Assembly: GCF_001885215.1 (NCBI RefSeq) | Contig: NZ_CP018091.1 | Location: 992,001 to 1,056,000, forward strand | Origin: Synechococcus sp. SynAce01 | Lineage (GTDB): Bacteria > Cyanobacteriota > Cyanobacteriia > PCC-6307 > Cyanobiaceae | DNA length: 64,000 bases | Direction of reading: 5' to 3' | Shown: positions 1-64,000 of the stretch, piece by piece | Layout of the letters: each line of letters begins with the position of its first letter | Position numbering within the stretch: position 1 is the first letter of the stretch | Program-made: the position numbers and the translations under genes | Notes under the pieces: model-generated | What the model was told of the DNA's origin: nothing | Database searches by the model: none | What the model saw: only the letters and a program-made list of their open reading frames with translations

Positions 1-1147
1 CATTCTGTTCTGGGCCAATCAGGGTGTCGATGTGCTCCGCCTTGATGCGGTGGCCTTTCTCTGGAAGCGGCTTGGCAGCACCTGCCAGAACGAACGCAAG
101 GCCCACCTGATCCTGCAGCTGCTCAAAGACTGCTGCCAGGTCACCGCGCCGAGCGTGCTGTTCATCGCCGAGGCGATCGTGGCGCCGGTGGAAGTCACCA
201 AATACTTTGGCGAAGATGCGATCGTGGCCAAGGAATGCGAGGTGGCCTACAACGCCACCTTGATGGCGTTGCTCTGGGATGCCACCGCCACCAAGAACGC
301 CAAACTTCTCTGCCAGGGCCTCAAGAGCCTGCCAGGCAAGCTGGACCGGGCCACCTGGCTGAACTACGTCCGCTGCCATGACGACATCGGCTTCGGCTTT
401 GATGATCAGGACATCCGGGCCGTCGGCTATGAACCCCGCGCCCACCGTCGTTTCCTCACCGACTATTTCACCGGCAGCTTCGACGGCCAGGCCAGGGGGC
501 TGGCCTTCAACCGCGACGATGCCACAGGCGATGCCCGAATCTGCGGTTCGTTGGCTTCACTGGCGGGCCTGGAAACCGCACTGGAAGCCGACGATCAGGC
601 CCTGATCCAAGCGGCCATCGACCGGATCTTGCTGCTGCACGGCGTGATCCTGTCCTTCGGTGGCATCCCGCTGATCTACAACGGAGACGCCATCGGCACC
701 CTCAACGATTACAGCTTCTCCGATGATCCCAGCAAGAGCCATGACAACCGCTGGGTGCACCGCAACAAGATCAATTGGAAACGGGCCGAGCGGCGCAACC
801 AGGCGGGAACGGTGGAACACAGCCTGTTTGGGGCGATGCAAAAACTGATCGCCATCCGCAAGGAGATCCCCGCCTTCGCTGATTTCAACAACCGCGAACT
901 GCTGCCCCTGGCGAATGATCATCTGCTCGGCATGGTGCGCTTCAACCCCCAGCGTCCCTCCGACCTGGTGGTGGTAATCGCCAATTTCGACAGCAGCGCC
1001 CATGGGATCGACCTGGAGACCCTCTCCCGCCATGGCCTGAACCCAAGGGGCCGGCTGGTGGATCTCGCCAGCGGCCGCTCCCCACTCCTGCAGGACGGAG
1101 TTCTGGCCGTTGGCGGCCAGCAGTTCCACTGGCTAACCGAAACCTGA
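1..1147 (+). CDS. Amylosucrase-like GH13 enzyme, 5' end outside window
   Basis: The reading frame is open from base 2, so the N-terminal part lies outside the window. The visible 381 residues begin inside the catalytic barrel with GVDVLRLDAVAF, which carries the nucleophile Asp. FIAEAIV (acid/base Glu) and VRCHDDIGF (third catalytic Asp) follow, then a C-terminal beta domain. The wording of these motifs matches amylosucrase and close sucrose-cleaving GH13 enzymes rather than ordinary alpha-amylase. Such enzymes split sucrose and transfer the glucose to a growing alpha-glucan or to an acceptor. The enzyme is probably cytoplasmic and would link the compatible solute sucrose to glucan storage. 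Sucrose hydrolase or another GH13_4 member remains possible because the N-terminal domain is not visible. Confidence 0.8.
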   Translation, partial: ILFWANQGVDVLRLDAVAFLWKRLGSTCQNERKAHLILQLLKDCCQVTAPSVLFIAEAIVAPVEVTKYFGEDAIVAKECEVAYNATLMALLWDATATKNAKLLCQGLKSLPGKLDRATWLNYVRCHDDIGFGFDDQDIRAVGYEPRAHRRFLTDYFTGSFDGQARGLAFNRDDATGDARICGSLASLAGLETALEADDQALIQAAIDRILLLHGVILSFGGIPLIYNGDAIGTLNDYSFSDDPSKSHDNRWVHRNKINWKRAERRNQAGTVEHSLFGAMQKLIAIRKEIPAFADFNNRELLPLANDHLLGMVRFNPQRPSDLVVVIANFDSSAHGIDLETLSRHGLNPRGRLVDLASGRSPLLQDGVLAVGGQQFHWLTET

Positions 1148-1166
1148 GCCCCGTCACGCCGGCCAA

Positions 1167-2045
1167 TCAGCCCAGCAACACCACCGGATCCCCAAGCTTG
1201 AGGGCACCCGGCCGCAGCACCGAGAGCCGGATGCCTGCTTCCACCTTGTTATGGCGAGCGGTCGCCCGCAGGATTTCGAGGTTCTGAGGCAAGGCGCCCT
1301 GGGCCAGGGTGGTGACCACACAGCGCGGGCAGGCGTCGTCAACCCGCAGCTCCAGTTGATCGCCCAGTCGCAGCGTGCGGCCGATCCAGCCCGCCTCCAC
1401 AAAGCCTTCGGCGCCTGCTTCCGGCTCGATCAGCAGGTTGGGGCGGAAGCGCTCTGCAGCGAAATCGAGCCCAGGCGCCAGGGCCCGCAAACGCTCCAGG
1501 CTGGCGGTGGTGATGGCGTGGATCGGGCAGGAATCGAAGAAGGTGCCATGGGGCAGCACCAGTTCGTTGACCACGTTCTGGAAATCACGCTCCGGCACTT
1601 CAGGCCAGTACTGATCTAGGCTGGCGTCCTGCGGGGCGCGATCGAGCAGGCTCACCTGGCGCCCAAGCAGGCCGGAGAGCCGCCTGGCCAGATCTGGGCC
1701 TGAGCTGAGCAGGTCGGGGCTTTCGGATTGTCCGTTGGCGAACCCCACCGGCGTGATCGCCACCGGCGGGGGGAGCGCCTCAGCCTCGGGTTCCGCCAGA
1801 TAGCGGGCCCGATAGCCGAGCAATTCACTCCAGAGGCGCGGGTTCTTGGCACTGGCCACCCGGGAGGTGGCGTGATCCCAGAGGGCCCAGCCGCGGTCAC
1901 CGCAGCCCCCCCGTCTGTCAACCGAGAGGCACTGCAGCGATTCCCCCAGCATCGATTTCACGGGGTAGCGCCAGAGCGCGGCCACCCGGCCCAGCAGCTG
2001 CGACGTGTCGCGTGAGACCAGCTCCGCGCCCATTGTCTCCACCAT
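1167..2045 (-). CDS. MOSC domain protein
   Basis: The product has an N-terminal MOSC beta-barrel region (LWRYPVKSMLGE near residue 20) and a MOSC domain with the conserved cysteine in DACPRCVVTT near the C-terminus. This is the layout of YcbX/mARC-like proteins, which bind molybdenum cofactor and reduce N-hydroxylated compounds. It ends 20 bases from the amylosucrase stop, so the two genes converge. I chose the ATG at 2045; an ATG at 2033 with GGTGGAG just upstream is an equally good start. The open frame runs further upstream to 2195, but that part does not resemble the family. The substrate is not known. Confidence 0.75.
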   Translation of the reverse strand: MVETMGAELVSRDTSQLLGRVAALWRYPVKSMLGESLQCLSVDRRGGCGDRGWALWDHATSRVASAKNPRLWSELLGYRARYLAEPEAEALPPPVAITPVGFANGQSESPDLLSSGPDLARRLSGLLGRQVSLLDRAPQDASLDQYWPEVPERDFQNVVNELVLPHGTFFDSCPIHAITTASLERLRALAPGLDFAAERFRPNLLIEPEAGAEGFVEAGWIGRTLRLGDQLELRVDDACPRCVVTTLAQGALPQNLEILRATARHNKVEAGIRLSVLRPGALKLGDPVVLLG

Positions 2046-2465
2046 TCCTTCTGCGGCCGACCGCCGTTGAAACCGGAACCATCCAAGCCCCAGCCTGGAG
2101 GCGACAACGTTCGCAGCAGACCGGAGCTGAAGCCGACTGAAACCAGCCGTGACTATCTGCGTAGTCCCCCCCTCTGCCACTGGCCCGGCTACCACTGATC
2201 AGTCGACAACGCTTGATCCGCAGCAACTGCAGCAGGCCGTGGAACTCCGGCACCAACGCTTCACGCTCCGCCGCATCGCCCGGGCGCCACTGACACCACA
2301 TGGCGAGCTGCCCGCGCGTTGCTGGTCGAAACCGCTGGCTACCCCGCTACCTGGAGACCTGTAACGGCAGCAGGTGCCACATGGCTCTCGGTAACCTCAA
2401 GCCTCAGCAGTGCCTCAATCGGCTGCTGATCGCTGAATGACCTGGTGAGAAAACACACCTAGGCA
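2046..2465. other. Intergenic region, no supported gene
   Basis: This 420-base gap lies between the divergent MOSC and hydrolase genes. It holds short frames on both strands (for example 2149-2364 on +), but none has a family-like sequence or a good ribosome site. It probably contains both promoters. I saw no clear hairpin or repeat. Confidence 0.4.
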
Positions 2466-3239
2466 ATGATTCCAATGCATCGAAACTTTCTCGCAATCCC
2501 GCTTGCCATTGCCGCCACATACTTTTTGGGTGGGCTTTTATTGTTCTTCTTTCAGCGCAACTTGATTTATTTCCCCACCAGCAAGATTGATCATGATTTC
2601 AATGAGCTGATCCTCGAAAACGATGAGCAAAAGATTCGCGTCATCTCTTTAAATGAGGGGAACGAATCTGCGATTTTGTATTTTGGCGGCAATGCAGAGT
2701 CCATGGCGTTTACGGCCATGGAGTTTCAAGCCAGATTGCCATCATTCTCCATCTATTTAATGAATTACAGGGGCTATGGCGGAAGCTCGGGGTACCCAGA
2801 GGAAGATGGATTGTATGCTGATGCTTTGCAGCTCTATGACTCCCTAAGATCAATGTACAACGACGTCTTTGTTGTTGGGCGCAGCCTTGGCAGTGGAGTG
2901 GCAACCTATGTTGCATCCCAGCGTCCCGTCAGCAGATTAGTGCTAGTAACACCTTTCGATAGTGTCGAGAATGTCGCCCAAGAGCAATTTCCTTTTTATC
3001 CTATTTGGATCTTACTGAAAGACAAGTTTGATTCTGCGAGCAGGGCAAAAGCCATCGATTCAAAAGTATTGATCCTATCGGCGGATGGCGACAGGGTGAT
3101 ATCCAAAAAACGTACTGATAACTTAGCCGCCAGCCTGAGCCGCGTCCAGCTCACCCAAGTGGTGATCAACAACTCTGGGCATAATTCTCTTTCGGAAAAC
3201 AACAAATTCTACAACGCAATCCATCAGTTTCTTCAGTGA
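2466..3239 (+). CDS. Membrane-anchored alpha/beta hydrolase
   Basis: The 257-residue protein has one N-terminal membrane segment (about residues 8-26) followed by an alpha/beta hydrolase fold of the BEM46/ABHD13 kind. The nucleophile elbow is GRSLGSG, the likely acid is the Asp in LSADGDRV and the histidine lies in NNSGHNSLS, so the triad looks complete. The oxyanion region FGGNAES and MNYRGYGGSSG are typical of the group. These are serine hydrolases of unsettled substrate. The gene is visibly richer in A+T than its neighbours, which suggests transfer. It stands alone, with no close gene on the same strand. Confidence 0.75.
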   Translation: MIPMHRNFLAIPLAIAATYFLGGLLLFFFQRNLIYFPTSKIDHDFNELILENDEQKIRVISLNEGNESAILYFGGNAESMAFTAMEFQARLPSFSIYLMNYRGYGGSSGYPEEDGLYADALQLYDSLRSMYNDVFVVGRSLGSGVATYVASQRPVSRLVLVTPFDSVENVAQEQFPFYPIWILLKDKFDSASRAKAIDSKVLILSADGDRVISKKRTDNLAASLSRVQLTQVVINNSGHNSLSENNKFYNAIHQFLQ

Positions 3240-3462
3240 TGCCAGCCAAGATCAAAGGCACTTGTTTTGTAAGGCTATCCAAAGCGTGCAGGCAAAGATC
3301 TGAACCGAAGGGATAAAATGGGGCCGAGATTGATTCAGTCGCATCTTCGTTGATGGAAGCGGCTCGATCGCCGGCTCTTCATGAGATGGCTTCCATAAAA
3401 TGAGAACTCTATCCAGCACGATCGGATCCCTTTAGGGTTGATCATTCCGCTGCGCGACCAAC

Positions 3463-3819
3463 ATGAAACCGTTCGCTCCGTTGGTGGCCCTGCTGGCTGC
3501 GATCACACCTGCCATGCCGGTTGTCGCTCAAGTGGGCCTTTCTATTCAGATCGGTCAGCCGAACGTCTACGGACCGATTCAGTCCGGCTTCTACGGCCGC
3601 AACCAACCTTTCTTTACGGCACCGCAGTTTTACTACCCAAGGCTCAGGTGTCATGCCTTTAACGGATGCAGCAGGCCAGTTTATTCTGTTCGCGATCAGT
3701 GGTATCGAACGAATAACATTCCCCGCCTCCGGCCGGAGAGGCGCTGGAAACAGGACAACGACAATCGCTCGCGACGACAGCAATTCCGCTACCGAAACAA
3801 CAAAAGGGGCTGGTATTAG
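3463..3819 (+). CDS. Small secreted protein, function unknown
   Basis: The product has 118 residues with a clear signal peptide (MKPFAPLVALLAAI, cleavage likely after VVAQ). The mature part contains QIGQPNVYG, FYYPRLRC, AFNGCSRPVY and a Arg/Asn-rich tail. It resembles a group of small secreted proteins, common in Betaproteobacteria, with a QPG(F/V)YGR-like start and a pair of cysteines; that likeness is from memory. The two cysteines could form a disulfide in the periplasm. No function is known. The start codon ATG at 3463 puts the signal peptide in the right place. Confidence 0.6.
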   Translation: MKPFAPLVALLAAITPAMPVVAQVGLSIQIGQPNVYGPIQSGFYGRNQPFFTAPQFYYPRLRCHAFNGCSRPVYSVRDQWYRTNNIPRLRPERRWKQDNDNRSRRQQFRYRNNKRGWY

Positions 3820-3853
3820 GCCTCTCGAGCACAGCTGGCTCTTCATTCACAAC

Positions 3854-3889
3854 TGATCAATGCCAACCGAAAGCTTTTGATCAATGCCA
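3854..3889. repeat. 12-base direct repeat TGATCAATGCCA, two copies
   Basis: TGATCAATGCCA occurs at 3854-3865 and again at 3878-3889, with starts 24 bases apart, in the gap between the converging secreted-protein and Anbu genes. No function is evident. Confidence 0.5.
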
Positions 3890-3914
3890 GCTAAAAAATT
3901 TGAGCTCGAAAACC

Positions 3915-4643
3915 TCACCAAACCAGCTCTGGTAATTCACGAAACACTTGTCGAACCCCGGCACTCCACTCGTCGCTGAGTTGCCTGAAAAAGCTGTCGC
4001 CTTCAGCGAAACGGCGGCGGTGGGTGATCGCCAGGCTGTCGCGCTTGTAGACAATCAGGTCAATCGGCATCCCGACCGACAAATTGCTGCGAATCGTCGA
4101 ATCAAATGAAACGAGCACGCACTTGGCCGTTTCCCCCAGCGTCGTGTCGGGATGGATCACGCGATCGATGATCGGCTTGCCATACTTCGCCTCACCCGTC
4201 TGTAGATAGGGTGTGGTATCGCTGGCTTCGATGAAATTGCCTTCGGCGTACATCCGAAACAGCCGGGGCGGCTCGCCCTTCAGCTGGCCGCCCACCAGAA
4301 ACGACGCATTGAATCCGCCGCCCGATCCCTCCAGGTAGGGGCCATCACGCTGCCCGATCGCCCGCACCGCATCGGACACAAGCCCCATCACATCGAACAT
4401 CGTCCGCGCCGTCCACACAGTGGCCTGGCCATCTCCTGCTTCGCCGCGCTGACGCAGCAGACCAATCACCGCCTGCGTACCAGCCAGACTGCCGGAGCTG
4501 AGCAGCACCAACACCCGATCGCCGGCGCGCTCAAACACCGTCATCTTCGAGAAGCTGGCGAAATCATCCAAGCCCGCATTCGTGCGCGAATCCGAGGCGA
4601 ACACCATGCCGCTCTCCAGCAACACGGCCACGCAATAAGTCAT
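3915..4643 (-). CDS. Anbu proteasome-like peptidase
   Basis: The 242-residue product starts MTYCVAVLLESGMVFASDSRTN. Removal of Met1 would expose Thr2, the N-terminal nucleophile of proteasome-fold peptidases. Length, the ASDSRTNAG segment and the later VSFDSTIRSNLSVG stretch fit Anbu, the bacterial homologue of proteasome beta subunits and HslV. Anbu forms large helical assemblies in the cytoplasm; its natural substrates are unsettled. I chose the ATG at 4643 because the 37 residues upstream in frame would bury the catalytic Thr. The gene follows an N-formylglutamate amidohydrolase-like gene by 23 bases. Anbu is often found with ATP-grasp, alpha-E and transglutaminase genes; here a transglutaminase lies 20 kb away (24064-25005). 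Confidence 0.85.
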   Translation of the reverse strand: MTYCVAVLLESGMVFASDSRTNAGLDDFASFSKMTVFERAGDRVLVLLSSGSLAGTQAVIGLLRQRGEAGDGQATVWTARTMFDVMGLVSDAVRAIGQRDGPYLEGSGGGFNASFLVGGQLKGEPPRLFRMYAEGNFIEASDTTPYLQTGEAKYGKPIIDRVIHPDTTLGETAKCVLVSFDSTIRSNLSVGMPIDLIVYKRDSLAITHRRRFAEGDSFFRQLSDEWSAGVRQVFRELPELVW

Positions 4644-4666
4644 GCCGCCTGCGGACGATCGAGTCC

Positions 4667-5470
4667 TCAGCCTAGGAAGGGCTTGGCGTCTGCGCCTGTC
4701 AGGAGCCCGTCCGCCAGGGATCTCTCCAGCACGCTGGCGAGCCGATCGGCCCACTCCTGCTGGCCTGACTCCGTGGCCAGCAGATCCTGGCGGATCTCCA
4801 GCTCCACATGGGGAATCCGGCGCCGCTCACCGTGTTCCACCACCGTGTAATCGGTGCTGTCGCTAAGCGCATAGGGCTGGTTCTCCCCCACCAGGAGCCC
4901 CGGCTCGCGCCGCAGCTCCTGGCGCAGACGCCCAGCCAGGCGCCCGTCGCGGCCGTGCAGCACGCCCACAGGCCAGGGGCGCACCACGCCGGCGTACACC
5001 GGCGTGAAACTGTGCAGGGCCACAAGCACGCTTGGCTGCCCTCGCTGGAGACGGGAATCGAGCTCAGCGGCGATGCGGCGGTGGTAGGGCTCAAACAGTT
5101 CCTCGATCCGTTGCCGCCGCGCGGCAGACGAAAGCGTCTGGTTGGCGGCAATGGCTGTGTGCTCGCTGTGGTCAACGATCGAGTCCGTCGCCTCAAGCGG
5201 CCGGTTGGGGTCGATCACCAGCCGTGAGTAGTTGTGCAGGATCAAGAAGGCATCGAGTTGGGCCGATAGGCCTTCGGCCAGCCCGGCCACGCCCAGATCC
5301 CAGGCCACATGGGTCTCCAGCACCTGATCACTCAAGTGGAGGCGATTCAGGCTGCGGGGAATGGCGCGGCCGGCATGGTCGGCAGTAAGAAAAAAAGCTG
5401 ATTCGCCAGCGGGGCGAACAAGGCGAAACACGGCCGGATCGTTCGCCCCCAGCAGCGGTTCTGGGTTCAT
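4667..5470 (-). CDS. N-formylglutamate amidohydrolase family protein
   Basis: The family pattern is clear: FLTADHAGRAIP, THVAWDLG, YSRLVIDPNRP, VALHSFTPVY and HVELEIRQD appear in order, giving the His, Asp and Glu residues expected to bind zinc. The named family cleaves N-formylglutamate in histidine breakdown, but no hut genes are nearby, so the real substrate may be another N-acyl amino acid or a peptide. The ATG at 5470 gives 267 residues; a GTG at 5494 that abuts the preceding gene's stop is an alternative. It sits between a VOC gene and the Anbu gene, all on one strand with short gaps, so the three may form an operon. Confidence 0.75.
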   Translation of the reverse strand: MNPEPLLGANDPAVFRLVRPAGESAFFLTADHAGRAIPRSLNRLHLSDQVLETHVAWDLGVAGLAEGLSAQLDAFLILHNYSRLVIDPNRPLEATDSIVDHSEHTAIAANQTLSSAARRQRIEELFEPYHRRIAAELDSRLQRGQPSVLVALHSFTPVYAGVVRPWPVGVLHGRDGRLAGRLRQELRREPGLLVGENQPYALSDSTDYTVVEHGERRRIPHVELEIRQDLLATESGQQEWADRLASVLERSLADGLLTGADAKPFLG

Positions 5471-5494
5471 CTTGGCCCGCTCTTCAACAGCCAC

Positions 5495-5866
5495 TCACTT
5501 GAGCGAATGCAGGCCAATCGGATTGCCTTCCGTGTCGATCACCATCGAGATGAAGCCAAATTCACCGATCGCCATCTTTGGGCGACACACCGTTCCGCCG
5601 GCGGCGGCCACACGGCTCTCCTCCAGTGCGCAGTCTGCGCAGGCGAAGTAGACCGTTGTGCCACCCTTGCCAGGTTCAGCACCCTGCATCTGCATCAGCG
5701 CCCCACCGGCACCCACCACGCCGTCGTCCATCGGGAAGCACCAATAGGCCATGCCGTCCTGGGACATGTCCTCAAGCGTGACCTGGAAGACAGCGCTGTA
5801 GAACGCCTTGGCGCGCTCCATGTCGGCAACGTTGAGCTCGAACCAGCTGACGGGATTGACAGGCAT
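5495..5866 (-). CDS. VOC (glyoxalase/bleomycin resistance) family protein
   Basis: A 123-residue single VOC module: WFELNVADMERAKAFYSAVF at the start and GEFGFISMVIDTEGNPIGLHS at the end are the classic paired beta-alpha-beta-beta-beta halves. Such proteins bind a metal and act as dimers in isomerase, dioxygenase or drug-binding roles. This one resembles YdeM/PhnB-like proteins of unknown substrate. The ATG at 5866 fits the domain start; the frame runs on to 6025 but that part overlaps the upstream gene and looks non-coding. Its stop is followed directly by the amidohydrolase gene. Confidence 0.75.
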   Translation of the reverse strand: MPVNPVSWFELNVADMERAKAFYSAVFQVTLEDMSQDGMAYWCFPMDDGVVGAGGALMQMQGAEPGKGGTTVYFACADCALEESRVAAAGGTVCRPKMAIGEFGFISMVIDTEGNPIGLHSLK

Positions 5867-5948
5867 CACTGCATTGGTTGAGGCAAATCCAAGCCTAGAC
5901 CCGTCATTCCTTGCCTGGCCAGGCAGGGACGCTGACGCAGCGAGTGCT

Positions 5949-7604
5949 TCAGCCCAACGCTTCAACCGCATGAACGAGCGCTTGGTGGCGGGTGAGGTCG
6001 ATGTGATTTTGAGGAAGCTGTTCATAGAGCTTGAGTTTCTCCAGACGCTTCAAGGTGGTGCCGCGGGCCCCCACCACATAGACGTTGCGGCCCACCTCAA
6101 TTGCCTCTTCGACGGCGTTCTCGATCGCTAGTGCAGCGGTGAGTCCGAGATGCACCACCTCGCTGAGATCGAAGATCACGGCATCACAGTCTGCGATGGC
6201 ATTGTGTTCCCGGTTGATCGCTTTGGCCACCCCGAAGATCATGGCGCCGTTGAGCTGGAAGAGCAGCACGCGGCCGCCGCCCTGGTTGAGCAGGACACGT
6301 TCGGAATCGCTGAGTTCGGCATCATTGTCACCCGTGCAGACTGATTTCACAGCCCGCGTCTGCATGCTGTTCATCTTGTCAATCGTGATGATATTGGCCA
6401 GGAAAATGCCCACGCCCACCGCCACCATCAGGTCGACGAGCACGGTGAGCGCCACCACCAGATAGGTGATCAGGGCACCCTTGGGCGAGAGCTGGGGCAC
6501 CCGGCGCAGGAAGCCCCAGTCGACGATGTCGATCCCCACCTTGAAGACGATCGCCGCCAGCACGGCCAGTGGAATCCGCGAGGCCAGGCCTGAGCCGGCC
6601 AGGATCATCAGGGCGAGGATCAGCGCGCGCAGGATGCCCGACAGGGCGGTGCGGCCGCCGGCCTGGATGTTGACCACCGTGGCGGTGGTCGCCCCCGATC
6701 CAGGCAGGGCTCCGCAGAGGCCGGCCACGATGTTGGCGAGGCCCTGACCCACCAGCTCCTTGTCGGACTTGTGTTCGCTGCGGGTGAGGCTGTCGGAAAC
6801 CAGACAGGTGAGCAGGCAGTCGATCGAACCGAGCATCCCCAGCAGGGCGGCATTGATCAGCACCAGCTGCAGCACATCGGGAGTGAGGGCCGGCAGGGTG
6901 AGCTGGGGCAGACCGCTGGGGATCACACCGATCCGGCGCAGCTCCACCCCCTGGAAGGCCACCAGGGAGATGGCCGTGCCAAGAAGCATGGCGAACAGCG
7001 GGGCCGGGATCAGCCGTTTGATCCGCTCCGGCGTCCACCAGAGAACGGCGAGGGTGATCAGGGCCAGCAGCGATTCCAGCGGTTGGACGCCCTGCAACAG
7101 CTGGGGCAGGCTCTGCAAGGTGCCGATCACACCCCCCGTGGGCTGGGCCTGACCGAGCAGGGGCCCGATCTGCAGCACGATCAGAATCGTGCCGATGCCG
7201 CTCATGAAGCCCGAGATCACCGTGTAAGGCATCTGGGTGATGTAGCGGCCCAGGCGGAAGACGCCGTAGAGGATCTGGAACACCCCGGAGAGCATCACCA
7301 CGGTGAAGGCGATCGCCAGGGCCTGGGCCGGGCTGTCGGCCTTGGTGGCGAGGTTGGCGAGCACCGCCGTGAACACCACCGTCATCGGCCCGGTGGGCTC
7401 GGAAATCAGCGCCGGTGTGCCGCCAAACAGGGCGGTGACCAGACCGATGATCGCTGCCGACCAGAGGCCGGCCGCCGCGCCAGCTCCGGAGGCCACCCCA
7501 AAGGCCAGGGCCAATGGCAAGGCGATGACGGCCGCGGTGAGCCCGCCGAAGAAATCACCGCGCAGGTTGTTGCGGCCAATGTGGTTGAGGATCTGGCTTG
7601 GCAT
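5949..7604 (-). CDS. bicA: BicA-type SulP sodium/bicarbonate transporter
   Basis: The protein has about 550 residues. The N-terminal SulP membrane domain contains RGDFFGGLTAAVIALPLALAF, FGGTPALISEPTGPMTVV and MPYTVISGFMSGIG, which match cyanobacterial BicA closely. A C-terminal cytoplasmic STAS domain follows from about residue 430 (LLFQLNGAMIFG, VIFDLSEVVHLG). BicA is the high-flux, sodium-dependent bicarbonate importer of the CO2-concentrating mechanism in the plasma membrane. The start is either the ATG at 7604, which matches the family N-terminus, or the one at 7616. Other SulP anion carriers are less likely given the near-identical first membrane segments. Confidence 0.88.
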   Translation of the reverse strand: MPSQILNHIGRNNLRGDFFGGLTAAVIALPLALAFGVASGAGAAAGLWSAAIIGLVTALFGGTPALISEPTGPMTVVFTAVLANLATKADSPAQALAIAFTVVMLSGVFQILYGVFRLGRYITQMPYTVISGFMSGIGTILIVLQIGPLLGQAQPTGGVIGTLQSLPQLLQGVQPLESLLALITLAVLWWTPERIKRLIPAPLFAMLLGTAISLVAFQGVELRRIGVIPSGLPQLTLPALTPDVLQLVLINAALLGMLGSIDCLLTCLVSDSLTRSEHKSDKELVGQGLANIVAGLCGALPGSGATTATVVNIQAGGRTALSGILRALILALMILAGSGLASRIPLAVLAAIVFKVGIDIVDWGFLRRVPQLSPKGALITYLVVALTVLVDLMVAVGVGIFLANIITIDKMNSMQTRAVKSVCTGDNDAELSDSERVLLNQGGGRVLLFQLNGAMIFGVAKAINREHNAIADCDAVIFDLSEVVHLGLTAALAIENAVEEAIEVGRNVYVVGARGTTLKRLEKLKLYEQLPQNHIDLTRHQALVHAVEALG

Positions 7605-7854
7605 AGGACTTGTCATTGACACAGGCAATGGTCATCGATGTTTGACGGACACCCGTGAAGAGAACGAAGGCGTCCGTTGGCTAGGGGGAAGATTCTTTTG
7701 GCCCATTCATGCCCAGCATGGGGGTGAAATCACCCTTTGATACCGGGAACTGATTAAGCACACACCTTGGACCCGCGTTCAACCCGCCCTGCGCTGGCGG
7801 TTCATCTCCAACGGCGGCGGCAGCGGCCTGGCGGTTCTGGGGCTGGTTCTGGGG

Positions 7855-9351
7855 TTGGGGGCTCCCGCCCGTGCCCTCGAAGAGATCGTGGTGCCGCTGC
7901 CCCTGCTGCAAACCAATCTCACGGTGAAACTGGCTGAGTTGCGCAACCCCAGCAGCCTGTTGCGAGGCGACAGCGATCTGGCCCAGCTGGATCAGGCCAG
8001 CAATGGGGCCTTGGGTCGCAAGCTCGTGGAACTGGTGAACACCCCGTTGCCATTGGAGGTGAGTCGCTTCATCGACACGTCCGTGGAATCGCCGCTTCTA
8101 AACGAGGCCTTGGCGATCGTTGCGGCCATTTTCCAGGTCAAGGGATTGCCCCAGGAGCTCGACGGCAGCCAACTGGCGGCCGTCTTCAACCGAGCCGGCA
8201 CCAACAAGACGTCGCCCACCCTGCTCGATCTGCTCGAAGCGATCCCGGGGCAGTCGGCCAGCCTGGATCTCGAGCAGGCCGTGTTGGCTGTGGACCGGCT
8301 GATCCGTCAGCAGGCGGAAGGTGAACGGTTGGCAAAGACGATTCCCGCGGCGGACATCGATCCTGCCTTGAGTCAGCTGGGGCCGCGGGCGATCCGCTTG
8401 GCCCAGCAGACCATCCCGGTGAGCTACCGGCCCGAGCCGCTCTCGGTCGTGTCGGTGGTGCCGAGAACAGGGGCCAACGGCCGGCTGGTGGTGATCTCCC
8501 ACGGCCTCTGGGACGATCCCGAGAGCTTTGAGGGCTGGGGGAAGCACCTGGCCAGCCATGGCTACACGGTGCTGATCCCCCGCCACCCCGGCAGCGACCT
8601 CAGCCAGCAGCGGTCCATGCTCGCCGGCGAAGCGCCGCCGCCCAACCCCGACGACATGATCCTGCGGCCGATGGACATCTCGGCAGCCATCGATGCCGCT
8701 GCCGCCGGCACGCTCAGCAACCTTCCCGCCAACCTGCGCACCGACGCGGTGGTGGGCATGGGCCAGTCGTGGGGGGCGACGGACATGCTGCAACTCGCAG
8801 GCGCAGAGCCCAGCAACGCCGGCATCATCAAGCGCTGCCCGGGCCTGCGCAATCCGTCGCGCAATCTCAGCTGGGTGCTCCAGTGCAGCTTCCTCGAATC
8901 GGCCAACCGGGCCGGGCGGGCTGATCCACGCATCAAGGCCGTGATGGCCGTGAGTCCGGTGACGTCGCTGCTGTTCGACGTGGGGGCAGCCGGCCAGATG
9001 AACGCCCGCGTGCTGCTGGTGAGCGGCACCCATGACTGGGTCGTTCCCTCCGGGCCAGAAGCCATCGTGCCGATGGCAGAGGAGGCCCGCAACGTGGGCG
9101 GCGGCCACCAGTTCGTGCTGGCCAAAGGCGGCACTCACTTCAACCTGCGCGCCACATTGGCGCAAGGGGGTGGCCCCCTGGGAGGCCTGTTGCTGGCCTG
9201 GACGAACGCCGCCTTCGCGGCAGGGCCTGCAGCGGCGCCGGGCCCCAACGCAGCGTTGCTGTTGCCGCCCGATGGCTGGGGGGACAACACCTATCCCTTG
9301 ATGAACGTCACACCTCAGCTAAAAACGCTACCGGTGCCTGCCAATCCCTAA
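7855..9351 (+). CDS. Exported alpha/beta hydrolase with DUF1400-like N-terminus
   Basis: The N-terminal 150 residues (PLLQTNLTVKLAELRN, LLRGDSDLAQLD) resemble the cyanobacterial DUF1400 domain, and the rest is an alpha/beta hydrolase. VISHGLWDDPESF is the oxyanion region, GMGQSWGA the nucleophile elbow, GTHDWVVP the acid region and GGTHFNL the histidine. The only standard start, TTG at 7855, lies inside what reads as a signal peptide: the frame is open from 7741 and encodes RFISNGGGSGLAVLGLVLG immediately before it. The true start is therefore uncertain and may be a rare codon upstream, or a frameshift may have removed it. The protein is probably exported. The substrate is unknown. Confidence 0.7.
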   Translation: MGAPARALEEIVVPLPLLQTNLTVKLAELRNPSSLLRGDSDLAQLDQASNGALGRKLVELVNTPLPLEVSRFIDTSVESPLLNEALAIVAAIFQVKGLPQELDGSQLAAVFNRAGTNKTSPTLLDLLEAIPGQSASLDLEQAVLAVDRLIRQQAEGERLAKTIPAADIDPALSQLGPRAIRLAQQTIPVSYRPEPLSVVSVVPRTGANGRLVVISHGLWDDPESFEGWGKHLASHGYTVLIPRHPGSDLSQQRSMLAGEAPPPNPDDMILRPMDISAAIDAAAAGTLSNLPANLRTDAVVGMGQSWGATDMLQLAGAEPSNAGIIKRCPGLRNPSRNLSWVLQCSFLESANRAGRADPRIKAVMAVSPVTSLLFDVGAAGQMNARVLLVSGTHDWVVPSGPEAIVPMAEEARNVGGGHQFVLAKGGTHFNLRATLAQGGGPLGGLLLAWTNAAFAAGPAAAPGPNAALLLPPDGWGDNTYPLMNVTPQLKTLPVPANP

Positions 9352-9431
9352 AGACACACTGAAGCGTTGAAACGACGCAACAGCAGGACGTTCGATCATC
9401 ACCACAACCTGGATCAGGGCCTTGCCAAGGC

Positions 9432-10193
9432 TCAAGGAGCGGGGGCGGAATCAGCCTGCTTCGGATCAGAATCCGCAGGAAGTTCCAGGCAATACCCAGC
9501 TCCATACACCGTTTTGATGAAGCGGGGTTTGCGGGAATCGGGTTCCAGCTTGGTGCGCAGATGGCGAATGTGGGCCCGCATCGTCTCAACGTCGTCATCA
9601 GGCTCGTAGCCCCAGACTTCCTGAAGGATCTGCGGCGGTGGCACGGCATGGCCGTGGTGTTGGAGCAGGCAATGCAACAGATTGAATTCCAGACGGGTGA
9701 GCCGCACCGCTTTGTCGAACCAGACGGCCTCAAAGCGCTCACGCACCAAGGTGAGAGGACCAAAGCTGAGGATCTCGTTGGGCTTGGTGGAAAGCGTGGC
9801 GCGCTGGCTGCGGCGCAGCAGGGCCTTCACCCTGGCAAGCAACTCCTCAAGATCAAAGGGTTTGGTGAGGTAGTCATCGGCGCCTGAGTTGAAACCACTG
9901 ACTTTGTCGTGGGTTTCGCCCATGGCCGTGATCATCAGGATCGGGACCCCGGCGCTGCGTTCATTCCGGCGTAACCGTTGGCAAACGGTGAGGCCGTCCA
10001 CCTTGGGGAGCATCAGATCCAGCAGGATCAGGTCCGGGTTCTCCTGCATGGCCAGGGCCTGCCCTTTGATGCCGTCCTCCGCACATTCCAGCCGAAAACC
10101 AGCTTGTTCGAGAAAGGCAACCACCAGCTCCTGCATGTCTGGGTTGTCTTCAATCAGCAGGATGCAGGGCTTCGCCAGAAATTGCCTGGTCAT
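9432..10193 (-). CDS. OmpR-family response regulator, RpaA-like
   Basis: A receiver domain (residues 8-125, phospho-acceptor Asp in [11 protein letters not shown], Lys in YLTKPF) is joined to a winged-helix DNA-binding domain ([33 protein letters not shown]). The segments [23 protein letters not shown] and the whole effector domain follow RpaA, the clock-output regulator of cyanobacteria, more closely than RpaB. The receiver differs enough that it could be a paralogue of the true RpaA. No partner kinase is adjacent. The ATG at 10193 fits the family start. The insertion sequence beyond 10311 lies upstream of its promoter region. Confidence 0.8.
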
Positions 10194-10310
10194 CAGCGGC
10201 AGCAGGGAATGGTGATTGACAAAACCAGCGTTCGCAGATTATCACGACTGCTCCATTGCAGAACTGTTACCTGGCAGGGTGCTCTAGCAAGCCACCCACA
10301 ATCGGGTAAC

Positions 10311-11337
10311 GGCTGATACGCAGTAAGCAAAAAGGCTCAATGGCCAACTCGATTAGGTAGCAAACTCCGCACACCTCAGGAGTCGTTCCGGCCGTGCTTG
10401 ACAGCTGCAGATGGCATGAACCACACGCTCGGTCATTGCCGCCAGATTGAACCGCCGATTGAAGCGGTAGCTGAAGGCGCCCAAGTAGCGATCAGCGTAC
10501 TTTTCGAAGCGAAGGGCATGGAAGCTGCCGCTGAAGCTGGTTTTCAAGTTGCTGAGCACCGTGTTAATCCAACGGAATTCTGGTAATTCATTGGGATGAC
10601 GACCCTTTACGACCACAGGATGATGGAAGCAACCGACTTCTGCAACGGCGCGAAAGCAAGCCAGCCCATCGGAGATCACTTCACAGCCTATCGCCAGTGA
10701 ATCTTGGGCCCAATCAGCAATAGCGGCAAAAGAGAACGTGGGCACGGTGGCAAGTTTTATATACCGGGGGTGGCCCGCCTCATCGACAGAGACGGCTGCC
10801 ACGACCGGCACCTTGTTCTCCGATCCACGACCAGGCTTGCCACCACAGCGTTCTCCGCCAAGGTAGGCATCATCCACCTGCACCCTTCCTCTGAGGACAT
10901 AGGCGCCATCACGTTCTTTCATTGCCTGCATGATCTTGTTCTGAAGCAACCATGCCGTTCGGTAGTTCACACCGAGATGACGCCTCAGAGCTAGTGAGGA
11001 GATTCCTGTCTTGGCTTGGCCGACGAGGTAGAAGGCAAGGAACCAGGTGGTCAGAGGTAACTTTGTTGCCTCCAAGATGGTACCGGCCGTGAGGGTGGCT
11101 TGATGACGACAGCTCCGGCACTGATAGCGCTTGTGGCGCCTGCCAATGATGAGCCCGTACTCCTTGCCCTCACAACGTGGGCAACGGAAACCATCAGGCC
11201 AGCGCGCCTGTTCCAGGGCAACTTCACATTTTTGCTCGGTTCCGTAGAGCTCAATAAACTGGGGCAGCGACAGGCTGGCCTGGAACTGGATCCGATTCAT
11301 AGCCATGGCACTGACGACTGGTATATGCGTACCAGCC
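10311..11337 (-). mobile_element. IS1595-type insertion sequence
   Basis: A complete transposase gene is bounded by 12-base terminal inverted repeats with one mismatch: GGCTGATACGCA at 10311-10322 and its partner TGCGTACCAGCC at 11326-11337. The total length of 1027 bases is usual for single-gene IS1595 elements. The flanking eight bases (CGGGTAAC and TAGATCCC) do not match, so no target duplication is visible; the ends may have been altered after insertion. Confidence 0.75.
10353..11306 (-). CDS. IS1595 family (ISXO2-like) transposase
   Basis: The 317-residue product begins with a zinc ribbon (CPRC at about 44-47, CRSC at about 63-66) and continues with an ISXO2-like DDE domain: VDDAYLGGE, VISDGL and the WINTVLSNLK segment. 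This is the intact architecture of IS1595 transposases, which cut and paste the element. The frame is uninterrupted, so the enzyme may be active. ATG codons at 11306 and 11300 are both usable starts. The zinc ribbon and catalytic motifs make the call firm even though no target duplication was found. Confidence 0.92.
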   Translation of the reverse strand: MAMNRIQFQASLSLPQFIELYGTEQKCEVALEQARWPDGFRCPRCEGKEYGLIIGRRHKRYQCRSCRHQATLTAGTILEATKLPLTTWFLAFYLVGQAKTGISSLALRRHLGVNYRTAWLLQNKIMQAMKERDGAYVLRGRVQVDDAYLGGERCGGKPGRGSENKVPVVAAVSVDEAGHPRYIKLATVPTFSFAAIADWAQDSLAIGCEVISDGLACFRAVAEVGCFHHPVVVKGRHPNELPEFRWINTVLSNLKTSFSGSFHALRFEKYADRYLGAFSYRFNRRFNLAAMTERVVHAICSCQARPERLLRCAEFAT

Positions 11338-11638
11338 TAGATCCCAAAAGGGCTGCCTGCGGAGCTTGCTGCCTAATCAAGATGGCCAATAGCGCCTGGA
11401 ATGATGTGCCATTGGCCATTCCACAGTTCTGAGATAAGGCAAAGACAGAGAACTGGCTGCCTGGCCCGGGCAGACATCAACGAAGCTAGCAAGAGAGCAA
11501 CGAGCCTGAAAGCCAAGCCAAGATGAACAAGCGCGCAGAAACTCCAGGAAATCTCTATGCAAACCAGCAGGAAAGACAAGGCACCCCTGTCAAACTACAT
11601 AAGCCCTAAGCCAATTCCCGATAGGGAGTCGATGGAAA
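11338..11638. other. Intergenic region, no supported gene
   Basis: The 301 bases between the insertion sequence and the alpha-amylase gene hold only short unconvincing frames on the minus strand. The amylase promoter should be here; no strong -35/-10 pair stands out. Confidence 0.4.
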
Positions 11639-13117
11639 ATGTCTGAGCTGAATGGCGTGATGATGCAATATTTCCACTGGTATAATGAACCCGATGGAAG
11701 TTTGTGGAACGAAGTTGCTGATAATGCTAAAGATCTGGCCGACGTAGGGATCACGGCACTCTGGCTTCCTCCCGCCTACAAGGGCAATGCAGGCGGTTAC
11801 GACGTTGGCTACAGCGTTTATGACCTCTACGACCTGGGCGAGTTTGATCAAAAAGGAAGCATTCGTACAAAATACGGCAGCAAAGACGACTACGTGCGTG
11901 CGGTCAAAACCGCCAAAGAAGCAGGCATTCGTGTCTATGCCGACGTGGTCTTAAACCACAAGATGGGCGCTGACAACTTCGAAGAAGTGACAGCCACACC
12001 CATGAGCGAGGCCAACCGCCATGAAGCGATTGACGAACCACGCACGGTCAAAGTGTGGACCCATTTTAATTTTCCCGGTCGACAGGGTCAATATTCCGAA
12101 ATGGAATGGCACTGGTGGCACTTTACGGCCATAGATTATGACGACAACAATCCAGATTACGAAGCTGTTTACCTTTTTGAAGGCAAACAGTTTGACGAGA
12201 ATGTAGATCTAGAGAAAGGCGTTTTTGACTACCTCATGGGTTGCAACCTCGACATGAAGTCTGGGGAGGTGCGCGAGGCTCTCAATGACTGGGGGGCCTG
12301 GTACACCAAAACGACCGAGGTGGATGGCTTTCGCTTTGATGCGGTCAAGCACGTACGGGCCGGGTTCTTTCCACAATGGCTAGAGCATTGCCGCAAAACC
12401 TCCGGGCGCAGGCTGTTTGCCGTGGGTGAGTATTGGTCCTATGAAATTGAGGCCCTGCATCATTTTATCAAGGAAACGGGCGGAGATGTGCACCTGTTTG
12501 ATGCGCCACTGCATTACAACTTTTGCGAAGCCAGCAAAGCCGGCAACGACTATGACCTCAGCACCATCTTCGACAATACCCTGGTGAAAGATCAGCCAGC
12601 CCTGGCCGTAACGCTGGTGGACAACCATGATTCTCAGCCGCTGCAATCACTCGAATCCGTTGTGGAGCCATGGTTCAAGCCCCTGGCCTACGCCCTGATC
12701 CTGCTGCGTCAGGATGGCTACCCTTGCATTTTCTACGCCGACTATTACGGCGCACACTACAAAGACAAGGGCAGCGACGGCGGCGAATACGAAATCTGGC
12801 TCGATAGCCACCGCTGGCTCATCGACAAGTTCTTGCTTGTACGCAGCAACTACGCCTACGGTGACCAGGTCGACTACTTTGACCACCCCAGCACCATCGG
12901 CTGGACGCGCTCAGGCGACAAGGACAACCCCGGCGGCATGGCGGTGCTGCTGAGCAGCGGTGATGATGGGCGCAAATGGATGGAGGTGGGCAAGCCCAAC
13001 AGCGTTTTTCATGACATCACCGAACATATTTCAGATAGCGTCACCACTAACGACGAAGGCTGGGGGGAATTCAGCTGCAAGGGAGCTTCGGTGTCAGTCT
13101 GGGTGCCGAAGAACTAG
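11639..13117 (+). CDS. Cytoplasmic alpha-amylase (GH13_5-like)
   Basis: The 492-residue enzyme has no signal peptide. It starts with GVMMQYFHWYNEPDG and carries DVVLNHK, GFRFDAVKH (nucleophile Asp), AVGEYW (acid/base Glu) and LVDNHDS (third Asp), so the active site is complete. This wording is typical of the cytoplasmic alpha-amylases related to Bacillus liquefying enzymes and E. coli AmyS. It would hydrolyse internal alpha-1,4 bonds of glycogen or maltodextrins inside the cell. The ATG at 11639 fits the family start. It faces csbD across a strong shared hairpin at 13138-13167. It lies at the left end of the A+T-richer accessory region. Confidence 0.9.
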   Translation: MSELNGVMMQYFHWYNEPDGSLWNEVADNAKDLADVGITALWLPPAYKGNAGGYDVGYSVYDLYDLGEFDQKGSIRTKYGSKDDYVRAVKTAKEAGIRVYADVVLNHKMGADNFEEVTATPMSEANRHEAIDEPRTVKVWTHFNFPGRQGQYSEMEWHWWHFTAIDYDDNNPDYEAVYLFEGKQFDENVDLEKGVFDYLMGCNLDMKSGEVREALNDWGAWYTKTTEVDGFRFDAVKHVRAGFFPQWLEHCRKTSGRRLFAVGEYWSYEIEALHHFIKETGGDVHLFDAPLHYNFCEASKAGNDYDLSTIFDNTLVKDQPALAVTLVDNHDSQPLQSLESVVEPWFKPLAYALILLRQDGYPCIFYADYYGAHYKDKGSDGGEYEIWLDSHRWLIDKFLLVRSNYAYGDQVDYFDHPSTIGWTRSGDKDNPGGMAVLLSSGDDGRKWMEVGKPNSVFHDITEHISDSVTTNDEGWGEFSCKGASVSVWVPKN

Positions 13118-13137
13118 GTATAAAAGAACAAAATAAA

Positions 13138-13167
13138 TCTGCATACACTCCGAAAAGTGTATGCAGA
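13138..13167. terminator. Bidirectional hairpin terminator
   Basis: TCTGCATACACT at 13138-13149 pairs perfectly over 12 bases with AGTGTATGCAGA at 13156-13167, with a 6-base loop. It lies between the converging amylase and csbD genes. An A-rich run precedes it on the + strand, giving a U-rich tail to the minus-strand transcript, so it should work at least for csbD. Confidence 0.75.
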
Positions 13168-13201
13168 CTCGATTTGAAAGCCAAACAAACAGAACAACTA
13201 A

Positions 13202-13384
13202 TCAGTTGATCGTGGCATGTGCGTCGTCTTTCATGTCTTCAACAGCATGTTGAACACTGGCGCGGGTTTGCTTGGCTTTGCCAGCAAGCTCATCTTCTTC
13301 TCTACCGGTTACCTTACCGAAGGTTTCCTGTGCCTTGCCTTCAAGGTCTTTGGCCGTAGCTTCAACCCTTTCACCTAATCCCAT
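13202..13384 (-). CDS. CsbD family stress protein, copy 1
   Basis: The 60-residue protein is a full CsbD domain: MGLGERVEATAKDLEGKAQE, FGKVTG, DELAGKAKQ. CsbD-like proteins are small, highly charged, largely helical and typically induced by general stress; their molecular role is unknown. The ATG at 13384 gives the MGLG start shared by all the short copies here and has AAAGGAG seven bases upstream. It is the first of six family members within 13 kb. The promoter region at 13408-13510 matches three other copies. The sequence closely resembles copies at 23587 and 26021, so these are recent paralogues. Confidence 0.9.
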   Translation of the reverse strand: MGLGERVEATAKDLEGKAQETFGKVTGREEDELAGKAKQTRASVQHAVEDMKDDAHATIN

Positions 13385-13407
13385 GATTGTCTCCTTTGTA
13401 ATGGTCA

Positions 13408-13510
13408 ACATCCAAGCAAGATGGATGTATGCAGTAACCATAGGCCATGCAAAGGGCTACAACTCACCAAATACCTTTGAACTTCCTTGAGTTCAGTTTG
13501 ATTAAATCTG
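13408..13510 (-). promoter_or_regulatory. Shared csbD promoter layout with 5' hairpin, copy 1
   Basis: Read on the minus strand: CAGATTT (13510-13504), 12 bases, CTCAAGGAAG (13491-13482), 39 bases, -10 hexamer TATGGT (13442-13437), 8 bases, then a 7-7-7 hairpin ACATCCA...TGGATGT (13428-13408). The hairpin falls at the predicted first bases of the RNA. Three other csbD genes have the same layout and spacing. Confidence 0.75.
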
Positions 13511-13556
13511 TAGCCTCGTCCATGTCTGCCGTTGATAGCTGGCATGAGCTCCTTGC

Positions 13557-14255
13557 TTACGTTGAGGCGGCAGAAAGCAGGGCTTCGGTCAGCTCATCAG
13601 GATCAGCATTGGAATCAGAACCTGGACCTGCATGGCCCAAGAGCTCGGGACGGTCAGCCAACGACTCGATCAGGGCAGAGAAAAAGTTGTCTTGATCATT
13701 GAGCATCAAGGCGCCCATGCTGCCCATCCTTCCACCGATGCACCAATCAACGGACCCATCCACTGCCGTGATCACCACCCCGGGGCGCTGGGGGAGAGAG
13801 TTTTGAATCTTCAATGGATCGCGACATGAAAAGAAGCCGTCGGCCTCTTCGGGTGTACAGCGAATTAAAGTGGCTGCTTGAGCCAATGGGCGGAAACGCC
13901 TGAGGATTTCCTGTGTCGGCATGGAGCCTGGCTCAAGCCCCCAGGACTGAGGCTTGCAGGCCACGTCCAGGGCAATCGCAACACCTTGTGGAATCGCACG
14001 CTCCAGCACCATCGTCAACGTTGTATTCTCTGTCGCACCAATCAGGGCATTACTGGTGATCTGAAGCCAGGAGGTCTTGGAGGCATCCGGCATCGTCACT
14101 TCCACCAGGCCAGCTGCCGTGGCAGTCGCAGAGTCTGCCTGTTCGAAGAGGGAAGCAAAGTCAGCATAAGCCTGATAGCAGGCCTCATCACTTGAAGCGA
14201 ATGGCTCCTTGGCAGCAGGAGCGCTGTTGGTTGCATTCACAGTGTTATCAGTCAT
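13557..14255 (-). CDS. Degenerate PfkB-like protein, probably not a kinase
   Basis: The 232-residue product aligns by eye to the C-terminal two thirds of PfkB sugar kinases. TSNALIGATENTTLT followed by GVAIALDVACKPQSW matches the usual TNTLT...FDVNWRPVFW; RCTPEEADGFF and GVVITAVDG follow in order. The catalytic GAGD motif is replaced: where DTTGAGDAF is expected the sequence reads LNDQDNFF. The N-terminal sugar-binding lid region (about 100 residues) is missing. It is therefore a shortened family member that has lost the anion hole, perhaps a pseudoenzyme. The ATG at 14255 is the only standard start near the domain. It sits between two csbD genes on the same strand. Confidence 0.55.
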   Translation of the reverse strand: MTDNTVNATNSAPAAKEPFASSDEACYQAYADFASLFEQADSATATAAGLVEVTMPDASKTSWLQITSNALIGATENTTLTMVLERAIPQGVAIALDVACKPQSWGLEPGSMPTQEILRRFRPLAQAATLIRCTPEEADGFFSCRDPLKIQNSLPQRPGVVITAVDGSVDWCIGGRMGSMGALMLNDQDNFFSALIESLADRPELLGHAGPGSDSNADPDELTEALLSAAST

Positions 14256-14510
14256 CAGAGTACAAATAGGGGTGGGCAATGAAAAAGTGTGCAGCGCTAC
14301 TCAGCGTGACACGATGCAGTGGGACGACGACAAAAGACAGGCCAATGAAGAGCCATCAGCAACTCCTATCTCACTATCGGCAATGAGAGCTGAGGTTTGA
14401 TGGTCAACTGAAGCGGCCTGAAACGCGAACTGCCATGGATTGTTCTCGGCCAATGTTCGGCATTCACAGCCTGGGTGAAAAGGCCACGACAAGAACAAGC
14501 ACAGCCGAAA

Positions 14511-14696
14511 CTATCGGCTAGCAAAGGATTGCGTATCGCAAGCCACCTGATCAGTATTGTGCTCGCCGCCAGCTTCAGCTTGCTTGGCTTTGCCTGCTAA
14601 TTCACTCTGTTCATTTCCAATAACCTTGCCGAGCTGTTCCTGGATCTTGCCTTCAATATCCTTGGCAGTGGCCGCCACTTTCTGAGTCAAACCCAT
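14511..14696 (-). CDS. CsbD family stress protein, copy 2
   Basis: The 61-residue protein carries MGLTQKVAATAKDIEGKIQE, LGKVIGNEQ and ELAGKAKQAEAGGEH, a complete CsbD domain, with a diverged tail ending in QSFASR. It is the most distant of the short copies. An ATG three bases upstream (14699) is an alternative start. The same promoter layout as in the other short copies is present at 14716-14818, but with mismatches in each element. The gene is followed by the PfkB-like gene after a 255-base gap. Confidence 0.88.
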   Translation of the reverse strand: MGLTQKVAATAKDIEGKIQEQLGKVIGNEQSELAGKAKQAEAGGEHNTDQVACDTQSFASR

Positions 14697-14715
14697 CATA
14701 ACCTCGATTGTTTGC

Positions 14716-14818
14716 GCATCCGCAAAAGTTGGATGCATGCGCTCAAGATAAAACAGGGCACAAGGAGGTCGCCACCGTTAATCCATCATCATCCTTGAGT
14801 CCTTATGGATTAATTCTG
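14716..14818 (-). promoter_or_regulatory. Shared csbD promoter layout with 5' hairpin, copy 2
   Basis: On the minus strand: CAGAATT (14818-14812), 12 bases, CTCAAGGATG (14799-14790), 39 bases, TATCTT (14750-14745), 8-9 bases, then a GCATCC/GGATGC stem (14736-14716) with six paired bases. Every spacing agrees with copies 1 and 3 although one base in each box differs. Confidence 0.6.
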
Positions 14819-14969
14819 GGATTTGAGAACTGGCTTTCGCAAGTACAGCTTAGATGAGATCGTACCTCCACGAGAACGATCCCATGCCTGCTGGAATACT
14901 CCCTGGAATACTCCGCAGAAGGAGTGGTAACAAAACGGGGCCTGTCAATCAAGCGAATGAATCAACAGG

Positions 14970-16076
14970 GTGCACGGGCCGGATGGTGCCACAAGGTCGG
15001 TGAGCACGCCATCTCTTGAACTGCTCTACGAGCAACGTGCGAAATGTTCGATGACGCTCAAACCTTCCACAGGGCCCGGTGAAATCAGCATCACCAAGGC
15101 ATTGAGCCATTTACAGCGGCCGTTTCGCACGCCTGACATGGTGGGTGTTGCCATGCGGGCGCTACTGGCCAACAAGCTGGCAGACCTGCCACGACCAGCT
15201 GACGGCAGAACACTGCAACGCTGGCAAGCGCTAGCCGAAGTTGGAGCCAACGATCTTTCATTGGCCAAAGTCTATGAAGGCCATACCGATGCGCTGGCCA
15301 TCCTTGCAGAACTCCACGGTCCGATAGGTCAAGGAATCTGGGCGGTCTGGGCCGCCGAAACTCCACAATCACGCGTCAAATTCCTTGCGGGCAAACACGG
15401 AGGCGCGCTCTACGGAACGAAGGCTTGGTGCTCAGGGGCGGCACTGGCCGATTCAGCACTGATGACGGCCTGGACGCAGGATGAGCAACCGATCCTCGTG
15501 GCGCTGCAGCTGCGCCAACCTGGGCTCCGCATTGAAACTCAGCAGTGGAATGCGGTCGGGATGTCGGCCACTGAAAGTGCCACAGTCATCCTCAATGGTG
15601 TTCCTGCAGTCGCAGTCGGTGGTCAAGGAGAGTATGGCGGCCGTCCCGGTTTCTGGCAGGGCGGTGCCGGCATCGCAGCGGTTTGGTACGGGGCCACAGT
15701 GGCCATCGCTAAAGCACTTGCCACATCTTCGAAAGTTGCCAGCGATCCGCATGCCGCCGCCCATCTGGGCGCCATGGACAGCACCTTGCGCGCCGCCCGT
15801 GCGCTGCTCATCGAAACCGCCACATGGATCGACACCCATCCAATGGCAGACACCAAGTCAGCCGCGCTGCGCGTGCGAGCCACTGTGGAATCAACGGCCA
15901 ACGACGTCTTGCAGCGCACGGGGCGGGCACTGGGCCCGGGACTGCTCTGTAGCGATGCCATTCATGCCCAGCGCTGCGCAGACCTCCCCGTCTTCTTGCG
16001 TCAGAGTCATGCGGAGCATGATCTTGCTGCCCTCGGACAATCTGTTAAGGGCCATTCCGCAAGGTGGTCATTATGA
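14970..16076 (+). CDS. Acyl-CoA dehydrogenase-like protein of a glycoconjugate cluster
   Basis: The protein has the layout of an acyl-CoA dehydrogenase: a helical N-terminal part (LAKVYEGHTDALAILAELHG), a middle beta domain (GTKAWCSGAALADSALMTA) and a C-terminal helical bundle (DSTLRAARALLIETATWID). It is shorter than catabolic enzymes (about 340-370 residues) and diverged, so flavin chemistry is not assured. Its frame overlaps the next gene by four bases (ATGA at 16073), and that gene overlaps the third, giving one operon. Starts are uncertain: GTG 14970, GTG 15000 and ATG 15051 are all possible and none has a strong ribosome site. The same gene trio occurs in other bacteria from memory, but its product is unknown. 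Confidence 0.65.
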   Translation: MHGPDGATRSVSTPSLELLYEQRAKCSMTLKPSTGPGEISITKALSHLQRPFRTPDMVGVAMRALLANKLADLPRPADGRTLQRWQALAEVGANDLSLAKVYEGHTDALAILAELHGPIGQGIWAVWAAETPQSRVKFLAGKHGGALYGTKAWCSGAALADSALMTAWTQDEQPILVALQLRQPGLRIETQQWNAVGMSATESATVILNGVPAVAVGGQGEYGGRPGFWQGGAGIAAVWYGATVAIAKALATSSKVASDPHAAAHLGAMDSTLRAARALLIETATWIDTHPMADTKSAALRVRATVESTANDVLQRTGRALGPGLLCSDAIHAQRCADLPVFLRQSHAEHDLAALGQSVKGHSARWSL

Positions 16077-17998
16077 CAGCAATCCAGTATGCGGGCGGAT
16101 CAATTAAGGATGCGCTGATCACGCGGTCGTTGGATTTAGGGCTGGTAGCACCACATCCAAACCTACGTTCTTGTGTGGTTGTCCCGGCTCGCAACGAGGA
16201 AGCGGTTTTGCCAGCACTCATTGCTGCCCTAGCCGCTCAGCGAAATCTTGCCGGTGCCAAGCTCGATCCAAGCAGTTTCGAGGTCATCGTTCTAGTGAAC
16301 AACTGCAGCGATTCCACAGCTTCAGTTGGCTTCGATCTGTGCAGACAGTTCCACCAGCTCCATCTCCACATCGCTGACGTATCTTTTGACGCCGATACGG
16401 CCCATGTGGGGCGTGCACGCCAAGCACTTTTTGACGTGGCCTTGGCCCGTTTTGAAAAGCTTGGGCGCCCCAACGGATTGATTCTCACCACTGACGCTGA
16501 TTCACGGCCAGCAACCGATTGGATAGCCCAGACCGAGGCAGAGATTGCCAAGGGTGTGGTCGGCGTTGGCGGCCGCATTACTCTCCATCGAGAAGAAACA
16601 GCCGAACTGCAAGCAGGTGTACGCAAGTTCCTATTTCTCGATATTGCCTACCGACGGGCAATGGAAGAATTGCGCTGGCTCTACGCCCCAGAAGCGCATG
16701 ATCCATTTCCCAGGCATCACCAGCACTTCGGCGCAAGTTTCGCTGTCACTGCGGCCGCCTACGTACAGGCCGGCGGCATGCCACTCCAGCGGAGTAGCGA
16801 AGACGTGGCCCTCTATCGAGCCATCATTGATTCAGGTGGTCGCTTTCGTCATAGCGCGCAAGTCAGGGTCCAGACATCAGCACGCATGGTCGGCAGGGCA
16901 CAAGGCGGCTTAGCCGACGCACTTGACTGCTGGGATCAACAAACCCGCCATGCGGAACTCGTACTGGTTGAATCTGCTGCAGACGCCGAGGCACGTCTGG
17001 CCAGATTAGGGCTTTTATGCGCTGGGAATCCTGGCTGCATTCCACCGTCTTCGTTAATCATGACGCCAGACAAGCCTCTGCCAGGACAGGGGGCAGAGAT
17101 TGGAGCCACCCTGCATTCCTTACGCGAAATCTGTGCCTCACTGAGGCCAATCACAATGACGGAGCGCCTCAATCAGGCGCGTTACCGATTCGGTCAGATC
17201 GATGCAGATGTCAAACCCCACAGAAACCAGATCATGCCAACTCCACTGCTACCCAAATCATTACTCGAAGAGCCAGAGCGTCATCCATTGCGTCCCGCAA
17301 AGGCAGCACTGGCTTTGGGGTCAACGGTCATCGTTGCTCCCCACCCAGACGATGAAACCCTGGGCTGCGGCGGTCTGCTGGCCTTACTTGCCCAGAGCGG
17401 TATCCCCACAAAGGTTCTGTTGATGACGAACGGCTCGCGCTCCCATCCAAACTCACTATCGCATCCGTACGAAAAGCTCGCAGAAGTGCGCGAGGGTGAA
17501 ACAATCAACGCCCTCACTGCACTTGGAGTCTCACCGAACGCAGCAACGTTCCTACGCTATGGCGATGGCGAATTACCACAACCTTGCACCCCAGCCTTTG
17601 GCCAAACGATTGGACGCCTTAGAGATCTATTCACTGAACTTGAAGCGAACACCGTTTTGGTGCCATGGCGACGAGATCCCCATGACGATCACAAAGCCAC
17701 TTGGCATCTGCTGAGATCAACCTTCGCTGGCTTGGCTGAGCGCCCGCGCTGGTTGGAATATCCAATTTGGGCTTGGCAGGATGCAAACAATGAAGCAGCA
17801 CCAAGCAGCCATGAAGCCTGTGCCTGGAGGCTCGATATTTCATCCATACTGCTGCAAAAGCAACACGCTATCGCACAGCACCGTTCTCAGCTGGGTACAT
17901 TAATCCATGACGATCCAGAAGGATTCGTGCTGAGGCCGGAAATGATCAGCTACTTCGTACAGCCTTGGGAACTTTTCATTGAGCCAAACGATGACTGA
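16073..17998 (+). CDS. Fused GT2 glycosyltransferase and PIG-L deacetylase
   Basis: The first 350 residues are a family 2 glycosyltransferase: VVPARNEEAVLPALI at the nucleotide site and LTTDADSRPATDW with the metal-binding DxD. From about residue 420 there is a PIG-L/LmbE deacetylase: VIVAPHPDDETLGCGG and PWRRDPHDDH give the zinc ligands and general base. One chain could thus transfer an N-acetyl sugar and deacetylate it, as in GlcNAc-PI or mycothiol/bacillithiol-like routes. The ATG at 16073 overlaps the upstream stop. The stop at 17998 overlaps the methyltransferase start. In related clusters these domains are usually on separate chains or fused to the methyltransferase. The acceptor is unknown. 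Confidence 0.8.
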   Translation: MTAIQYAGGSIKDALITRSLDLGLVAPHPNLRSCVVVPARNEEAVLPALIAALAAQRNLAGAKLDPSSFEVIVLVNNCSDSTASVGFDLCRQFHQLHLHIADVSFDADTAHVGRARQALFDVALARFEKLGRPNGLILTTDADSRPATDWIAQTEAEIAKGVVGVGGRITLHREETAELQAGVRKFLFLDIAYRRAMEELRWLYAPEAHDPFPRHHQHFGASFAVTAAAYVQAGGMPLQRSSEDVALYRAIIDSGGRFRHSAQVRVQTSARMVGRAQGGLADALDCWDQQTRHAELVLVESAADAEARLARLGLLCAGNPGCIPPSSLIMTPDKPLPGQGAEIGATLHSLREICASLRPITMTERLNQARYRFGQIDADVKPHRNQIMPTPLLPKSLLEEPERHPLRPAKAALALGSTVIVAPHPDDETLGCGGLLALLAQSGIPTKVLLMTNGSRSHPNSLSHPYEKLAEVREGETINALTALGVSPNAATFLRYGDGELPQPCTPAFGQTIGRLRDLFTELEANTVLVPWRRDPHDDHKATWHLLRSTFAGLAERPRWLEYPIWAWQDANNEAAPSSHEACAWRLDISSILLQKQHAIAQHRSQLGTLIHDDPEGFVLRPEMISYFVQPWELFIEPNDD

Positions 17999-18611
17999 AG
18001 TAACACCACACATCAAAGCCACATGCAGCGGCTCCAGCTGCTTTGGGCGTGACTACTTCAATCTCTTGTACACACAGAACAGCGATCCATGGGCGTTTGA
18101 ATCAAGCCCATACGAAGCAGCAAAATACGCGGCAACATTGGCAGTTCTACCACAGCTACATTATTGCAATGCCCTAGAACTTGGTTGCTCCATCGGTGTA
18201 CTGACACAGCAACTGGCCTTAAGGTGCAATCAATTACTTGCCACTGACATCTCGGAAGTAGCCCTCGCGAAAGCGGAAGTGCGCTGCAAATACCTCAATA
18301 ACGTCAGATTCCAAAGACGTGATCTCAGCACAGATTTCACAAATGGACAATTTGATCTGATCCTGGTATCAGAAGTTGCCAACTATCTTTCGCAGCAAGA
18401 GTTAGAAGTTTTACGCTCCAACATCGCTAATGCCTTAATCCCTGGCGGCAGCCTGTTATTGGTACACTACACAGGCAAAACGCACTATCCACTCACTGCA
18501 GACCAAGTACACCAAACATTCCTTGAATGGGAAGGGGTGGCATGGAAATCTGAAGAACGTCAGTGCAGGGTGGACTACCGTCTCGATCTACTGACAAAAA
18601 TCAACTCGTAG
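17991..18611 (+). CDS. NodS-like SAM-dependent methyltransferase
   Basis: The 206-residue protein has DPWAFESSPYEAAKYAATL followed by the class I SAM-binding loop ALELGCSIGVLTQQLA, LLATDIS and FDLILVSEVANYL. This matches the NodS-type methyltransferases that N-methylate an amino sugar exposed by a deacetylase. This fits its place directly after the transferase-deacetylase gene, with which it overlaps by eight bases. The ATG at 17991 gives the best family start. Together the three genes suggest synthesis of a modified, N-methylated glycan or glycolipid. Confidence 0.8.
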   Translation: MTEVTPHIKATCSGSSCFGRDYFNLLYTQNSDPWAFESSPYEAAKYAATLAVLPQLHYCNALELGCSIGVLTQQLALRCNQLLATDISEVALAKAEVRCKYLNNVRFQRRDLSTDFTNGQFDLILVSEVANYLSQQELEVLRSNIANALIPGGSLLLVHYTGKTHYPLTADQVHQTFLEWEGVAWKSEERQCRVDYRLDLLTKINS

Positions 18612-19056
18612 ACATGCCAGCAGAGATTTAGCGGCCTGTGGGCCTATTCTGGATGCCCGCACAAAGGTGCTGTGAGCAACGCGCTGGGAAAGCATTCAGC
18701 AATATTCTGCTCGTTCAGCGCAGCAACAGAGAACGCCAAGTTTCAAGCGTGTCCAAGCAAGTCTGTTCAAGTCTGTTCAATTCTGTCGAAACAGACCGAA
18801 CACAAGACGAAACTCATGTCCAGGCACCAAGCTCTAGATTAACTCAAGACTGAATCAAGAATTACGGAAGATTCCAGGTGCTCACAGGCTCTGTTCTTTG
18901 ACATACTTTGAGTTGAAGGCTCGCTACTGATCACGATCAAGGGAGAACGCCATGCGCTTATCTAAAGAGGCGACAAGCAATGCAAAAATACTGCCAAGCA
19001 TGCACTAGACAGTCTTCTATAGAATCAGCAACTTATCCAATTTCTAAGCAAAGCTC
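18612..19056. other. Intergenic region with a short tandem repeat
   Basis: No convincing gene is present in these 445 bases. A 10-base unit GTCTGTTCAA occurs twice in tandem at 18761-18780, with a third altered copy TTCTGTCGAA at 18781-18790. The downstream aldehyde dehydrogenase promoter should lie in the last 150 bases, where TTGACATACTTTG near 18898 could be a -35 region. Confidence 0.45.
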
Positions 19057-20427
19057 ATGACCGTAAAAAGTATTAATCCGGCAACACGTGAAGTCATGTG
19101 GAGCTTTAAGACACTAACGAAATACGAGGCCCTGGACGCTGTTGACAAGGCACATGAGATGTTCGGTCAATGGAGGCATACGAGTTTTGAGGTGCGCAAA
19201 GATTTCATGCTCAGATTTGCTAGACAACTAAGAGAGCACAGGCAAGAACTAGCCGAGCTGATCACCTTAGAGATGGGGAAACGAATTGCAGAGAGTCTCG
19301 ATGAAATCGAGCTCAGCGCCGAGATTGTAGATTATTATGCCCATAACGCTGAAGAATTCCTCTCCAATCAAAAACTTGAACTTGAGGGGTCAGAAGCCTA
19401 CATCCAACACGCACCGATCGGAGTGCTTATTGGGGTGATGCCATGGAACTTCCCGTTTTATCAAGTGGTTCGATTCATCGCCCCCAACATTATGGCTGGC
19501 AATACCACATTGGTCCGCCATGCCAGTATCGTGCCTCAGTGCGCAGAGCGGATTGCCAACCTGCTGCAGAAGAGCGGTCTGCCAGAGGGGGTTTTTACAA
19601 ATCTGCTGATCCCCCACGAATTCATGGCAACGTTAATCGCACACAAAGCCGTACGTGGTGTGTCATTAACAGGCAGCGAAAGTGCCGGCAGTTCGGTTGC
19701 TTCGCTGGCTGGAAAGAATCTAAAGCCTTCCGTTCTGGAATTGGGAGGCAATGATGCGTTTATTGTGCTGGAAGATGCAGACTTGGACTTAGCAGTAGAA
19801 CTGGCCATCAAAGGACGGATGGCAAATACAGGACAATCATGTGTCGCCTCCAAGCGAATGATTGTTGTCAAACCAGTAGCAGAGCAATTCATCAATGGGC
19901 TGAAAGTGGGGCTGGAATCCATGAAGCTCGGGGATCCAATGGACCCTAAAACCGATGTAGGCCCATTGTCGTCCGAAAGTGCCGCACAACAACTCGATGA
20001 TCAAGTACAGAAGACCATCGAAGCAGGGGCAACAGTCATTCTCGGTGGAGGGCGACCAGATCGTAAAGGAGCATTCTTTAATCCAACCATCCTGACTGGT
20101 GTAACTCCAAGGATGCCAAGCTATGACCAAGAACTCTTCGGACCCGTGGCTACGGTGTATGTGGTTGAGAACGAAACTGAAGCCATCAAGTTAGCCAATG
20201 ATTCTGCCTACGGCTTGGGGGGTTCAGTCTTCACCAGTAATCCAGAACGTGCCTGTGCCATCGCAGAATCCGTAGACACCGGAATGATGTTCATCAACCA
20301 GCCGACAAACTCTCAGGCTGAACTTCCGTTCGGTGGAATCAAGAATTCAGGATATGGGCGGGAACTTTCGAAACTCGGAATTCTTGAGTTTGTCAACAAG
20401 AAACTCATCAACATCAGCAGAGCCTAA
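19057..20427 (+). CDS. NAD(P)-dependent aldehyde dehydrogenase, succinate-semialdehyde type
   Basis: The 456-residue enzyme has the aldehyde dehydrogenase hallmarks: PWNFPFYQV in the cofactor region, VLELGGNDAF with the general base Glu, NTGQSCVASKR with the nucleophile Cys, and ELFGPVA near the end. The short N-terminus and INPATREV start fit the succinate-semialdehyde dehydrogenase subgroup found in cyanobacteria, which feeds the open-TCA-cycle bypass or GABA shunt. Cysteine context GQSC and the LTGSESAG cofactor loop fit, but substrate is not provable from sequence. It stands alone in the A+T-richer region. Confidence 0.85.
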   Translation: MTVKSINPATREVMWSFKTLTKYEALDAVDKAHEMFGQWRHTSFEVRKDFMLRFARQLREHRQELAELITLEMGKRIAESLDEIELSAEIVDYYAHNAEEFLSNQKLELEGSEAYIQHAPIGVLIGVMPWNFPFYQVVRFIAPNIMAGNTTLVRHASIVPQCAERIANLLQKSGLPEGVFTNLLIPHEFMATLIAHKAVRGVSLTGSESAGSSVASLAGKNLKPSVLELGGNDAFIVLEDADLDLAVELAIKGRMANTGQSCVASKRMIVVKPVAEQFINGLKVGLESMKLGDPMDPKTDVGPLSSESAAQQLDDQVQKTIEAGATVILGGGRPDRKGAFFNPTILTGVTPRMPSYDQELFGPVATVYVVENETEAIKLANDSAYGLGGSVFTSNPERACAIAESVDTGMMFINQPTNSQAELPFGGIKNSGYGRELSKLGILEFVNKKLINISRA

Positions 20428-20854
20428 TTCTCGCCACTGTGCCATGCTTTTTCAATGGCAACAAAGGCATACGCTATAGCGCATTTCAGCAGCTACAAAA
20501 GAAAGGCAGGCGAAATCTTTTGTGCTGATTCTTGATGACTCGTTGTACTGACTACCAATGAAATTCCATGGGAATCTCAAACACATCAGACACCCATCAA
20601 TCAACGTAGTGACAGAGTTCAGGGTTTCATCCCTCCTAGGCGTGGTGATCGCATCCAACAACATAAAGCACGTCATTTTCAGCACACATCTAGCAGAAAT
20701 CTGGCACAGATCCAGCAGGGATGCTCAACGGATTGATGTCTATGGCGGAAAGGGGCAAGAGCCTTCAACGGGCTCGTCAATGCAGACAGAATGGGCAAGT
20801 TTCTTGTGAAGGTCTACGGCAACACACCTCCTTACTCAAACAGCGTGGATAACG
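20428..20854. other. Intergenic region, nothing recognised
   Basis: The 427 bases between the aldehyde dehydrogenase and the short-chain dehydrogenase contain only short frames without family-like sequence. A weak hairpin GCCAT/ATGGC near 20441-20459 may help end the upstream transcript. Confidence 0.35.
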
Positions 20855-21622
20855 ATGGATTTGAATGAAGATGTCGCGATTGTCACCGGGGCAAGCAGCG
20901 GAATTGGGGCTGCGATTGCAGTTGAACTCGCGCGTGCGGGGGCAACGATTGTCATCGCTTACTACTCCGATCCGGCCGGAGCAGATCAGGTCAAGGCAAA
21001 AGTTACGGCCTTTGGCGTACCCTGCTTGACGGTGCAAGGCAACGTCGCAGAACTGGATGATCTCAGGAGAATCTTTGCGACCACGATCAAACGATTTGGA
21101 CGATTAGATATTATGGTGAACAATGCCGGCATCAATCCAGATAGTCCGCTCCTTGAAACAACTGAGGAGCTCTACGATAGAATAATGGCAGTAAATCTTA
21201 AAAGCGCCGTATTCGGTACGCAATTTGCCGCCAAGCAAATGATCAGCCAGGGAAGCGGTGGTCGTATCATTAACATCAGCTCAGTTCATGAAGACTGGCC
21301 AATGCCGGGACATTCGTCCTATTGCATCTCAAAAGGGGGGATGCGAATGCTAACGCGGAATGCAGCGTTAGAACTTGCAAGGTTCAAGATTTCTGTTGTC
21401 GGCGTTGGGCCTGGAGCTGTTGCAACACCGATCAATGAGGATACTCTTGAGGATCCTCAAGAGTTCAGTCGGTTGAATCAATCAATCCCAATCGGCCGCG
21501 TGGCAGAACCTGAAGAAATTGCTCGGATGGTAGCGTTCCTTGCCGGAGATGGCGCCAGCTATCTCACGGCAACAACCGTCATGGTCGATGGCGGAATTAT
21601 GCACGGAAGCACTGGGCTATGA
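20855..21622 (+). CDS. Short-chain dehydrogenase/reductase
   Basis: The 255-residue enzyme shows the classical SDR pattern: TGASSGIG at the cofactor loop (residues 11-18), NNAG near residue 90, and catalytic Ser and Tyr-x-x-x-Lys in ISSVHEDWPMPGHSSYCISK. The C-terminal YLTATTVMVDGG is typical of glucose 1-dehydrogenase-like members. The proposed role is oxidation of a sugar or polyol, but the substrate cannot be told from sequence. The ATG at 20855 is right at the domain start. It converges with the DHFR-like gene. Confidence 0.88.
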   Translation: MDLNEDVAIVTGASSGIGAAIAVELARAGATIVIAYYSDPAGADQVKAKVTAFGVPCLTVQGNVAELDDLRRIFATTIKRFGRLDIMVNNAGINPDSPLLETTEELYDRIMAVNLKSAVFGTQFAAKQMISQGSGGRIINISSVHEDWPMPGHSSYCISKGGMRMLTRNAALELARFKISVVGVGPGAVATPINEDTLEDPQEFSRLNQSIPIGRVAEPEEIARMVAFLAGDGASYLTATTVMVDGGIMHGSTGL

Positions 21623-21705
21623 ACAAGTTCAGATGTTAAGGTCGTTGTTACCAAAAACAGCCATTCCCCAAAGTTAGCGATTCAAACAAACGAGCCCATG
21701 TTCTC

Positions 21706-22263
21706 TCAGGTTGGGACTTCATAGCGAAGTTCCACAAGACCCGGTCCATATTGTTGAACTGCCACGAGTTTCAAAGCTGGAGAAATGATTTGACGTGGCA
21801 AGAGTGGCTTTCCCTTGCATAAGGTAACGGAACCTATCTGCACGATAATCTCATCCAGCAGGTTCTCGTCATAGAACTGAGCCACAAGGCCTCCTCCGCC
21901 AGCTAGCCAAAGATTTCTGCCATGGGCCGCTGCCTTCATGGCTTCGTGCACAGGTCTTACATGTCCAGAAACGAAGCGGATGTCAGCGCCCTCAACGCTT
22001 GGCAGGGTGCGGCTTGAGAACACCCAGGTGGGTTGCTCATAAGGCCAGGCAGAAGGGTTGGCCTGATCTGTGCCATGTTTGATCGTGTGTTGCAGCATCC
22101 AGCCATAGGTTGAAGAACCCATCGCAATGGCACCAACGTCATCTAAGAAAGATGGATAACTGGTTTTATTGACATCACCGAGTGGGAACAGCCAATCCAA
22201 GGAGTCGTCAGGTTTCGAAATGAATCCATCAAGACTAGAGGCGGAATAATATTGAGTACGCAT
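21706..22263 (-). CDS. Dihydrofolate reductase-like (RibD C-terminal) protein
   Basis: The 185-residue product resembles the YyaP/YwjB branch of RibD C-terminal domain proteins: YSASSLDGFISKPDDSLDWL at the start, AIAMGSSTYGWML, and NLWLAGGGGLVAQFYDENLLDE near the end. These bind NADPH with a dihydrofolate reductase fold but have unproven reactions. I chose the ATG at 22263 because MRTQYYSASSLDGF matches the family start; the frame is open to 22302. It lies between the SDR gene (opposite strand) and the exported CsbD gene (same strand, 121 bases upstream of its end). Confidence 0.82.
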   Translation of the reverse strand: MRTQYYSASSLDGFISKPDDSLDWLFPLGDVNKTSYPSFLDDVGAIAMGSSTYGWMLQHTIKHGTDQANPSAWPYEQPTWVFSSRTLPSVEGADIRFVSGHVRPVHEAMKAAAHGRNLWLAGGGGLVAQFYDENLLDEIIVQIGSVTLCKGKPLLPRQIISPALKLVAVQQYGPGLVELRYEVPT

Positions 22264-22384
22264 AGCAAGGCTGGTGGGTTCGTTGTTTCGTTGACTAGAC
22301 ATGCGAACGAACGATCAATGGTCCGAAATGGTGCCTGAACGCACCACACCGGACCATCTGGTTCGTGAAAGGACATGGGCACAA

Positions 22385-22711
22385 TCAGCCCATGCCAGCT
22401 TTGCTCGTAAGCGTGTCAGCTGTATCCCTGGCATTGGCTTCGGCCTGCTTGGCCTTACCGGCTAGGCGATCACCCTCATCACCAGTGACGAGGCCGATCG
22501 ATTCCTGAATCTTACCCTCAACATCTTTGGCAACTGTTTTGGCTTTGTTAGAACCAAACAACATCAGAATGGGGGGTTGGTTGATGGAGGGTTGTGGCGT
22601 CGATGCAGCAAACACTGGGGAAGGAGAGGTGCAGAAAAAAGATAGAACTGAAAACAAGCCACCTAAACAGTAACTCAACGTTGAATGAAAGAGTCTTCGA
22701 AAAAGAATCAT
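22385..22711 (-). CDS. Exported CsbD-like protein, module A
   Basis: The 108-residue product starts with a signal peptide (about residues 1-35, ending SPVFAAS) and then has a short linker with LMLFGSNKA before a CsbD domain (KDVEGKIQESIGLVTGDEGDRLAGKAKQ). The usual CsbD protein is cytoplasmic, so an exported form is notable. The product of 25234-25560 has exactly the same length and aligns without gaps. I chose the ATG at 22711 because it opens the signal peptide; the frame runs further up. This copy lacks the promoter boxes seen before the short copies. It is followed upstream by a DUF1328 gene, as in module B. Confidence 0.8.
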   Translation of the reverse strand: MILFRRLFHSTLSYCLGGLFSVLSFFCTSPSPVFAASTPQPSINQPPILMLFGSNKAKTVAKDVEGKIQESIGLVTGDEGDRLAGKAKQAEANARDTADTLTSKAGMG

Positions 22712-22866
22712 TGGAATGTCCAGAAGTGTTGATGTGATCCAAAGCAAAATGGAATGGATCTTGGCGCAGCAATTGGCAGAAGGCGATGAGCCCTGGCTGA
22801 TAGCCAAATCTCATAGCTAGACTTGATAGGCAAAGCTGACAATGAGACCTGAGGGCCTCATGATGG

Positions 22867-23031
22867 TCAGCCCAGGCTGCGACGCCCCGTCAGGAAGGAG
22901 AACAAGGCAAGCACGAGGAACACAAGGAAGAGGATCTGGGCGATGCCAGCGGCTGAGCCGGCGATCCCACCAAAACCGAGGACTGCGGCAATGACCGCAA
23001 CGACCAGAAAAACAAAAGAATAATGAAGCAT
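22867..23031 (-). CDS. DUF1328 (YtjA-like) membrane microprotein, module A
   Basis: The 54-residue protein reads [35 protein letters not shown] and ends LTGRRSLG. It has two membrane helices joined by the glycine-rich GFGGIAG turn, the standard DUF1328 pattern. These inner-membrane microproteins are often next to CsbD and other stress genes; function unknown. Its length and end are identical to the copy at 25746-25910, with only a few substitutions. It lies between the exported CsbD gene and a lipoprotein gene on the same strand. Confidence 0.9.
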
Positions 23032-23076
23032 GACGAATCACCGAGAAGTGGAAAAATAGACGCTTGGTTAATGCAA

Positions 23077-23451
23077 TTAGTCAGAAGATTGCTTCATCAT
23101 CTGTTCCTGGGTTTCACCAGTGATCAGTCCACTGGCCCGCTCCAGAGATTGCTCAACATTCTTGGAAACAGAGGGTATACCGCCTGGAACAAGCATGCTT
23201 TCCTCCATCATGTCCGTTGTGCCTTGAATTCGCTCTTGCTTGTTGGGGTCGAAGTCTTGGCTGACATCAAGCCCTGACAAGGCAATCCATGCACTGGTAC
23301 CGGATGATGTAACTCCGATCATCGTGGTGACTGGAAGCCCGTCTGCCCAGGCCATTTGGGGGGCATAGCCACAGGCAGTAACGGCGGAGGTTAGAAATAG
23401 CAACCCAGAAACAAGTAACGCCTTTAGCATCTTTGCAATTGATTGTGCCAT
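23077..23451 (-). CDS. Putative lipoprotein with a CsbD-like tail
   Basis: The 124-residue product has a signal peptide with a lipobox (LTSAVTAC, Cys about residue 27), so it may be lipid-anchored; a later AWAD could be a signal peptidase I site instead. The middle part is unfamiliar. The last 30 residues, KNVEQSLERASGLITGETQEQ, resemble the CsbD core of the neighbour (KDVEGKIQESIGLVTGDEGD). I read this as a decayed or divergent CsbD remnant, which is inference. Its place between a DUF1328 gene and a short csbD breaks the order seen in module B. The start ATG at 23451 fits the signal peptide. Confidence 0.55.
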   Translation of the reverse strand: MAQSIAKMLKALLVSGLLFLTSAVTACGYAPQMAWADGLPVTTMIGVTSSGTSAWIALSGLDVSQDFDPNKQERIQGTTDMMEESMLVPGGIPSVSKNVEQSLERASGLITGETQEQMMKQSSD

Positions 23452-23586
23452 CGTATCGAAGGTTAAAGGTAGGTTTGTGCCCTTACTGGCAAAGCCAGAG
23501 GGCTTAAAATCATGATCAAGAACATAGGAAAGAAACGAAGGGCATCAATAGAGAAAAGACGACATTTAGGTGGCACCGCCAGGCAC

Positions 23587-23748
23587 TTAGCCTTTCGCAT
23601 CCTCAACTGCATGCTCCCCTTGGGCTTGAGCTTGTTTCGCTTTGCCAGCTAACTGGTTTTGCTCACTATCAGTAGCTTTGCCAAATGCTTCTTGAACTTT
23701 GCCTTCAATGTCTTTTGCTGTGGCTTGAGCCTTGTCACCTAAACCCAT
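23587..23748 (-). CDS. CsbD family stress protein, module A short copy
   Basis: A 53-residue CsbD domain: MGLGDKAQATAKDIEGKVQE, FGKATDSEQ, QLAGKAKQAQAQGEHAVEDAKG. It differs from the copy at 26021-26182 at only about a dozen positions and has the same length, so the two are recent duplicates. The ATG at 23748 has a GGAG seven to eight bases upstream. The shared promoter and hairpin layout is complete at 23771-23874. It is a highly charged helical protein expected in the cytoplasm under stress. Confidence 0.9.
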   Translation of the reverse strand: MGLGDKAQATAKDIEGKVQEAFGKATDSEQNQLAGKAKQAQAQGEHAVEDAKG

Positions 23749-23770
23749 GATCAACTCCGCGATTGTGAAT

Positions 23771-23874
23771 CGCATCCATGTGGAATGGATGCGTACAATC
23801 AATGTATGACAGGGAGGGCAGAACAGATCAGCCATAGGCTTTGAACTTCCTTGAGCTAACTTGCTTAAAATCTG
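23771..23874 (-). promoter_or_regulatory. Shared csbD promoter layout with 5' hairpin, copy 3
   Basis: On the minus strand: CAGATTT (23874-23868), 12 bases, CTCAAGGAAG (23855-23846), 39 bases, TACATT (23806-23801), 7 bases, then a perfect 8-7-8 hairpin CGCATCCA...TGGATGCG (23793-23771). The hairpin would be the very 5' end of the RNA, 22 bases before the ATG. Confidence 0.78.
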
Positions 23875-24063
23875 TAGTATCTGCTAAAAGTAAAGTCAAC
23901 GATACCAACCAATTGGTTCCTGAGCCAATGGGTATCGAATTCAGCCGGTCGTTTGGCGAAATAGCAGACAACGGTGATCAGCCGCCAAAGCTCCACCCCC
24001 ATTGGATACCACAGATCAACTTCGAGGCATAACCGCCATCAAGGGTCGATCCTTTAGGCGTCA

Positions 24064-25005
24064 TCAATGGATGACTAATTCTCTGGTCTTGTCTCCAACG
24101 GCATCGGCTTCTCCATTTTTATCACTACCTCCATTTCCATCATCAGAAATCGCAACGCCTGAGCCGGTCAGGTCTGAACCGGTCAGGGCAGTGGGATCAT
24201 CATTCCATTCGTCTGTGACGACCTTGAAGCCCGCCAGCACGTTTTGGCCAAAGGAATGGGTAATCGGTACATCAGCCGCATCGCGACCACGGGCGATGAG
24301 AACGCGGCCGATCCGGGGCGTATTGTGTCTGGCATCGAAGGTGTACCAATGGCCATCAAGGTACGCCTCAAACCATCCAGAAAAGTCCATGGGCGCATCA
24401 TGCGGCGGGATGCCGATATCACCCAAAGAACCGGTGCAATAGCGCGCCGGAATGTTCATGCATCGGCAGAAGGTGACAGCAAGGTGGGCAAAATCACGAC
24501 AGACACCGGAGCCTTCCTGATAGGCCTGCCATGCCGTCTTCATTGAATTGGCATGTTCATAACCAAAGCGCAGGTGTCCGTGAACAAAGTCACAGATCGC
24601 CTGAACGCGACCCCAGCCTTGAGGAGACGTGCCGAACAGTCGCCAAGCGATGTTGGAGAGACAATCTGTTTCGCAATAGCGGCTTCCCAACAGAAACAGC
24701 AGCGTCTCATCCGGCAACAGTTCCAAAGGAACCTGCTGAGCCTCAGGCACCATACGATCAGGTTGGCCTGAATCGTTAATCAAGGCATCGGTTGAAAGGC
24801 TGAGCCGTCCCTGGGGAGCCACAAAACGCTGGCAACAGTTACCGAAATGATCACGATAGGCCTTAAAGGGAATAGGCGGATCAAGTTGCGGAGGGTCAGC
24901 GATCAGCAGATCTTGACGGCGTGTCTCATGCACACTCAACATCAAGATCATGGGTGTGGGCTGAGGAATGTCATAGATCAGTTCGTAGCCGATGCGAATT
25001 TTCAT
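24064..25005 (-). CDS. Transglutaminase-like protein
   Basis: The 313-residue product has the bacterial transglutaminase N-terminal region (MKIRIGYELIYDIPQPTPMILML) and a transglutaminase-like core. The catalytic Cys lies in GSGVCRDFAHLAVTFCR (about residue 172), the His in GHWYTFDARHN and the Asp follows. Proteins of this kind often accompany alpha-E and ATP-grasp genes and sometimes the Anbu peptidase; here none of those are adjacent. It may act on peptides or amides. The ATG at 25005 fits. It separates the two CsbD/DUF1328 modules and lies on the same strand as both. Confidence 0.85.
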   Translation of the reverse strand: MKIRIGYELIYDIPQPTPMILMLSVHETRRQDLLIADPPQLDPPIPFKAYRDHFGNCCQRFVAPQGRLSLSTDALINDSGQPDRMVPEAQQVPLELLPDETLLFLLGSRYCETDCLSNIAWRLFGTSPQGWGRVQAICDFVHGHLRFGYEHANSMKTAWQAYQEGSGVCRDFAHLAVTFCRCMNIPARYCTGSLGDIGIPPHDAPMDFSGWFEAYLDGHWYTFDARHNTPRIGRVLIARGRDAADVPITHSFGQNVLAGFKVVTDEWNDDPTALTGSDLTGSGVAISDDGNGGSDKNGEADAVGDKTRELVIH

Positions 25006-25233
25006 AGTGAACTACCTTTCTCTCAAGGCAGTGAGGTGTGGAAGTGCTCGGAAAGTCTGTTGCAAGAAAAGGCTGTTGCAAGAAAAACCCTCAACAAATC
25101 AGTGTGCCATTGCAAGCGGTAGTGAAGCGGGTGCCCATTGTGTCAGTGGTCCGCCATGGATCTGACGATTCCATGGCGGACCAAGAGAGTTCAACGGACT
25201 TCAGACCTTGGGAATCAGGAATCCCGATTGGAC

Positions 25234-25560
25234 TTAGCCCAACCCGGTCGCGTCCTTGACGTCTTCAACGGCATTGCGGACATTAGCTTCGCCTTGCTTG
25301 GCCATGCCAGCGAGACGGTCACCCGGATCACCCGTGGCTTTGCCAATTGATTCCTGGGTTTTTCCTTTGAGCTCCTTGGATGCAGCCGTGGCTTTGTTGG
25401 ATCCGAACAACATCAACACACGTGGCTGACTGATCGCAGCAGGCTGGGGGCTTGCTGCAGACACTGGAGCAGGTATGAAGCTCAGTAGGGCCGCGATTGA
25501 GAGGATGCCGGCGAGACAGAAACTCATCATTGACTGACGAATTCGTTGAATGGTAATCAT
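25234..25560 (-). CDS. Exported CsbD-like protein, module B
   Basis: The product has 108 residues from the ATG at 25560 (112 from the one at 25572). A signal peptide ends near PVSAAS; the linker has VLMLFGSNKA, and the CsbD core is GKTQESIGKATGDPGDRLAGMAKQ. It aligns without gaps to the protein at 22385-22711, with the same signal-linker-CsbD layout. The conserved MLFGSNKA just after the signal peptide is peculiar to these two. The gene is followed upstream by the DUF1328 gene 25746-25910 and a short csbD, completing module B. Confidence 0.8.
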   Translation of the reverse strand: MITIQRIRQSMMSFCLAGILSIAALLSFIPAPVSAASPQPAAISQPRVLMLFGSNKATAASKELKGKTQESIGKATGDPGDRLAGMAKQGEANVRNAVEDVKDATGLG

Positions 25561-25745
25561 TGGATTCTCCAAGGTGGTAGTGGTTTAACGAAAGCATAGA
25601 ACTTTGAATGACGAAAGATCATTCAATTATGGCTTTCTATCAGTAGCTAGGTAGCAGCGTTCGAGCCATGCCGGCCAGGGCTGGTGCACGACCGGCAACG
25701 CCGCAATGGCCTGGATTTGCAAAGCAGAACCTGAATGGATTGGGT

Positions 25746-25910
25746 TCAGCCCAGGCTGCGACGACCCGTAAGAAATGAGATCAAGGCCAGCACAATGAAG
25801 ACCAGGAACAGGAATTGGGCGATGCCGGCGGCTGAACCAGCGATCCCGCCAAAACCAAGGACTGCGGCAATGACCGCAACGACCAGAAAGACTAGAGAGT
25901 AGTGAAGCAT
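25746..25910 (-). CDS. DUF1328 (YtjA-like) membrane microprotein, module B
   Basis: A 54-residue protein of two membrane helices: [35 protein letters not shown], ending LTGRRSLG. It is almost identical to the product of 22867-23031, and the DNA is also strongly conserved around GGTTCAGCCGCCGGCATCGC. This points to a recent duplication of the segment. DUF1328 proteins are inner-membrane microproteins of unknown function. It lies between the exported CsbD gene and the short csbD gene, all on the minus strand. Confidence 0.9.
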
Positions 25911-26020
25911 AACATTGCTCGAATAGTTGGGGAATTAATATGGATGATTAGTGGTAGTCAGTCCCTGGTAGCACCCGGGTTGACTCGCCTAGCCAGATCA
26001 AGGATCAGTGCCAGGCCAGG

Positions 26021-26182
26021 TCAGTCTTTTGCATCCTCGATAGCGTGTTCACCTTTGGCTTGGGCTTGCTTCGCCTTGCCAGCTAGTTTGTTCTGCTCAT
26101 CATCGGTCACTTTGCCGAGGGTTTCCTGGGCCTTCCCTTCAATGTCCTTGGCAGTTGCTTGAGCCTTGTTTCCTAATCCCAT
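26021..26182 (-). CDS. CsbD family stress protein, module B short copy
   Basis: A 53-residue CsbD domain: MGLGNKAQATAKDIEGKAQE, LGKVTDDEQ, KLAGKAKQAQAKGEHAIEDAKD. The nearest relative in the window is the product of 23587-23748. The ATG at 26182 has CGGAG upstream. The promoter and hairpin layout at 26205-26309 is complete. It is the last of the csbD series; the phytochrome cluster starts 382 bases beyond on the opposite strand. Confidence 0.9.
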   Translation of the reverse strand: MGLGNKAQATAKDIEGKAQETLGKVTDDEQNKLAGKAKQAQAKGEHAIEDAKD

Positions 26183-26204
26183 GGTTGTCTCCGTATGGTG
26201 TGAA

Positions 26205-26309
26205 TCACATCCAGAAGGTTTGGATGTGTGCAATCACCATATGCCAGGAACAAGCCCATTGAACAACTTCAACCGTTCATCTTCCTTGAGCTCTCCTGTT
26301 ATAAATCTG
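26205..26309 (-). promoter_or_regulatory. Shared csbD promoter layout with 5' hairpin, copy 4
   Basis: On the minus strand: CAGATTT near 26303-26309, CTCAAGGAAG near 26281-26290, about 39 bases, TATGGT (26240-26235), 7 bases, then a perfect 8-7-8 hairpin CACATCCA...TGGATGTG (26227-26205), 22 bases before the ATG. The two distal boxes keep the same 22-base offset as in the other copies. Confidence 0.75.
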
Positions 26310-26563
26310 AAATTTTCTGCAAAACCTGGCTGTTTAGAGTAAATTAAAGACAACACAGAAAGCTTTATTCTCAGATGGTGGACTTAGTGAGACAAAAATT
26401 GGCCGAATACGCTTGCGTCCTTATTTTGCCGAGAACTCTGCCTACAAACTTAGCGCAATACAATCGGAAATCGGAAGTTTGAAGAATATTTCCCTCGCCC
26501 CATCGGCCTTGGCAATGTTTGATTAGCAAAGTAGAGCTACGCACAGTTATGACGCAGTAACCA

Positions 26564-28810
26564 ATGGATCTGTCCACCTGTGATCGCGAACCAATTCACA
26601 TTCCGGGGCTGATTCAGCCCCATGGCGCTCTTTTGGTGCTGCAGGAGCCAGGCTTGATCATTGTCCAAGTCAGTGGGAACACACTTGAAATACTTGGCCA
26701 TCGCCCAAAGGAACTATTAAGACAGCCGTTATCCATTTTGTTGGCTCCCCAGCAGATTGCTGCTATTCAGCAATGCCTTAGCGAAGATACGGAAAATGTG
26801 AATCCATTGGATATTGCTATTTCCTACAGAGGCAGCTTGCTGATGTTCGATGGCAATATCCACCGCCAAGATGCATTGGTACTTTTAGAATTAGAACCTC
26901 AAGATCAAAAGCAACGAAATGACTATTCCGAACTGCATCAGGGAGTCAAAAGCACGATAACAAAGATACAGAAATCCTCTAGCTTGCTGAAGATGTGCGA
27001 GCTGGTCGTTAAAGAAGTCAAAAAGATCACTGGATTCGATCGCATTATGGTCTACCAGTTTGATGCCGATGGTGCTGGAGAAGTCATCGCAGAAGAACGA
27101 ACAGAAGGCCTCACGCCTTATCTGGGCCTACGCTACCCCGCAAGCGATATTCCAGTTCAGGCAAAACAACTTTATACACTCAACTGGCTACGCTTAATTC
27201 CGGACTCTAGCTATACACCAGTCGCCCTGGTTCCTGAGCGCAACCCCGTTGATGAGGAGCCCACAGATTTGAGTTTCGCGCTGCTCCGTAGTGTCTCTCC
27301 ATTGCACTTGGAATATCTCAACAACATGGGAGTCGCAGCGTCAATGTCGATTTCCTTGATCCAAGATCAAAAACTATGGGGTTTGATTGCCTGTCACCAT
27401 TCAAGGCCACGTCATGTGCCTTCTAATCTGCGAATCATGTGCGAGTTTATTGGGCAGGTGATGTCACTTGACCTCAGCAAGCGTGTAGACAATCAAGATT
27501 TGTCCTATAAGCTGAGCATGAAGTCTCTGCAAAGCAAGCTGGTCGAGTCGCTATCTCAATCCAAGCAGATTATCAAAGGATCCATCCAACTAGACGAAAG
27601 CTTGCTTGAACTCGTCAGTGCAACAGGAGCCATTTTCTGTACGGCAGATCATAGTATTGGTGTTGGTCAAACGCCACCAGCAAGTGAATGGCCTGCCCTG
27701 CGCGATTGGATTAAAACGCAGATGCAGGACAACATGTTTCAAAGCCGATCGCTCTCTCGCCTTTATCCCGCTGCAACATCGTTTAAGGCCGTTGCCAGTG
27801 GGGTGTTAGCTCTGGAAATCTCTCAATTCCATCAGGATTTCGTCATCTGGTTCCGCCCAGAGGTGATTGAAACGGTGACGTGGGCTGGCAACCCCCATAA
27901 GCCTGTCGAGGTAGCCAGCAACGGGATCGTCACCTTATCGCCGCGCAAATCATTTCAACAGTGGAAGGAAACACTGCAAGGTTGCGCCTTGCCATGGAAA
28001 CCGTGTGAACTAAAAGTTGTTGCCGAATTACGCAGCTTGATCGTTAGCAAGATTCTCAAACAGGCGGCAGACCTGGCAAATGTAAATCTAGAACTTGAGC
28101 GAAGCAATATTGAGCTCGATTCGTTTGCATACGTTGCATCTCATGACCTCAAAGAGCCATTACGCGGCATTCACAATTACTCTAATTTTTTGATTGAAGA
28201 TTATGCGGAAGTGCTTGACACTGCTGGTGTAGACAAATTAGCTACCCTCGTGCGCCTCACTCAACGAATGGAAGATCTGATCAATTCGCTTTTACATTAT
28301 TCACAGCTGGGGCGCATTGAACTTTCCAGGCAACCCACAGACCTGGCTGAGTTGGTGGAACAAACGATTGAAGTTCTAAGAATTAGCCAACCGCAAAGCT
28401 CAATCGATTTTCGGATGTCAGGCTCCATGCCAATGGTGGATTGCGATCGCACACAAATCAGCGAGGTATTGACCAACCTATTAACCAATGCAATCAAGTA
28501 CAACGACAAAGCTGAGAAGTGGGTTGAAATCGGCTGTGCCCAATCAGGCAATGGAGATTCTGACGGCCTCTCAGGTTGCACCTTTTTTGTCCGTGACAAC
28601 GGCATTGGCATCCCGCCTCAACATTTGGAGCGTGTGTTTCAGATTTTCAAACGTTTGCATACCCAAGACCAATATGGAGGAGGGACTGGGGCTGGCCTGA
28701 CGATCGTTCGCAAGATCGTCCATCAACATGGAGGCAAGATTTGGGTGGAATCGAGCTTCGGTGAAGGCAGCACATTCTTCTTTACGCTGGCATCAGGAGA
28801 GCAATCATGA
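26564..28810 (+). CDS. Bacteriophytochrome histidine kinase
   Basis: The 748-residue protein has PAS-GAF-PHY-kinase order. Cys6 in [12 protein letters not shown] is the biliverdin-binding cysteine of bacteriophytochromes. The GAF domain has [10 protein letters not shown] (residues 191-200) and the pyrrole-contacting His248 in SPLHLEYL, where plant-type Cph1 has Cys before that His and this protein has Leu. So it should bind biliverdin, not phycocyanobilin. The PHY tongue has PRKSF (460-464). A HisKA domain has [15 protein letters not shown] (His527), followed by N, G1 and G2 boxes. It should sense red/far-red light. The next gene, overlapping by four bases, is its likely response regulator. 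Confidence 0.93.
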
Positions 28811-29274
28811 ATCAGTCATCATTGGCCAGAATCCATAATCGCTCGCTCATGTTGGTCGTTGAGGATAGCAATGAAGATTTCGAAGCCTTCCAACGCTATG
28901 CTCGTCGATCGCCGTTGAGAATTCCTATTTATCGCTGCGTCGATGGTGATCATGCACTGTCATTTCTCTATCGAACCGGTCGCTATGTTGACCCCAAGCA
29001 AGCACCACGTCCGAACTTGATTTTACTGGATCTTAATTTACCGGGAACGGACGGACGAGAAGTCTTGCAAAAAGTTAAGCGAGATGAAAATCTAAAAACG
29101 ATTCCAGTCGTGATTTTGACGACATCAAGCAACCCCAAGGACATTGAAGCCTGTTATAGATGGGGCGCTAATAGCTATATGGTTAAGCCGATGGATTCCG
29201 ATCGGCTAAAGCACGGGGTTCAATCCTTAATCAACTACTGGTTCAACACGACGTTACTACCCACCGACAATTGA
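28807..29274 (+). CDS. Rcp1-like single-domain response regulator
   Basis: The 155-residue protein is one receiver domain: [13 protein letters not shown] at the acidic pocket, [17 protein letters not shown] with the phospho-acceptor Asp, VILTTSS and MVKPM with the conserved Lys. The pattern [18 protein letters not shown] and the spacing match Rcp1-type regulators that pair with cyanobacterial phytochromes. The start overlaps the phytochrome stop (ATGA), so translation is coupled. There is no output domain, so it should pass the phosphate on or act by binding a partner, possibly the following hybrid kinase. Confidence 0.9.
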
Positions 29275-29285
29275 GAGCTGCCCTA

Positions 29286-32200
29286 ATGAATTCCCAACGG
29301 TGCCGCACCATTTTGATCGTGGACGATAGCCCAGAAGATCGCGAGATGTATCGACGCTACATGGTGCGCGATCGTGACCATGACTATACGTTCATCGAAA
29401 CAAGTTTTGGTGAAGAAGGGTTGAATCTGTGGCGGCAGCACCATCCCGATGCTGTGCTACTTGATTATCGATTGCCCGACCAAGACGGATTGGAATTTCT
29501 CGCTGCGCTGCAAAAAGAACTTCCCCTTCCAATCGTGATGATGACCGCCGTTGGCAGCGAGGAGATTGCCGTTAAAGCGATTAAATCAGGCGCCCAAGAC
29601 TATCTAGTTAAGGAGCAGATTACACCAGAGAATCTGAAGCACACTCTCGATGCAACAATTAAGACTGTGCAGCTAGAAGTACAACTGCAGAATCGCATCG
29701 ATCGAGAAAGTATCATTGCCAAGTTATCAGAAAAAGTATTCCAAACTTTGGATCTAGATATGGTCCTGCAGACCATCGTCAAAGAAGTGCGCAACTTCCT
29801 TAAGGCTGATCGGGTCGTTGTGTTTCAAGCCAACTCGATTGGAAAGGAAGCGGTTGCAGCAGAAGCGGTGGGCAGCGAATGGAAATCGTTTCTTTCAGAG
29901 CCTATTAATGATCCGTCTTTTGTCGAAAACTATATCGACAACTCTCAGCGCGAACGCAATCCGCTGGCAACAGACGGCCACAATGCCAACATTTCACCCG
30001 GCCATGTTGAGCTGCTGAAGAAATATCAAGTGCAGTCTAATCTGGTCGTTCCCATTTTGAACGATGGCCAGCTTTGGGGAGGGTTAATTGCTCATCACTG
30101 TGCTGCTCCCCGCCAGTGGCAAGCGCTAGAGATTGATTTGCTTCACCAATTGTCCACGCAAGTTAGCGTTGCCATCAGGCAAGCAGAGCTGTATCAGGAA
30201 GCCCAGCGCGAACTTGTTGAACGGAGTCGCACAGAGGAGGTCTTACGAAACCAGGACGACAAACTCCGATTGGTGCTCGAAGCTGCCGGGATGACAACCT
30301 GGGACTGGGACCTTCTGACGAACTCTATTACCTGGTCCAGCAACATGGGCAGCCTGTTTGGATTGGGGACGGAGGAATCCAAAGGAACCTACGATGACTT
30401 CGTGGCTTGCCTACACCCCGATGATCGTGAACGCGTCTTAGGAGCCCTCCAAGACGCTCTAACACAAGAGAAAGATTACAACATTGATTTCCGAGTTCTA
30501 CATCCGAACCAAGGGATTCGCTGGGCGTCAAGCCAAGCCACAGTCTTTACTGACCAGAATGGCAAGCCTATTCGCATGTCAGGTTGCACCCTGGACATTA
30601 CTGAACGCAAACAGTCTGAGTGCAGATTGCAAGAGAGTGAAACTCAGGTGCGTCGTATTCTCGATGGGTTGTTTAGCTTTGTCGGCTTGCTAGCCTTGGA
30701 TGGAACAATGCTTGAGGTTAATCGAACTGCCTTAGAAGCGGCTTCTCTGGTACCGGCAGATGTTGTAGGCAAGTCATTTCCTGATACCTATTGGTGGGCT
30801 TACGATTCAGAGGTTCAGGCCCAACTCTCTAAGGACATACGACAAGCAGCTTCAGGAGAAACAGTTCGCTACGACGTGCAGATCCGGCTCAAGGAAGATC
30901 ACCTTATTACCATTGATTTTTCCTTGGCACCACTGTACAATCAGGCAGGGGATGTTGAATTCTTGATTCCCTCTGGCATCGATATCAGCGAACGTGTTCA
31001 GGCGCAGGCGGCATTAAAGCGAAGCCAAGACTTCAATAAACGGATCATCGAAAGCAGCAACGACTGCATCAAGGTTCTTGATCTTGATGCCAGATTGCTC
31101 TACATGAATGCGGCGAGCCGGGATTTCTTGAAGAGCTGCAAGCTGACAGTTGTCCCTCAAACAAACTGGTTGAGCCTGTGGAATGGTGATTATCAGCAAG
31201 CAGCAAAAAAAGCCTTTACTACAGCGAAATCCGGTGAAGTTGGCAGGTTTCAGGGGAACTATCAGCCTGCCAACGGCCTGCCCATTTGGCGGGATGTCGT
31301 GGTTACGCCAATCTTTGATTCAAGCGGACAGGTGATCCAGATTTTAACGACAACACGGGATATCACACAGCAACGATTGATGGAAGAACAACTACGGCAA
31401 AAGAATGCCATTCTGGACGTAGTCAATGAGTCTTCGCATACACTCATTTTCCTTAAAGATCGTCAAGGCAAAATGCTTTATGCCAACTCAGCCGTCCTTC
31501 AGACCCTTGGCAAAACGGAATCTGAGGTCATCGGACATTACGACTACGAGCTTTTCCCGAATGCCCATGAAGCAAAAAAGATCATGGATAATGACCAGCG
31601 AGTCATGGCGTCAAGGCAGGTTGAAAACGTTCAGGAGTCCATCGATGACTCTCAAGTTTTTCTATCCACCAAAGCGCCTTACTTTGATGAAAATGGAGAC
31701 GTCATTGGGCTCGTTGGCATAGGCCACGATATCACTGATCGGATCAAACTAGAACACGAACGCGAGGACATCCTCCAGCAGAAACAATATTCCCTGGAAG
31801 AAGCGCAACGCGTGAACCGCATTAAAGACGAATTCCTGGCTGTACTCTCCCATGAATTGCGCTCGCCTCTTGGCCCAATTCTGGGCTGGACACAATTGCT
31901 GCAAACCCGCAAACTTGATGACACCAAAACCACAGCAGCGTTAGCAACGATCGAACGGAATGCCAAGGCCCAATGTCGCTTGATTGATGATCTGTTGGAT
32001 ATGGCCTGCGTGTTGCAAGGCAAGTTATCTCTAAAAATTGCTCCTGTCAGTTTAAAGGTGGTGATTGAGTCGGCAATCGAAACTGTGCAAACTGCTGCGA
32101 TCGCCAAGTCTGTTCAGATTCGCTCCAAGCTCTCTGAAGTTCCAACACTATCTGGGGATTCCGTTCGCCTTCAGCAGGTCATCTGGAACTTGCTGACAAA

Positions 32201-32942
32201 CGCGGTCAAATTCACGCCCAGCGGCGGCCAGATTGACATTCGGCTTGAGAACGTTGACAACCAGGCAGAGATCACCATCACAGATACAGGCAAAGGCATC
32301 AGTCCGGAATTCTTGCCTTATATCTTTGAGTCATTTTGCCAGGAAGACACCACAGTAACTCGGAAATATGGCGGCTTAGGGCTGGGTATGGCGATCGTCT
32401 ATCAGCTGGTAGAAGCGCACGGTGGCCGTGTGACTGCTGAGAGCCTTGGCGAAGGGAAAGGAGCTTGTTTCACTGTGAAGCTTCCCCTGCTGAAAGCCCA
32501 CATCAAGGAGCAGCAACCGAAACCTTCGCAAAAGCGAACCCTTGATCTCACCGGCATTCGCCTGCTGATCATTGACGACGATCCAGACAGTCGCGACCTA
32601 CTTGACTTCATCTTGGATCAGGCCGGAGCAGAAAGTATTTCAGTTTCTACTGCTGCTGAATTCTTCCCCGCTCTGGAATCATTTCAACCTGATGTTGTGG
32701 TTAGTGATATCGGAATGCCAGAGATTGATGGCTATACGTTGCTCAAGAAAGTGCGATCCCTATCCCCTGAGCAGGGAGGGCAGGTTCCGATGATCGCCCT
32801 AACGGCTTACGCTGGCGAAGTTGACCGGCAACGTGCCATCACGGCAGGCTTTGAGAAACACATCACCAAGCCGATTGAGCCTGATCAATTGGTGGTAACG
32901 ATCGCTGATTTGCTGAGCAAACAATCCATCGCCAAGAACTGA
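29286..32942 (+). CDS. Hybrid histidine kinase (REC-GAF-PAS-kinase-REC)
   Basis: A 1218-residue protein. Order: receiver (LIVDDSPEDRE, LLDYRLPDQDG), GAF domain (about 130-310), several PAS/PAC repeats ending in SGCTLDITERK, SGIDISERV, TTRDITQQR and GIGHDITDR, a HisKA domain (FLAVLSHELRSPLGPILGW), an ATPase domain (NLLTNAVKFTPSGGQ, GLGLGMAI), and a C-terminal receiver (LLIIDDDPDSRD, VVSDIGMPEIDG). The GAF sequence GHVELLKKYQVQSNLVVPIL reads like a cyanobacteriochrome GAF in which the chromophore-binding Cys before His is Gly, so it probably does not bind bilin covalently. The ATG at 29286 is preferred over TTG 29271. It follows the Rcp1-like gene by 11 bases. Confidence 0.9.
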   Translation: MNSQRCRTILIVDDSPEDREMYRRYMVRDRDHDYTFIETSFGEEGLNLWRQHHPDAVLLDYRLPDQDGLEFLAALQKELPLPIVMMTAVGSEEIAVKAIKSGAQDYLVKEQITPENLKHTLDATIKTVQLEVQLQNRIDRESIIAKLSEKVFQTLDLDMVLQTIVKEVRNFLKADRVVVFQANSIGKEAVAAEAVGSEWKSFLSEPINDPSFVENYIDNSQRERNPLATDGHNANISPGHVELLKKYQVQSNLVVPILNDGQLWGGLIAHHCAAPRQWQALEIDLLHQLSTQVSVAIRQAELYQEAQRELVERSRTEEVLRNQDDKLRLVLEAAGMTTWDWDLLTNSITWSSNMGSLFGLGTEESKGTYDDFVACLHPDDRERVLGALQDALTQEKDYNIDFRVLHPNQGIRWASSQATVFTDQNGKPIRMSGCTLDITERKQSECRLQESETQVRRILDGLFSFVGLLALDGTMLEVNRTALEAASLVPADVVGKSFPDTYWWAYDSEVQAQLSKDIRQAASGETVRYDVQIRLKEDHLITIDFSLAPLYNQAGDVEFLIPSGIDISERVQAQAALKRSQDFNKRIIESSNDCIKVLDLDARLLYMNAASRDFLKSCKLTVVPQTNWLSLWNGDYQQAAKKAFTTAKSGEVGRFQGNYQPANGLPIWRDVVVTPIFDSSGQVIQILTTTRDITQQRLMEEQLRQKNAILDVVNESSHTLIFLKDRQGKMLYANSAVLQTLGKTESEVIGHYDYELFPNAHEAKKIMDNDQRVMASRQVENVQESIDDSQVFLSTKAPYFDENGDVIGLVGIGHDITDRIKLEHEREDILQQKQYSLEEAQRVNRIKDEFLAVLSHELRSPLGPILGWTQLLQTRKLDDTKTTAALATIERNAKAQCRLIDDLLDMACVLQGKLSLKIAPVSLKVVIESAIETVQTAAIAKSVQIRSKLSEVPTLSGDSVRLQQVIWNLLTNAVKFTPSGGQIDIRLENVDNQAEITITDTGKGISPEFLPYIFESFCQEDTTVTRKYGGLGLGMAIVYQLVEAHGGRVTAESLGEGKGACFTVKLPLLKAHIKEQQPKPSQKRTLDLTGIRLLIIDDDPDSRDLLDFILDQAGAESISVSTAAEFFPALESFQPDVVVSDIGMPEIDGYTLLKKVRSLSPEQGGQVPMIALTAYAGEVDRQRAITAGFEKHITKPIEPDQLVVTIADLLSKQSIAKN

Positions 32943-33191
32943 ACTGCAACAACCGAACGCCACCAGCTGATCCAATGCCTGTAGCCGCCATGGCTGCGGA
33001 GATGGCGCGTGGATCGGCCGGTATGCGCAACAGCTCAGCACTAGCATCAAAAATCCAGGCCTTGAAACCATTGATCCGCCAGAAGCCATCCATTGGAGGC
33101 CGTCATCGGTATGCACAATGGGCGGCCACCAACTCCGTGTTGCAGCCCCCCAAACCCCCATCCCACCCCCTCCAACAAGAGGGCTTCGAAC

Positions 33192-33467
33192 ATGACATCT
33201 GCAACAGCAAAAACGGCCATCAACACAGCCATCTCCAGCGTTTTGGCCCTTGGCCTGGTGGCCGTCACCAGCAGTGAAGCCCTCGCTGGCAAAGCCGGCA
33301 TGGAAAAGTGCGCCGGCATCGCCAAGGCGGGCCTGAATGATTGCGGCACCAGCAAGCACAGCTGCGCAGGCAAGGCCACCGTGTCGGGTGATCCCGAAGA
33401 GTGGGTGTTCGTGCCCACTGGTACCTGCAACAAGATCGTTGGAGGGAAGCTCAAGATGGCGAACTGA
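33192..33467 (+). CDS. bufA: Bufferin precursor BufA1 (DUF2282)
   Basis: The 91-residue precursor has a signal peptide (residues 1-31, ending SEALAG) and a core with four cysteines in [24 protein letters not shown] and [11 protein letters not shown]. This is the DUF2282/BufA1 pattern. In characterised bufferins the core cysteines are turned into thiooxazole groups by a multinuclear iron oxidase, and the exported peptide binds copper. AGAGGG stands eight bases before the ATG at 33192, which supports this start over upstream frames. The next two genes encode the modifying pair BufB and BufC. The usual fourth gene (DoxX-like bufD) is absent. Confidence 0.9.
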
Positions 33468-33512
33468 ACAGCCACCCATCAAGGACCAGCCCAAGCCGTT
33501 GACACATCCACC

Positions 33513-34334
33513 ATGAATCTCCAAGGGGTGGGCCTCGGCTTGCGGTCTGTGCACTATTCCCACATCCTCAGGGAAACGCCGCCCGTGCCTTGGTTTGAGG
33601 CGCTCTCGGACAACTATCTGGGTGGCGGGCTACCGCTCCATCATCTGACCCTGATCCGCCAGACCTATCCAATCACCCTGCATGGGGTTGGGCTTTCGCT
33701 TGGTTCAGCAGATCCACTCAACTGGGACTATCTGCATCGGTTGAAAGCCCTGGCCACCCGCATCGAACCGGTGTATGTGTCCGACCATCTGGCCTGGGTT
33801 TCGAGCGGCGGCCACTATTTCAACGATCTGGCTCCGCTGCCCTACAACGAGCCTGTGTTGAACTACGTGGCTGATCGAATCCAACAGGTGCAGGAGTTTC
33901 TGGGAAGGCGAATCCTGATCGAAAACCTTTCGCCCTACCTGCAGTTTTCAGGCAACGACTACAGCGAATGGCAGTTTCTCGCCGCACTGGCTCAGCAGGC
34001 CGATTGCGATCTGTTACTTGATATCAACAACGTTTTTGTGAACGCCAGCAATCACGGCTTTAACCCGATGGAGTATCTCGCTGCCATGCCAGTCGATCGC
34101 GTCAAAGAGATCCACTTGGCTGGCTACGAGCAGCAAGGTTCCTTTCTTTTCGATACCCACGGAAGGCCGGTGCAATCCGGTGTTTGGTCGCTGTATCAAG
34201 AAGCCCTAGAGCGCTTTGGAGCGGTTCCGACCCTGATCGAATGGGACACCAATATTCCCTGCTTCGATGACCTCCAAAACGAAGCCCGCAAAGCCGAGAC
34301 GTATCGATGCCAACTCCAGCCCCAAGCGAACTGA
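33513..34334 (+). CDS. bufB: BufB (DUF692, MNIO family RiPP oxidase)
   Basis: The 273-residue protein belongs to the multinuclear non-haem iron oxidases (DUF692). It has VGLGLRSVHYSHIL, FEALSDNYLG, LHGVGLSLGS, VSDHLAW, LIENLSPYL, LLLDINNVFVNA, EIHLAGYE and LIEWDTN, which supply the His, Asp and Glu iron ligands of a TIM barrel. It is expected to oxidise cysteines of the BufA core to thiooxazoles. It lies 45 bases after bufA and overlaps bufC by 28 bases. Confidence 0.92.
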   Translation: MNLQGVGLGLRSVHYSHILRETPPVPWFEALSDNYLGGGLPLHHLTLIRQTYPITLHGVGLSLGSADPLNWDYLHRLKALATRIEPVYVSDHLAWVSSGGHYFNDLAPLPYNEPVLNYVADRIQQVQEFLGRRILIENLSPYLQFSGNDYSEWQFLAALAQQADCDLLLDINNVFVNASNHGFNPMEYLAAMPVDRVKEIHLAGYEQQGSFLFDTHGRPVQSGVWSLYQEALERFGAVPTLIEWDTNIPCFDDLQNEARKAETYRCQLQPQAN

Positions 34335-35116
34335 CCTCTCTGCAGACCTTGTTCTATGCGGCGATCAGCCAAGCAGCCGATCCTGCCAGCCTTGCGGCTC
34401 TGGAGCCGATGCTGCATTGCAGCGGCAGCCTGAGCGTCAAAGAGGGGTTCGCCGCCTACCGGGGCAGCGTGAAGGGCAAGCTGATCCGTTGCCTCGAAGA
34501 CATTTATCCCGTTTGTCAACGGCTGGTGGGTGATAATTTCTTCGGAGGACTTACCGAGCAGTTCATCATGACCTATGCATCAGTTTCGCCGGATCTGGGC
34601 GATTACGGCGCTGAGCTGCCGGCCTTCATCAAGACGTTCACTCCAGCTGAAGCCCTGCCCTATCTGGCCGATGTGGCCCAGCTGGAGTGGCACTGGCACC
34701 GGGTGTTCAACGCACCAGACGAGAAAGCCTTCGACATGCAGGCGCTTTCCCAAGTGGCAGCTGAGCAATGGGAAAGCCTGGTGTTCCAACTGCCTCGATC
34801 CAGTGTTTTGCTGCGATCGATCTATCCGGTCCACCGGATCTGGGAGGCCAATCAAGATGGCGTCACTGATTCAGTGCCGGTTGACCTGGACCAGGGAGGC
34901 GCGAATCTTTTCATCTGGAGAGATGGCGTTGAAACGCGGATTGAGATGCCGGGAGATGGGGAATGGAGGTTGCTGGAGGGCTTTGCCGCCAGAACAACAT
35001 TTGGCCAGCTCTGCGCAGACCTGGATCAAGGCCTGGCCTCTGTGGATGCATCCGTGTTGCTGCCGGTCTTCGTCAAGCGTGGTTGGGTGAAATCGTTTGT
35101 ATTGGGTGAGGGATAG
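34307..35116 (+). CDS. bufC: BufC (DUF2063, partner of BufB)
   Basis: The 269-residue protein has the DUF2063/HvfC-BufC layout: an N-terminal helical domain with GFAAYRGSVKGKLIRCLEDIYPVCQRLVG, then YGAELPAFI and ALPYLADVAQLEWHWHRVF, and a C-terminal substrate-binding part (LFIWRDGVETR). These partners bind the precursor and are needed by MNIO enzymes. Overlap with bufB shows a single transcript. The gene ends about 95 bases before the tRNA on the opposite strand. Confidence 0.9.
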   Translation: MPTPAPSELTSLQTLFYAAISQAADPASLAALEPMLHCSGSLSVKEGFAAYRGSVKGKLIRCLEDIYPVCQRLVGDNFFGGLTEQFIMTYASVSPDLGDYGAELPAFIKTFTPAEALPYLADVAQLEWHWHRVFNAPDEKAFDMQALSQVAAEQWESLVFQLPRSSVLLRSIYPVHRIWEANQDGVTDSVPVDLDQGGANLFIWRDGVETRIEMPGDGEWRLLEGFAARTTFGQLCADLDQGLASVDASVLLPVFVKRGWVKSFVLGEG

Positions 35117-35211
35117 AAGCTGTCAGTTGTCGTTGTCCCCTAACCGTCCATGGCCACACCGGCTTCTCGGGCTTGAGCTGAAACTTCTTGTACTGTTGCG
35201 GTTGGGGGGAA

Positions 35212-35283
<72 letters not shown>

Positions 35284-35342
35284 CGGCTTTCATTCTGGGG
35301 CCTGGATGCCCCCATGCTGACGGGGACACCACCGATGCAGCG

Positions 35343-35834
35343 ATGGCCAAGGGCCGTAGCCACGACCGCGCCACCTGGCTGCTGGCTCTGCCCTTTGCGC
35401 TGCTGTGGGCGCCGGGCCTGGGCCTGGCGGGGATGGGCACGGCCGGGCTCAGCTTCCTGGTGGGCGGCCTGCTGCTCTCCCCCGATCTCGACACCCGCTC
35501 CAACGCCACCCGTCGTTGGGGACCCCTGCGGCTGCTCTGGTGGCCCTACCGCAAGGGGCTCTCGCACCGCTCAGTGCTCTCCCACAGTCCGCTGCTGGGC
35601 ACGGCTGGACGCCTGGCCTACCTGGCGTTGCTGGCCCTGGGCCTGGCAGCGCTGCTGTCTTTTTTCGGGGGGCCGCCGCCCCAGGAGCTGCTGGGCTGGG
35701 CCGGGCGCCTGTGGCGCGAGCAGCGCCCGCTGGTGCTGAGTGCGCTGGTGGGGCTGGAGGCCAGCAGCTGGCTGCACCTGATCCAGGATGGCGACCCGAT
35801 GCCGCGGCTGCCCAGGCTGCTGCGCCGTCGCTGA
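35343..35834 (+). CDS. DUF2227 metal-binding membrane protein
   Basis: The 163-residue product shows SHDRATWLLALP, LLSPDLDTRSNATRRWG and GLSHRSVLSHSPLLG, then two hydrophobic segments and a final EASSWLHLIQDGD. These His and Asp clusters are the signature of DUF2227, a membrane family common in cyanobacteria and thought to bind metal. Function is unknown. ATG at 35343 is the natural start. MazG follows 24 bases on, so they may be co-transcribed. Confidence 0.8.
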   Translation: MAKGRSHDRATWLLALPFALLWAPGLGLAGMGTAGLSFLVGGLLLSPDLDTRSNATRRWGPLRLLWWPYRKGLSHRSVLSHSPLLGTAGRLAYLALLALGLAALLSFFGGPPPQELLGWAGRLWREQRPLVLSALVGLEASSWLHLIQDGDPMPRLPRLLRRR

Positions 35835-35858
35835 GCACAGCAGCCGAGGCCCTGGCCC

Positions 35859-36695
35859 ATGCCCGCCGATCCCACCCTGAGCGCCCTGGCCGAGCTGATC
35901 GCCGTGGTGGCACGGCTGCGCGATCCCGCCAGCGGTTGCCCCTGGGACCTGGAGCAGACCCACACCTCCCTGGTGCCCTATGTGCTGGAGGAGGCCCACG
36001 AGGTGGCCGATGCCATCCGCCATGGCGATGACGCCCACCTCAGCGAGGAACTGGGCGACCTGCTGCTGCAGGTGGTGCTGCACGCCCAGATCGCCAGCGA
36101 GGCGGGTCGCTTCGATCTGGGGGCGATTGCCCGGGGCATCAGCGCCAAGCTCATCCGCCGCCATCCCCATGTGTTCGCAGGCGCCGTGGCGGCCGACACC
36201 GCCGCCGTGCGCGCCAGCTGGGAGGCGATCAAGGCCGAGGAGGCCAGCGCCAGGGCAGCAGCCCACGCCAGCGCAACGGCAAGCCCACTCAGCGATCGGC
36301 TCGCCAGCAAAGTGCGCGGCCAACCCGCCCTGGCTGGCGCCATGACCATCTCCAAAAAGGCCGCCTCCGCCGGCTTCGAGTGGGACGACCTGGGCGGGGT
36401 GTGGGAGAAAGTGCAGGAGGAGCTGGGCGAGCTTCAGGAGGCCGTGGCCAGCGGCGACCGGGCCCACGCCCAGGAGGAACTCGGCGATGTGCTGTTCACC
36501 CTGGTGAACGTGGCCCGCTGGTGCGCGCTCGACCCGGAAGCCGGCCTAGCCGGCACCAACCAGCGGTTCCTGGATCGCTTCTCCCGCGTCGAAGCCGCCC
36601 TGGGCGGTGATCTTGGCGGTCGCAACATCGCCGAACTGGAGGACCTGTGGCGGCAGGCCAAGGCCGCAATCCGCGCTGAGGCGGCAGGGCCTTAG
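35859..36695 (+). CDS. mazG: Nucleoside triphosphate pyrophosphohydrolase MazG
   Basis: The 278-residue protein has two MazG domains. The first has CPWDLEQTHTSLVPYVLEEAHEV and EELGDLLLQVVLHAQIA with the EExxE...ExxD metal-binding acids; the second has FEWDDLGGVWEKVQEEL and EELGDVLFTLVNVARW. MazG removes pyrophosphate from (d)NTPs and clears abnormal nucleotides; it can also lower ppGpp. The start ATG at 35859 fits. A stretch of Ala-rich linker joins the domains. Confidence 0.95.
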   Translation: MPADPTLSALAELIAVVARLRDPASGCPWDLEQTHTSLVPYVLEEAHEVADAIRHGDDAHLSEELGDLLLQVVLHAQIASEAGRFDLGAIARGISAKLIRRHPHVFAGAVAADTAAVRASWEAIKAEEASARAAAHASATASPLSDRLASKVRGQPALAGAMTISKKAASAGFEWDDLGGVWEKVQEELGELQEAVASGDRAHAQEELGDVLFTLVNVARWCALDPEAGLAGTNQRFLDRFSRVEAALGGDLGGRNIAELEDLWRQAKAAIRAEAAGP

Positions 36696-36714
36696 GCCGG
36701 CTCAGAGATCAAGC

Positions 36715-37167
36715 TCAGAGATCACTGCCACCGCCCCGCTGGGCACGCCGGGCCTTGATTGCGCCCCGCTGCTTCTTGGCCGTGAGCCGCCGCTCCACCG
36801 AGCCACGGCTGGGCCGGGTGGCGCGGCGCGGCGGTGGCGGCGGCCGCAGGGCCTCCTGCAGCAGCATCACAAGACGGCGCTGGGCCGCCACCCGGTTCTG
36901 CCACTGGGAGCGGTGCTCGCTGGCCGCCACCACCACGGCCCCCTCCACTAGGCGCGCCTCCAACCGCCGCAACGCCCGGGCCTGCAGCAGCGCCGGCAGC
37001 GCCGCCGAAGCCGCCAGATCAAACACCAGCTCCACCCGCGAGTCGGTGGTGTTCACGTTCTGACCACCCGGGCCCGAGGAGCGCGAAAAACGCCAGCGCA
37101 GCTCGGCCGCCGGGATCAGCACCGCCGGCGTCACGCGCAGATCACTGCCGGGCAGGTCGCTGGCCAT
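36715..37167 (-). CDS. arfB: Alternative ribosome-rescue peptidyl-tRNA hydrolase ArfB
   Basis: The 150-residue protein has the class I release-factor catalytic motif in [18 protein letters not shown] (GGQ near residue 35) and a basic C-terminal tail ([16 protein letters not shown]), the part that enters the empty mRNA channel of stalled ribosomes. No codon-recognition domains are present, which sets it apart from RF1/RF2. The ATG at 37167 fits family length; the frame runs up to 37200. It converges with mazG. Confidence 0.93.
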
Positions 37168-37256
37168 GGATTGAGCCTGACATGGACAGGCGGCGCCCAA
37201 CGTGCGGCCCTCTGTGCAAGCGTACGGATCAAGCCATCCGACCCCGCCCCGCCGCC

Positions 37257-38108
37257 ATGGACCCCTCCCCCGGCTGGATCGATGAGGTCTACGACGGTGT
37301 GCGCTACGGCCTGGCTGGCCGGGTGATCGCCGAGACCAGCTCGCCTTACCAGCGCGTCACGATCATCGAGAGCGAGCGCTACGGCAAGGGGCTGCTGCTC
37401 GACGGTTGTTGGATGACGGCCGAGCGCCAGGAGCGGCACTACCACGAGCCCCTCGTGCATCCCGCCCTCTGCGGCGCCGCGGCCATCGAGCGGGTGCTGG
37501 TGATCGGTGGCGGCGACGGCGGCACCGCCCGCGAGTGCCTGCGCCACCCCGGCGTGCAGCAGCTCGACCTGGTGGAGATCGATGGCCAGGTGGTGGCCTG
37601 GAGCCAGGAGCACCTGCCCAGTCTCGGGGCCGGCTGCTGGAGCGATCCCCGTTTGCAGCTCACCGTGGGCGACGGCATTGCCTGGGTCGCCGCCGCCGCT
37701 GACGCCAGTTACGACGTGGTGATCGTCGACGGTTCCGACCCCGCCGGCCCGGCCGAGGGCCTGTTCAACCGCGCCTTCTTCCAGCACTGCCGCCGCATCC
37801 TCAGGCCCGGCGGCGTCTTCGCCACCCAGAGCGAATCGCCCGAGGCCTTCCGCTCGGTGCACCTCGAAACGGTGCGGCTGCTGCGCGAAGTGTTCCGCCA
37901 CGCCGATCCCCTCTACGGCTGGGTGCCGATGTACCCAAGCGGCTGGTGGAGCTGGACCTTCGCCGCCAGCGACGGCCCCCGTTACCGGCAGCCGGATGCC
38001 GCCCGCGCCGCGTCCGTCGCCGAGGGCTGCGAGATCTGGAGCCCCCGCTGGCAGCGCGGCGCCTTCGAGGCGGTTCCGGCCGGAATCGAGAGGGCCCTCG
38101 CTGGCTGA
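37257..38108 (+). CDS. speE: Spermidine synthase
   Basis: The 283-residue enzyme has [33 protein letters not shown] (decarboxylated-SAM site) and [18 protein letters not shown] with the catalytic/putrescine-binding Asp. It transfers aminopropyl from decarboxylated SAM to putrescine. ATG at 37257 begins [15 protein letters not shown]; the frame extends 423 bases upstream, but that part is antisense to arfB and not family-like. Its stop is two bases from the GTG of speB, so the polyamine pair is one operon. [20 protein letters not shown] matches known synthases. Confidence 0.95.
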
Positions 38109-38109
38109 C

Positions 38110-39105
38110 GTGCTGGGCAGCACCGCTGAGGATCCAGACTTGTTGGCCATCACCTGTTTCAACCCAGACTTGCCCGACATCAACCAGTTCGACCCTGACC
38201 TGATTGACAGCGACCTCTTTGAAACGGACGGTGCGGTGTTCATGGCGGGCCGCCGCGATCCGGCCGGTTGCCAGGTGGGGCTATTCGGTGTCCCCTATGA
38301 CGGCACCACCTCGTTCCGTCCCGGCACCCGCTTCGGGCCAGCGGCGATCCGGGAGGTGAGCAGTGGGCTGGAAACCTATTGCCCCCAGCTCGATCTGGAT
38401 CTTGAGGACCTGGCCTTCGCCGATCTGGGCGCGGTGGCGATTCCCTTTGGCGCCCCGGAGCCAGTGGTGGCCGCCGTGGGCCAGGCCACCGAGGCGGTGC
38501 TGGCCCTGGGGCTGAAGCCCCTGATGCTGGGCGGCGAGCACTCGATCAGCAGCGGCGCGGTCGGGGCAGTCGCCGCCCGCCACCCGGATCTGGTGCTGGT
38601 GCAACTCGATGCCCACGCCGACCTGCGCCACAGCTGGCTCGGCTCAAGCCACAGCCACGCCTGCGCCATGCGCCGTTGCCTGGAGGTGCTCCCCAGTGGC
38701 CAGCTGCTGCAGATCGCCATCCGCAGCGGCACGCGCGCGGAATTCGCCGAACTCAGGCACAGCGGCCGCCTGGTGGGCACCGGCCCCGGCCTCTCTCTGC
38801 AGCCCGAGCGTCTGCAGGCCGACCTGGTGGCAGCCCTGGCGCCCCTGCGCGGCAGACCGCTTTACCTAACCGTGGATCTCGACTGGTTCGACCCTTCCGT
38901 TCTGCCGGGCACCGGCACACCAGAACCCGGCGGCTTTCTCTGGGGCCACTTCAGCGGGCTGGTGGACGAACTCCGCCACCACCGCCTGGTGGGCGCGGAT
39001 GTGGTGGAGCTCTCACCCCTGCTCGACCCCGGCGGCAACAGCGCCGTTCTGGCGGCGAAAGTGGTTCGCAGCCTGCTGCTCTTGCTCGGTCGCCCCGCTC
39101 AGTAA
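38110..39105 (+). CDS. speB: Agmatinase / ureohydrolase SpeB
   Basis: The arginase-fold enzyme shows MLGGEHSISS, VQLDAHADLR and VDLDWFDPSVLPG, which carry the manganese ligands. GVPYDGTTSFRPGTRFGPAAIRE is typical of cyanobacterial SpeB. It makes putrescine from agmatine (or acts on a related guanidine) and so supplies the adjacent SpeE. I chose GTG at 38110, right after the speE stop; ATG at 38242 is an alternative but would cut LFETDGAVF, which seems conserved. The extra 30 residues are acidic (repeated DPDL/NPDL). It overlaps the next convergent gene by seven bases. Confidence 0.88.
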   Translation: MLGSTAEDPDLLAITCFNPDLPDINQFDPDLIDSDLFETDGAVFMAGRRDPAGCQVGLFGVPYDGTTSFRPGTRFGPAAIREVSSGLETYCPQLDLDLEDLAFADLGAVAIPFGAPEPVVAAVGQATEAVLALGLKPLMLGGEHSISSGAVGAVAARHPDLVLVQLDAHADLRHSWLGSSHSHACAMRRCLEVLPSGQLLQIAIRSGTRAEFAELRHSGRLVGTGPGLSLQPERLQADLVAALAPLRGRPLYLTVDLDWFDPSVLPGTGTPEPGGFLWGHFSGLVDELRHHRLVGADVVELSPLLDPGGNSAVLAAKVVRSLLLLLGRPAQ

Positions 39106-39458
39106 CAGTAAGAGCCGCTGGCCCGTTGTTCGCGCAGGCGCTCGTGCTGCTGGCCGATCAGGTCAATCGCGAGGGTGGGATGGTTGTGCAGCAGGTTCAG
39201 AAAACTGAGCCGGCCGAGCTTCACCAGTTCGACGGGAGTGCGGGCGATCGCCTCATGGCGGAAATAGCCCCCACGCCAGACGATGTCGAGATAGCTGAAC
39301 AGTTCCCCTGGCCTGTAGCAGAGCCGGTCGCCAGCCTGGTCGATGATTTCGACGATTCCTTTGCGCACGGCATAAATGGCATTGGCTGGTTCGCCATGAC
39401 CAAAAATGCGGGTTCCTGTCGGCAGGGTGAACGTTTCACCATCCAACTGACAGGCCAT
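39099..39458 (-). CDS. Stand-alone cyclic-nucleotide-binding (CRP-like) domain protein
   Basis: The 119-residue protein is a single cNMP-binding beta-roll: FTLPTGTRIFGHGEPANAIYAVRKGIVEI and YRPGELFSYLDI. There is no helix-turn-helix after it, so it is not a complete CRP/FNR regulator. The phosphate-binding cassette residues are not well conserved, so ligand binding is doubtful. The ATG at 39458 fits the domain; an earlier TTG at 39494 is possible. It might be a shortened Crp-like gene or a real single-domain regulator. Confidence 0.65.
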   Translation of the reverse strand: MACQLDGETFTLPTGTRIFGHGEPANAIYAVRKGIVEIIDQAGDRLCYRPGELFSYLDIVWRGGYFRHEAIARTPVELVKLGRLSFLNLLHNHPTLAIDLIGQQHERLREQRASGSYCY

Positions 39459-39646
39459 CAGTTCAACCGGCCTTCCCGGGGAAAGTGTGACCAACCATCT
39501 ACCTCCTTACAGGGTTTGGGGGAGGGCTGCCTGGCAAAACAAGGGGCCAGAGGCCGGGAGATCATCCAAGCTGGCCCTTCGCCTTGTCACTGACAGCCGC
39601 TAAGCAGTCGCTGATTCTAGTTCAGTAAATCGCGTTTCAGGCATTC

Positions 39647-39910
39647 CTAAACAGAGACAGGCTCCTGTGAGACAGGCTCCAGCAATCCAACCAGGGAAAG
39701 CTGGCGATGGCCATAGGGCTGGAAGCTGATTGGCTGAGCCAGAACGGGCTCGACGGACGGGCGCCCGGAGCGCGCCGTCCAGTGGTGACACCAGAGGTCC
39801 CCACTCAATTCCGAATGGATCGCCAGCCGTCGCAACTGACACCAGCCAGGCTCACCACCCAAAGGAGCGATGCAGTGACGACAACTGCGACAGTTGGGGC
39901 GCTGGCCCAT
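39647..39910 (-). CDS. Small Cys-rich conserved cyanobacterial protein
   Basis: The 87-residue product starts MGQRPNCRSCRHCIAPLGGEPGWCQLRRL and has a further CHHW. Cysteines in CxxCxxC plus C and C-H are likely zinc or iron-sulfur ligands. I recall similar short proteins in picocyanobacteria, with the same CRSCRHC...GEPGWCQLRRLA pattern. Function unknown. The start ATG at 39910 gives the Cys cluster at the N-terminus as in that family; a longer frame reaches 39949. Confidence 0.6.
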   Translation of the reverse strand: MGQRPNCRSCRHCIAPLGGEPGWCQLRRLAIHSELSGDLWCHHWTARSGRPSVEPVLAQPISFQPYGHRQLSLVGLLEPVSQEPVSV

Positions 39911-40047
39911 GATCGACTTAATCCAAGGTCCATAAGGTACTGATTTCAATGGGCTGCAAACAGGCGTAGAACCGAACCTCCCGGAAGTCTTCGGGTTTGA
40001 AACGCCACTCCATAGGATCGAGACAACGTTTCGGCAACCATTCAGCC

Positions 40048-41208
40048 ATGGCAGGTGATCCCGTTGGCGCTGCCGCCGATCCGCTCCAACTCACCCCCCT
40101 GGCCGAACTCTGCAAGGCCGCCGGGGGGCGGATGGTGCCGTTTGAGGGCTGGCAGATGGCAGTGCAATACAAGGGGCTGGTCGAAGAACATCGGGCCGTG
40201 CGCGAGCGCTGCGGCGTCTTCGACATCTCCCACATGGGTGTGCTCACCCTCCAAGGCGATGGGGTGAAGAGCGCCCTGCAACGGCTCGTACCCACGGACC
40301 TCGATCGCATCGGCCCCGGCGAAGCGCTCTACACCGTGCTGCTCAACGAGGCGGGCGGCATCCGCGATGACCTGATCATCTACGACCAGGGCCGGCCTGA
40401 TGGACCCGCAGGCCCCGTCGACACCCTGCTGGTGGTGATCAATGCCGCCTGCGCCGCAGCCGACACCGCCTGGCTGCGCGCTCAGCTGGAAACAGAGGAT
40501 GTGCAGATCAGCGATCGCAAGGGGCAAGGGGTGCTGCTCGCCCTGCAGGGCCCCGAGGCCGCGGCCCTGCTGGAGGCCTTGGTGGGCGAAAGCCTCGCAG
40601 GCCTGCCCCGCTTCGGGCACCGCAGCCTGCGGCTCGCCGGCAGCGCCAGCGGCGCGGCGGCGGGGGCAGCCGTGTTCGTGGCCCGCACCGGCTACACCGG
40701 CGAGGACGGCTTCGAACTGCTGCTGGAGCGCTCGGCCGGCCAGGCCCTCTGGCAACAACTGCTGAGCAGCGGCGTGCCCCCCTGCGGCCTTGGCGCCCGC
40801 GACACCCTGCGCCTGGAGGCCGCCATGCACCTCTACGGCCAGGACATGGACGCCACCACCACCCCCCTGGAAGCCTCGCTGGGCTGGCTGGTTCACCTGG
40901 AGATGCCGGCTGATTTCATCGGCCGGGCGGCCCTGGAGCGCCAGACAGCCGAAGGGGTGAGCCGGCGGCTGGTGGGGCTCAAGCTCCAGGGCCGGGCGAT
41001 CGCCCGCCATGGCTATCCGGTGCTCCTGGGTGGAGCCGTGGTGGGCGAGATCACCAGCGGTACCTGGTCACCGACGCTTGGCGAAGCCATCGCCCTGGCC
41101 AGCGTGCCAGCCGAGGCGGCCAAGCTCGGCACCGAACTGCAGGTGGAGATTCGCGGCCAGCCCCAACCGGCGCTTGTGGTGAAGCGGCCTTTCTATCGGC
41201 GGCCGTAG
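40048..41208 (+). CDS. gcvT: Glycine cleavage system T protein (aminomethyltransferase)
   Basis: The 386-residue enzyme has VPFEGWQMAVQY, GVFDISHMGVLTLQG, VARTGYTGEDGFELLLE and GLGARDTLRLEAAMHLYGQDMD, all characteristic of GcvT. It releases ammonia and passes the methylene group to tetrahydrofolate in glycine decarboxylation, which matters in photorespiration. ATG at 40048 suits the family. It is 57 bases before aspS on the same strand; this gcvT-aspS neighbourhood is common in picocyanobacteria, as far as I recall. Confidence 0.95.
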   Translation: MAGDPVGAAADPLQLTPLAELCKAAGGRMVPFEGWQMAVQYKGLVEEHRAVRERCGVFDISHMGVLTLQGDGVKSALQRLVPTDLDRIGPGEALYTVLLNEAGGIRDDLIIYDQGRPDGPAGPVDTLLVVINAACAAADTAWLRAQLETEDVQISDRKGQGVLLALQGPEAAALLEALVGESLAGLPRFGHRSLRLAGSASGAAAGAAVFVARTGYTGEDGFELLLERSAGQALWQQLLSSGVPPCGLGARDTLRLEAAMHLYGQDMDATTTPLEASLGWLVHLEMPADFIGRAALERQTAEGVSRRLVGLKLQGRAIARHGYPVLLGGAVVGEITSGTWSPTLGEAIALASVPAEAAKLGTELQVEIRGQPQPALVVKRPFYRRP

Positions 41209-41265
41209 GGGACCCGGCCTTGGCTGCTGCCATGGGAAACTCGCAGATTCCTTTCCTCTTCCCCG

Positions 41266-43104
41266 ATGCGCAGTCACGGATGCGGCGATCTGCGTCGTGA
41301 TGCCGTCGATCAGACCGTTCAGCTCTGCGGCTGGGTGGACCGGCGCCGCGACCATGGCGGCCTGATCTTTCTGGATCTGCGTGATCGCAGTGGCACCATC
41401 CAGATCACGGTGGATCCCGAGCTCGCCGGCAACCTGCGCAATGAAACGGTGCTGCAGGTGGTGGGACGGGTGCAGCTTCGGCCAGAAGAGTCGCTCAACG
41501 AACGGCTGGCCACCGGTGCGGTGGAGGTGATCGCCAGCCAACTCACCGTTCTCAATGCCATCAAAAAAACGCTGCCCTTCGCCGTCTCCGTTCACGACGA
41601 CGGCAACGTGCGCGAGGAACTGCGGCTGCGCCATCGCTATCTCGACCTGCGCCGCGAGCGCATGGCCCGCAACCTGCGGCTGCGGCACAGCACGATCCGG
41701 GCCGCCCGGACCTTCCTGGAAGGCGAAGGCTTCATCGAGGTGGAAACTCCGATCCTCACCCGCTCCACCCCCGAGGGCGCCCGCGATTACCTGGTACCCA
41801 GCCGGGTCTGCGGCGGCGAGTGGTTCGCCCTGCCCCAGTCACCCCAACTGTTCAAGCAGCTGCTGATGGTGGGCGGACTGGAGCGCTACTACCAGGTGGC
41901 GCGCTGCTTCCGCGACGAAGACCTGCGCGCCGATCGCCAGCCGGAGTTCACCCAGCTCGACATCGAGGTGAGCTTTCTGGAGCAGGAGGAGATCCTTGAC
42001 CTCAACGAACGCCTGATCGCCGCGATCTGGAAGACAGCGAAGGGAATCGAGCTGCCGCTGCCCTTCCCCCGCCTCACCTGGCAGGAGGCGATGGATCGCT
42101 ACGGCACCGACCGCCCCGACACCCGCTACGGCCTGGAGCTGGTGGATGTGAGCGACATTGCCACGCACTCCGGCTTCAAGGTGTTCTCCGGCGCCGTGGC
42201 GGCCGGTGGGGCCGTGAAGTGCATCGCCATCCCCGGCGGCAATGAGGCACTCAGCAACGTGCGCATCAAACCCGGCGGGGATGTGTTCAGCGAAGCCCAG
42301 GCGGCGGGAGCGGCTGGCCTGGCTTTCATCCGCGTCATTGAGGGGGTGGACCCTGAAACCTCCTTTGATGTCGGCGGCAACCTGGTCGGGATCAACACGA
42401 TCGGAGCGATCAAAGATGGCTTCACCAAGGCGCAGATGGCCGAGCTGCTGGAGCGCAGCGGCGCCACGCCCGGCACCCTGCTGCTGTTCGGCGCCGGCGA
42501 CACCGCCACGGTGAACAAGGCCCTTGACCGGGTGCGTCAGTACCTGGCCCGGGAGTTGGGCCTGGTTCCAGCCGAGGCCAGCAACGAGGCCTGGAACTTC
42601 CTCTGGGTGGTCGACTTCCCGATGTTCGGCTTCAACAGCGAGGAGAACCGGCTGGAGGCCCTGCACCATCCCTTTTGCGCCCCCAACCCCGCTGACCTCG
42701 GCAGTGATCCGGCCAGCTGGGCTGCGGCCTTGCCAAGCGCCCGAGCCCAGGCCTACGACCTGGTGCTCAACGGCCTGGAGCTGGGCGGCGGCTCCCTGCG
42801 CATCCATGATTCGGCCCTGCAGCGCCAGGTGCTGCAGACGATCGGCCTGCCCCAGGAAGAAGCGGAACGCCAGTTCGGCTTCCTGCTGGAGGCCCTTGAT
42901 CTGGGTGCCCCGCCCCACGGCGGCATCGCCTTCGGCCTCGATCGGATGGTGATGCTGCTGGCCGGTGAGGAGTCGATCCGCGACACGATCGCCTTCCCAA
43001 AAACCCAGCAGGCCCGCTGCCTGCTCACCCAGGCCCCAGCCGATGTGGCCGCCCAGCAACTCAGGGATCTGCACGTGGCCAGCACCTGGAGCGACGCCGA
43101 TTGA
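41266..43104 (+). CDS. aspS: Aspartate--tRNA ligase
   Basis: The 612-residue class II synthetase has an OB-fold anticodon domain ([23 protein letters not shown]), motif 2 ([25 protein letters not shown]), a bacterial GAD insertion (about 290-420) and motif 3 ([17 protein letters not shown]). The insertion marks it as the bacterial AspRS type. Whether it also charges tRNA-Asn was not determined. ATG at 41266. A long open frame on the other strand is a shadow caused by high GC. Confidence 0.97.
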
Positions 43105-43188
43105 CCCCAGAACTCCAGGAATATCAGGGATTTCAGTCCTGTAGGCCAACTAAAATGGCCTCATAACAACGCAACCCAGAACAACACC

Positions 43189-43713
43189 ATGACTGCCACT
43201 GCCACTTCCAGCCAGGCCAGCACTTCCAGCCAGGCCAGCGCCCCACCGATCGACATCGGCATGTCCAGCGAGGAGCGCGAACAGATCGCCGCAGGGCTCA
43301 GCCGCCTCCTGGCTGACAGCTACGTGCTCTACGGCAAGACCCATGGCTTCCACTGGAACGTCACCGGTCCGATGTTCAACAGCCTGCATCTGATGTTCAT
43401 GGAGCAGTACACCGAGATCTGGACGGCGCTCGATGAGATCGCCGAGCGCATCCGGGCCCTGGGTTGTCCTGCCCCGTTCGGCGGCTCCCACTTCGCCGCC
43501 CTCTCCTCGATCAGTGAGACCGAAGGGGAGCTCAACGCCATGGAGATGGTGCGGGAGCTGGTGCTCGGCCACGAAGCCGTGGCTCGTACGGCCCGCAGCG
43601 TCTTCGCCTCGGTGGAGGCCGCCAGCGATGAACCCACCGCCGACCTGCTCACCCAGCGGCTGCAGATCCACGAAAAAACCGCCTGGATGCTGCGCAGCCT
43701 GCTCGAGGCTTGA
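43189..43713 (+). CDS. Dps-family ferritin-like protein
   Basis: The 174-residue protein is a Dps: YVLYGKTHGFHWNVTGPMFNSLHLMFMEQYTEIWTALDEIAERIRALG contains the His, Asp and Glu residues of the interfacial ferroxidase site. It should store iron and protect DNA from peroxide, as a 12-mer. The N-terminal tail is poorly conserved and includes an exact 18-base tandem repeat (43204-43221 and 43222-43239) that encodes TSSQAS twice. A TAAAAT at 43151 may be its -10. A large palindrome follows the stop by one base. Confidence 0.92.
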   Translation: MTATATSSQASTSSQASAPPIDIGMSSEEREQIAAGLSRLLADSYVLYGKTHGFHWNVTGPMFNSLHLMFMEQYTEIWTALDEIAERIRALGCPAPFGGSHFAALSSISETEGELNAMEMVRELVLGHEAVARTARSVFASVEAASDEPTADLLTQRLQIHEKTAWMLRSLLEA

Positions 43714-43714
43714 A

Positions 43715-43784
43715 TCACCTGGGCCTGGCTTCGGTCGTTACGCCCGCTGCGCGGGCAACACGGGCCTACGCCAGGCCCAGGTGA
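43715..43784. repeat. 70-base compound palindrome after dps
   Basis: TCACCTGGGCCTGGC at 43715-43729 is perfectly complementary to GCCAGGCCCAGGTGA at 43770-43784. Nested inside is a second perfect stem GCCCGC/GCGGGC (43742-43756). There is no T-run after it, so it is not a standard terminator on its own. It could be a transcript-end processor, a REP-like unit or a small mobile repeat. Confidence 0.8.
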
Positions 43785-43859
43785 TTCGGCTGGGTGGGGC
43801 AGCAGGGGAGGGGAAGGGAGCCCTTGAGTTGAAGGAGCCTTTGGGTTGGAGGTCGTTAA

Positions 43860-45602
<1,743 letters not shown>

Positions 45603-45615
45603 GGGGCCGACTGCC

Positions 45616-46317
45616 ATGGCCGCCGTAGCGATGGTTGAGACCCCCGGGCTTCTGCCCGTGGTGGAAACCTTCCATTCCCTGCAGGGGGAAGGGGCCCATG
45701 CCGGCCGCAGCGCCTTTTTCATCCGGCTGGGCGGTTGCGCGGTGGGCTGCCCCTGGTGCGACACCAAGCACTCCTGGCCGCAGGCCAGCCACCCACTGCA
45801 GAGCCCCTCGGAACTCTCCGAGCGGGCGGCGCGGGCGGTGGAGGCGGGCGCTGGATTCGTAGTGATCACCGGCGGAGAACCGCTGCATCACAACCTTGAT
45901 GGCCTCTGCCAGGCCTTGGCCGGTCTCAGCCAAGGCGGCGCCACTCCCTCCAGCTTCCAGCCCCTGCCGCTCCACCTCGAAACAAGCGGCGTGGATCCCT
46001 TCACGGGCCAGTTCGCCTGGATCACCCTCTCACCCAAGCCCCATCGCCCACCCACGGCCGAAGCGCTGGGCCGTTGCCACGAACTCAAGGTGGTGGTGCA
46101 TGAGCCCTCCGATCTGGGTTTCGCCGAGCAGATGGCCGCTGCGGCGCTTCAGGCCCGGAGCAACAACGGGGAACCTGCGGCCGGCAGCCTACCGGTGCTG
46201 CTGCTCCAACCCGGCTGGGACAGCGCGAAGGGCCAGGCGCTGGCGGTCGACTTCGTGCGTCAACACCCCAGTTGGCGGCTCAGCCTGCAGACCCATAAGT
46301 GGCTGGGGGTGCGCTGA
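45616..46317 (+). CDS. queE: 7-carboxy-7-deazaguanine synthase
   Basis: The radical-SAM protein has [36 protein letters not shown]: the cluster-binding CxxxCxxC is [21 protein letters not shown] and LHLETSGV complete the family. It rearranges carboxytetrahydropterin to 7-carboxy-7-deazaguanine for queuosine. ATG at 45616 or the one at 45631 may be the start. It directly follows pyrG and could be in one operon. Confidence 0.93.
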
Positions 46318-46402
46318 GCGGCCAGGCAGCCGTGGATTCAAAGGCTCATACGGTTCCAATTACGGTGCCAATTACAGTGCCGACCACTGCTCAAGATTCA
46401 GC

Positions 46403-47347
46403 GTGACGGCCTCCCAGAAGCGGAATCTCGTCACCGGTGGCGCCGGCTTTGTGGGATCCCATCTGGTTGATCGGCTGATGGAAGCCGGCGAAGACGTGAT
46501 CTGCCTCGACAACTACTTCACCGGCCGCAAGGCCAACATCGCCCGCTGGATCGGCCACCCCAACTTCGAGCTGGTTCGTCACGACGTGACTGAGCCGATT
46601 TCGTTGGAGGTGGATCGGATCTGGCATCTGGCCTGTCCGGCCTCGCCGGTGCACTACCAGCACAATCCGATCAAGACGGCCAAAACCAGCTTTCTCGGCA
46701 CCTACAACATGCTGGGCCTGGCCCGTCGGGTCGGGGCCCGCCTGTTGATGGCCAGCACCAGCGAAGTGTATGGCGATCCGGAGGTGCATCCCCAGCCGGA
46801 GAGCTATCGCGGCAGCGTCAATACCCACGGCATCCGCGCCTGCTACGACGAGGGTAAGCGGGTCGCCGAAACCCTCTGCTTCGACTACCAGCGGATGCAC
46901 GGCACGGAGATCCGCATCGCCCGGATCTTCAACACCTACGGGCCACGCATGCTGGCCGACGACGGGCGGGTGGTGAGCAACTTCATCGTCCAGGCGCTGC
47001 GGGGCGAACCTCTTACCCTCTACGGCGAAGGCAGCCAGACCCGCAGCTTCTGCTTCGTCGATGATCTCGTCGAAGGGCTGATCCGCTTGATGAACGGGGA
47101 GCACTCCGGTCCGATCAACATCGGCAATCCAGGCGAGTTCACGATTCGCCAGCTGGCGGAACTGGTGCGCGAGCGGATCGATCCGTCGCTGGACTTCACC
47201 CTGCTGCCCTTGCCCCAGGACGACCCTCTCCAGCGCCAGCCGGTGATCACCCTGGCCCAGCAGGAGCTGGGCTGGGAGCCGACCATTCCCCTGCGCGCGG
47301 GCCTTGAGCGCACGATCGCCGATTTCCGCTGCCGCCTCGCGGCCTGA
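46403..47347 (+). CDS. UDP-glucuronate decarboxylase (UDP-xylose synthase)
   Basis: The 314-residue SDR enzyme has [46 protein letters not shown] and [16 protein letters not shown] with the Tyr-x-x-x-Lys pair. This wording is that of Uxs, which oxidises and decarboxylates UDP-glucuronate to UDP-xylose. ATG is absent: GTG at 46403 is the best start. The frame runs upstream through queE, but that part is a shadow. Its substrate is made by the ugd product two genes on, so the cluster supplies sugars for the cell envelope. Confidence 0.88.
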
Positions 47348-47419
47348 GGCCGGCCCCTGAGCCAGCTCCGGCTGGCGCCGGTTGATCCCCCAAACTGGGC
47401 GGCAGTGCTGGGTGCCGGC

Positions 47420-48721
47420 GTGGACAAGCTGCAGAGCCTTCGGGGCATGGTCGACCTGCTGCCGGAGCAGACGGCGATCTGGCAGCAGGTTGAGGCCGCG
47501 GCCCGCAGCCAGTTCCATCGGGCTGGCCTCGCCGAGATCCGCACCCCCCTGCTGGAGGCCACCGAGCTGTTCGCCCGCGGCATCGGCACCAGCACCGATG
47601 TGGTGGGCAAGGAGATGTACAGCTTCGAAGACCGGGGCCAGCGCCACTGCACGCTGCGGCCTGAAGGAACGGCCTCGGTGGTGCGCGCAGCGCTGCAGCA
47701 CGGACTGCTCAACAAGGGGCCCCAGCGCCTTTGGTACACCGGCCCGATGTTTCGCTACGAGCGCCCCCAGGCGGGTCGCCAGCGCCAGTTCCACCAGCTC
47801 GGTGTCGAACTGCTGGGTTTCGCCGATCCCCGCAGCGACGCCGAAGCGATCGCGATCGCCTGGGACCTGCTGACAGCCCTGGGAATCGGGAATCTGGCCC
47901 TGGAGATCAACTCCCTCGGCGATGCCTGCGATCGCAGCCACTACCGCAGCGTGCTGGTGGAATGGCTCGAAGCCCGCCGCGACCAGCTCGACCCCGAAGC
48001 CCAGGGGCGGATCAGCACCAACCCGCTGCGGATCCTCGACAGCAAAAATCCCGAGACCCAGGCCCTGCTCGCCGCCGCACCCCTGCTCGGCGATTGTCTC
48101 AGCGCCAGCAGCCAGCAGCGCTTTGAGCGGGTGCGCCAGGCCCTCGACCGGCTGGAGATCCCCTATCAGCTCAATCCCAGGCTGGTGCGGGGGCTGGATT
48201 ACTACACCCACACCGCCTTTGAGATCACCAGCAGCGAGCTCGGCGCCCAGGCCACGGTCTGCGGCGGTGGCCGTTACGACGGCCTGATCGAGCAGCTCGG
48301 TGGCAGCCCCACAGCGGCGATCGGCTGGGCCATCGGCCTGGAGCGGCTGGTGTTGCTGCTCCAGGCAGCCGTGGCCCCGGCCATGCATCCACTGGCCGCG
48401 GCGCAGGTGTATGTGATCAGCAGGGGCGAAGCGGCCGAGCTGCAGGCCCTTGCTCTGGCCAGGACCCTGCGCCAGGCGGGCTGCCGGGTGGAGCTGGATC
48501 TCACCGCTGCGGCCTTCGCCAAGCAACTCAAACGGGCCGATCGCAGCGGAGCCAGCTGGGCGCTGCTGATCGGGGAAGGGGAAATCGAGCAGGGGGTGGT
48601 GATCCTCAAGGATCTGCGCCTGTCCACTGAACAGCGCCTCCCCCCTGAGCTGGCGATCGGGGAGTTGGTCGCGAGGTTCTGCGATGCTGGCCCGCAGCCT
48701 TTCTCCTCGCCAACGGCATGA
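47420..48721 (+). CDS. hisS: Histidine--tRNA ligase
   Basis: The class II synthetase has [43 protein letters not shown] (motif 2), [14 protein letters not shown] (histidine loop) and [13 protein letters not shown] (motif 3), followed by a HGTP anticodon domain. GTG at 47420 gives the family start [12 protein letters not shown] at 47405 is an alternative. It overlaps ugd by four bases (ATGA), so ribosomes may pass straight on. A housekeeping tRNA synthetase inside a sugar-nucleotide cluster is a matter of gene order, not pathway. Confidence 0.96.
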
Positions 48722-50160
48722 CGGCACCGCTCACCGTCCGGACCATCTGTTGCATCGGGGCCGGCTACGTGGGCGGGCCGACGATGGCGGTGATTGCCGA
48801 TCGCTGCCCGGGCATTCAGGTCACGGTGGTGGATCTCAACGCGGCCCGCATCGCCGCCTGGAATGGTGCCGATACCGCAGCCCTGCCGGTGTATGAACCG
48901 GGCCTCGCCGAGCTGGTGGAGCGCTGCCGCGGCCGCAACCTGCACTTCAGCACGGAGGTGGACCAGGCCATCGCCGCCGCCGACATGGTCTTCCTGTCGG
49001 TGAACACCCCCACGAAAACCAGGGGCATCGGCGCTGGTGAGGCCTCCGACCTGCGCTGGATCGAAGCCTCAGCCCGCCAGGTGGCTGCCCAAGCCCAGGG
49101 ACACACGATCGTGGTGGAGAAGAGCACCCTGCCGGTGCGCACGGCCGAAACCGTCAAGGCCATCCTGGGCGCCTACCAGGAGCACAGCGGCACCACCGCC
49201 GCTGGCGGTGCCAAAACTTTCGCCGTGCTCTCCAATCCGGAATTCCTGGCCGAAGGGACCGCGATCGAGGATCTCAAGAACCCCGATCGGGTGCTGATCG
49301 GTGGCGATGAAACGGCCGCAATCGAGGCCCTAGCGGAGGTCTATGGCAACTGGGTGGCACCGGAGCGGATCCTGCGCACCAACCTCTGGAGCAGTGAACT
49401 CTCCAAGCTCACCGCCAATGCCTTTCTCGCCCAGCGGATCTCCTCGATCAATTCAATCGCCGCCCTCTGTGAAGCCACCGGAGCCGATGTGCGCGAGGTG
49501 GGACGGGCGATCGGCAGTGACTCCCGGATCGGCAAGCGCTTCCTGGCGGCAGGGCCAGGCTTTGGCGGCAGCTGCTTCCAGAAGGACATTCTCAACCTGG
49601 TTTATCTCTGCCGTCATTACCGGCTGGAGGAGGTGGCCCGTTACTGGCAGCAGGTGGTTGAGCTCAACAACTGGCAACAGCAACGGATCGCCCGGCTGGT
49701 GGTCAGCCGGCTGTTCGGCACGGTCAGCGGCAAGCGGATCGCCGTACTGGGCTTTGCCTTCAAGGCCGACACCAACGACACCCGCGCAGCGCCCGCCATT
49801 CGCATCTGCCAGGACCTGCTCGAAGAAGGCGCCCACCTGGCCATCCACGACCCCAAGGTGAGCAGCAGCCAGATCAGCGCCGACCTCAGCTCCCCGGATT
49901 GCTCAGGTGGCGACGGGCTGGGCCAGGGGCTGAGTGGCGAGGGGAGCTGGGAGAGCAGCGCCAACGTGCTGGCGGCTGTCCGTGGTGCTGATGCGGTGGT
50001 GGTGCTCACCGAATGGGGCGCCTTCGCCCAGCTCGACTGGCCGGCGATCGCGGCGCTGATGCGGCGGCCGGCCTGGCTGTTCGATGCCCGCGCCATCACC
50101 GATGCAGCGGCGGCTCGCTCGGCTGGGCTCCAGGTCTGGAGGGTGGGTGAGGGTGATTGA
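48718..50160 (+). CDS. ugd: UDP-glucose 6-dehydrogenase
   Basis: The 480-residue protein has the N-terminal NAD fold [62 protein letters not shown] and [11 protein letters not shown] with the catalytic Cys, then [21 protein letters not shown]. It oxidises UDP-glucose to UDP-glucuronate. The long form, with an insertion around GVEINRISDLSSP-like segment 380-420, resembles the eukaryotic/cyanobacterial type. ATG at 48718 overlaps the hisS stop. Its product feeds both Uxs (46403) and the epimerase (50191). Confidence 0.94.
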
Positions 50161-50190
50161 TAGCTTGGCTGGCTTGAGGGCACAGCCGCG

Positions 50191-51213
50191 ATGAGCATTC
50201 TGGTCACGGGGGCGGCGGGCTTCATCGGCGCCGCGGTGGCCGAGAGGCTTCTGGCCCGGGGCGATCGGGTGATCGGCCTCGACAACCTGAACAGCTACTA
50301 CTCCCCCGCCCTGAAGCAGCAACGGCTGCAGCGACTCGAGCGGCACAGCAACTTTCACTTCCAGCGGCTGGCCCTGGAAGACACCGCCGCCATCTCCGAA
50401 CTGTTTCGCTCGGAGGGATTGAAGCGGGTGATCCATCTGGCCGCCCAGGCGGGCGTTCGCTACTCAATTGAAAACCCGCTGGCCTATGTGAACAGCAATG
50501 TGGTGGGCTTTCTCTCGATCCTGGAGGGCTGCCGCCACCACGGCATTGAGCACCTGGTGTACGCGTCCAGCAGTTCGGTCTATGGAGGCAACCGCTGCCT
50601 GCCATTCTCAGAGCAGCAGGCCGTCAACCACCCAGTCAGCCTGTATGCGGCCACGAAAAAAGCCAATGAGCTGATGGCTCACACCTACAGCCACCTCTAC
50701 GGGCTGCCGGCCACGGGCCTGCGCTTTTTCACCGTCTACGGCCCCTGGGGCCGACCGGACATGGCGCCGATGCTCTTCGCCAAGGCCATCCTGTCAGGAG
50801 AACCGATCCGGGTGTTCAACCAGGGGCGGATGGAGCGGGATTTCACCTACATCGATGACATCGTTGAAGGCGTGTTGCGCTGCCTCGACAAGCCTGCCAC
50901 GGCTGAGGAAGGATTCGATCCGCTTCAGCCGAATCCAGCCACGGCCCAGGTGCCCCACCGGCTGTTCAACATCGGCAACAGCCAGCCAGTGCCGCTGCTC
51001 AGCTTCATCGCCCTGCTGGAGCAGGCCTTGGGGGTGAAAGCCATTCCACAATGGGAGCCGATGCAACCCGGTGATGTGGTGGCAACGGCGGCTGACACCA
51101 CAGCACTGCAGCAATGGGTTGGATTCGCGCCCCACACACCCTTGGAGGTGGGTGTGGAGCGCTTCGCCAGCTGGTACCTGAACTGGGCTCAGGCGGAACC
51201 CACGGCCACATAG
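50191..51213 (+). CDS. NAD-dependent epimerase, UDP-glucuronate 4-epimerase type
   Basis: The 340-residue SDR has [65 protein letters not shown] and [20 protein letters not shown]. The NSYY/LKQQRL and [15 protein letters not shown] stretches are those of UDP-glucuronate 4-epimerases. It should make UDP-galacturonate from the ugd product. ATG at 50191 is 30 bases after ugd. Its 3' end overlaps that of psbJ, on the other strand, by 25 bases. Confidence 0.88.
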
Positions 51214-51389
51214 GAGCCGTAGAAGAACAGACCAACCACGAAGATCACCGCGATACCGCCAGCGGTGGCCACCAACCAGAGGGGCAGCACACCCTCGGTC
51301 CAGCGGCTGCGCCAAGCAACAGCGGGGCGACCGTCGGGAAGACGGTCGGGGATGCGGCCATCAGGCAGGGCTGATTTCTTACCACTCAT
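51189..51389 (-). CDS. psbJ: Photosystem II protein PsbJ
   Basis: A 66-residue protein with an N-terminal extension rich in Arg/Pro, then one membrane helix ([23 protein letters not shown]) and the end SYVAVGSA. This matches picocyanobacterial PsbJ, which helps electron flow and assembly at the acceptor side. It ends the psbEFLJ series, after psbL. The last 25 bases overlap the convergent epimerase gene. Confidence 0.95.
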
Positions 51390-51417
51390 GGCGAAATTGC
51401 GAAGTCAGGTTGAGGTC

Positions 51418-51537
51418 TCAGTTGAAGAAGTAGCTGGTGAACAGCACACCGATCACGAAGACCAGCAGCAGGCCGAGATAAAGGCTGGTGCGGTTCAGCT
51501 CAACCGGCAAATTGTTCGGATTCGGATTGCGCTCCAT
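51418..51537 (-). CDS. psbL: Photosystem II protein PsbL
   Basis: The 39-residue product [20 protein letters not shown]...FTSYFFN is the standard PsbL of one membrane helix. PsbL is at the PSII dimer interface and is needed for plastoquinone function. ATG at 51537 gives the correct length; the longer open frame is not used. It follows psbF by ten bases and precedes psbJ. Confidence 0.97.
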
Positions 51538-51547
51538 GGTTCTGATT

Positions 51548-51685
51548 TCAGCGACGGACGAACTGCATGGCCGCAAGGGCACCCAGGAAAAACACCGTGG
51601 GGACACCCAGGGCGTGAACGGAAAGCCAGCGCACCGTGAAGATCGGATAGTTGCGCGGCGTCGTGGCGGTTGGGGATTGACTCAT
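51548..51685 (-). CDS. psbF: Cytochrome b559 beta subunit PsbF
   Basis: The 45-residue protein is [20 protein letters not shown] followed by [25 protein letters not shown]. The His in SVHALGVP is the haem ligand. With PsbE it forms cytochrome b559. ATG at 51685 lies four bases after the psbE stop, so the two are translated together. It was too short to stand out as a gene by length alone. Confidence 0.97.
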
Positions 51686-51689
51686 CGGA

Positions 51690-51938
51690 TTACTTCAAGC
51701 GCAGATCAAGCTGGTCTTTGCCTTCGTAGCGCTGGCTCACGACCGGAGCCTTCGCTTCCTGAGCCTGGAAATAGGCATCAGGGCGGGGGGTTCCGAAAGC
51801 GTCATAGGCCAGGCCCGTGGACACGAACAGGAAACCTGCCAAGAAAATGGCCGGCAGGGTGACCGCATGGATCACCCAGTAACGGATGCTCGTGATGATC
51901 TCGAAAAAGGGGCGTTCCCCGGTGGAGCCGGCAGCCAT
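51690..51938 (-). CDS. psbE: Cytochrome b559 alpha subunit PsbE
   Basis: The 82-residue protein has [39 protein letters not shown], with the haem-binding His in VIHAVTLP, and the conserved tail [10 protein letters not shown]. It is needed for PSII assembly. It is the first gene of psbEFLJ and follows ycf48 and rubA on the same strand, the order conserved in cyanobacteria. Confidence 0.98.
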
Positions 51939-52027
51939 GGCAGCGGGCGAATCAGCTGAGCAAATCCTAAGGGGCGACTCGCTGCCGAGGCGCCCGAAGC
52001 CGCTGGTTGGTTACACAGGGTCGCCGA

Positions 52028-53023
52028 TCAGCCGACCCAGCGCAGCATGTTGCCCCGCTCTCCGAGAACAAAGCCTTTGCCGTTGCCTGTGAAGGCGATT
52101 CGGTTGAAGTTGGTGGGCTGCTTGGCCCCCACTGGATCCCGCTGCCAGCTGGCTCCCCGGTCGCGACTGACCAGCAGGGTGCCGCTGCCGCCACCGGCCC
52201 AGATCGCGCCGCTGGGATCCCAGGCCATGTCGAGATAGCCGTAGCCATTGGTGATCGGGATCAGCGGTTTGCTCCAGTCCTCCGGATCGGCCGCATCGCC
52301 GTTGAAGCGCAGCTGGGCGCCACGGGTGACCATCCAGAGGCGACCGTCCGGTTCAAAACCCATGCTCTGCACCCGCTGGCTGCTGACCCGCTGATGGGGT
52401 TGCCAGGTCGCTTGGCCCGGATCCCAGGTGGCGAAGAAGTTGCCAAGGCTCGACACACTGACGTAACGCCCGTCCGGGGAACGGCGCAGGTCACGGACCG
52501 CTCCGGCCGCATCACTGACATCGGCCTGCCAGCTGGCTCCGCCGTCGTCCGTTCGGTAGATCGCGCCGACGCTGGTCGCCAGTTCGGCCTGCTTGGCCCC
52601 CAGGGCGGTCACGAGATAGGGCTCACCGGGAAGTTTGGTATCAAGCAGCAGGCGCTCCCAGTTCTGGCCGCCGTCGCCGGTGCGCAGCAGCAGGCCGGGC
52701 TGTCCGGCGATCCAGCCCTCCTGGCCCTTGAAGTCAACGCTGAGCAGGCGGTAGTTGTCGCCCTCGGGCAGGTCGAGCGAACGCTCCTGCCAGCTGGCGC
52801 CGCCATCCTCGGTTTCCAGGATCAGCCGGTTGCTGCCCACCAGGAAGCCATGCCGGTCGTCGGTGAAGGCCAGATCGAGCGGGCTGGCCTTGGTATCGAG
52901 TGCCACCGGCTGCCAGGGGCTGGTGGGCGTGACGGCCAGGCCGGTGGTGACACATCCACTCAGGCCGAAGCTGAGGCCCAGGGCCAGCACCACACCCAGC
53001 AGGGAAGAAAGCAGTCGGTTCAC
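52028..53023 (-). CDS. ycf48: Photosystem II assembly factor Ycf48
   Basis: The 331-residue protein has a lipoprotein signal (LALGLSFGLSGC) and a seven-bladed propeller of BNR/Asp-box repeats such as TEDGGASWQ, TGDGGQNWE and TDDGGASWQ. Ycf48 (HCF136 in plants) binds the early D1 complex in the lumen. ATG at 53023. It is between rubA and psbE, the usual PSII assembly operon. Confidence 0.96.
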   Translation of the reverse strand: MNRLLSSLLGVVLALGLSFGLSGCVTTGLAVTPTSPWQPVALDTKASPLDLAFTDDRHGFLVGSNRLILETEDGGASWQERSLDLPEGDNYRLLSVDFKGQEGWIAGQPGLLLRTGDGGQNWERLLLDTKLPGEPYLVTALGAKQAELATSVGAIYRTDDGGASWQADVSDAAGAVRDLRRSPDGRYVSVSSLGNFFATWDPGQATWQPHQRVSSQRVQSMGFEPDGRLWMVTRGAQLRFNGDAADPEDWSKPLIPITNGYGYLDMAWDPSGAIWAGGGSGTLLVSRDRGASWQRDPVGAKQPTNFNRIAFTGNGKGFVLGERGNMLRWVG

Positions 53024-53028
53024 GGGTC

Positions 53029-53475
53029 TCAGCGGAGGGAATAGAGGGACAGGAAAAAGGCGAAACCCAGGGCAAGCCCCCCGAAGATCAGCACGTTCTT
53101 CTGGCCTGGGGTGAGCTTGTTGACCCCCAGACCGAAATTGAGGTTCTCCTCAAAACCGCTGGCCTGATTGCGGGGGCCGATGTCCCGGAAGGCCCCCACC
53201 CGGCTGCGGCAGACCGGGCAACGGAATGCAATCGGATCGAGGGCACTGAAAGGCACGCCGGCGGCGATGTTCAGCTTGCGGATGCCCTCGCCAGGGTCGT
53301 AGACGAAACCACAGCTGAGGCATTCGAAACGGTGGGTGTCCGGATCGGTGCTCTCACTGGGGTTCGGCCTCAGACCAGCAGCTGGTGTGGTCGCCTGGCT
53401 GCTTGCCTCAGTCGCGACATCCGGGTTGGCTTCGGCCGGAAGGGCGTTCTGGTCGTCGTCCTGACCACTGACCAT
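53029..53475 (-). CDS. rubA: Membrane-anchored rubredoxin RubA
   Basis: The 148-residue protein has a disordered N-terminus (about 45 residues), a rubredoxin domain with FECLSCGFVYDP and FRCPVCRSRVGAF supplying four iron ligands, and a C-terminal membrane helix (NVLIFGGLALGFAFFLSLYSL). RubA is needed for building PSII (and, in some species, PSI). It is the first gene of the rubA-ycf48-psbEFLJ series; ycf48 starts five bases after it. The promoter should lie in the 125 bases shared with ndhC. Confidence 0.95.
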   Translation of the reverse strand: MVSGQDDDQNALPAEANPDVATEASSQATTPAAGLRPNPSESTDPDTHRFECLSCGFVYDPGEGIRKLNIAAGVPFSALDPIAFRCPVCRSRVGAFRDIGPRNQASGFEENLNFGLGVNKLTPGQKNVLIFGGLALGFAFFLSLYSLR

Positions 53476-53600
53476 CGTGATGGACCCCCGGGCTGAAGCT
53501 CAACTCTATCGAGGCCCCTCCAGGCCTAGAGCCGAGTGTCGCCGGAAACCGCCGCTTTCAAGGGATGGGTGCCAGACTTCCGCCCAGGTTTGGTCGGCTG

Positions 53601-53963
53601 ATGTTCGTACTCCCGGGCTATGACGCCTTTCTCGGTTTTCTGCTGATTTCAGCGGCAGTGCCGATGTTGGCTCTCGTCACCAACAAGCTGTTGGCGCCGA
53701 CCTCGCGCAATGGGGAACGGCGGCTTACCTACGAATCGGGCATGGAGCCGATCGGGGGGGCCTGGATTCAGTTCAACATTCGTTATTACATGTTCGCCCT
53801 GGTCTTTGTGATCTTCGACGTGGAGACGGTGTTCCTCTATCCCTGGGCCGTGGCCTTCAACCAGCTCGGCCTGCTGGCCTTCATCGAAGCCTTGATCTTC
53901 ATCTCCATCTTGGTGGTGGCCCTGGCTTATGCCTGGCGCAAAGGCGCCCTCGAATGGAGCTAA
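53601..53963 (+). CDS. ndhC: NDH-1 subunit 3
   Basis: The 120-residue protein [15 protein letters not shown]...ALEWS has three membrane helices and the conserved [40 protein letters not shown]. It is the NuoA-like subunit of the cyanobacterial NDH-1 complex, in thylakoid membranes, for cyclic electron flow, respiration and CO2 uptake. ATG at 53601 is chosen by homology. ndhK follows 13 bases later. Confidence 0.97.
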
Positions 53964-53976
53964 CCGGATCACCACC

Positions 53977-54765
53977 ATGACCATCACTCCCTCCACCACC
54001 AATCCACTGGCCGCCCCCGGGCTCGGTGCCCCGTCGATCGACGCGCTGCGCGATCTGCGGGCCGCGAGCTGCAACCCGGTCGGGGCGCCCACCGTGACTT
54101 CGGATCTCTCCGAGAACGTGATCCTGACCAGCCTCGACGATCTGCACAACTGGGCTCGGCTGAGCAGCCTCTGGCCCCTGCTTTACGGCACGGCCTGCTG
54201 CTTCATCGAATTTGCAGCCCTGCTCGGTTCCCGCTTCGATTTCGACCGCTTCGGCCTGGTGCCCCGCTCCAGCCCAAGGCAGGCCGATCTGCTGATCACC
54301 GCTGGCACGGTGACCATGAAGATGGCCCCGGCTCTGGTCCGGCTCTACGAGCAGATGCCTGAGCCCAAATATGTGATCGCCATGGGGGCCTGCACGATCA
54401 CCGGCGGCATGTTCAGCGCCGATTCCACCACCGCCGTTCGCGGGGTGGACAAGCTTATTCCGGTGGATCTCTATATTCCCGGCTGTCCGCCCAGGCCGGA
54501 AGCGATTTTTGATGCCGTCATCAAGCTGCGCAAGAAGGTGGGCAATGAGGCCTTAGCCGAGCGGGCCAACCTGCTGCCCAGCCACCGTTACCTCACCATT
54601 GAGCACCAGCTCAAGCCGGTTGCACCGATCGTGACCGGGGCCTATCTCAAGGCCGAAACCCAGAAGGCCGCCCTCGCCGCGGCCGACGGCCTGCCGATGG
54701 CAGCAGCCGATTCAGTCCCCAGCTCCGAGCCTGTTCCCGCCAGCAGCGCCTCCAACGATGCCTGA
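53977..54765 (+). CDS. ndhK: NDH-1 subunit K
   Basis: The 262-residue protein carries the N2 iron-sulfur ligands: [31 protein letters not shown] and PGCPPRPE. The N-terminal 20 residues and the C-terminal Ala/Ser/Pro-rich tail (from about 225) are variable. ATG at 53977. It overlaps ndhJ by eight bases. The triplet ndhC-K-J is conserved in cyanobacteria and chloroplasts. Confidence 0.97.
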
Positions 54766-55333
54766 GTCTTCCGACAACGCTCCAGCCACGCCATCCTCGC
54801 AACCCCAGGAGGGCGCCGAACTGGCGATCCCGGCTGCCGGCCCGATCAGTCAGTGGCTCAACTCCCAGGGCTTTGAACACCGCTCTCTCGGCCCCGATCA
54901 CATCGGCGTGGAGCTGATCGGCATTGAGCCGGTGTTTCTGCCGATGGTGGCCGCCGCGCTCAAGGCCTTCGGCTTTGACTATCTCCAGTGCCAGGGCGGC
55001 TACGACGAAGGCCCCGGTGGCCAGCTGGTCAGCTTTTATCACCTGGTCAAGCTGAGCGCAGCTGCCGTTGCTTCGCCGGCCCCGGGCAGCAAACCCGAAG
55101 AAGTGCGCCTGAAGGTGTTCCTGCCGCGGGATGGCGCGCTCACGGTGCCCAGCCTCTACGGGCTCTTCCGTGGCGCCGATTGGCAGGAGCGGGAAACCTT
55201 CGACATGTACGGCATTCAGTTCGAGGGCCATCCCCATCCCAAGCGCCTGCTGATGCCCGAAGACTGGAAGGGTTACCCCCTGCGCAAGGATTACGTTCAG
55301 CCCGATTTCTACGAACTTCAGGACGCTTACTGA
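54758..55333 (+). CDS. ndhJ: NDH-1 subunit J
   Basis: The 191-residue protein has [15 protein letters not shown]-like N-terminal sequence, [12 protein letters not shown]-like FYHLVKLS, and the hallmark [36 protein letters not shown]. It is the NuoC-like hydrophilic-arm subunit. The start overlaps ndhK. The stop is only six bases from the stop of the convergent yvcK gene, leaving no room for a separate terminator. Confidence 0.96.
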
Positions 55334-55339
55334 ACAGCT

Positions 55340-56707
55340 TCAGGCCACTTCTGAGCTTTTGCCGCTCTTGTGCTTGCGGAAGAAGCGCATCACTGCCAGG
55401 GCGAGGTTGCGTGGATCGTGGCGGAGGCTGGCGTCGGCCTGGTTCCCCTGCAGCGGGGCCTGCATCACCTCGTAGCCCTGGCCGCGCAACTTGGTGGCAT
55501 CACAGATGACCGGGTCAGCGCCGCGGGCGCGGTAGTGGTGGATCAGCCGGTTGTTGCGCAGGGATTCCTGGGCGAGTACGGCGGTGAATAGCCGTTCCTG
55601 GACGCCGAGGCTGGCCAGCTGGGCTTCGATGGCCCGCAGATGGCCCTCCACATCAAGCCGATCGGTTTCCCCGGGCTGGGTCATCAGGTTGCAGATGTAG
55701 AGGCGGGGAGCCCGGCTGCGTCTGATCGCCTGGACCAGTTCCGGCACCAACAGATTGGGCAACAGCGAGGTGTAGAGGCTGCCGGGACCCAGCACAATCA
55801 GCTCAGCGTTGGCGATGGCTTCAATCGCCCGGGGCAGGGCTGGCGGCCGCTCGGGGGTGCAGCCCAGCCGCACGATCGGGCTGGTGGCCTGACCGATCGA
55901 CGATTCACCTTCAAGCCGGTCGCCGTTCTCGAGTTCGGCCCAGAGCCGCACATCGGCCGTGGTGGCTGGCACCACCTGGCCCTGCACCGCCAGCACCCGG
56001 CTGCTGGCGGTGATCGCCGATTCGAGGCTGCCGGTGATCGCGGTGAGAGCTGTGAGGAAGAGATTGCCGAAGCTGTGGCCCTCGAGGCCGCTACCGGCCT
56101 TGAAGCGGTACTGAAACAGGCGGGTGAGCAGGGGCTCTTCCCGGGCCAGGGCCGCCAGGCAGTTGCGGATGTCGCCGGGTGGCTGCACCCCCAGCTCCCG
56201 CCTGAGCACGCCGCTGCTGCCGCCGTCATCGGCCACCGTCACAATCGCTGTGATGTTGCTGCTGTAGCGCTTGAGGCCACTGAGCAGGGTGGCCAGGCCG
56301 GTGCCGCCACCGATCGCGACCACATTGGGGCCGCGGTTGAGGCGACGCTGGGCCAACAGGGCATCCACCAGCACGGTGCCCTTTTCTGGAGCCAGTGCCT
56401 GCTGGATCGAATCAAAGCTGCGGCTTTGTCCCCAGATCACCAGCCCGGCTCCGGCCACCAGCACCAGCGGACCGGTGACACCCCGCGGCAACACCTCGGT
56501 GAGCTGGGTGAGAACCCAATTGAGTGATTCCAGCGACCAGTAGATCGGCTTGAGATCGGCGAGGATGGCGGCTCCCAGCAGGGCCAGGAGCAGCCCCAGG
56601 CCGGAGGTGAGCATCCAGCGCTTCACCACCAGACCAGGCTGCAGCCAGCGCACGGCGCGGCGTGAGCGGCTCACCAGATCCTGTTGACGCTGGTCGCCAC
56701 GTCCCAT
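55340..56707 (-). CDS. YvcK/CofD-like gluconeogenesis factor
   Basis: The 455-residue protein has two N-terminal membrane segments (LGLLLALLGAAILADL and GPLVLVAGAGLVIWG) and then the YvcK fold: NVVAIGGGTGLATLLSGLK, VTVADDGGSSGVLRRELGVQPPGDIRNCLAALA, and ELIVLGPGSLYTSLLPNLLV. YvcK binds UDP-sugars and helps cell-wall synthesis and gluconeogenic growth. ATG at 56707 is chosen; the frame extends to 56773. The membrane part is usual in cyanobacteria. Confidence 0.9.
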   Translation of the reverse strand: MGRGDQRQQDLVSRSRRAVRWLQPGLVVKRWMLTSGLGLLLALLGAAILADLKPIYWSLESLNWVLTQLTEVLPRGVTGPLVLVAGAGLVIWGQSRSFDSIQQALAPEKGTVLVDALLAQRRLNRGPNVVAIGGGTGLATLLSGLKRYSSNITAIVTVADDGGSSGVLRRELGVQPPGDIRNCLAALAREEPLLTRLFQYRFKAGSGLEGHSFGNLFLTALTAITGSLESAITASSRVLAVQGQVVPATTADVRLWAELENGDRLEGESSIGQATSPIVRLGCTPERPPALPRAIEAIANAELIVLGPGSLYTSLLPNLLVPELVQAIRRSRAPRLYICNLMTQPGETDRLDVEGHLRAIEAQLASLGVQERLFTAVLAQESLRNNRLIHHYRARGADPVICDATKLRGQGYEVMQAPLQGNQADASLRHDPRNLALAVMRFFRKHKSGKSSEVA

Positions 56708-56819
56708 CCAACCGGGACGGCGCAGCCGCCGGCCATGCAGGCGTCGGGGGAGGTGGGGGCGCTGGGGGTTCAAACCGACAGGGCGTCACGCCACAGCACG
56801 GAGTCCATGAACTGTACGG

Positions 56820-57641
56820 ATGAACAACTTGAAAGCAAGTTTGACCCCTTCCCTGCCATGCGCAGGCCAGCCGGTACTGGAACTTGGCAACATCAGCATG
56901 CGCTGGGGCAGCAACTCGGTGCTCGATGGCCTCAGCCTGACGCTTCAAGAAGGGGAGCGGCTGGCGGTGGTGGGGCCTTCAGGAACCGGTAAATCAACCG
57001 TGCTACGAATCCTCGCTGGCCTGCTGCTGCCCAGCGAGGGTGAGCTGCGGATCAACGGAATCGCCCAGCGCTACCTGCGCATCGACCAGCCCCGGCCGCC
57101 CGATGTGCGCCTGGTGTTCCAGAACCCGGCCCTGCTCGGTTCGCTCACGGTGGGGCAGAACGTCGGCTTTCTGCTCTATCGCCACAGCCGGCTGCCGGAA
57201 CGCGAGATTCGCGCCAGGGTTCAGAAGGCCCTGGAGGCCGTGGGTCTGCTCGGCATCGAAGACCAGCTACCCGGAGAGCTCAGCGGCGGCATGCAGAAAC
57301 GGGTGAGCTTCGCTCGGGCCCTGATCGACGATCCCAGCCAGTCGTCTGGCCAGCACCCCCTGCTGCTCTTCGATGAACCGACCGCCGGCCTCGATCCGGT
57401 GGCCTGCACCCGCATCGAGGATCTGATCGTCACCACCAGCCGCATGGCGGGGGGCTGCTCGGTGGTCGTCAGCCACGTGATGAGCACGATCCTGCGCTCC
57501 GCCCAGCGGGTGGCGATGCTCTACGACGGCCACCTGCAGTGGTGCGGGGGCATTGAGGAGTTCGAGCAAACGGCCAATCCCTATGTGGCCCAGTTCAGAA
57601 GCGGTAGCCTGCAGGGCCCGATGCAACCGACGGAACTATGA
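56820..57641 (+). CDS. Lipid-transport ABC ATPase (MlaF/TGD3-like)
   Basis: The 273-residue ATPase has VVGPSGTGKSTVLRIL (Walker A), LSGGMQKRVSFARALI (signature) and LLLFDEPTAGLDPV (Walker B). The GMQKR signature and size are those of MlaF and plant TGD3. With the MCE protein encoded seven bases later it should drive lipid transport between membranes. The MlaE-like permease is not in this window. ATG at 56820 is 113 bases from the divergent yvcK start. Confidence 0.9.
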   Translation: MNNLKASLTPSLPCAGQPVLELGNISMRWGSNSVLDGLSLTLQEGERLAVVGPSGTGKSTVLRILAGLLLPSEGELRINGIAQRYLRIDQPRPPDVRLVFQNPALLGSLTVGQNVGFLLYRHSRLPEREIRARVQKALEAVGLLGIEDQLPGELSGGMQKRVSFARALIDDPSQSSGQHPLLLFDEPTAGLDPVACTRIEDLIVTTSRMAGGCSVVVSHVMSTILRSAQRVAMLYDGHLQWCGGIEEFEQTANPYVAQFRSGSLQGPMQPTEL

Positions 57642-57647
57642 AGCGTC

Positions 57648-58625
57648 ATGCGTCGTAGCGTCCGTGAGGCCTTGGTTGGGTTCTCGCTGCTTGGAGCCAT
57701 TGCCGGTGGCTTAGGCCTGTGGTTCTGGTTGCGGGGGATTTCACTCAGTCAGAACAACTGGATCATCAAGGCGACCTTCGCCGATGCCGCAGGCCTGGCC
57801 GATCGCTCGCCGGTTTTTTACCGCGGCGTCCAGGTGGGCAGCGTCAAAAGCATCGAAACCACCTCGCAGGCCGTGCTGGCGGAACTGGAGATCAGTGATC
57901 CCAATCTGCAGTTGGCCAGGCCGACCGTGGCCCAGGTCGAGACCGGTTCGCTGCTGGGAGGCGATGCCCAGGTGGCCCTGATCAGCAGGGGCAATCCGCT
58001 GCCCAAGAACGCTCCCCTGCCCGGTGCCAATGACTGTGACAAGGACCTGATGGTCTGCGCCGGTGGCGAACTCCAGGGTGTGGAGGCCGCCAGCTTGAAC
58101 AGCGTCACCGAATTGATGCAGCAACTGCTCTCCCAGGCCGATCGCGAACAGATCCTGCCCCAGGTGGCCAGCACCACCCGCAGTTTTGACGCCACCTCCA
58201 AGGAAGCCAACCTCTTCCTCAAGGAAGCCCAGCGACTGGTCAGGGAGCTGAATGCGGCGGTCGGTAAAGCCGATCCGATCCTGGCCAACCTCAATGCGGC
58301 CAGTGCCGATGCCGCCGCTGCCGGTCGGCATGTCCGCAACCTCACCGCCAGCCTCGATGACCCCAAGACCCTGGCCGAGATCAAGACCACAGTGAGCAAC
58401 GCCCAGCGGCTCACCGCCCGGGTCGATGCCGTCGGTGGCGACGTCAGCAAGCTCACCAGCGACCCCGAGTTCATGGATGGGGTGCGCAGCGTGGCGATCG
58501 GACTGGGCCAGCTGTTCGACGAGATCTACCCCGCCCAGACGGGACTGGCCCGCGACAAGGCCCGGCAGGACCAGCAGGGCCAGGACAAACAAAGCAAGCC
58601 GCCACAGCGCCAGGTTGCTCCCTAA
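57648..58625 (+). CDS. MlaD/MCE family lipid-transport protein (TGD2-like)
   Basis: The 325-residue protein has one N-terminal membrane helix (LGAIAGGLGLWFWL) and an MCE domain (IKATFADAAGLADRSPVFYRGVQVGSVKSIE), then a long helical part with no strong homology. Such proteins form hexameric rings that move phospholipid. It follows the ABC ATPase by six bases. ATG at 57648. Confidence 0.9.
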   Translation: MRRSVREALVGFSLLGAIAGGLGLWFWLRGISLSQNNWIIKATFADAAGLADRSPVFYRGVQVGSVKSIETTSQAVLAELEISDPNLQLARPTVAQVETGSLLGGDAQVALISRGNPLPKNAPLPGANDCDKDLMVCAGGELQGVEAASLNSVTELMQQLLSQADREQILPQVASTTRSFDATSKEANLFLKEAQRLVRELNAAVGKADPILANLNAASADAAAAGRHVRNLTASLDDPKTLAEIKTTVSNAQRLTARVDAVGGDVSKLTSDPEFMDGVRSVAIGLGQLFDEIYPAQTGLARDKARQDQQGQDKQSKPPQRQVAP

Positions 58626-58626
58626 C

Positions 58627-58651
58627 GGCCGGGCCCGGCTTCAGCCCGGCC
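58627..58651. terminator. GC-rich hairpin between convergent mlaD-like and chlD
   Basis: GGCCGGGC at 58627-58634 pairs with GCCCGGCC at 58644-58651 over eight bases, with a nine-base loop. It stands between converging stops. No clear T-run follows on either strand, so it may end transcription only partly. Confidence 0.5.
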
Positions 58652-58656
58652 CGGCT

Positions 58657-60840
58657 TCAGGTGCCATTGAGAGCGTCGAGGGCGATGGCGGCGATCGCCT
58701 GGTCGCTGGCTTTGGGCAGCTGCACGTACTTGCCGCCGGCTGCTTCAGCCAGGTCCTTGCCCATGCCGCTGCCGATGAACTTGCGCTCGGTGTCGATCAC
58801 CAGCAGCTTGATCCCCAGGGCCCGGTAGCGGCCGGCCACCCGGATCACCTCTTCTTTGAGGTCCACTGGCTCCTCGCCTTCCAGGGGCGGCTGGCCCAGG
58901 GATCGCGCGAGGGGCACGTTGCCGCGGCCATCGGTGATCGCCACCACCACCACTTGGCCCATGTCACCGCTGGCAAGGGCATTGGCGCCGACCCGGGCTG
59001 CCTGGGTGAGGCCGTGGGCCAGGGGTGAGCCGCCGCCACAGGGCATCTGCTCGAGGCGGCGACGGGCGGCGGTGATCGAGCGCGTGGGGGGGAGCAGCAC
59101 CTCGGCCTGCTCGCCGCGGAAGGGGATCAGGGCGACTTCGTCTCGGTTTTCGTAGGCCTCGGTGAGCAGGCGGATCACGGCCCCCTTGGCGCTCTGCATG
59201 CGGTTGAGGGCCATCGAACCGCTGGCGTCCACCAGGAAGATCACCAGGGAGCCGGCCTTGCGCTGCAGCTGCTTGGCGCGCAGATCACCCTCCTCAACGA
59301 TCACGGTGCGATGGGGTTCGCGGGCGCGGCGGGCCTTCTGGTGGGGGGCGGCGGCCCGCAGCGTGGCATCCACAGCGATGCGGCGCACAGGGCCGCGGGG
59401 GAGCATCGGCTTGACGTAGCGGCCGCGCGAGTCGGAGAGCACCACCGAGCGCTTGCCACTGCCGCCGCCTCGCGATTTAGCCGCAGCGAACAGCAGCAGA
59501 TCGGGGTCGATGGCGATCGCCTCAGGATCGAGCAGAAACTCCTCAGGCACCTGGGGCGGCGCCTGGTCGTCGGGATTGTCGTCCTGGTTGTCGTCGTCGG
59601 TGTCGTCCGGGTTGTCCGGGTTGTCGGGCTCGGAGGTGTCCTCGGGATTGTCGTCAGGGCTGTTTTCTGAGTTATCTTCGGAGCCGTTTTCTGGGGGCTG
59701 CTGCGGGGGTTCGGGCGGCTGCTCTGGCGGCTGCTCGGCCTGGGGCGGCGGCGGGGGCTCCAGCGGTTGCTCTGGATCGGGCGGCGGCAGCTGCAGGGCG
59801 CGCGGCGCGATCACCAGCCGCACCGCCACCTGCAGGTCGTCGGCATCTACGCGGTCGCGGCCGCACAGGGCCGCATGGGCCCGCGCCACCCGCACGGCGT
59901 AGAGCTCGGAGCGGTGGCCTTCCACGCCGCCGCGCAGGGCCTCCTTCACCAGATAGACGATCTGCTCGCGGGCAATCACCACATCGGGGAGCCACTGGCG
60001 GGCCAGCAGCAGCTGGGTGGCCAGGGCATCGGTTTCCTCCTGCCAGCGGGCGCGGAAGGCTTCGCTGGAGCTGCCGTGGTCGAGGGCGGCGCTGGTGATC
60101 GCCACCCGCTGATCCATCGCCAGCAACTGGTTGGCGGAGAGAACAATGGCGAAGCGATCGAGCAGGTGATCGCGCACCGCCCCCTCTTCGGGGTTGTAGG
60201 TGGCGATCAGCAGGGTGCGGCAGGGGTGGGAGAGGCTGAGGCCTTCGCGCTCGATCCGGTTCTCGCCACTGCCCACCGCCGCCAGCAGCAGGTTGGTGAT
60301 GCCGTCGTCGAGCAAGTTGAGCTCATCGACGTAGAGGACGCCGCGATGGGCTTCAGCCAGCAGGCCGGGCTGGAACACCGCGGCGCCGGCGGCCAGGGAG
60401 GCGGTCACATCGACTGAGCCCACCAGCCGGTCTTCGGTGACGCCCAGGGGCACCTGGATGAACGGAGCCGGGATCACCGCCGTGGGCAACAGGGCGGTGG
60501 GATCGGCGCCGCTGGGGTCCCCCCCCAGTTCGGTGATGCGGGCGCACACCGGCCCATCCCAGTCGTCGGGACGCAGCGGATCCACATTGAGGCGACGGCA
60601 GGCTTCGCCCAGATCGAGCACGTCGATCGGCGGCAGCAGGGCATGCAGGCCACGGGCCAACACCGACTTACCGGTGCCGCGGCCACCAGCAATCACAACG
60701 CCGCCCAGGCCGGGATCCACCGCTGCCAGCAGCAGCGCCAACTTCAAGGTGCCGTGGCCGGTGATCGCCGCCAGCGGAAAGGCGCGCGCAGCGGCGTTGG
60801 CGGCCGCGGCTGCAGAGGCTGTTGTTCCGCTGACAACCAT
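58657..60840 (-). CDS. chlD: Magnesium chelatase subunit D
   Basis: The 727-residue protein has an AAA+ domain ([17 protein letters not shown], Walker [13 protein letters not shown], Walker B), a Pro/Asp/Glu-rich linker (about 385-460, with runs such as PPQQPPENG and [12 protein letters not shown]), and a von Willebrand A domain with [16 protein letters not shown] (metal site). ChlD works with ChlI and ChlH to insert magnesium into protoporphyrin. ATG at 60840. Confidence 0.97.
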
Positions 60841-60912
60841 GGGGGCGGAGGGCGGAAAAGAGTGAACTCAGTCTGGCGGATCGCTTCCCAGGCCCAGGTG
60901 CAGGGCTGCCTT

Positions 60913-61242
60913 CTAGAAGCGCGACATCGCCTTGATCTTGGAGATCTTCTCGGCATCAAGGCCGCTGAGTTCGTCGAGCTGGATCAGGTCTTCCTTCAAC
61001 AGGTTGGCGAAAACAAACAGGATTCCGTCGAGGCGCATGTCGAAGCGCCCCTCAATCACGTGACGCTGGGTGCTCAGGTAATCGTGCAGCTGCCAGAGAG
61101 ACTCAGCCGAGCTGATTGAATCCGCCTGGCTGCGAACGGTGCTGATCAATGTGGCGATCGCGCGGCCGTAAGCCGTGTTGAAAGCCCGCTCAGCGATGGC
61201 CTGTTCCGCCTCGCTCCAGCCGATCACAACCGCTAGCGCCAT
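60913..61242 (-). CDS. frp: Fluorescence recovery protein FRP
   Basis: The 109-residue helical protein matches FRP: GWSEAEQAIAERAFNTAYGRAI, ESLWQLHDYLSTQRHVIEGRFDMR and LLKEDLIQLDELSGLDAEKI. FRP binds the C-terminal domain of active OCP, releases it from the phycobilisome and returns it to the orange form. ATG at 61242. It is the last gene of the ocp-crtW-frp set, all on the minus strand. Confidence 0.93.
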   Translation of the reverse strand: MALAVVIGWSEAEQAIAERAFNTAYGRAIATLISTVRSQADSISSAESLWQLHDYLSTQRHVIEGRFDMRLDGILFVFANLLKEDLIQLDELSGLDAEKISKIKAMSRF

Positions 61243-61266
61243 AAAAATCTCTTTCGATAAATGACC

Positions 61267-62059
61267 CTAATGGGGAGCTGATGGGGCCGCGAGTGGAGCG
61301 GAGGAATTCCGGCGCTGCAGAGCGAACGCGCGCTGGCGTGGCAGCTGAAACCAGGCCATGGCTGGGAACTCATGGTGCTCCCAGTGGTAGCCGAAGTGAT
61401 AGCAGGCCAGCAAAGACAACCATTCCGGCAACTCCAGGCTGCGGGCATGGTGGCGATTGCCAGCGCCGTGCCGGTCACGGTGCGGCAGGTAGGTGCCAAA
61501 GACAAACAATTGCAGCGAACTGAGCAGCAGGGGCAAGGTGCAGAACAACAACACATGGACCAGTCCTGACTGGACACTGCCCGGACCGGGGGCCACCGCG
61601 GCGGATCCGATCAACAGCCCCCACCAGCCCAGCAGCAGCAGCATCTGGGCGCCGGAGAGATAACCCGCCAGGAAGTGGAGATACCAGCGCAGCCCACCCC
61701 ACGCGGGATCGGGCCGGTGATCGGGGTCATCGGCCCGATCCCGCGTGGGGTGGCGGATGGTGGCGGATGTGGTTGGCCCGGCAAGCGCCATAGGGCAGGC
61801 AGCCATACAGCCCCAGGGCCAGTTGCCCCAACTGGTGGTTGGCCTGCGGCCGGCCTGGAAGCAGCAGGCCATGCATGGCGTCGTGGGCCACGATGAACAG
61901 GCCGGTGTGGAGCAGCGTGCGGATCAGCACCGCCAGGGCCAGCAGCGGCAGGGGAAGTAAGCCCAGATCAGCTGGCAGCAAGACCACCAGGCTGGTGGTC
62001 CAGGCCAGCAGGATCAGGGCGGCGAGCCCCAGGCCCGTGTTGGCGGGGATGGGGCTCAA
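61267..62059 (-). pseudogene. crtW: crtW beta-carotene ketolase, frameshifted
   Basis: Two overlapping frames together encode a CrtW-type membrane di-iron ketolase. The first (from TTG 62059) has VAHDAMHG and CRANHIRHH and then stops at 61727. The second continues with TRDRADDPDHRPDPAWGGLRWYLHFLAGYLSG and contains HWEHH. Removing one base from the G-run 61747-61750 (+ strand) joins them into 263 residues, the normal CrtW length. CrtW makes the echinenone/canthaxanthin pigment that OCP needs. It lies between ocp and frp. Either the gene is broken in this strain or a base was miscalled in the short homopolymer. Confidence 0.85.
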
Positions 62060-62069
62060 CTGGACAACC

Positions 62070-63023
62070 TCAACGGGCGTACTTGAGCAGGTCTGCTGGG
62101 GAGGCCAGCAGATCAATGGCCACGAAGTAGATCTTGCCCTCGGGATTGAGCAGGAAACGCCAGGCCACGTTCATGCCCACGCCGGCGCCGAACCAGGGGG
62201 TCTGGACCTTGCCGGTGACCTTGATCTGGGTGAACTCGCCATCGGCGGGCTCGGAGTAGCCCGATTCGGGCAGCAACCGCAGGTTCTGACAATCTTCGCG
62301 GAAGAAGCGCAGCACGGCCTCCCTACCGACGATCGGCTTCTGGAAGGGGGGCTGCAGGGCCCCGTCGGGAAGGAAGAGTTCGATCAGGTTGTCGAAGTCG
62401 TTGGCGTTGAGCAGATCCATGTAGGTGGTGACCGTGGGGCTATCCAGCCCGCTGATCAAGACCTTTTTGCGATCGGCTTCCGGCGTGGGTGCCACCACCG
62501 GCTCCATGACCCGCTGGCCTTCGCCCTTGGCGGGGTCGTAGCCCATGTCAACGACGAAGTTGCGCAACAGGGTGATCTGCTGGCCCTGCTCCACGCCCCT
62601 CAACGAGCTGAGCACGGATGCCGCGTTGGCGGAGAGCTGATAGCCCTTGGGAATCGGAGCCACGAGGCCAGCGGCCATCCACTCTCCGAGTTGATACCAG
62701 AAGCCGAGCTTGATGTTGACCGACCAGCTGGCGTAGGTACGACCGACCTGGAAATCGGTCCTGTTGGCGAGATCACACATCAGCTGGCTCTGCTCGGTGA
62801 AGCCCATGGCCTTGATCGCGCTGAGCGTGGCCTCCGCAAACTGCATGCGGGCAGCGCCGGGGGCCGCGACGGTGATGGTGGTGCCCATCTCGAGGTAGGC
62901 GTACCAGATCAGAGCCAGCTGGTCTTCGGCGCTGAGCAGCCTGAAGCGAGCTGTGATGGCAGGTACGGCGTCCGCGGAGAGCGTGTCCGGGAAGATCTGG
63001 GAAGCCTTCTCGAGGGTGAACAT
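62070..63023 (-). CDS. ocp: Orange carotenoid protein (OCP1 type)
   Basis: The 317-residue protein has the helical N-terminal carotenoid domain (LALIWYAYLEMG, SWSVNIKLGFWYQLGEW) and the NTF2-like C-terminal domain (LNANDFDNLIELFLPDGALQPPFQ, VQTPWFGAGVGMNVAWRF). Tyr and Trp residues that contact the keto-carotenoid (equivalents of Tyr44, Trp110, Trp288) and the phycobilisome-binding Arg (LLRNFVVDMG) are kept. It quenches phycobilisomes in strong blue-green light. The likeness to Synechocystis OCP is close over the full length. ATG at 63023. Confidence 0.97.
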   Translation of the reverse strand: MFTLEKASQIFPDTLSADAVPAITARFRLLSAEDQLALIWYAYLEMGTTITVAAPGAARMQFAEATLSAIKAMGFTEQSQLMCDLANRTDFQVGRTYASWSVNIKLGFWYQLGEWMAAGLVAPIPKGYQLSANAASVLSSLRGVEQGQQITLLRNFVVDMGYDPAKGEGQRVMEPVVAPTPEADRKKVLISGLDSPTVTTYMDLLNANDFDNLIELFLPDGALQPPFQKPIVGREAVLRFFREDCQNLRLLPESGYSEPADGEFTQIKVTGKVQTPWFGAGVGMNVAWRFLLNPEGKIYFVAIDLLASPADLLKYAR

Positions 63024-63180
63024 ATGCGGTCAGACCCAATTGTTAAGGAAGCTTACGAAGCCTAGTCGACAAGCGATCGACTTGGTATGAAGATTTAACA
63101 GAAAAATGTAATCAAGACAACAAGGCTGGCCTGCTACCGACTGGATCCATGTCAGCTTCAAGCCATGCCAGGTTCAAGCC

Positions 63181-63603
63181 ATGCTTCGTTTCCTGCTTAA
63201 CGCCATCTGGTTCGTGCTCGGGGGCTTCGTGATGGGCCTGGGCTGGTGGCTGGCTGGTCTGGTGGCCGCGATCACGGTTGTGGGATTGCCCTGGGCGCGG
63301 GCCTGTTTCGTGATCGGCAATTTTTCGTTCTGGCCATTCGGCTACGAGGCGATCAGCCGAAGCGAACTCACCGGCCGCACTGACCTGGGCACCGGCCCCC
63401 TGGGGTTGGTGGGCAACGTGATCTGGTTTCTGCTGGCGGGCTGGTGGCTGGCGATCGGCCATGTCACCTCCGCCCTGGCCTGCTTCGTGACGATCATCGG
63501 CATTCCCTTCGGAATCCAGCACATCAAGCTGGCCCTGATTGCCCTGGCGCCGATCGGCCTGCAGGTGGTCCCGAGTGGCACGCGGTCGCAGGGAGGGCTC
63601 TGA
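63181..63603 (+). CDS. YccF-domain inner membrane protein
   Basis: The 140-residue protein has paired repeats typical of YccF: LNAIWFVLGGFVMGLGWWLAGLVAAITVVGLPWARACF and GNVIWFLLAGWWLAIGHVTSALACFVTIIGIPFG. There are about four membrane segments. Function unknown. ATG at 63181. Its 3' end overlaps the convergent gene that runs off the right edge. Confidence 0.85.
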   Translation: MLRFLLNAIWFVLGGFVMGLGWWLAGLVAAITVVGLPWARACFVIGNFSFWPFGYEAISRSELTGRTDLGTGPLGLVGNVIWFLLAGWWLAIGHVTSALACFVTIIGIPFGIQHIKLALIALAPIGLQVVPSGTRSQGGL

Positions 63604-64000
63604 AGCGGCAGCGCAGCACCGCCAGAGCCTCATCGGGCAAGCCCAAAAAGCGATCCAGCCAGGGCTCGCCGCAGGGCTCGATCGTGGCCACCCCCACCAG
63701 CAGGGCCGTGCCGTCGCCCGCCAGGGGCTGGCCGCTGCTGCGGTGCCGTTGGCTGACCAGCGCCCCACTGGTCAACTCGGTGTCGACCCGCAGGGCCGGA
63801 GCGCGATAGAGCGAGCCCAGCGAGAACAGAAAGCGGGCCCTGAACTGCAACGTCACCGCGCCGCTTTCACCATCCAGGCTGCCGGCCAACCGCTCCGGCT
63901 CGATCGCGATGCGCAATCCCGGCGGCAGGGGCAGACCCAGGAAACGGGTGCTGCGCCAATCGAGGGGCGGGATCGTCAGCTCAGAGGGCTCAAAGTCAAG
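63524..64000 (-). CDS. Conserved hypothetical protein, 5' end outside window
   Basis: The frame stays open through base 64000, so the N-terminus lies beyond. The visible product includes FEPSELTIPPLDWRS, FLGLPLPPGLRIAIEPERLAG, ARFLFSLGSLYRAPALRV and ATIEPCGEPWLDRFLGLP. I recall similar DUF-type proteins in picocyanobacteria but no function. The last 27 residues are antisense to yccF and have an odd composition (HSGPPAGRSAPGQSGPA), so the true stop may have been shifted by sequence change. No catalytic motif seen. Confidence 0.6.
   Translation of the reverse strand, partial: LDFEPSELTIPPLDWRSTRFLGLPLPPGLRIAIEPERLAGSLDGESGAVTLQFRARFLFSLGSLYRAPALRVDTELTSGALVSQRHRSSGQPLAGDGTALLVGVATIEPCGEPWLDRFLGLPDEALAVLRCRFRALPATACHSGPPAGRSAPGQSGPA

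Follow-up and report, generated by a model that had tools for sequence, protein, structure and literature searches.

Based on sequence comparisons, we propose that three overlapping genes of Synechococcus sp. SynAce01, at positions 14970-18611 of the window (the whole stretch of 64,000 nucleotides that was analysed), represent a conserved cassette of four enzymes, present here in full but in a locally rearranged form: an ACAD-fold flavoprotein, a PIG-L deacetylase, a NodS-like methyltransferase and a GT2 glycosyltransferase. Direct support exists for which genes are present and in what order, for their conservation, neighbourhoods and mosaic ancestry, and for a flavoprotein that has the ACAD fold but lacks the catalytic Glu. 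We put at about even odds (probability roughly 0.5) the further reading that the GT2, PIG-L and NodS-like enzymes and an oxidation by the flavoprotein together yield a small molecule for stress survival.

The SynAce01 locus

ORF calling places three overlapping ORFs on the + strand, with the following features:

ORF1, 14970..16076, + strand: 368 aa from GTG; ACAD-fold flavoprotein, type A (Pseudomonadota branch)
E103-x-H105 in ORF1, 15276..15284, + strand: invariant in 97/97 aligned relatives with residues there
R344-Q345-S346 in ORF1, 15999..16007, + strand: Ser where MCAD has its catalytic Glu
ORF2, 16073..17998, + strand: 641 aa from ATG; GT2-PIG-L fusion
GT2 part of ORF2, 16073..17233, + strand: GT-A fold; TDADS at residues 140-144, SSED at 241-244
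PIG-L part of ORF2, 17234..17998, + strand: PHPDDE at residues 423-428, DPHDDH at 535-540
ORF3, 17991..18611, + strand: 206 aa from ATG; NodS-like SAM methyltransferase

With ATG starts, ORF1 and ORF2 overlap by 4 bases (ATGA at 16073-16076) and ORF2 and ORF3 by 8 bases (17991-17998), exactly as the first-pass annotation had it; from these overlaps we infer that the trio is translated as a unit. Alternative starts are possible for ORF2 (GTG at 16064) and ORF3 (TTG at 17979), and the start of ORF1 is unsure, with residues 1-37 predicted to be disordered and a later ATG at 15051.

That the middle gene joins a glycosyltransferase and a deacetylase is borne out by Pfam, as both matches in the single chain exceed their cut-offs (PIG-L, 91 bits against 28.2; Glycos_transf_2, 35.7 bits against 23.3). 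The fusion appears to be a local rearrangement. Among the loci surveyed it was seen only in SynAce01; relative G332, of the same family, has the identical gene order, unfused, with an ATGA overlap, and M388 of ORF2 (nt 17234) coincides with the start of its separate PIG-L gene. A sequencing artefact was considered and rejected, given that the genome is one contig and that G332 has the same order with its ATGA overlap, while a frameshift error is conceivable. The motif [AP]HPDDE is found in 95/95 PIG-L ORFs and the pattern of the second His pair in 84/95. The third gene had been called NodS-like, a likeness that stands for the Pfam family NodS (66.1 bits, cut-off 24) but does not extend to the NCBIfam NodS equivalog, whose cut-off of 300 bits is far above the 77.5 bits scored. 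ORF3 carries the SAM motif ELGCSIG at residue 63; a motif census for the methyltransferase (27/101) relied on too narrow a pattern and is given no weight.

A widespread cassette of mosaic ancestry

The survey took relatives of ORF1 as anchors and covered 80 named loci, mostly from Pseudomonas, that ranked best out of at least 509. Genes were called by tblastn, with family representatives chosen by clustering the longest ORF at each place, a procedure in which antisense ORFs displaced real genes where the GC content was high. ORF1 was present in 80 loci, the methyltransferase in 79, PIG-L in 75 (missing near ORF1 in 5/80) and GT2 in 67 (missing in 13/80). In 73/80 loci flavoprotein, PIG-L and methyltransferase share a strand and fall within 4 kb of one another; 59/80 have all four families. 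The co-occurrence of the families exceeds chance, because 73/80 loci hold them together and arbitrary control stretches (n=20, 20 kb each) contain none of these families. All four were also found in 10/10 other cyanobacterial loci examined; 299 Pseudomonadota genomes, drawn evenly, added ten further loci, with all four families in 7, three in 2 and two in 1. The families recur together in Pseudomonadota, Cyanobacteriota, Actinomycetota and Deinococcota, in varying gene order, and in Deinococcus proteolyticus they are split into two pairs on a single plasmid, with about 165 kb between them. As separate genes, the cassette is widespread, in hundreds of genomes.

The SynAce01 copy is a mosaic, with a flavoprotein of the Pseudomonadota branch and a cyanobacterial remainder. 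Pseudomonas, Burkholderiales and Acinetobacter have the same four families with tight overlaps, unfused and in the order ACAD-PIG-L-MT-GT2; their genes are annotated as acyl-CoA/acyl-ACP dehydrogenase, PIG-L deacetylase, class I SAM methyltransferase and glycosyltransferase (ACICU_02432-02435 in A. baumannii). Most type A relatives have an ORF1 44-55% identical to that of SynAce01, whereas the GT2, PIG-L and MT proteins of these bacteria are only about 25-42% identical to their SynAce01 counterparts. The reverse holds for the cyanobacterial and alphaproteobacterial form found in Nostoc, Sulfitobacter, Paracoccus and Sphingomonas, unfused and with GT2 first, last or divergent: its GT2, PIG-L and MT parts are 39-49% identical to the cyanobacterial ones, whereas its ORF1 belongs to the other branch (about 24-29% identical). 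Transfer of the whole cassette from Pseudomonadota was rejected, as ORF1 alone groups there.

Trehalose/alpha-glucan, catalase or ligD genes adjoin the cassette in 60/80 named loci, counts that are not independent, since the panel was picked from cassette neighbourhoods and the loci are mostly from Pseudomonas. The same panel gave 7/10 loci of the Pseudomonadota draw and 0/20 arbitrary control stretches. In Comamonas the cassette sits between otsA and otsB. In colistin-dependent A. baumannii mutants, ACICU_02432-02435 are reported to be down together, and otsAB is down too (PMC5660220). Neither the four-function cassette, nor the local nature of the fusion, nor the stress and trehalose neighbours elsewhere had featured in the first-pass annotation.

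The flavoprotein

ORF1 had been described as a diverged acyl-CoA dehydrogenase. Its ACAD fold was upheld: the AlphaFold2 model (pLDDT 85.6, pTM 0.84) adopts it. The two Pfam ACAD matches stay below threshold, at 27.4 bits where 33.3 are required and 18.3 where 22.4 are. Fold comparison gives Z of about 31 to dehydrogenases and monooxygenases alike and does not separate the two classes. The catalytic residue tells against the older description. At the MCAD-Glu position, counted by hand from a conserved Asp and reference L121 since MAFFT gapped there, the relatives have S in 83, P in 11, A in 2, Q in 1 and H in 1, with Glu in 0/98 rows with a residue; reference rows L123, L125 and L126 of this alignment are not ACADs. 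Glu is likewise absent from the aligned helix-G stretch 228-237. Three positions past Ser346 stands the acidic E349 (E in 81 and D in 14 of 97 rows), which could act as a shifted base.

In profile searches monooxygenases score best. With the type B profile the top five matches are DszC, TdsC and MsuC entries (7e-22 to 2e-18), other ACADs following from 2e-13 down; with the type A profile monooxygenases come first and the dehydrogenase ColB1 scores close to them. KijD3-type, DnmZ and nitrososynthase entries are also matched by the family. With DszC, TdsC, MsuC, SfnB, KijD3 and DnmZ, its best profile matches, ORF1 shares the ACAD fold and the missing catalytic Glu. KijD3 and DnmZ were not among the fold matches listed, which does not count against them. 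ORF1 is a relative of SfnB rather than SfnB itself, because it scores 41.3 bits against an equivalog cut-off of 430.9. ORF1 is therefore probably not an acyl-CoA dehydrogenase, and probably a class-D-like flavin monooxygenase or amine oxidase.

In the host genome (99.85% complete) there is no match to PF00766 for ETF-alpha (the control was detected in 10/14) and none anywhere to PF00441. The flavin-reductase domain PF01613 occurs in four places and could supply reduced flavin. An acyl-CoA oxidase using oxygen would not need ETF.

A proposed pathway and its alternatives

What might such a cassette make? Reasoning from the enzyme families, we infer a sugar donor and an acceptor, the sequence of reactions, the product and its role as follows. 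The GT2 part would attach an N-acetylhexosamine, GlcNAc being the probable one, to an acceptor that is soluble. The acetyl group of the transferred sugar would be removed by the PIG-L part; ORF3 would N-methylate the freed amine; and ORF1 would oxidise the compound so formed, perhaps at its amino group, as sugar nitrososynthases do. The resulting small molecule may serve survival of drying, osmotic or oxidative stress. The Nod factor core encoded by nodB, nodC and nodS likewise combines a GT2, a deacetylase and an N-methyltransferase; the Nod factor deacetylase is of the NodB type, in contrast to the PIG-L enzyme here, and the SynAce01 cassette lacks the acyltransferase NodA and has an extra flavoprotein. 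Literature searches turned up no named pathway or product that combines the four families, in agreement with the first-pass annotation, which knew of no product. It had also singled out two contrary findings: a known pathway of the same three families with a defined product, or a different fold for ORF1 together with loss of flavin-binding residues; no such pathway was found, and the fold is not different.

That annotation had envisaged an N-methylated, perhaps acylated, amino-sugar conjugate. The set of glycosyltransferase, de-N-acetylase and N-methyltransferase fits the N-methylated part, whereas acylation fared poorly. A diverged acyl-CoA dehydrogenase or oxidase tailoring the acyl chain of an amino-sugar glycolipid would agree with the intact ACAD fold, the public annotation of the relatives and the conserved E/D349 near the usual base; we consider it unlikely in view of the missing Glu, the monooxygenases among the top profile matches, a host devoid of detectable ETF-alpha or PF00441 matches, and a trio that has neither acyltransferase nor carrier protein. 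An oxidation of the amino sugar by a flavin monooxygenase or amine oxidase fits ORF1 better.

It is somewhat less improbable, although still doubtful, that these enzymes serve to add N-methylglucosamine to a polysaccharide of the cell envelope or to a lipid-linked sugar. The GT2 model does resemble the envelope glycosyltransferases PcManGT, WrtF, ArnC and RmlT, but these matches are weak, the model (pLDDT 65) is of too low confidence for naming donor or acceptor, and in the loci inspected no polymerase, flippase or export gene was seen to accompany the cassette. A low-molecular-weight thiol-like compound, akin to mycothiol or bacillithiol with an N-methyl group, would explain why the PIG-L part matches the BshB1, BshB2 and MshB models and would suit the catalase and other stress neighbours; those pathways (MshB, BshB) also pair a glycosyltransferase with a subsequent PIG-L deacetylase. 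We regard it as quite improbable: the scores fall far short of the equivalog cut-offs (BshB1, 50.8 against 182.5; MshB, 18.7 against 224.35), the glycosyltransferases MshA and BshA belong to family GT4 and the cassette has a GT2 together with a methyltransferase and a flavoprotein, and no cysteine-ligase-like gene was recognised in it. Shared stress regulation with no single pathway could account for the variable gene order, the loci with no GT2 nearby and the distant pairs of Deinococcus proteolyticus, yet the tight overlaps, the GT2-PIG-L fusion and the recurrence across four phyla make it very hard to credit.

Implications

Taking the small-molecule reading one step further, we tentatively entertain, as a possibility well short of probable, that the cassette specifies a class of bacterial stress metabolites that is new to description. 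These would be amino-sugar conjugates, N-methylated and also N-oxidised (hydroxylamine or nitrone type), built by a NodC/NodB/NodS-like route plus a nitrososynthase-like flavoenzyme; bacteria of soil and water would share them with Acinetobacter and would produce them together with trehalose. If the small-molecule reading is right, hundreds of genomes, those of Acinetobacter and of plant-associated Pseudomonas among them, would encode a dedicated protectant route beside their trehalose genes, and the first gene of the cassette would be misnamed as an acyl-CoA dehydrogenase. The SynAce01 copy suggests that, inside the operon, either flavoprotein branch can take the place of the other, and its natural GT2-deacetylase fusion offers a compact means of tracking down the product.

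A conserved four-gene cassette

Three genes overlap in the window, whose host is a cyanobacterium, and we read them as follows:

14970-16076, + strand: ORF1, a flavoprotein of acyl-CoA dehydrogenase (ACAD) fold, with sub-threshold ACAD matches only in Pfam
16073-17998, + strand: ORF2, a GT2 domain joined to a PIG-L domain (Pfam)
17991-18611, + strand: ORF3, a NodS-like methyltransferase (Pfam)

With ATG starts, ORF1 and ORF2 share four bases (ATGA) and ORF2 and ORF3 share eight, which confirms the overlaps described across 14970-18611 by the first-pass annotation. The sugar transferase and deacetylase that it placed in one chain both exceed their cut-offs in ORF2 (GT2, 35.7 bits versus 23.3; PIG-L, 91 versus 28.2), and the likeness of the third protein to NodS is borne out at 66.1 bits against a cut-off of 24. 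None of the three proteins scored reaches an NCBIfam equivalog cut-off. Overall, the earlier observation stands and its interpretation is supported in part.

Plasmids were searched by tblastn with ORF1 and ORF2, and annotated regions were then inspected. Genes for ORF1, PIG-L, the methyltransferase and GT2 are clustered in Pandoraea, Cupriavidus, Acinetobacter, Sulfitobacter, Paracoccus, Comamonas, Sphingomonas and Kitasatospora; a catalase gene separates PIG-L from the rest in Cupriavidus, and the GT2 gene of Pandoraea and Kitasatospora, which lacks annotation, was recovered by tblastn. Plasmid pn1 of Nostoc sp. UHCC 0926 (1,036,473 bases) also carries the cassette; a second, more distant ORF1 relative lies at 748477-749619 of this plasmid (E 1e-52). 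In Deinococcus proteolyticus the four genes are split into two pairs on a single plasmid. The ORF1 relative there (L166:4094-6337) is 747 aa long; several hundred residues at its N-terminus form an extension without a Pfam match.

When named genomes were scanned, at least 509 ORF1 relatives were recovered, and the best 80 of these, mostly from Pseudomonas, were analysed, nine on stretches shorter than 20 kb. ORF1 is present in 80/80, PIG-L in 75/80, the methyltransferase in 79/80 and GT2 in 67/80. The first three lie on the same strand within 4 kb at 73 of these 80 loci, and all four do so at 59. A second PIG-L gene was seen downstream of the cassette, after GT2 and on the same strand, in 29 of the 80 (L015-L094). 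An even draw of Pseudomonadota gave ORF1 relatives in 14/299 genomes; among ten of those 14 loci, seven have four genes, two have three and one has two, with one of the ten (L159) not independent of another compared locus, L074, because their contigs are equal in length. ORF1 relatives at E 1e-20 occur in 10/386 cyanobacterial genomes, the window's own included. The cyanobacterial loci examined besides the window (L105, L106, L108-L115) hold all four genes in 10/10, often with GT2 antisense to the rest.

Fusion and mosaic ancestry of the window copy

In the loci that were checked for ORFs combining two families, the GT2-PIG-L fusion was found in the window only; L107 is the window stretch again, not a second case. 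G332, the closest relative and a member of the same family, has the window's gene order (ORF1, GT2, PIG-L, methyltransferase), with GT2 and PIG-L as separate genes overlapping by ATGA. Its PIG-L start aligns with M388 of the fusion, so the PIG-L part of the window protein may have its own internal start. The fusion is a local feature.

Window ORF1 is, among best matches, 60% identical to that of G332, 50-54% to many Pseudomonadota and 24-27% to other cyanobacteria. For the window GT2, PIG-L and methyltransferase, best matches share 39-49% identity in other cyanobacteria and about 25-42% in Pseudomonadota of type A, the ORF1 branch that holds the window protein. Quick trees, built from longest-start translations and with some long branches flagged, nest the ORF1 proteins of the window and G332 in the Pseudomonadota branch and group the other three genes with cyanobacteria, alphaproteobacteria or Deinococcus. 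A single clade of all cyanobacterial ORF1 rows was rejected (two trees; log-likelihood difference 87.8, p-AU 0.0002). These patterns are most simply explained by a swap of ORF1 within a pre-existing cassette, which suggests that both ORF1 branches do the same work. G+C falls along the window cassette, from 61.0% in ORF1 through 56.1% (GT2 part) and 54.3% (PIG-L part) to 47.5% (methyltransferase); this gradient fits mixed origins, yet stays inside the window's own range.

What kind of enzyme is ORF1?

The first-pass annotation called the first gene a diverged acyl-CoA dehydrogenase; the protein has the ACAD fold, but the sequence leans toward monooxygenases. An AlphaFold2 model gave this fold with confidence (pLDDT 85.6, pTM 0.84), which leaves the class undecided because VIA-align Z values are about 31 whether the model is compared with dehydrogenases, with oxidases or with monooxygenases. 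A profile of type B, the other ORF1 branch, ranked DszC, TdsC and MsuC at the top (7e-22 to 2e-18). Next came a pair of 'type 2 domain' proteins and a probable monooxygenase, and the remaining ACADs started at 2e-13. The type A profile placed TdsC first (1e-11), and the dehydrogenase ColB1 came close behind DszC and MsuC. The position of the MCAD catalytic Glu was located by counting from a conserved Asp with the true ACAD L121 as reference. Of the 98 rows with a residue there, 83 have Ser, 11 have Pro, two have Ala, one has Gln and one has His, and none has Glu; nor is Glu among the commonest residues of the aligned helix-G stretch. Counting against the monooxygenase reading, residue 349 is E in 81/97 and D in 14/97 relatives and might be a shifted catalytic base. 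The host genome has four places with a flavin-reductase domain and no match to ETF-alpha or PF00441. Nine positions (E103, H105, W127, K151, W193, M198, Y222, R303 and D338) are invariant in 97/97 rows, so ORF1 is under constraint rather than decaying.

Genomic neighbourhood

Around the best 80 loci, treY and malQ, two genes of the glgA-treZ-malQ-treY-glgX operon, lie near the cassette in 31, ligD in 24, a cardiolipin-synthase-like gene in 16 and catalase in 3; at least one gene of this neighbour panel is present in 60/80. Seven of the ten Pseudomonadota loci also have one (five trehalose/alpha-glucan, one ligD, one catalase). The panel families had no match in 20 arbitrary 20-kb stretches of six cassette-bearing genomes, a comparison that is a check on chance and not an unbiased test, because the panel was taken from cassette neighbourhoods. 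Independent settings are found in Comamonas, whose cassette sits between otsA and otsB, and in Acinetobacter soli, with both genes within 4 kb. Further such settings come from Cupriavidus, Sulfitobacter, Sphingomonas, Xanthomonas, Luteimonas, Paraburkholderia and two cyanobacteria, where catalase occurs in the examined stretch. In the window, an alpha-amylase gene also neighbours the trio, together with:

10353-11306: IS1595-type transposase gene, 3.7 kb upstream
19057-25572: downstream genes for an aldehyde dehydrogenase, an SDR, a RibD-like protein, a CsbD-like protein (under the Pfam cut-off), a small protein resembling it and a transglutaminase-like protein; possibly a stress island

A study of A. 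baumannii marks ACICU_02432 (glycosyltransferase), 02433 (SAM methyltransferase), 02434 (LmbE) and 02435 (acyl-CoA dehydrogenase-related) as a single operon; all four drop jointly, by 31- to 62-fold, in colistin-dependent mutants, and the list that gives them also includes trehalose-6-phosphate synthase and phosphatase (PMC5660220). The adjoining hypothetical gene ACICU_02436 is very highly expressed, and fell 138- and 227-fold in two such mutants (PMC5660220). The same four families adjoin blsA (PMC6240043). As available, the text of these two papers gives the four-family genes no function. Trehalose operons have been described in P. syringae and P. aeruginosa (PMC8982409, PMC8084333), and the available text there does not name cassette genes. 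Our literature search, with subscription journals mostly outside its coverage, found no named pathway for the cassette.

A putative biosynthetic pathway

Judged by family, the cassette would perform sugar transfer, de-N-acetylation, N-methylation and flavin oxidation. The first three steps parallel the nodC-nodB-nodS series; the cassette has a flavoenzyme where the Nod pathway has acyl transfer. ACAD-fold flavoenzymes that oxidise sugar amines include KijD3, DnmZ and ORF36, and entries termed FAD-dependent oxidoreductase, DnmZ and nitrososynthase were present in the ORF1 profile searches. Going by the cassette's neighbourhood, trehalose is a possible GT2 acceptor. The cassette is real, conserved and uncharacterised, and probably biosynthetic; the window's copy is both fused and mosaic.

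Follow-up and report, generated by a model that had tools for sequence, protein, structure and literature searches.

The window analyzed here, a stretch of 64,000 nucleotides, is part of the closed 2.75-Mb chromosome of Synechococcus sp. SynAce01 (G000:C1:992001-1056000). The first-pass annotation of this DNA claimed that a bufABC operon spans positions 33192 to 35116 of the window, and the open reading frames (ORFs), the protein families and the bufB/bufC overlap were all borne out by our analyses. The locus comprises the following features, in window coordinates.

33088-33111, plus strand: putative ECF sigma factor promoter, ATCCATTGG-N10-CGGTA, loose pattern ATCCrnTsG-N10-yGGTA
33177-33183, plus strand: Shine-Dalgarno-like motif AAGAGGG, located 8 nt upstream of the bufA start codon ATG, seen in the sequence
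33192-33467, plus strand: bufA, 91-residue predicted bufferin-1 precursor with four cysteines; PF10048 (DUF2282), E = 1.6e-23
33513-34334, plus strand: bufB, 273-residue predicted MNIO (DUF692) bufferin maturase; PF05114 (MbnB/TglH/ChrH), E = 1.1e-104
34307-35116, plus strand: bufC, 269-residue DUF2063 partner, PME type 1; PF09836, E = 2.5e-17
35212-35283, minus strand: tRNA-Val(tac), outside the operon; similarity with same-genus genomes begins at its 3′ end

The first two genes are separated by 45 nt, and the last two share 28 nt. The start of bufA is backed by the AAGAGGG motif and by its conservation in a second copy of the operon (copy 2, see below), which has GGAGG at the equivalent place. 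All three proteins scored above the Pfam cut-offs, with 82.8 bits against a cut-off of 22.4 for BufA and 63.4 against 27.2 for BufC. The assignment of BufB to the DUF692 MNIO proteins was confirmed by its PF05114 match and by its score above the cut-off of the NCBIfam model MNIO_BufB (NF050167; 363.2 versus 310 bits). BufB scored below the cut-off of the HvfB-type model PRK05409, and it matched PDB entry 3bww (E = 6e-42). The PF09836 match similarly agrees with the proposal that BufC is the DUF2063 partner, a protein that in bufferin-1 clusters combines DUF2063 with an RRE. The NCBIfam HvfC model matched BufC weakly, under its cut-off (34.7 bits), and no sequence match was found between BufC and PDB chains. 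As for BufA, none of the NCBIfam bufferin models was reached at cut-off, and the family match is to Pfam DUF2282 only.

The four cysteines of BufA had been reported at the outset. They lie in EKC, NDC, HSC and GTC motifs that are conserved in an alignment with the cyanobacterial and gammaproteobacterial operons. The alignment also revealed a signal-like N-terminal hydrophobic stretch that ends in EALA/GKAG, with an AxA motif as a putative signal-cleavage site, and that lines up across the relatives. The MNIO motifs of BufB, including LDINN and D214-T-H216, are intact and conserved with 3bww and the relatives. Mapping by motif rather than by structure, we found that LDINN and D214/H216 correspond to N175, D242 and H244 of HvfB, residues that are essential for activity (PMC13419390). 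In characterized Buf1, the two central cysteines are modified and the two outer ones form a disulfide bond (PMC12452194). Homology, the four cysteines and the conserved active-site motifs thus back the proposal that this cyanobacterium has a bufferin-1 pathway.

The window operon is of the bufferin-1 type and complete in its gene content, with no DoxX (bufD) gene beside it. The absence of bufD had been noted before, and indeed the genome has just two DoxX genes, both at a distance of 1.6 Mb. DoxX (BufD) genes are common in bufferin-1 clusters, although not obligatory. No DoxX-like ORF was found beside the operon of an Oleispira metagenome-assembled genome (MAG) either, the nearest relative outside cyanobacteria, and the absence of bufD is therefore unremarkable.

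The same chromosome carries a second complete bufABC operon at C1:956.2-958.2 kb (L007 8224-10220), 69 kb away and near a valS-like gene. The proteins of the two copies share 80% (BufA), 82% (BufB) and 71% (BufC) identity, and DNA similarity is limited to window positions 33088 to 35106, beginning exactly with the promoter element and ending with bufC. Between the two bufB genes, the differences amount to 47% at fourfold sites and to just 8.5% at second codon positions, indicating that both copies have long been under purifying selection. From these sequence comparisons, the copies arose by an old duplication and both are constrained. Some kilobases downstream of copy 2, ORFs for a CobW-like GTPase and an IS3-like transposase were recognized by eye.

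No sigma-70-like promoter was found near bufA. We found that the leaders of all six Cyanobiaceae buf operons have in common the element ATCCrnTsG-N10-yGGTA, a loose pattern drawn by eye and from buf leaders only. The window site is located 80 nt before bufA and is the sole match in the window. Among the six buf elements it has diverged most, with two mismatches from the strict consensus, and transcription of the window copy may therefore be weak and weaker than that of copy 2. The 2.75-Mb genome contains exactly four exact matches to the loose pattern, two of them at the buf operons and two at the first two sites below; the third has one mismatch.

C1:395917: element site of a thioredoxin/DsbD-like operon, exact loose match
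C1:1154288: element site of an ECF sigma/RskA_C anti-sigma operon, exact loose match
C1:1144637: element site of a glycosyltransferase operon, one mismatch

The strict form of the pattern occurs at 33 sites in 201 Cyanobiaceae genomes, compared with none for the reversed control pattern. Excluding the buf sites, 22 of 30 are upstream of sigma/anti-sigma (12), anti-sigma (2), DM13 (6), thioredoxin (1) or glycosyltransferase (1) genes. Outside Cyanobiaceae, the buf-carrying genome G728 has neither the element nor a sigma ortholog. At two loci (L058 and L059), the element is upstream of an anti-sigma-like gene, with no sigma gene in between. In the same-genus genomes G003 (L039) and G002 (L040), a DM13-DUF4079 operon is divergent from the ECF sigma operon, and each has its own element.

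The candidate sigma operon of SynAce01, near G000:C1:1153-1154 kb, encodes a protein with Sigma70_r2 and r4_2 domains and an RskA_C anti-sigma factor, and the two genes overlap by 4 nt. The sigma gene codes for regions 2 and 4 only and adjoins the membrane anti-sigma gene. The element is present with zero to two mismatches in 27 of 28 such sigma operons (genomes or copies), including that of SynAce01, compared with approximately 4.8 mismatches for shuffled sequences, and its distance to the gene is usually similar among them. Twelve operons have an exact element and 15 have one or two mismatches; the latter represent the fairer test, because the exact ones were mostly found via the pattern itself. 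Among genomes, element sites were detected in 24 of 42 with a sigma ortholog and in 3 of 159 without it (Fisher p = 1e-16). Counting against the involvement of this sigma factor, the sigma operon of G056, a genome with an intact buf operon, has no good match (4 mismatches).

As the element is shared with the sigma operon and tracks the sigma factor across genomes, bufABC is most likely part of an envelope-stress ECF regulon. Control of bufABC by this sigma factor, and its use of the element, would be in line with characterized homologues. The thioredoxin, DsbD-like and DM13 targets suggest an envelope thiol, redox or metal signal. We lean toward the view that Cyanobiaceae have a previously undescribed envelope thiol/metal-stress regulon, in which an ECF sigma factor that regulates its own operon and is paired with an anti-sigma factor of the RskA type would use the promoter ATCCGATCG-N10-CGGTA. 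Its proposed members are the sigma, DM13-DUF4079, thioredoxin-DsbD-like and glycosyltransferase operons, and a bufferin operon would have been recruited to it in a few lineages, providing picocyanobacteria with an inducible copper-buffering RiPP.

The distribution of DUF2282 is sparse, with matches in 6 of 400 Cyanobiaceae genomes. The match in G283 (E = 3.6e-4) was rejected as spurious, as there is no four-Cys frame there, which brings the true count to 5 of 400. DUF2282 is absent from all three other genomes of the same genus, and across the phylum it was found in 2 of 386 genomes, those of SynAce01 and of G728, a member of another family. The G728 bufABC operon (L074, G728:C346) is on a 5-kb contig of 40% GC, a possible contaminant. 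Cyanobium sp. Aljojuca 7A6 and Cruz-8D1 are among the Cyanobiaceae carriers. The Cruz-8D1 operon (L017 9354-11296) is decayed, with a BufA devoid of Cys1 and of the signal-cleavage region and a truncated BufC, and it has retained the promoter element. In G138, the buf operon (L015 8464-14058) is found among ORFs that resemble, by eye, hydrogenase maturation genes.

We built a BufB tree with 23 sequences. The six Cyanobiaceae proteins form one clade (support, 100/99), within which the two SynAce01 copies are sisters (99/98). Oleispira, Coxiellaceae, another gammaproteobacterium and G728 are neighbors with weaker support. A single origin of all cyanobacterial bufB genes including that of G728 was neither supported nor rejected (p-AU 0.13). 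The phylogeny proposed in the first-pass annotation as a check thus gave a mixed outcome, with BufB falling among gammaproteobacterial sequences while the Cyanobiaceae proteins remain together. The closest non-cyanobacterial BufB is that of the Oleispira sp. NORP219 MAG, a gammaproteobacterium, with 61% identity. The plasmid homologues are all less than 60% identical, and no BufB match was obtained in phage and viral collections.

The operon was described initially as lying between an accessory region and a tRNA gene. This is indeed its position, with a low-GC flank to the left (12 to 33 kb; GC of 0.48 to 0.55 versus 0.65 to 0.68) and tRNA-Val to the right. DNA similarity with G002 and G003 starts at positions 35196 and 35211, respectively, at the tRNA-Val 3′ end. 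To the left of the tRNA, no match to the window DNA or proteins was found in the 12 kb compared for G002 or the 1.8 kb compared for G003. The tRNA-Val 3′ end is not repeated elsewhere in the window, and no integrase was detected among the flank proteins scanned. The synteny break and the low-GC flank fit an island edge. Directly upstream of bufABC, the low-GC DNA (26564-32942) codes, in a row, for a phytochrome histidine kinase, a response regulator and another histidine kinase, a large PAS/GAF hybrid. Four small CsbD-like ORFs were seen by eye in the low-GC region (13202-13441, 14511-14738, 23587-23835 and 26021-26233), and an IS1595-type transposase is located near its left edge (10353-11306).

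Altogether, we consider it likely that bufABC makes a bufferin-1 RiPP that buffers copper and that it is transcribed from an ECF-type promoter served by the sigma factor. BufA would be made with an N-terminal signal sequence, and the precursor would be held by BufC. Before export, BufB, a predicted multinuclear nonheme iron oxidase, would convert the two central cysteines to thiooxazoles, and a disulfide bond between Cys1 and Cys4 would form outside. The product would then buffer excess copper in the periplasm or in the thylakoid lumen. The thiooxazoles, the export and the binding of copper are predicted by analogy with characterized homologues. Transcription would start from the promoter at 33088-33111 and depend on the ECF sigma factor with its RskA-type anti-sigma factor, both encoded in trans. 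The same sigma factor would also drive its own operon, the thioredoxin/DsbD-like operon and the second bufABC copy.

Several other explanations were considered. The first-pass annotation saw the setting of the operon as in keeping with transfer. The place of BufB among gammaproteobacterial sequences and the synteny break at the tRNA-Val 3′ end lend this partial support, but the operon shows signs of long residence. A recent transfer from a proteobacterium at the tRNA-Val site would account for the low-GC flank, the break and the gammaproteobacterial origin of the closest non-cyanobacterial BufB. Nevertheless, we regard it as very improbable, as the tree disfavors it, with a single Cyanobiaceae clade in which the SynAce01 copies are sisters, the tRNA end has no repeat in the window, and phage and viral collections have no homologue. 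Import from Pseudomonadota is plausible, but the single clade implies that it is old. This clade, the existence of a second copy that is not at this tRNA, and the promoter element of a Cyanobiaceae sigma regulon all argue that bufABC has long been resident. The data are thus better explained by long residence of bufABC in Cyanobiaceae together with a variable site than by recent import. Alternatively, copy 2 might do the work, and the window copy might be superfluous and in decay. The window element is further from the consensus than that of copy 2, and the Cyanobium Cruz-8D1 operon shows that such decay occurs. However, all three genes in the window are intact, no conserved cysteine or MNIO motif is missing, and the divergence pattern of bufB speaks for long purifying selection, making this explanation unlikely.

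As the shared element was found by conservation alone, it could be not an ECF sigma promoter but the operator of a DNA-binding regulator. Yet it is bipartite with a fixed spacing, directional and close upstream of genes, and it lies ahead of the ECF sigma/anti-sigma operon itself in 27 of the 28 examined and goes with the sigma factor across genomes. Autoregulated ECF promoters usually show this combination of features, and we see little room for an operator. A more serious possibility, although still the less probable one, is that a bufferin-like RiPP is made but that its task concerns another metal or thiol/oxidative stress and not copper buffering. The candidates for coregulation are thioredoxin, DsbD-like and DM13-DUF4079 genes and include no copper exporters, merT and merP follow a related operon on a Rhodanobacter plasmid, and roles beyond copper were proposed by the authors of the bufferin landscape paper (PMC12452194). 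In contrast, the DUF2282 bufferins characterized so far chelate copper and aid growth in copper excess (PMC12452194). We therefore retain copper buffering as the preferred function.

Copper is toxic to picocyanobacteria and yet needed for plastocyanin, and a periplasmic or lumenal copper buffer would therefore bear directly on photosynthesis. That it protects thylakoid metalloproteins is a guess. The main texts of the open papers that we searched do not describe cyanobacterial bufferins. With the shared promoter, candidate targets of a cyanobacterial ECF sigma factor can be listed and tested, and a prediction can be made as to when the peptide is produced. According to a 2009 review (PMC2758279), no targets were then known for SigG-type sigma factors, of which the SynAce01 sigma factor may be one.

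Like the bufferin-1 clusters of Pseudomonadota, e.g., that of Caulobacter vibrioides, the SynAce01 operon has the A-B-C gene order, a four-Cys DUF2282 precursor with a signal-like N terminus, an MNIO BufB and a DUF2063 partner. Bufferin clusters elsewhere can hold ECF sigma and NrsF genes (PMC12452194). In contrast, SynAce01 has no adjacent DoxX, sigma or NrsF genes; its candidate sigma factor is of another type, is paired with an anti-sigma factor of the RskA kind and is encoded at a distant locus, and its genome has two diverged copies of the operon. The gigPABT-rpoQ system of Cupriavidus metallidurans similarly ties a bufferin operon to an ECF sigma factor, the gig operon being divergent from rpoQ (PMC10304878), and the gig operons of C. 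metallidurans and Legionella respond to gold and copper (PMC10304878, PMC5413113). The sigma gene of Cupriavidus adjoins the gig operon, which has a fourth gene, gigT, whereas in SynAce01 the sigma factor is encoded in trans and linked by the promoter element only. The operon of the Oleispira sp. NORP219 MAG (L022) resembles that of SynAce01 in its bufABC genes without an adjoining DoxX-like ORF and in its BufB, but it belongs to a gammaproteobacterium. The SigK-RskA system of Mycobacterium tuberculosis (ECF19) also combines an ECF sigma factor with an RskA_C anti-sigma factor, although its target genes are different; the SynAce01 sigma factor may or may not be of the ECF19 group. The -35 element of SigK, CCATCC, is similar to the ATCC of the Cyanobiaceae element. 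The operon itself thus belongs to the known bufferin-1 kind, and its link to a sigma regulon is the new part.
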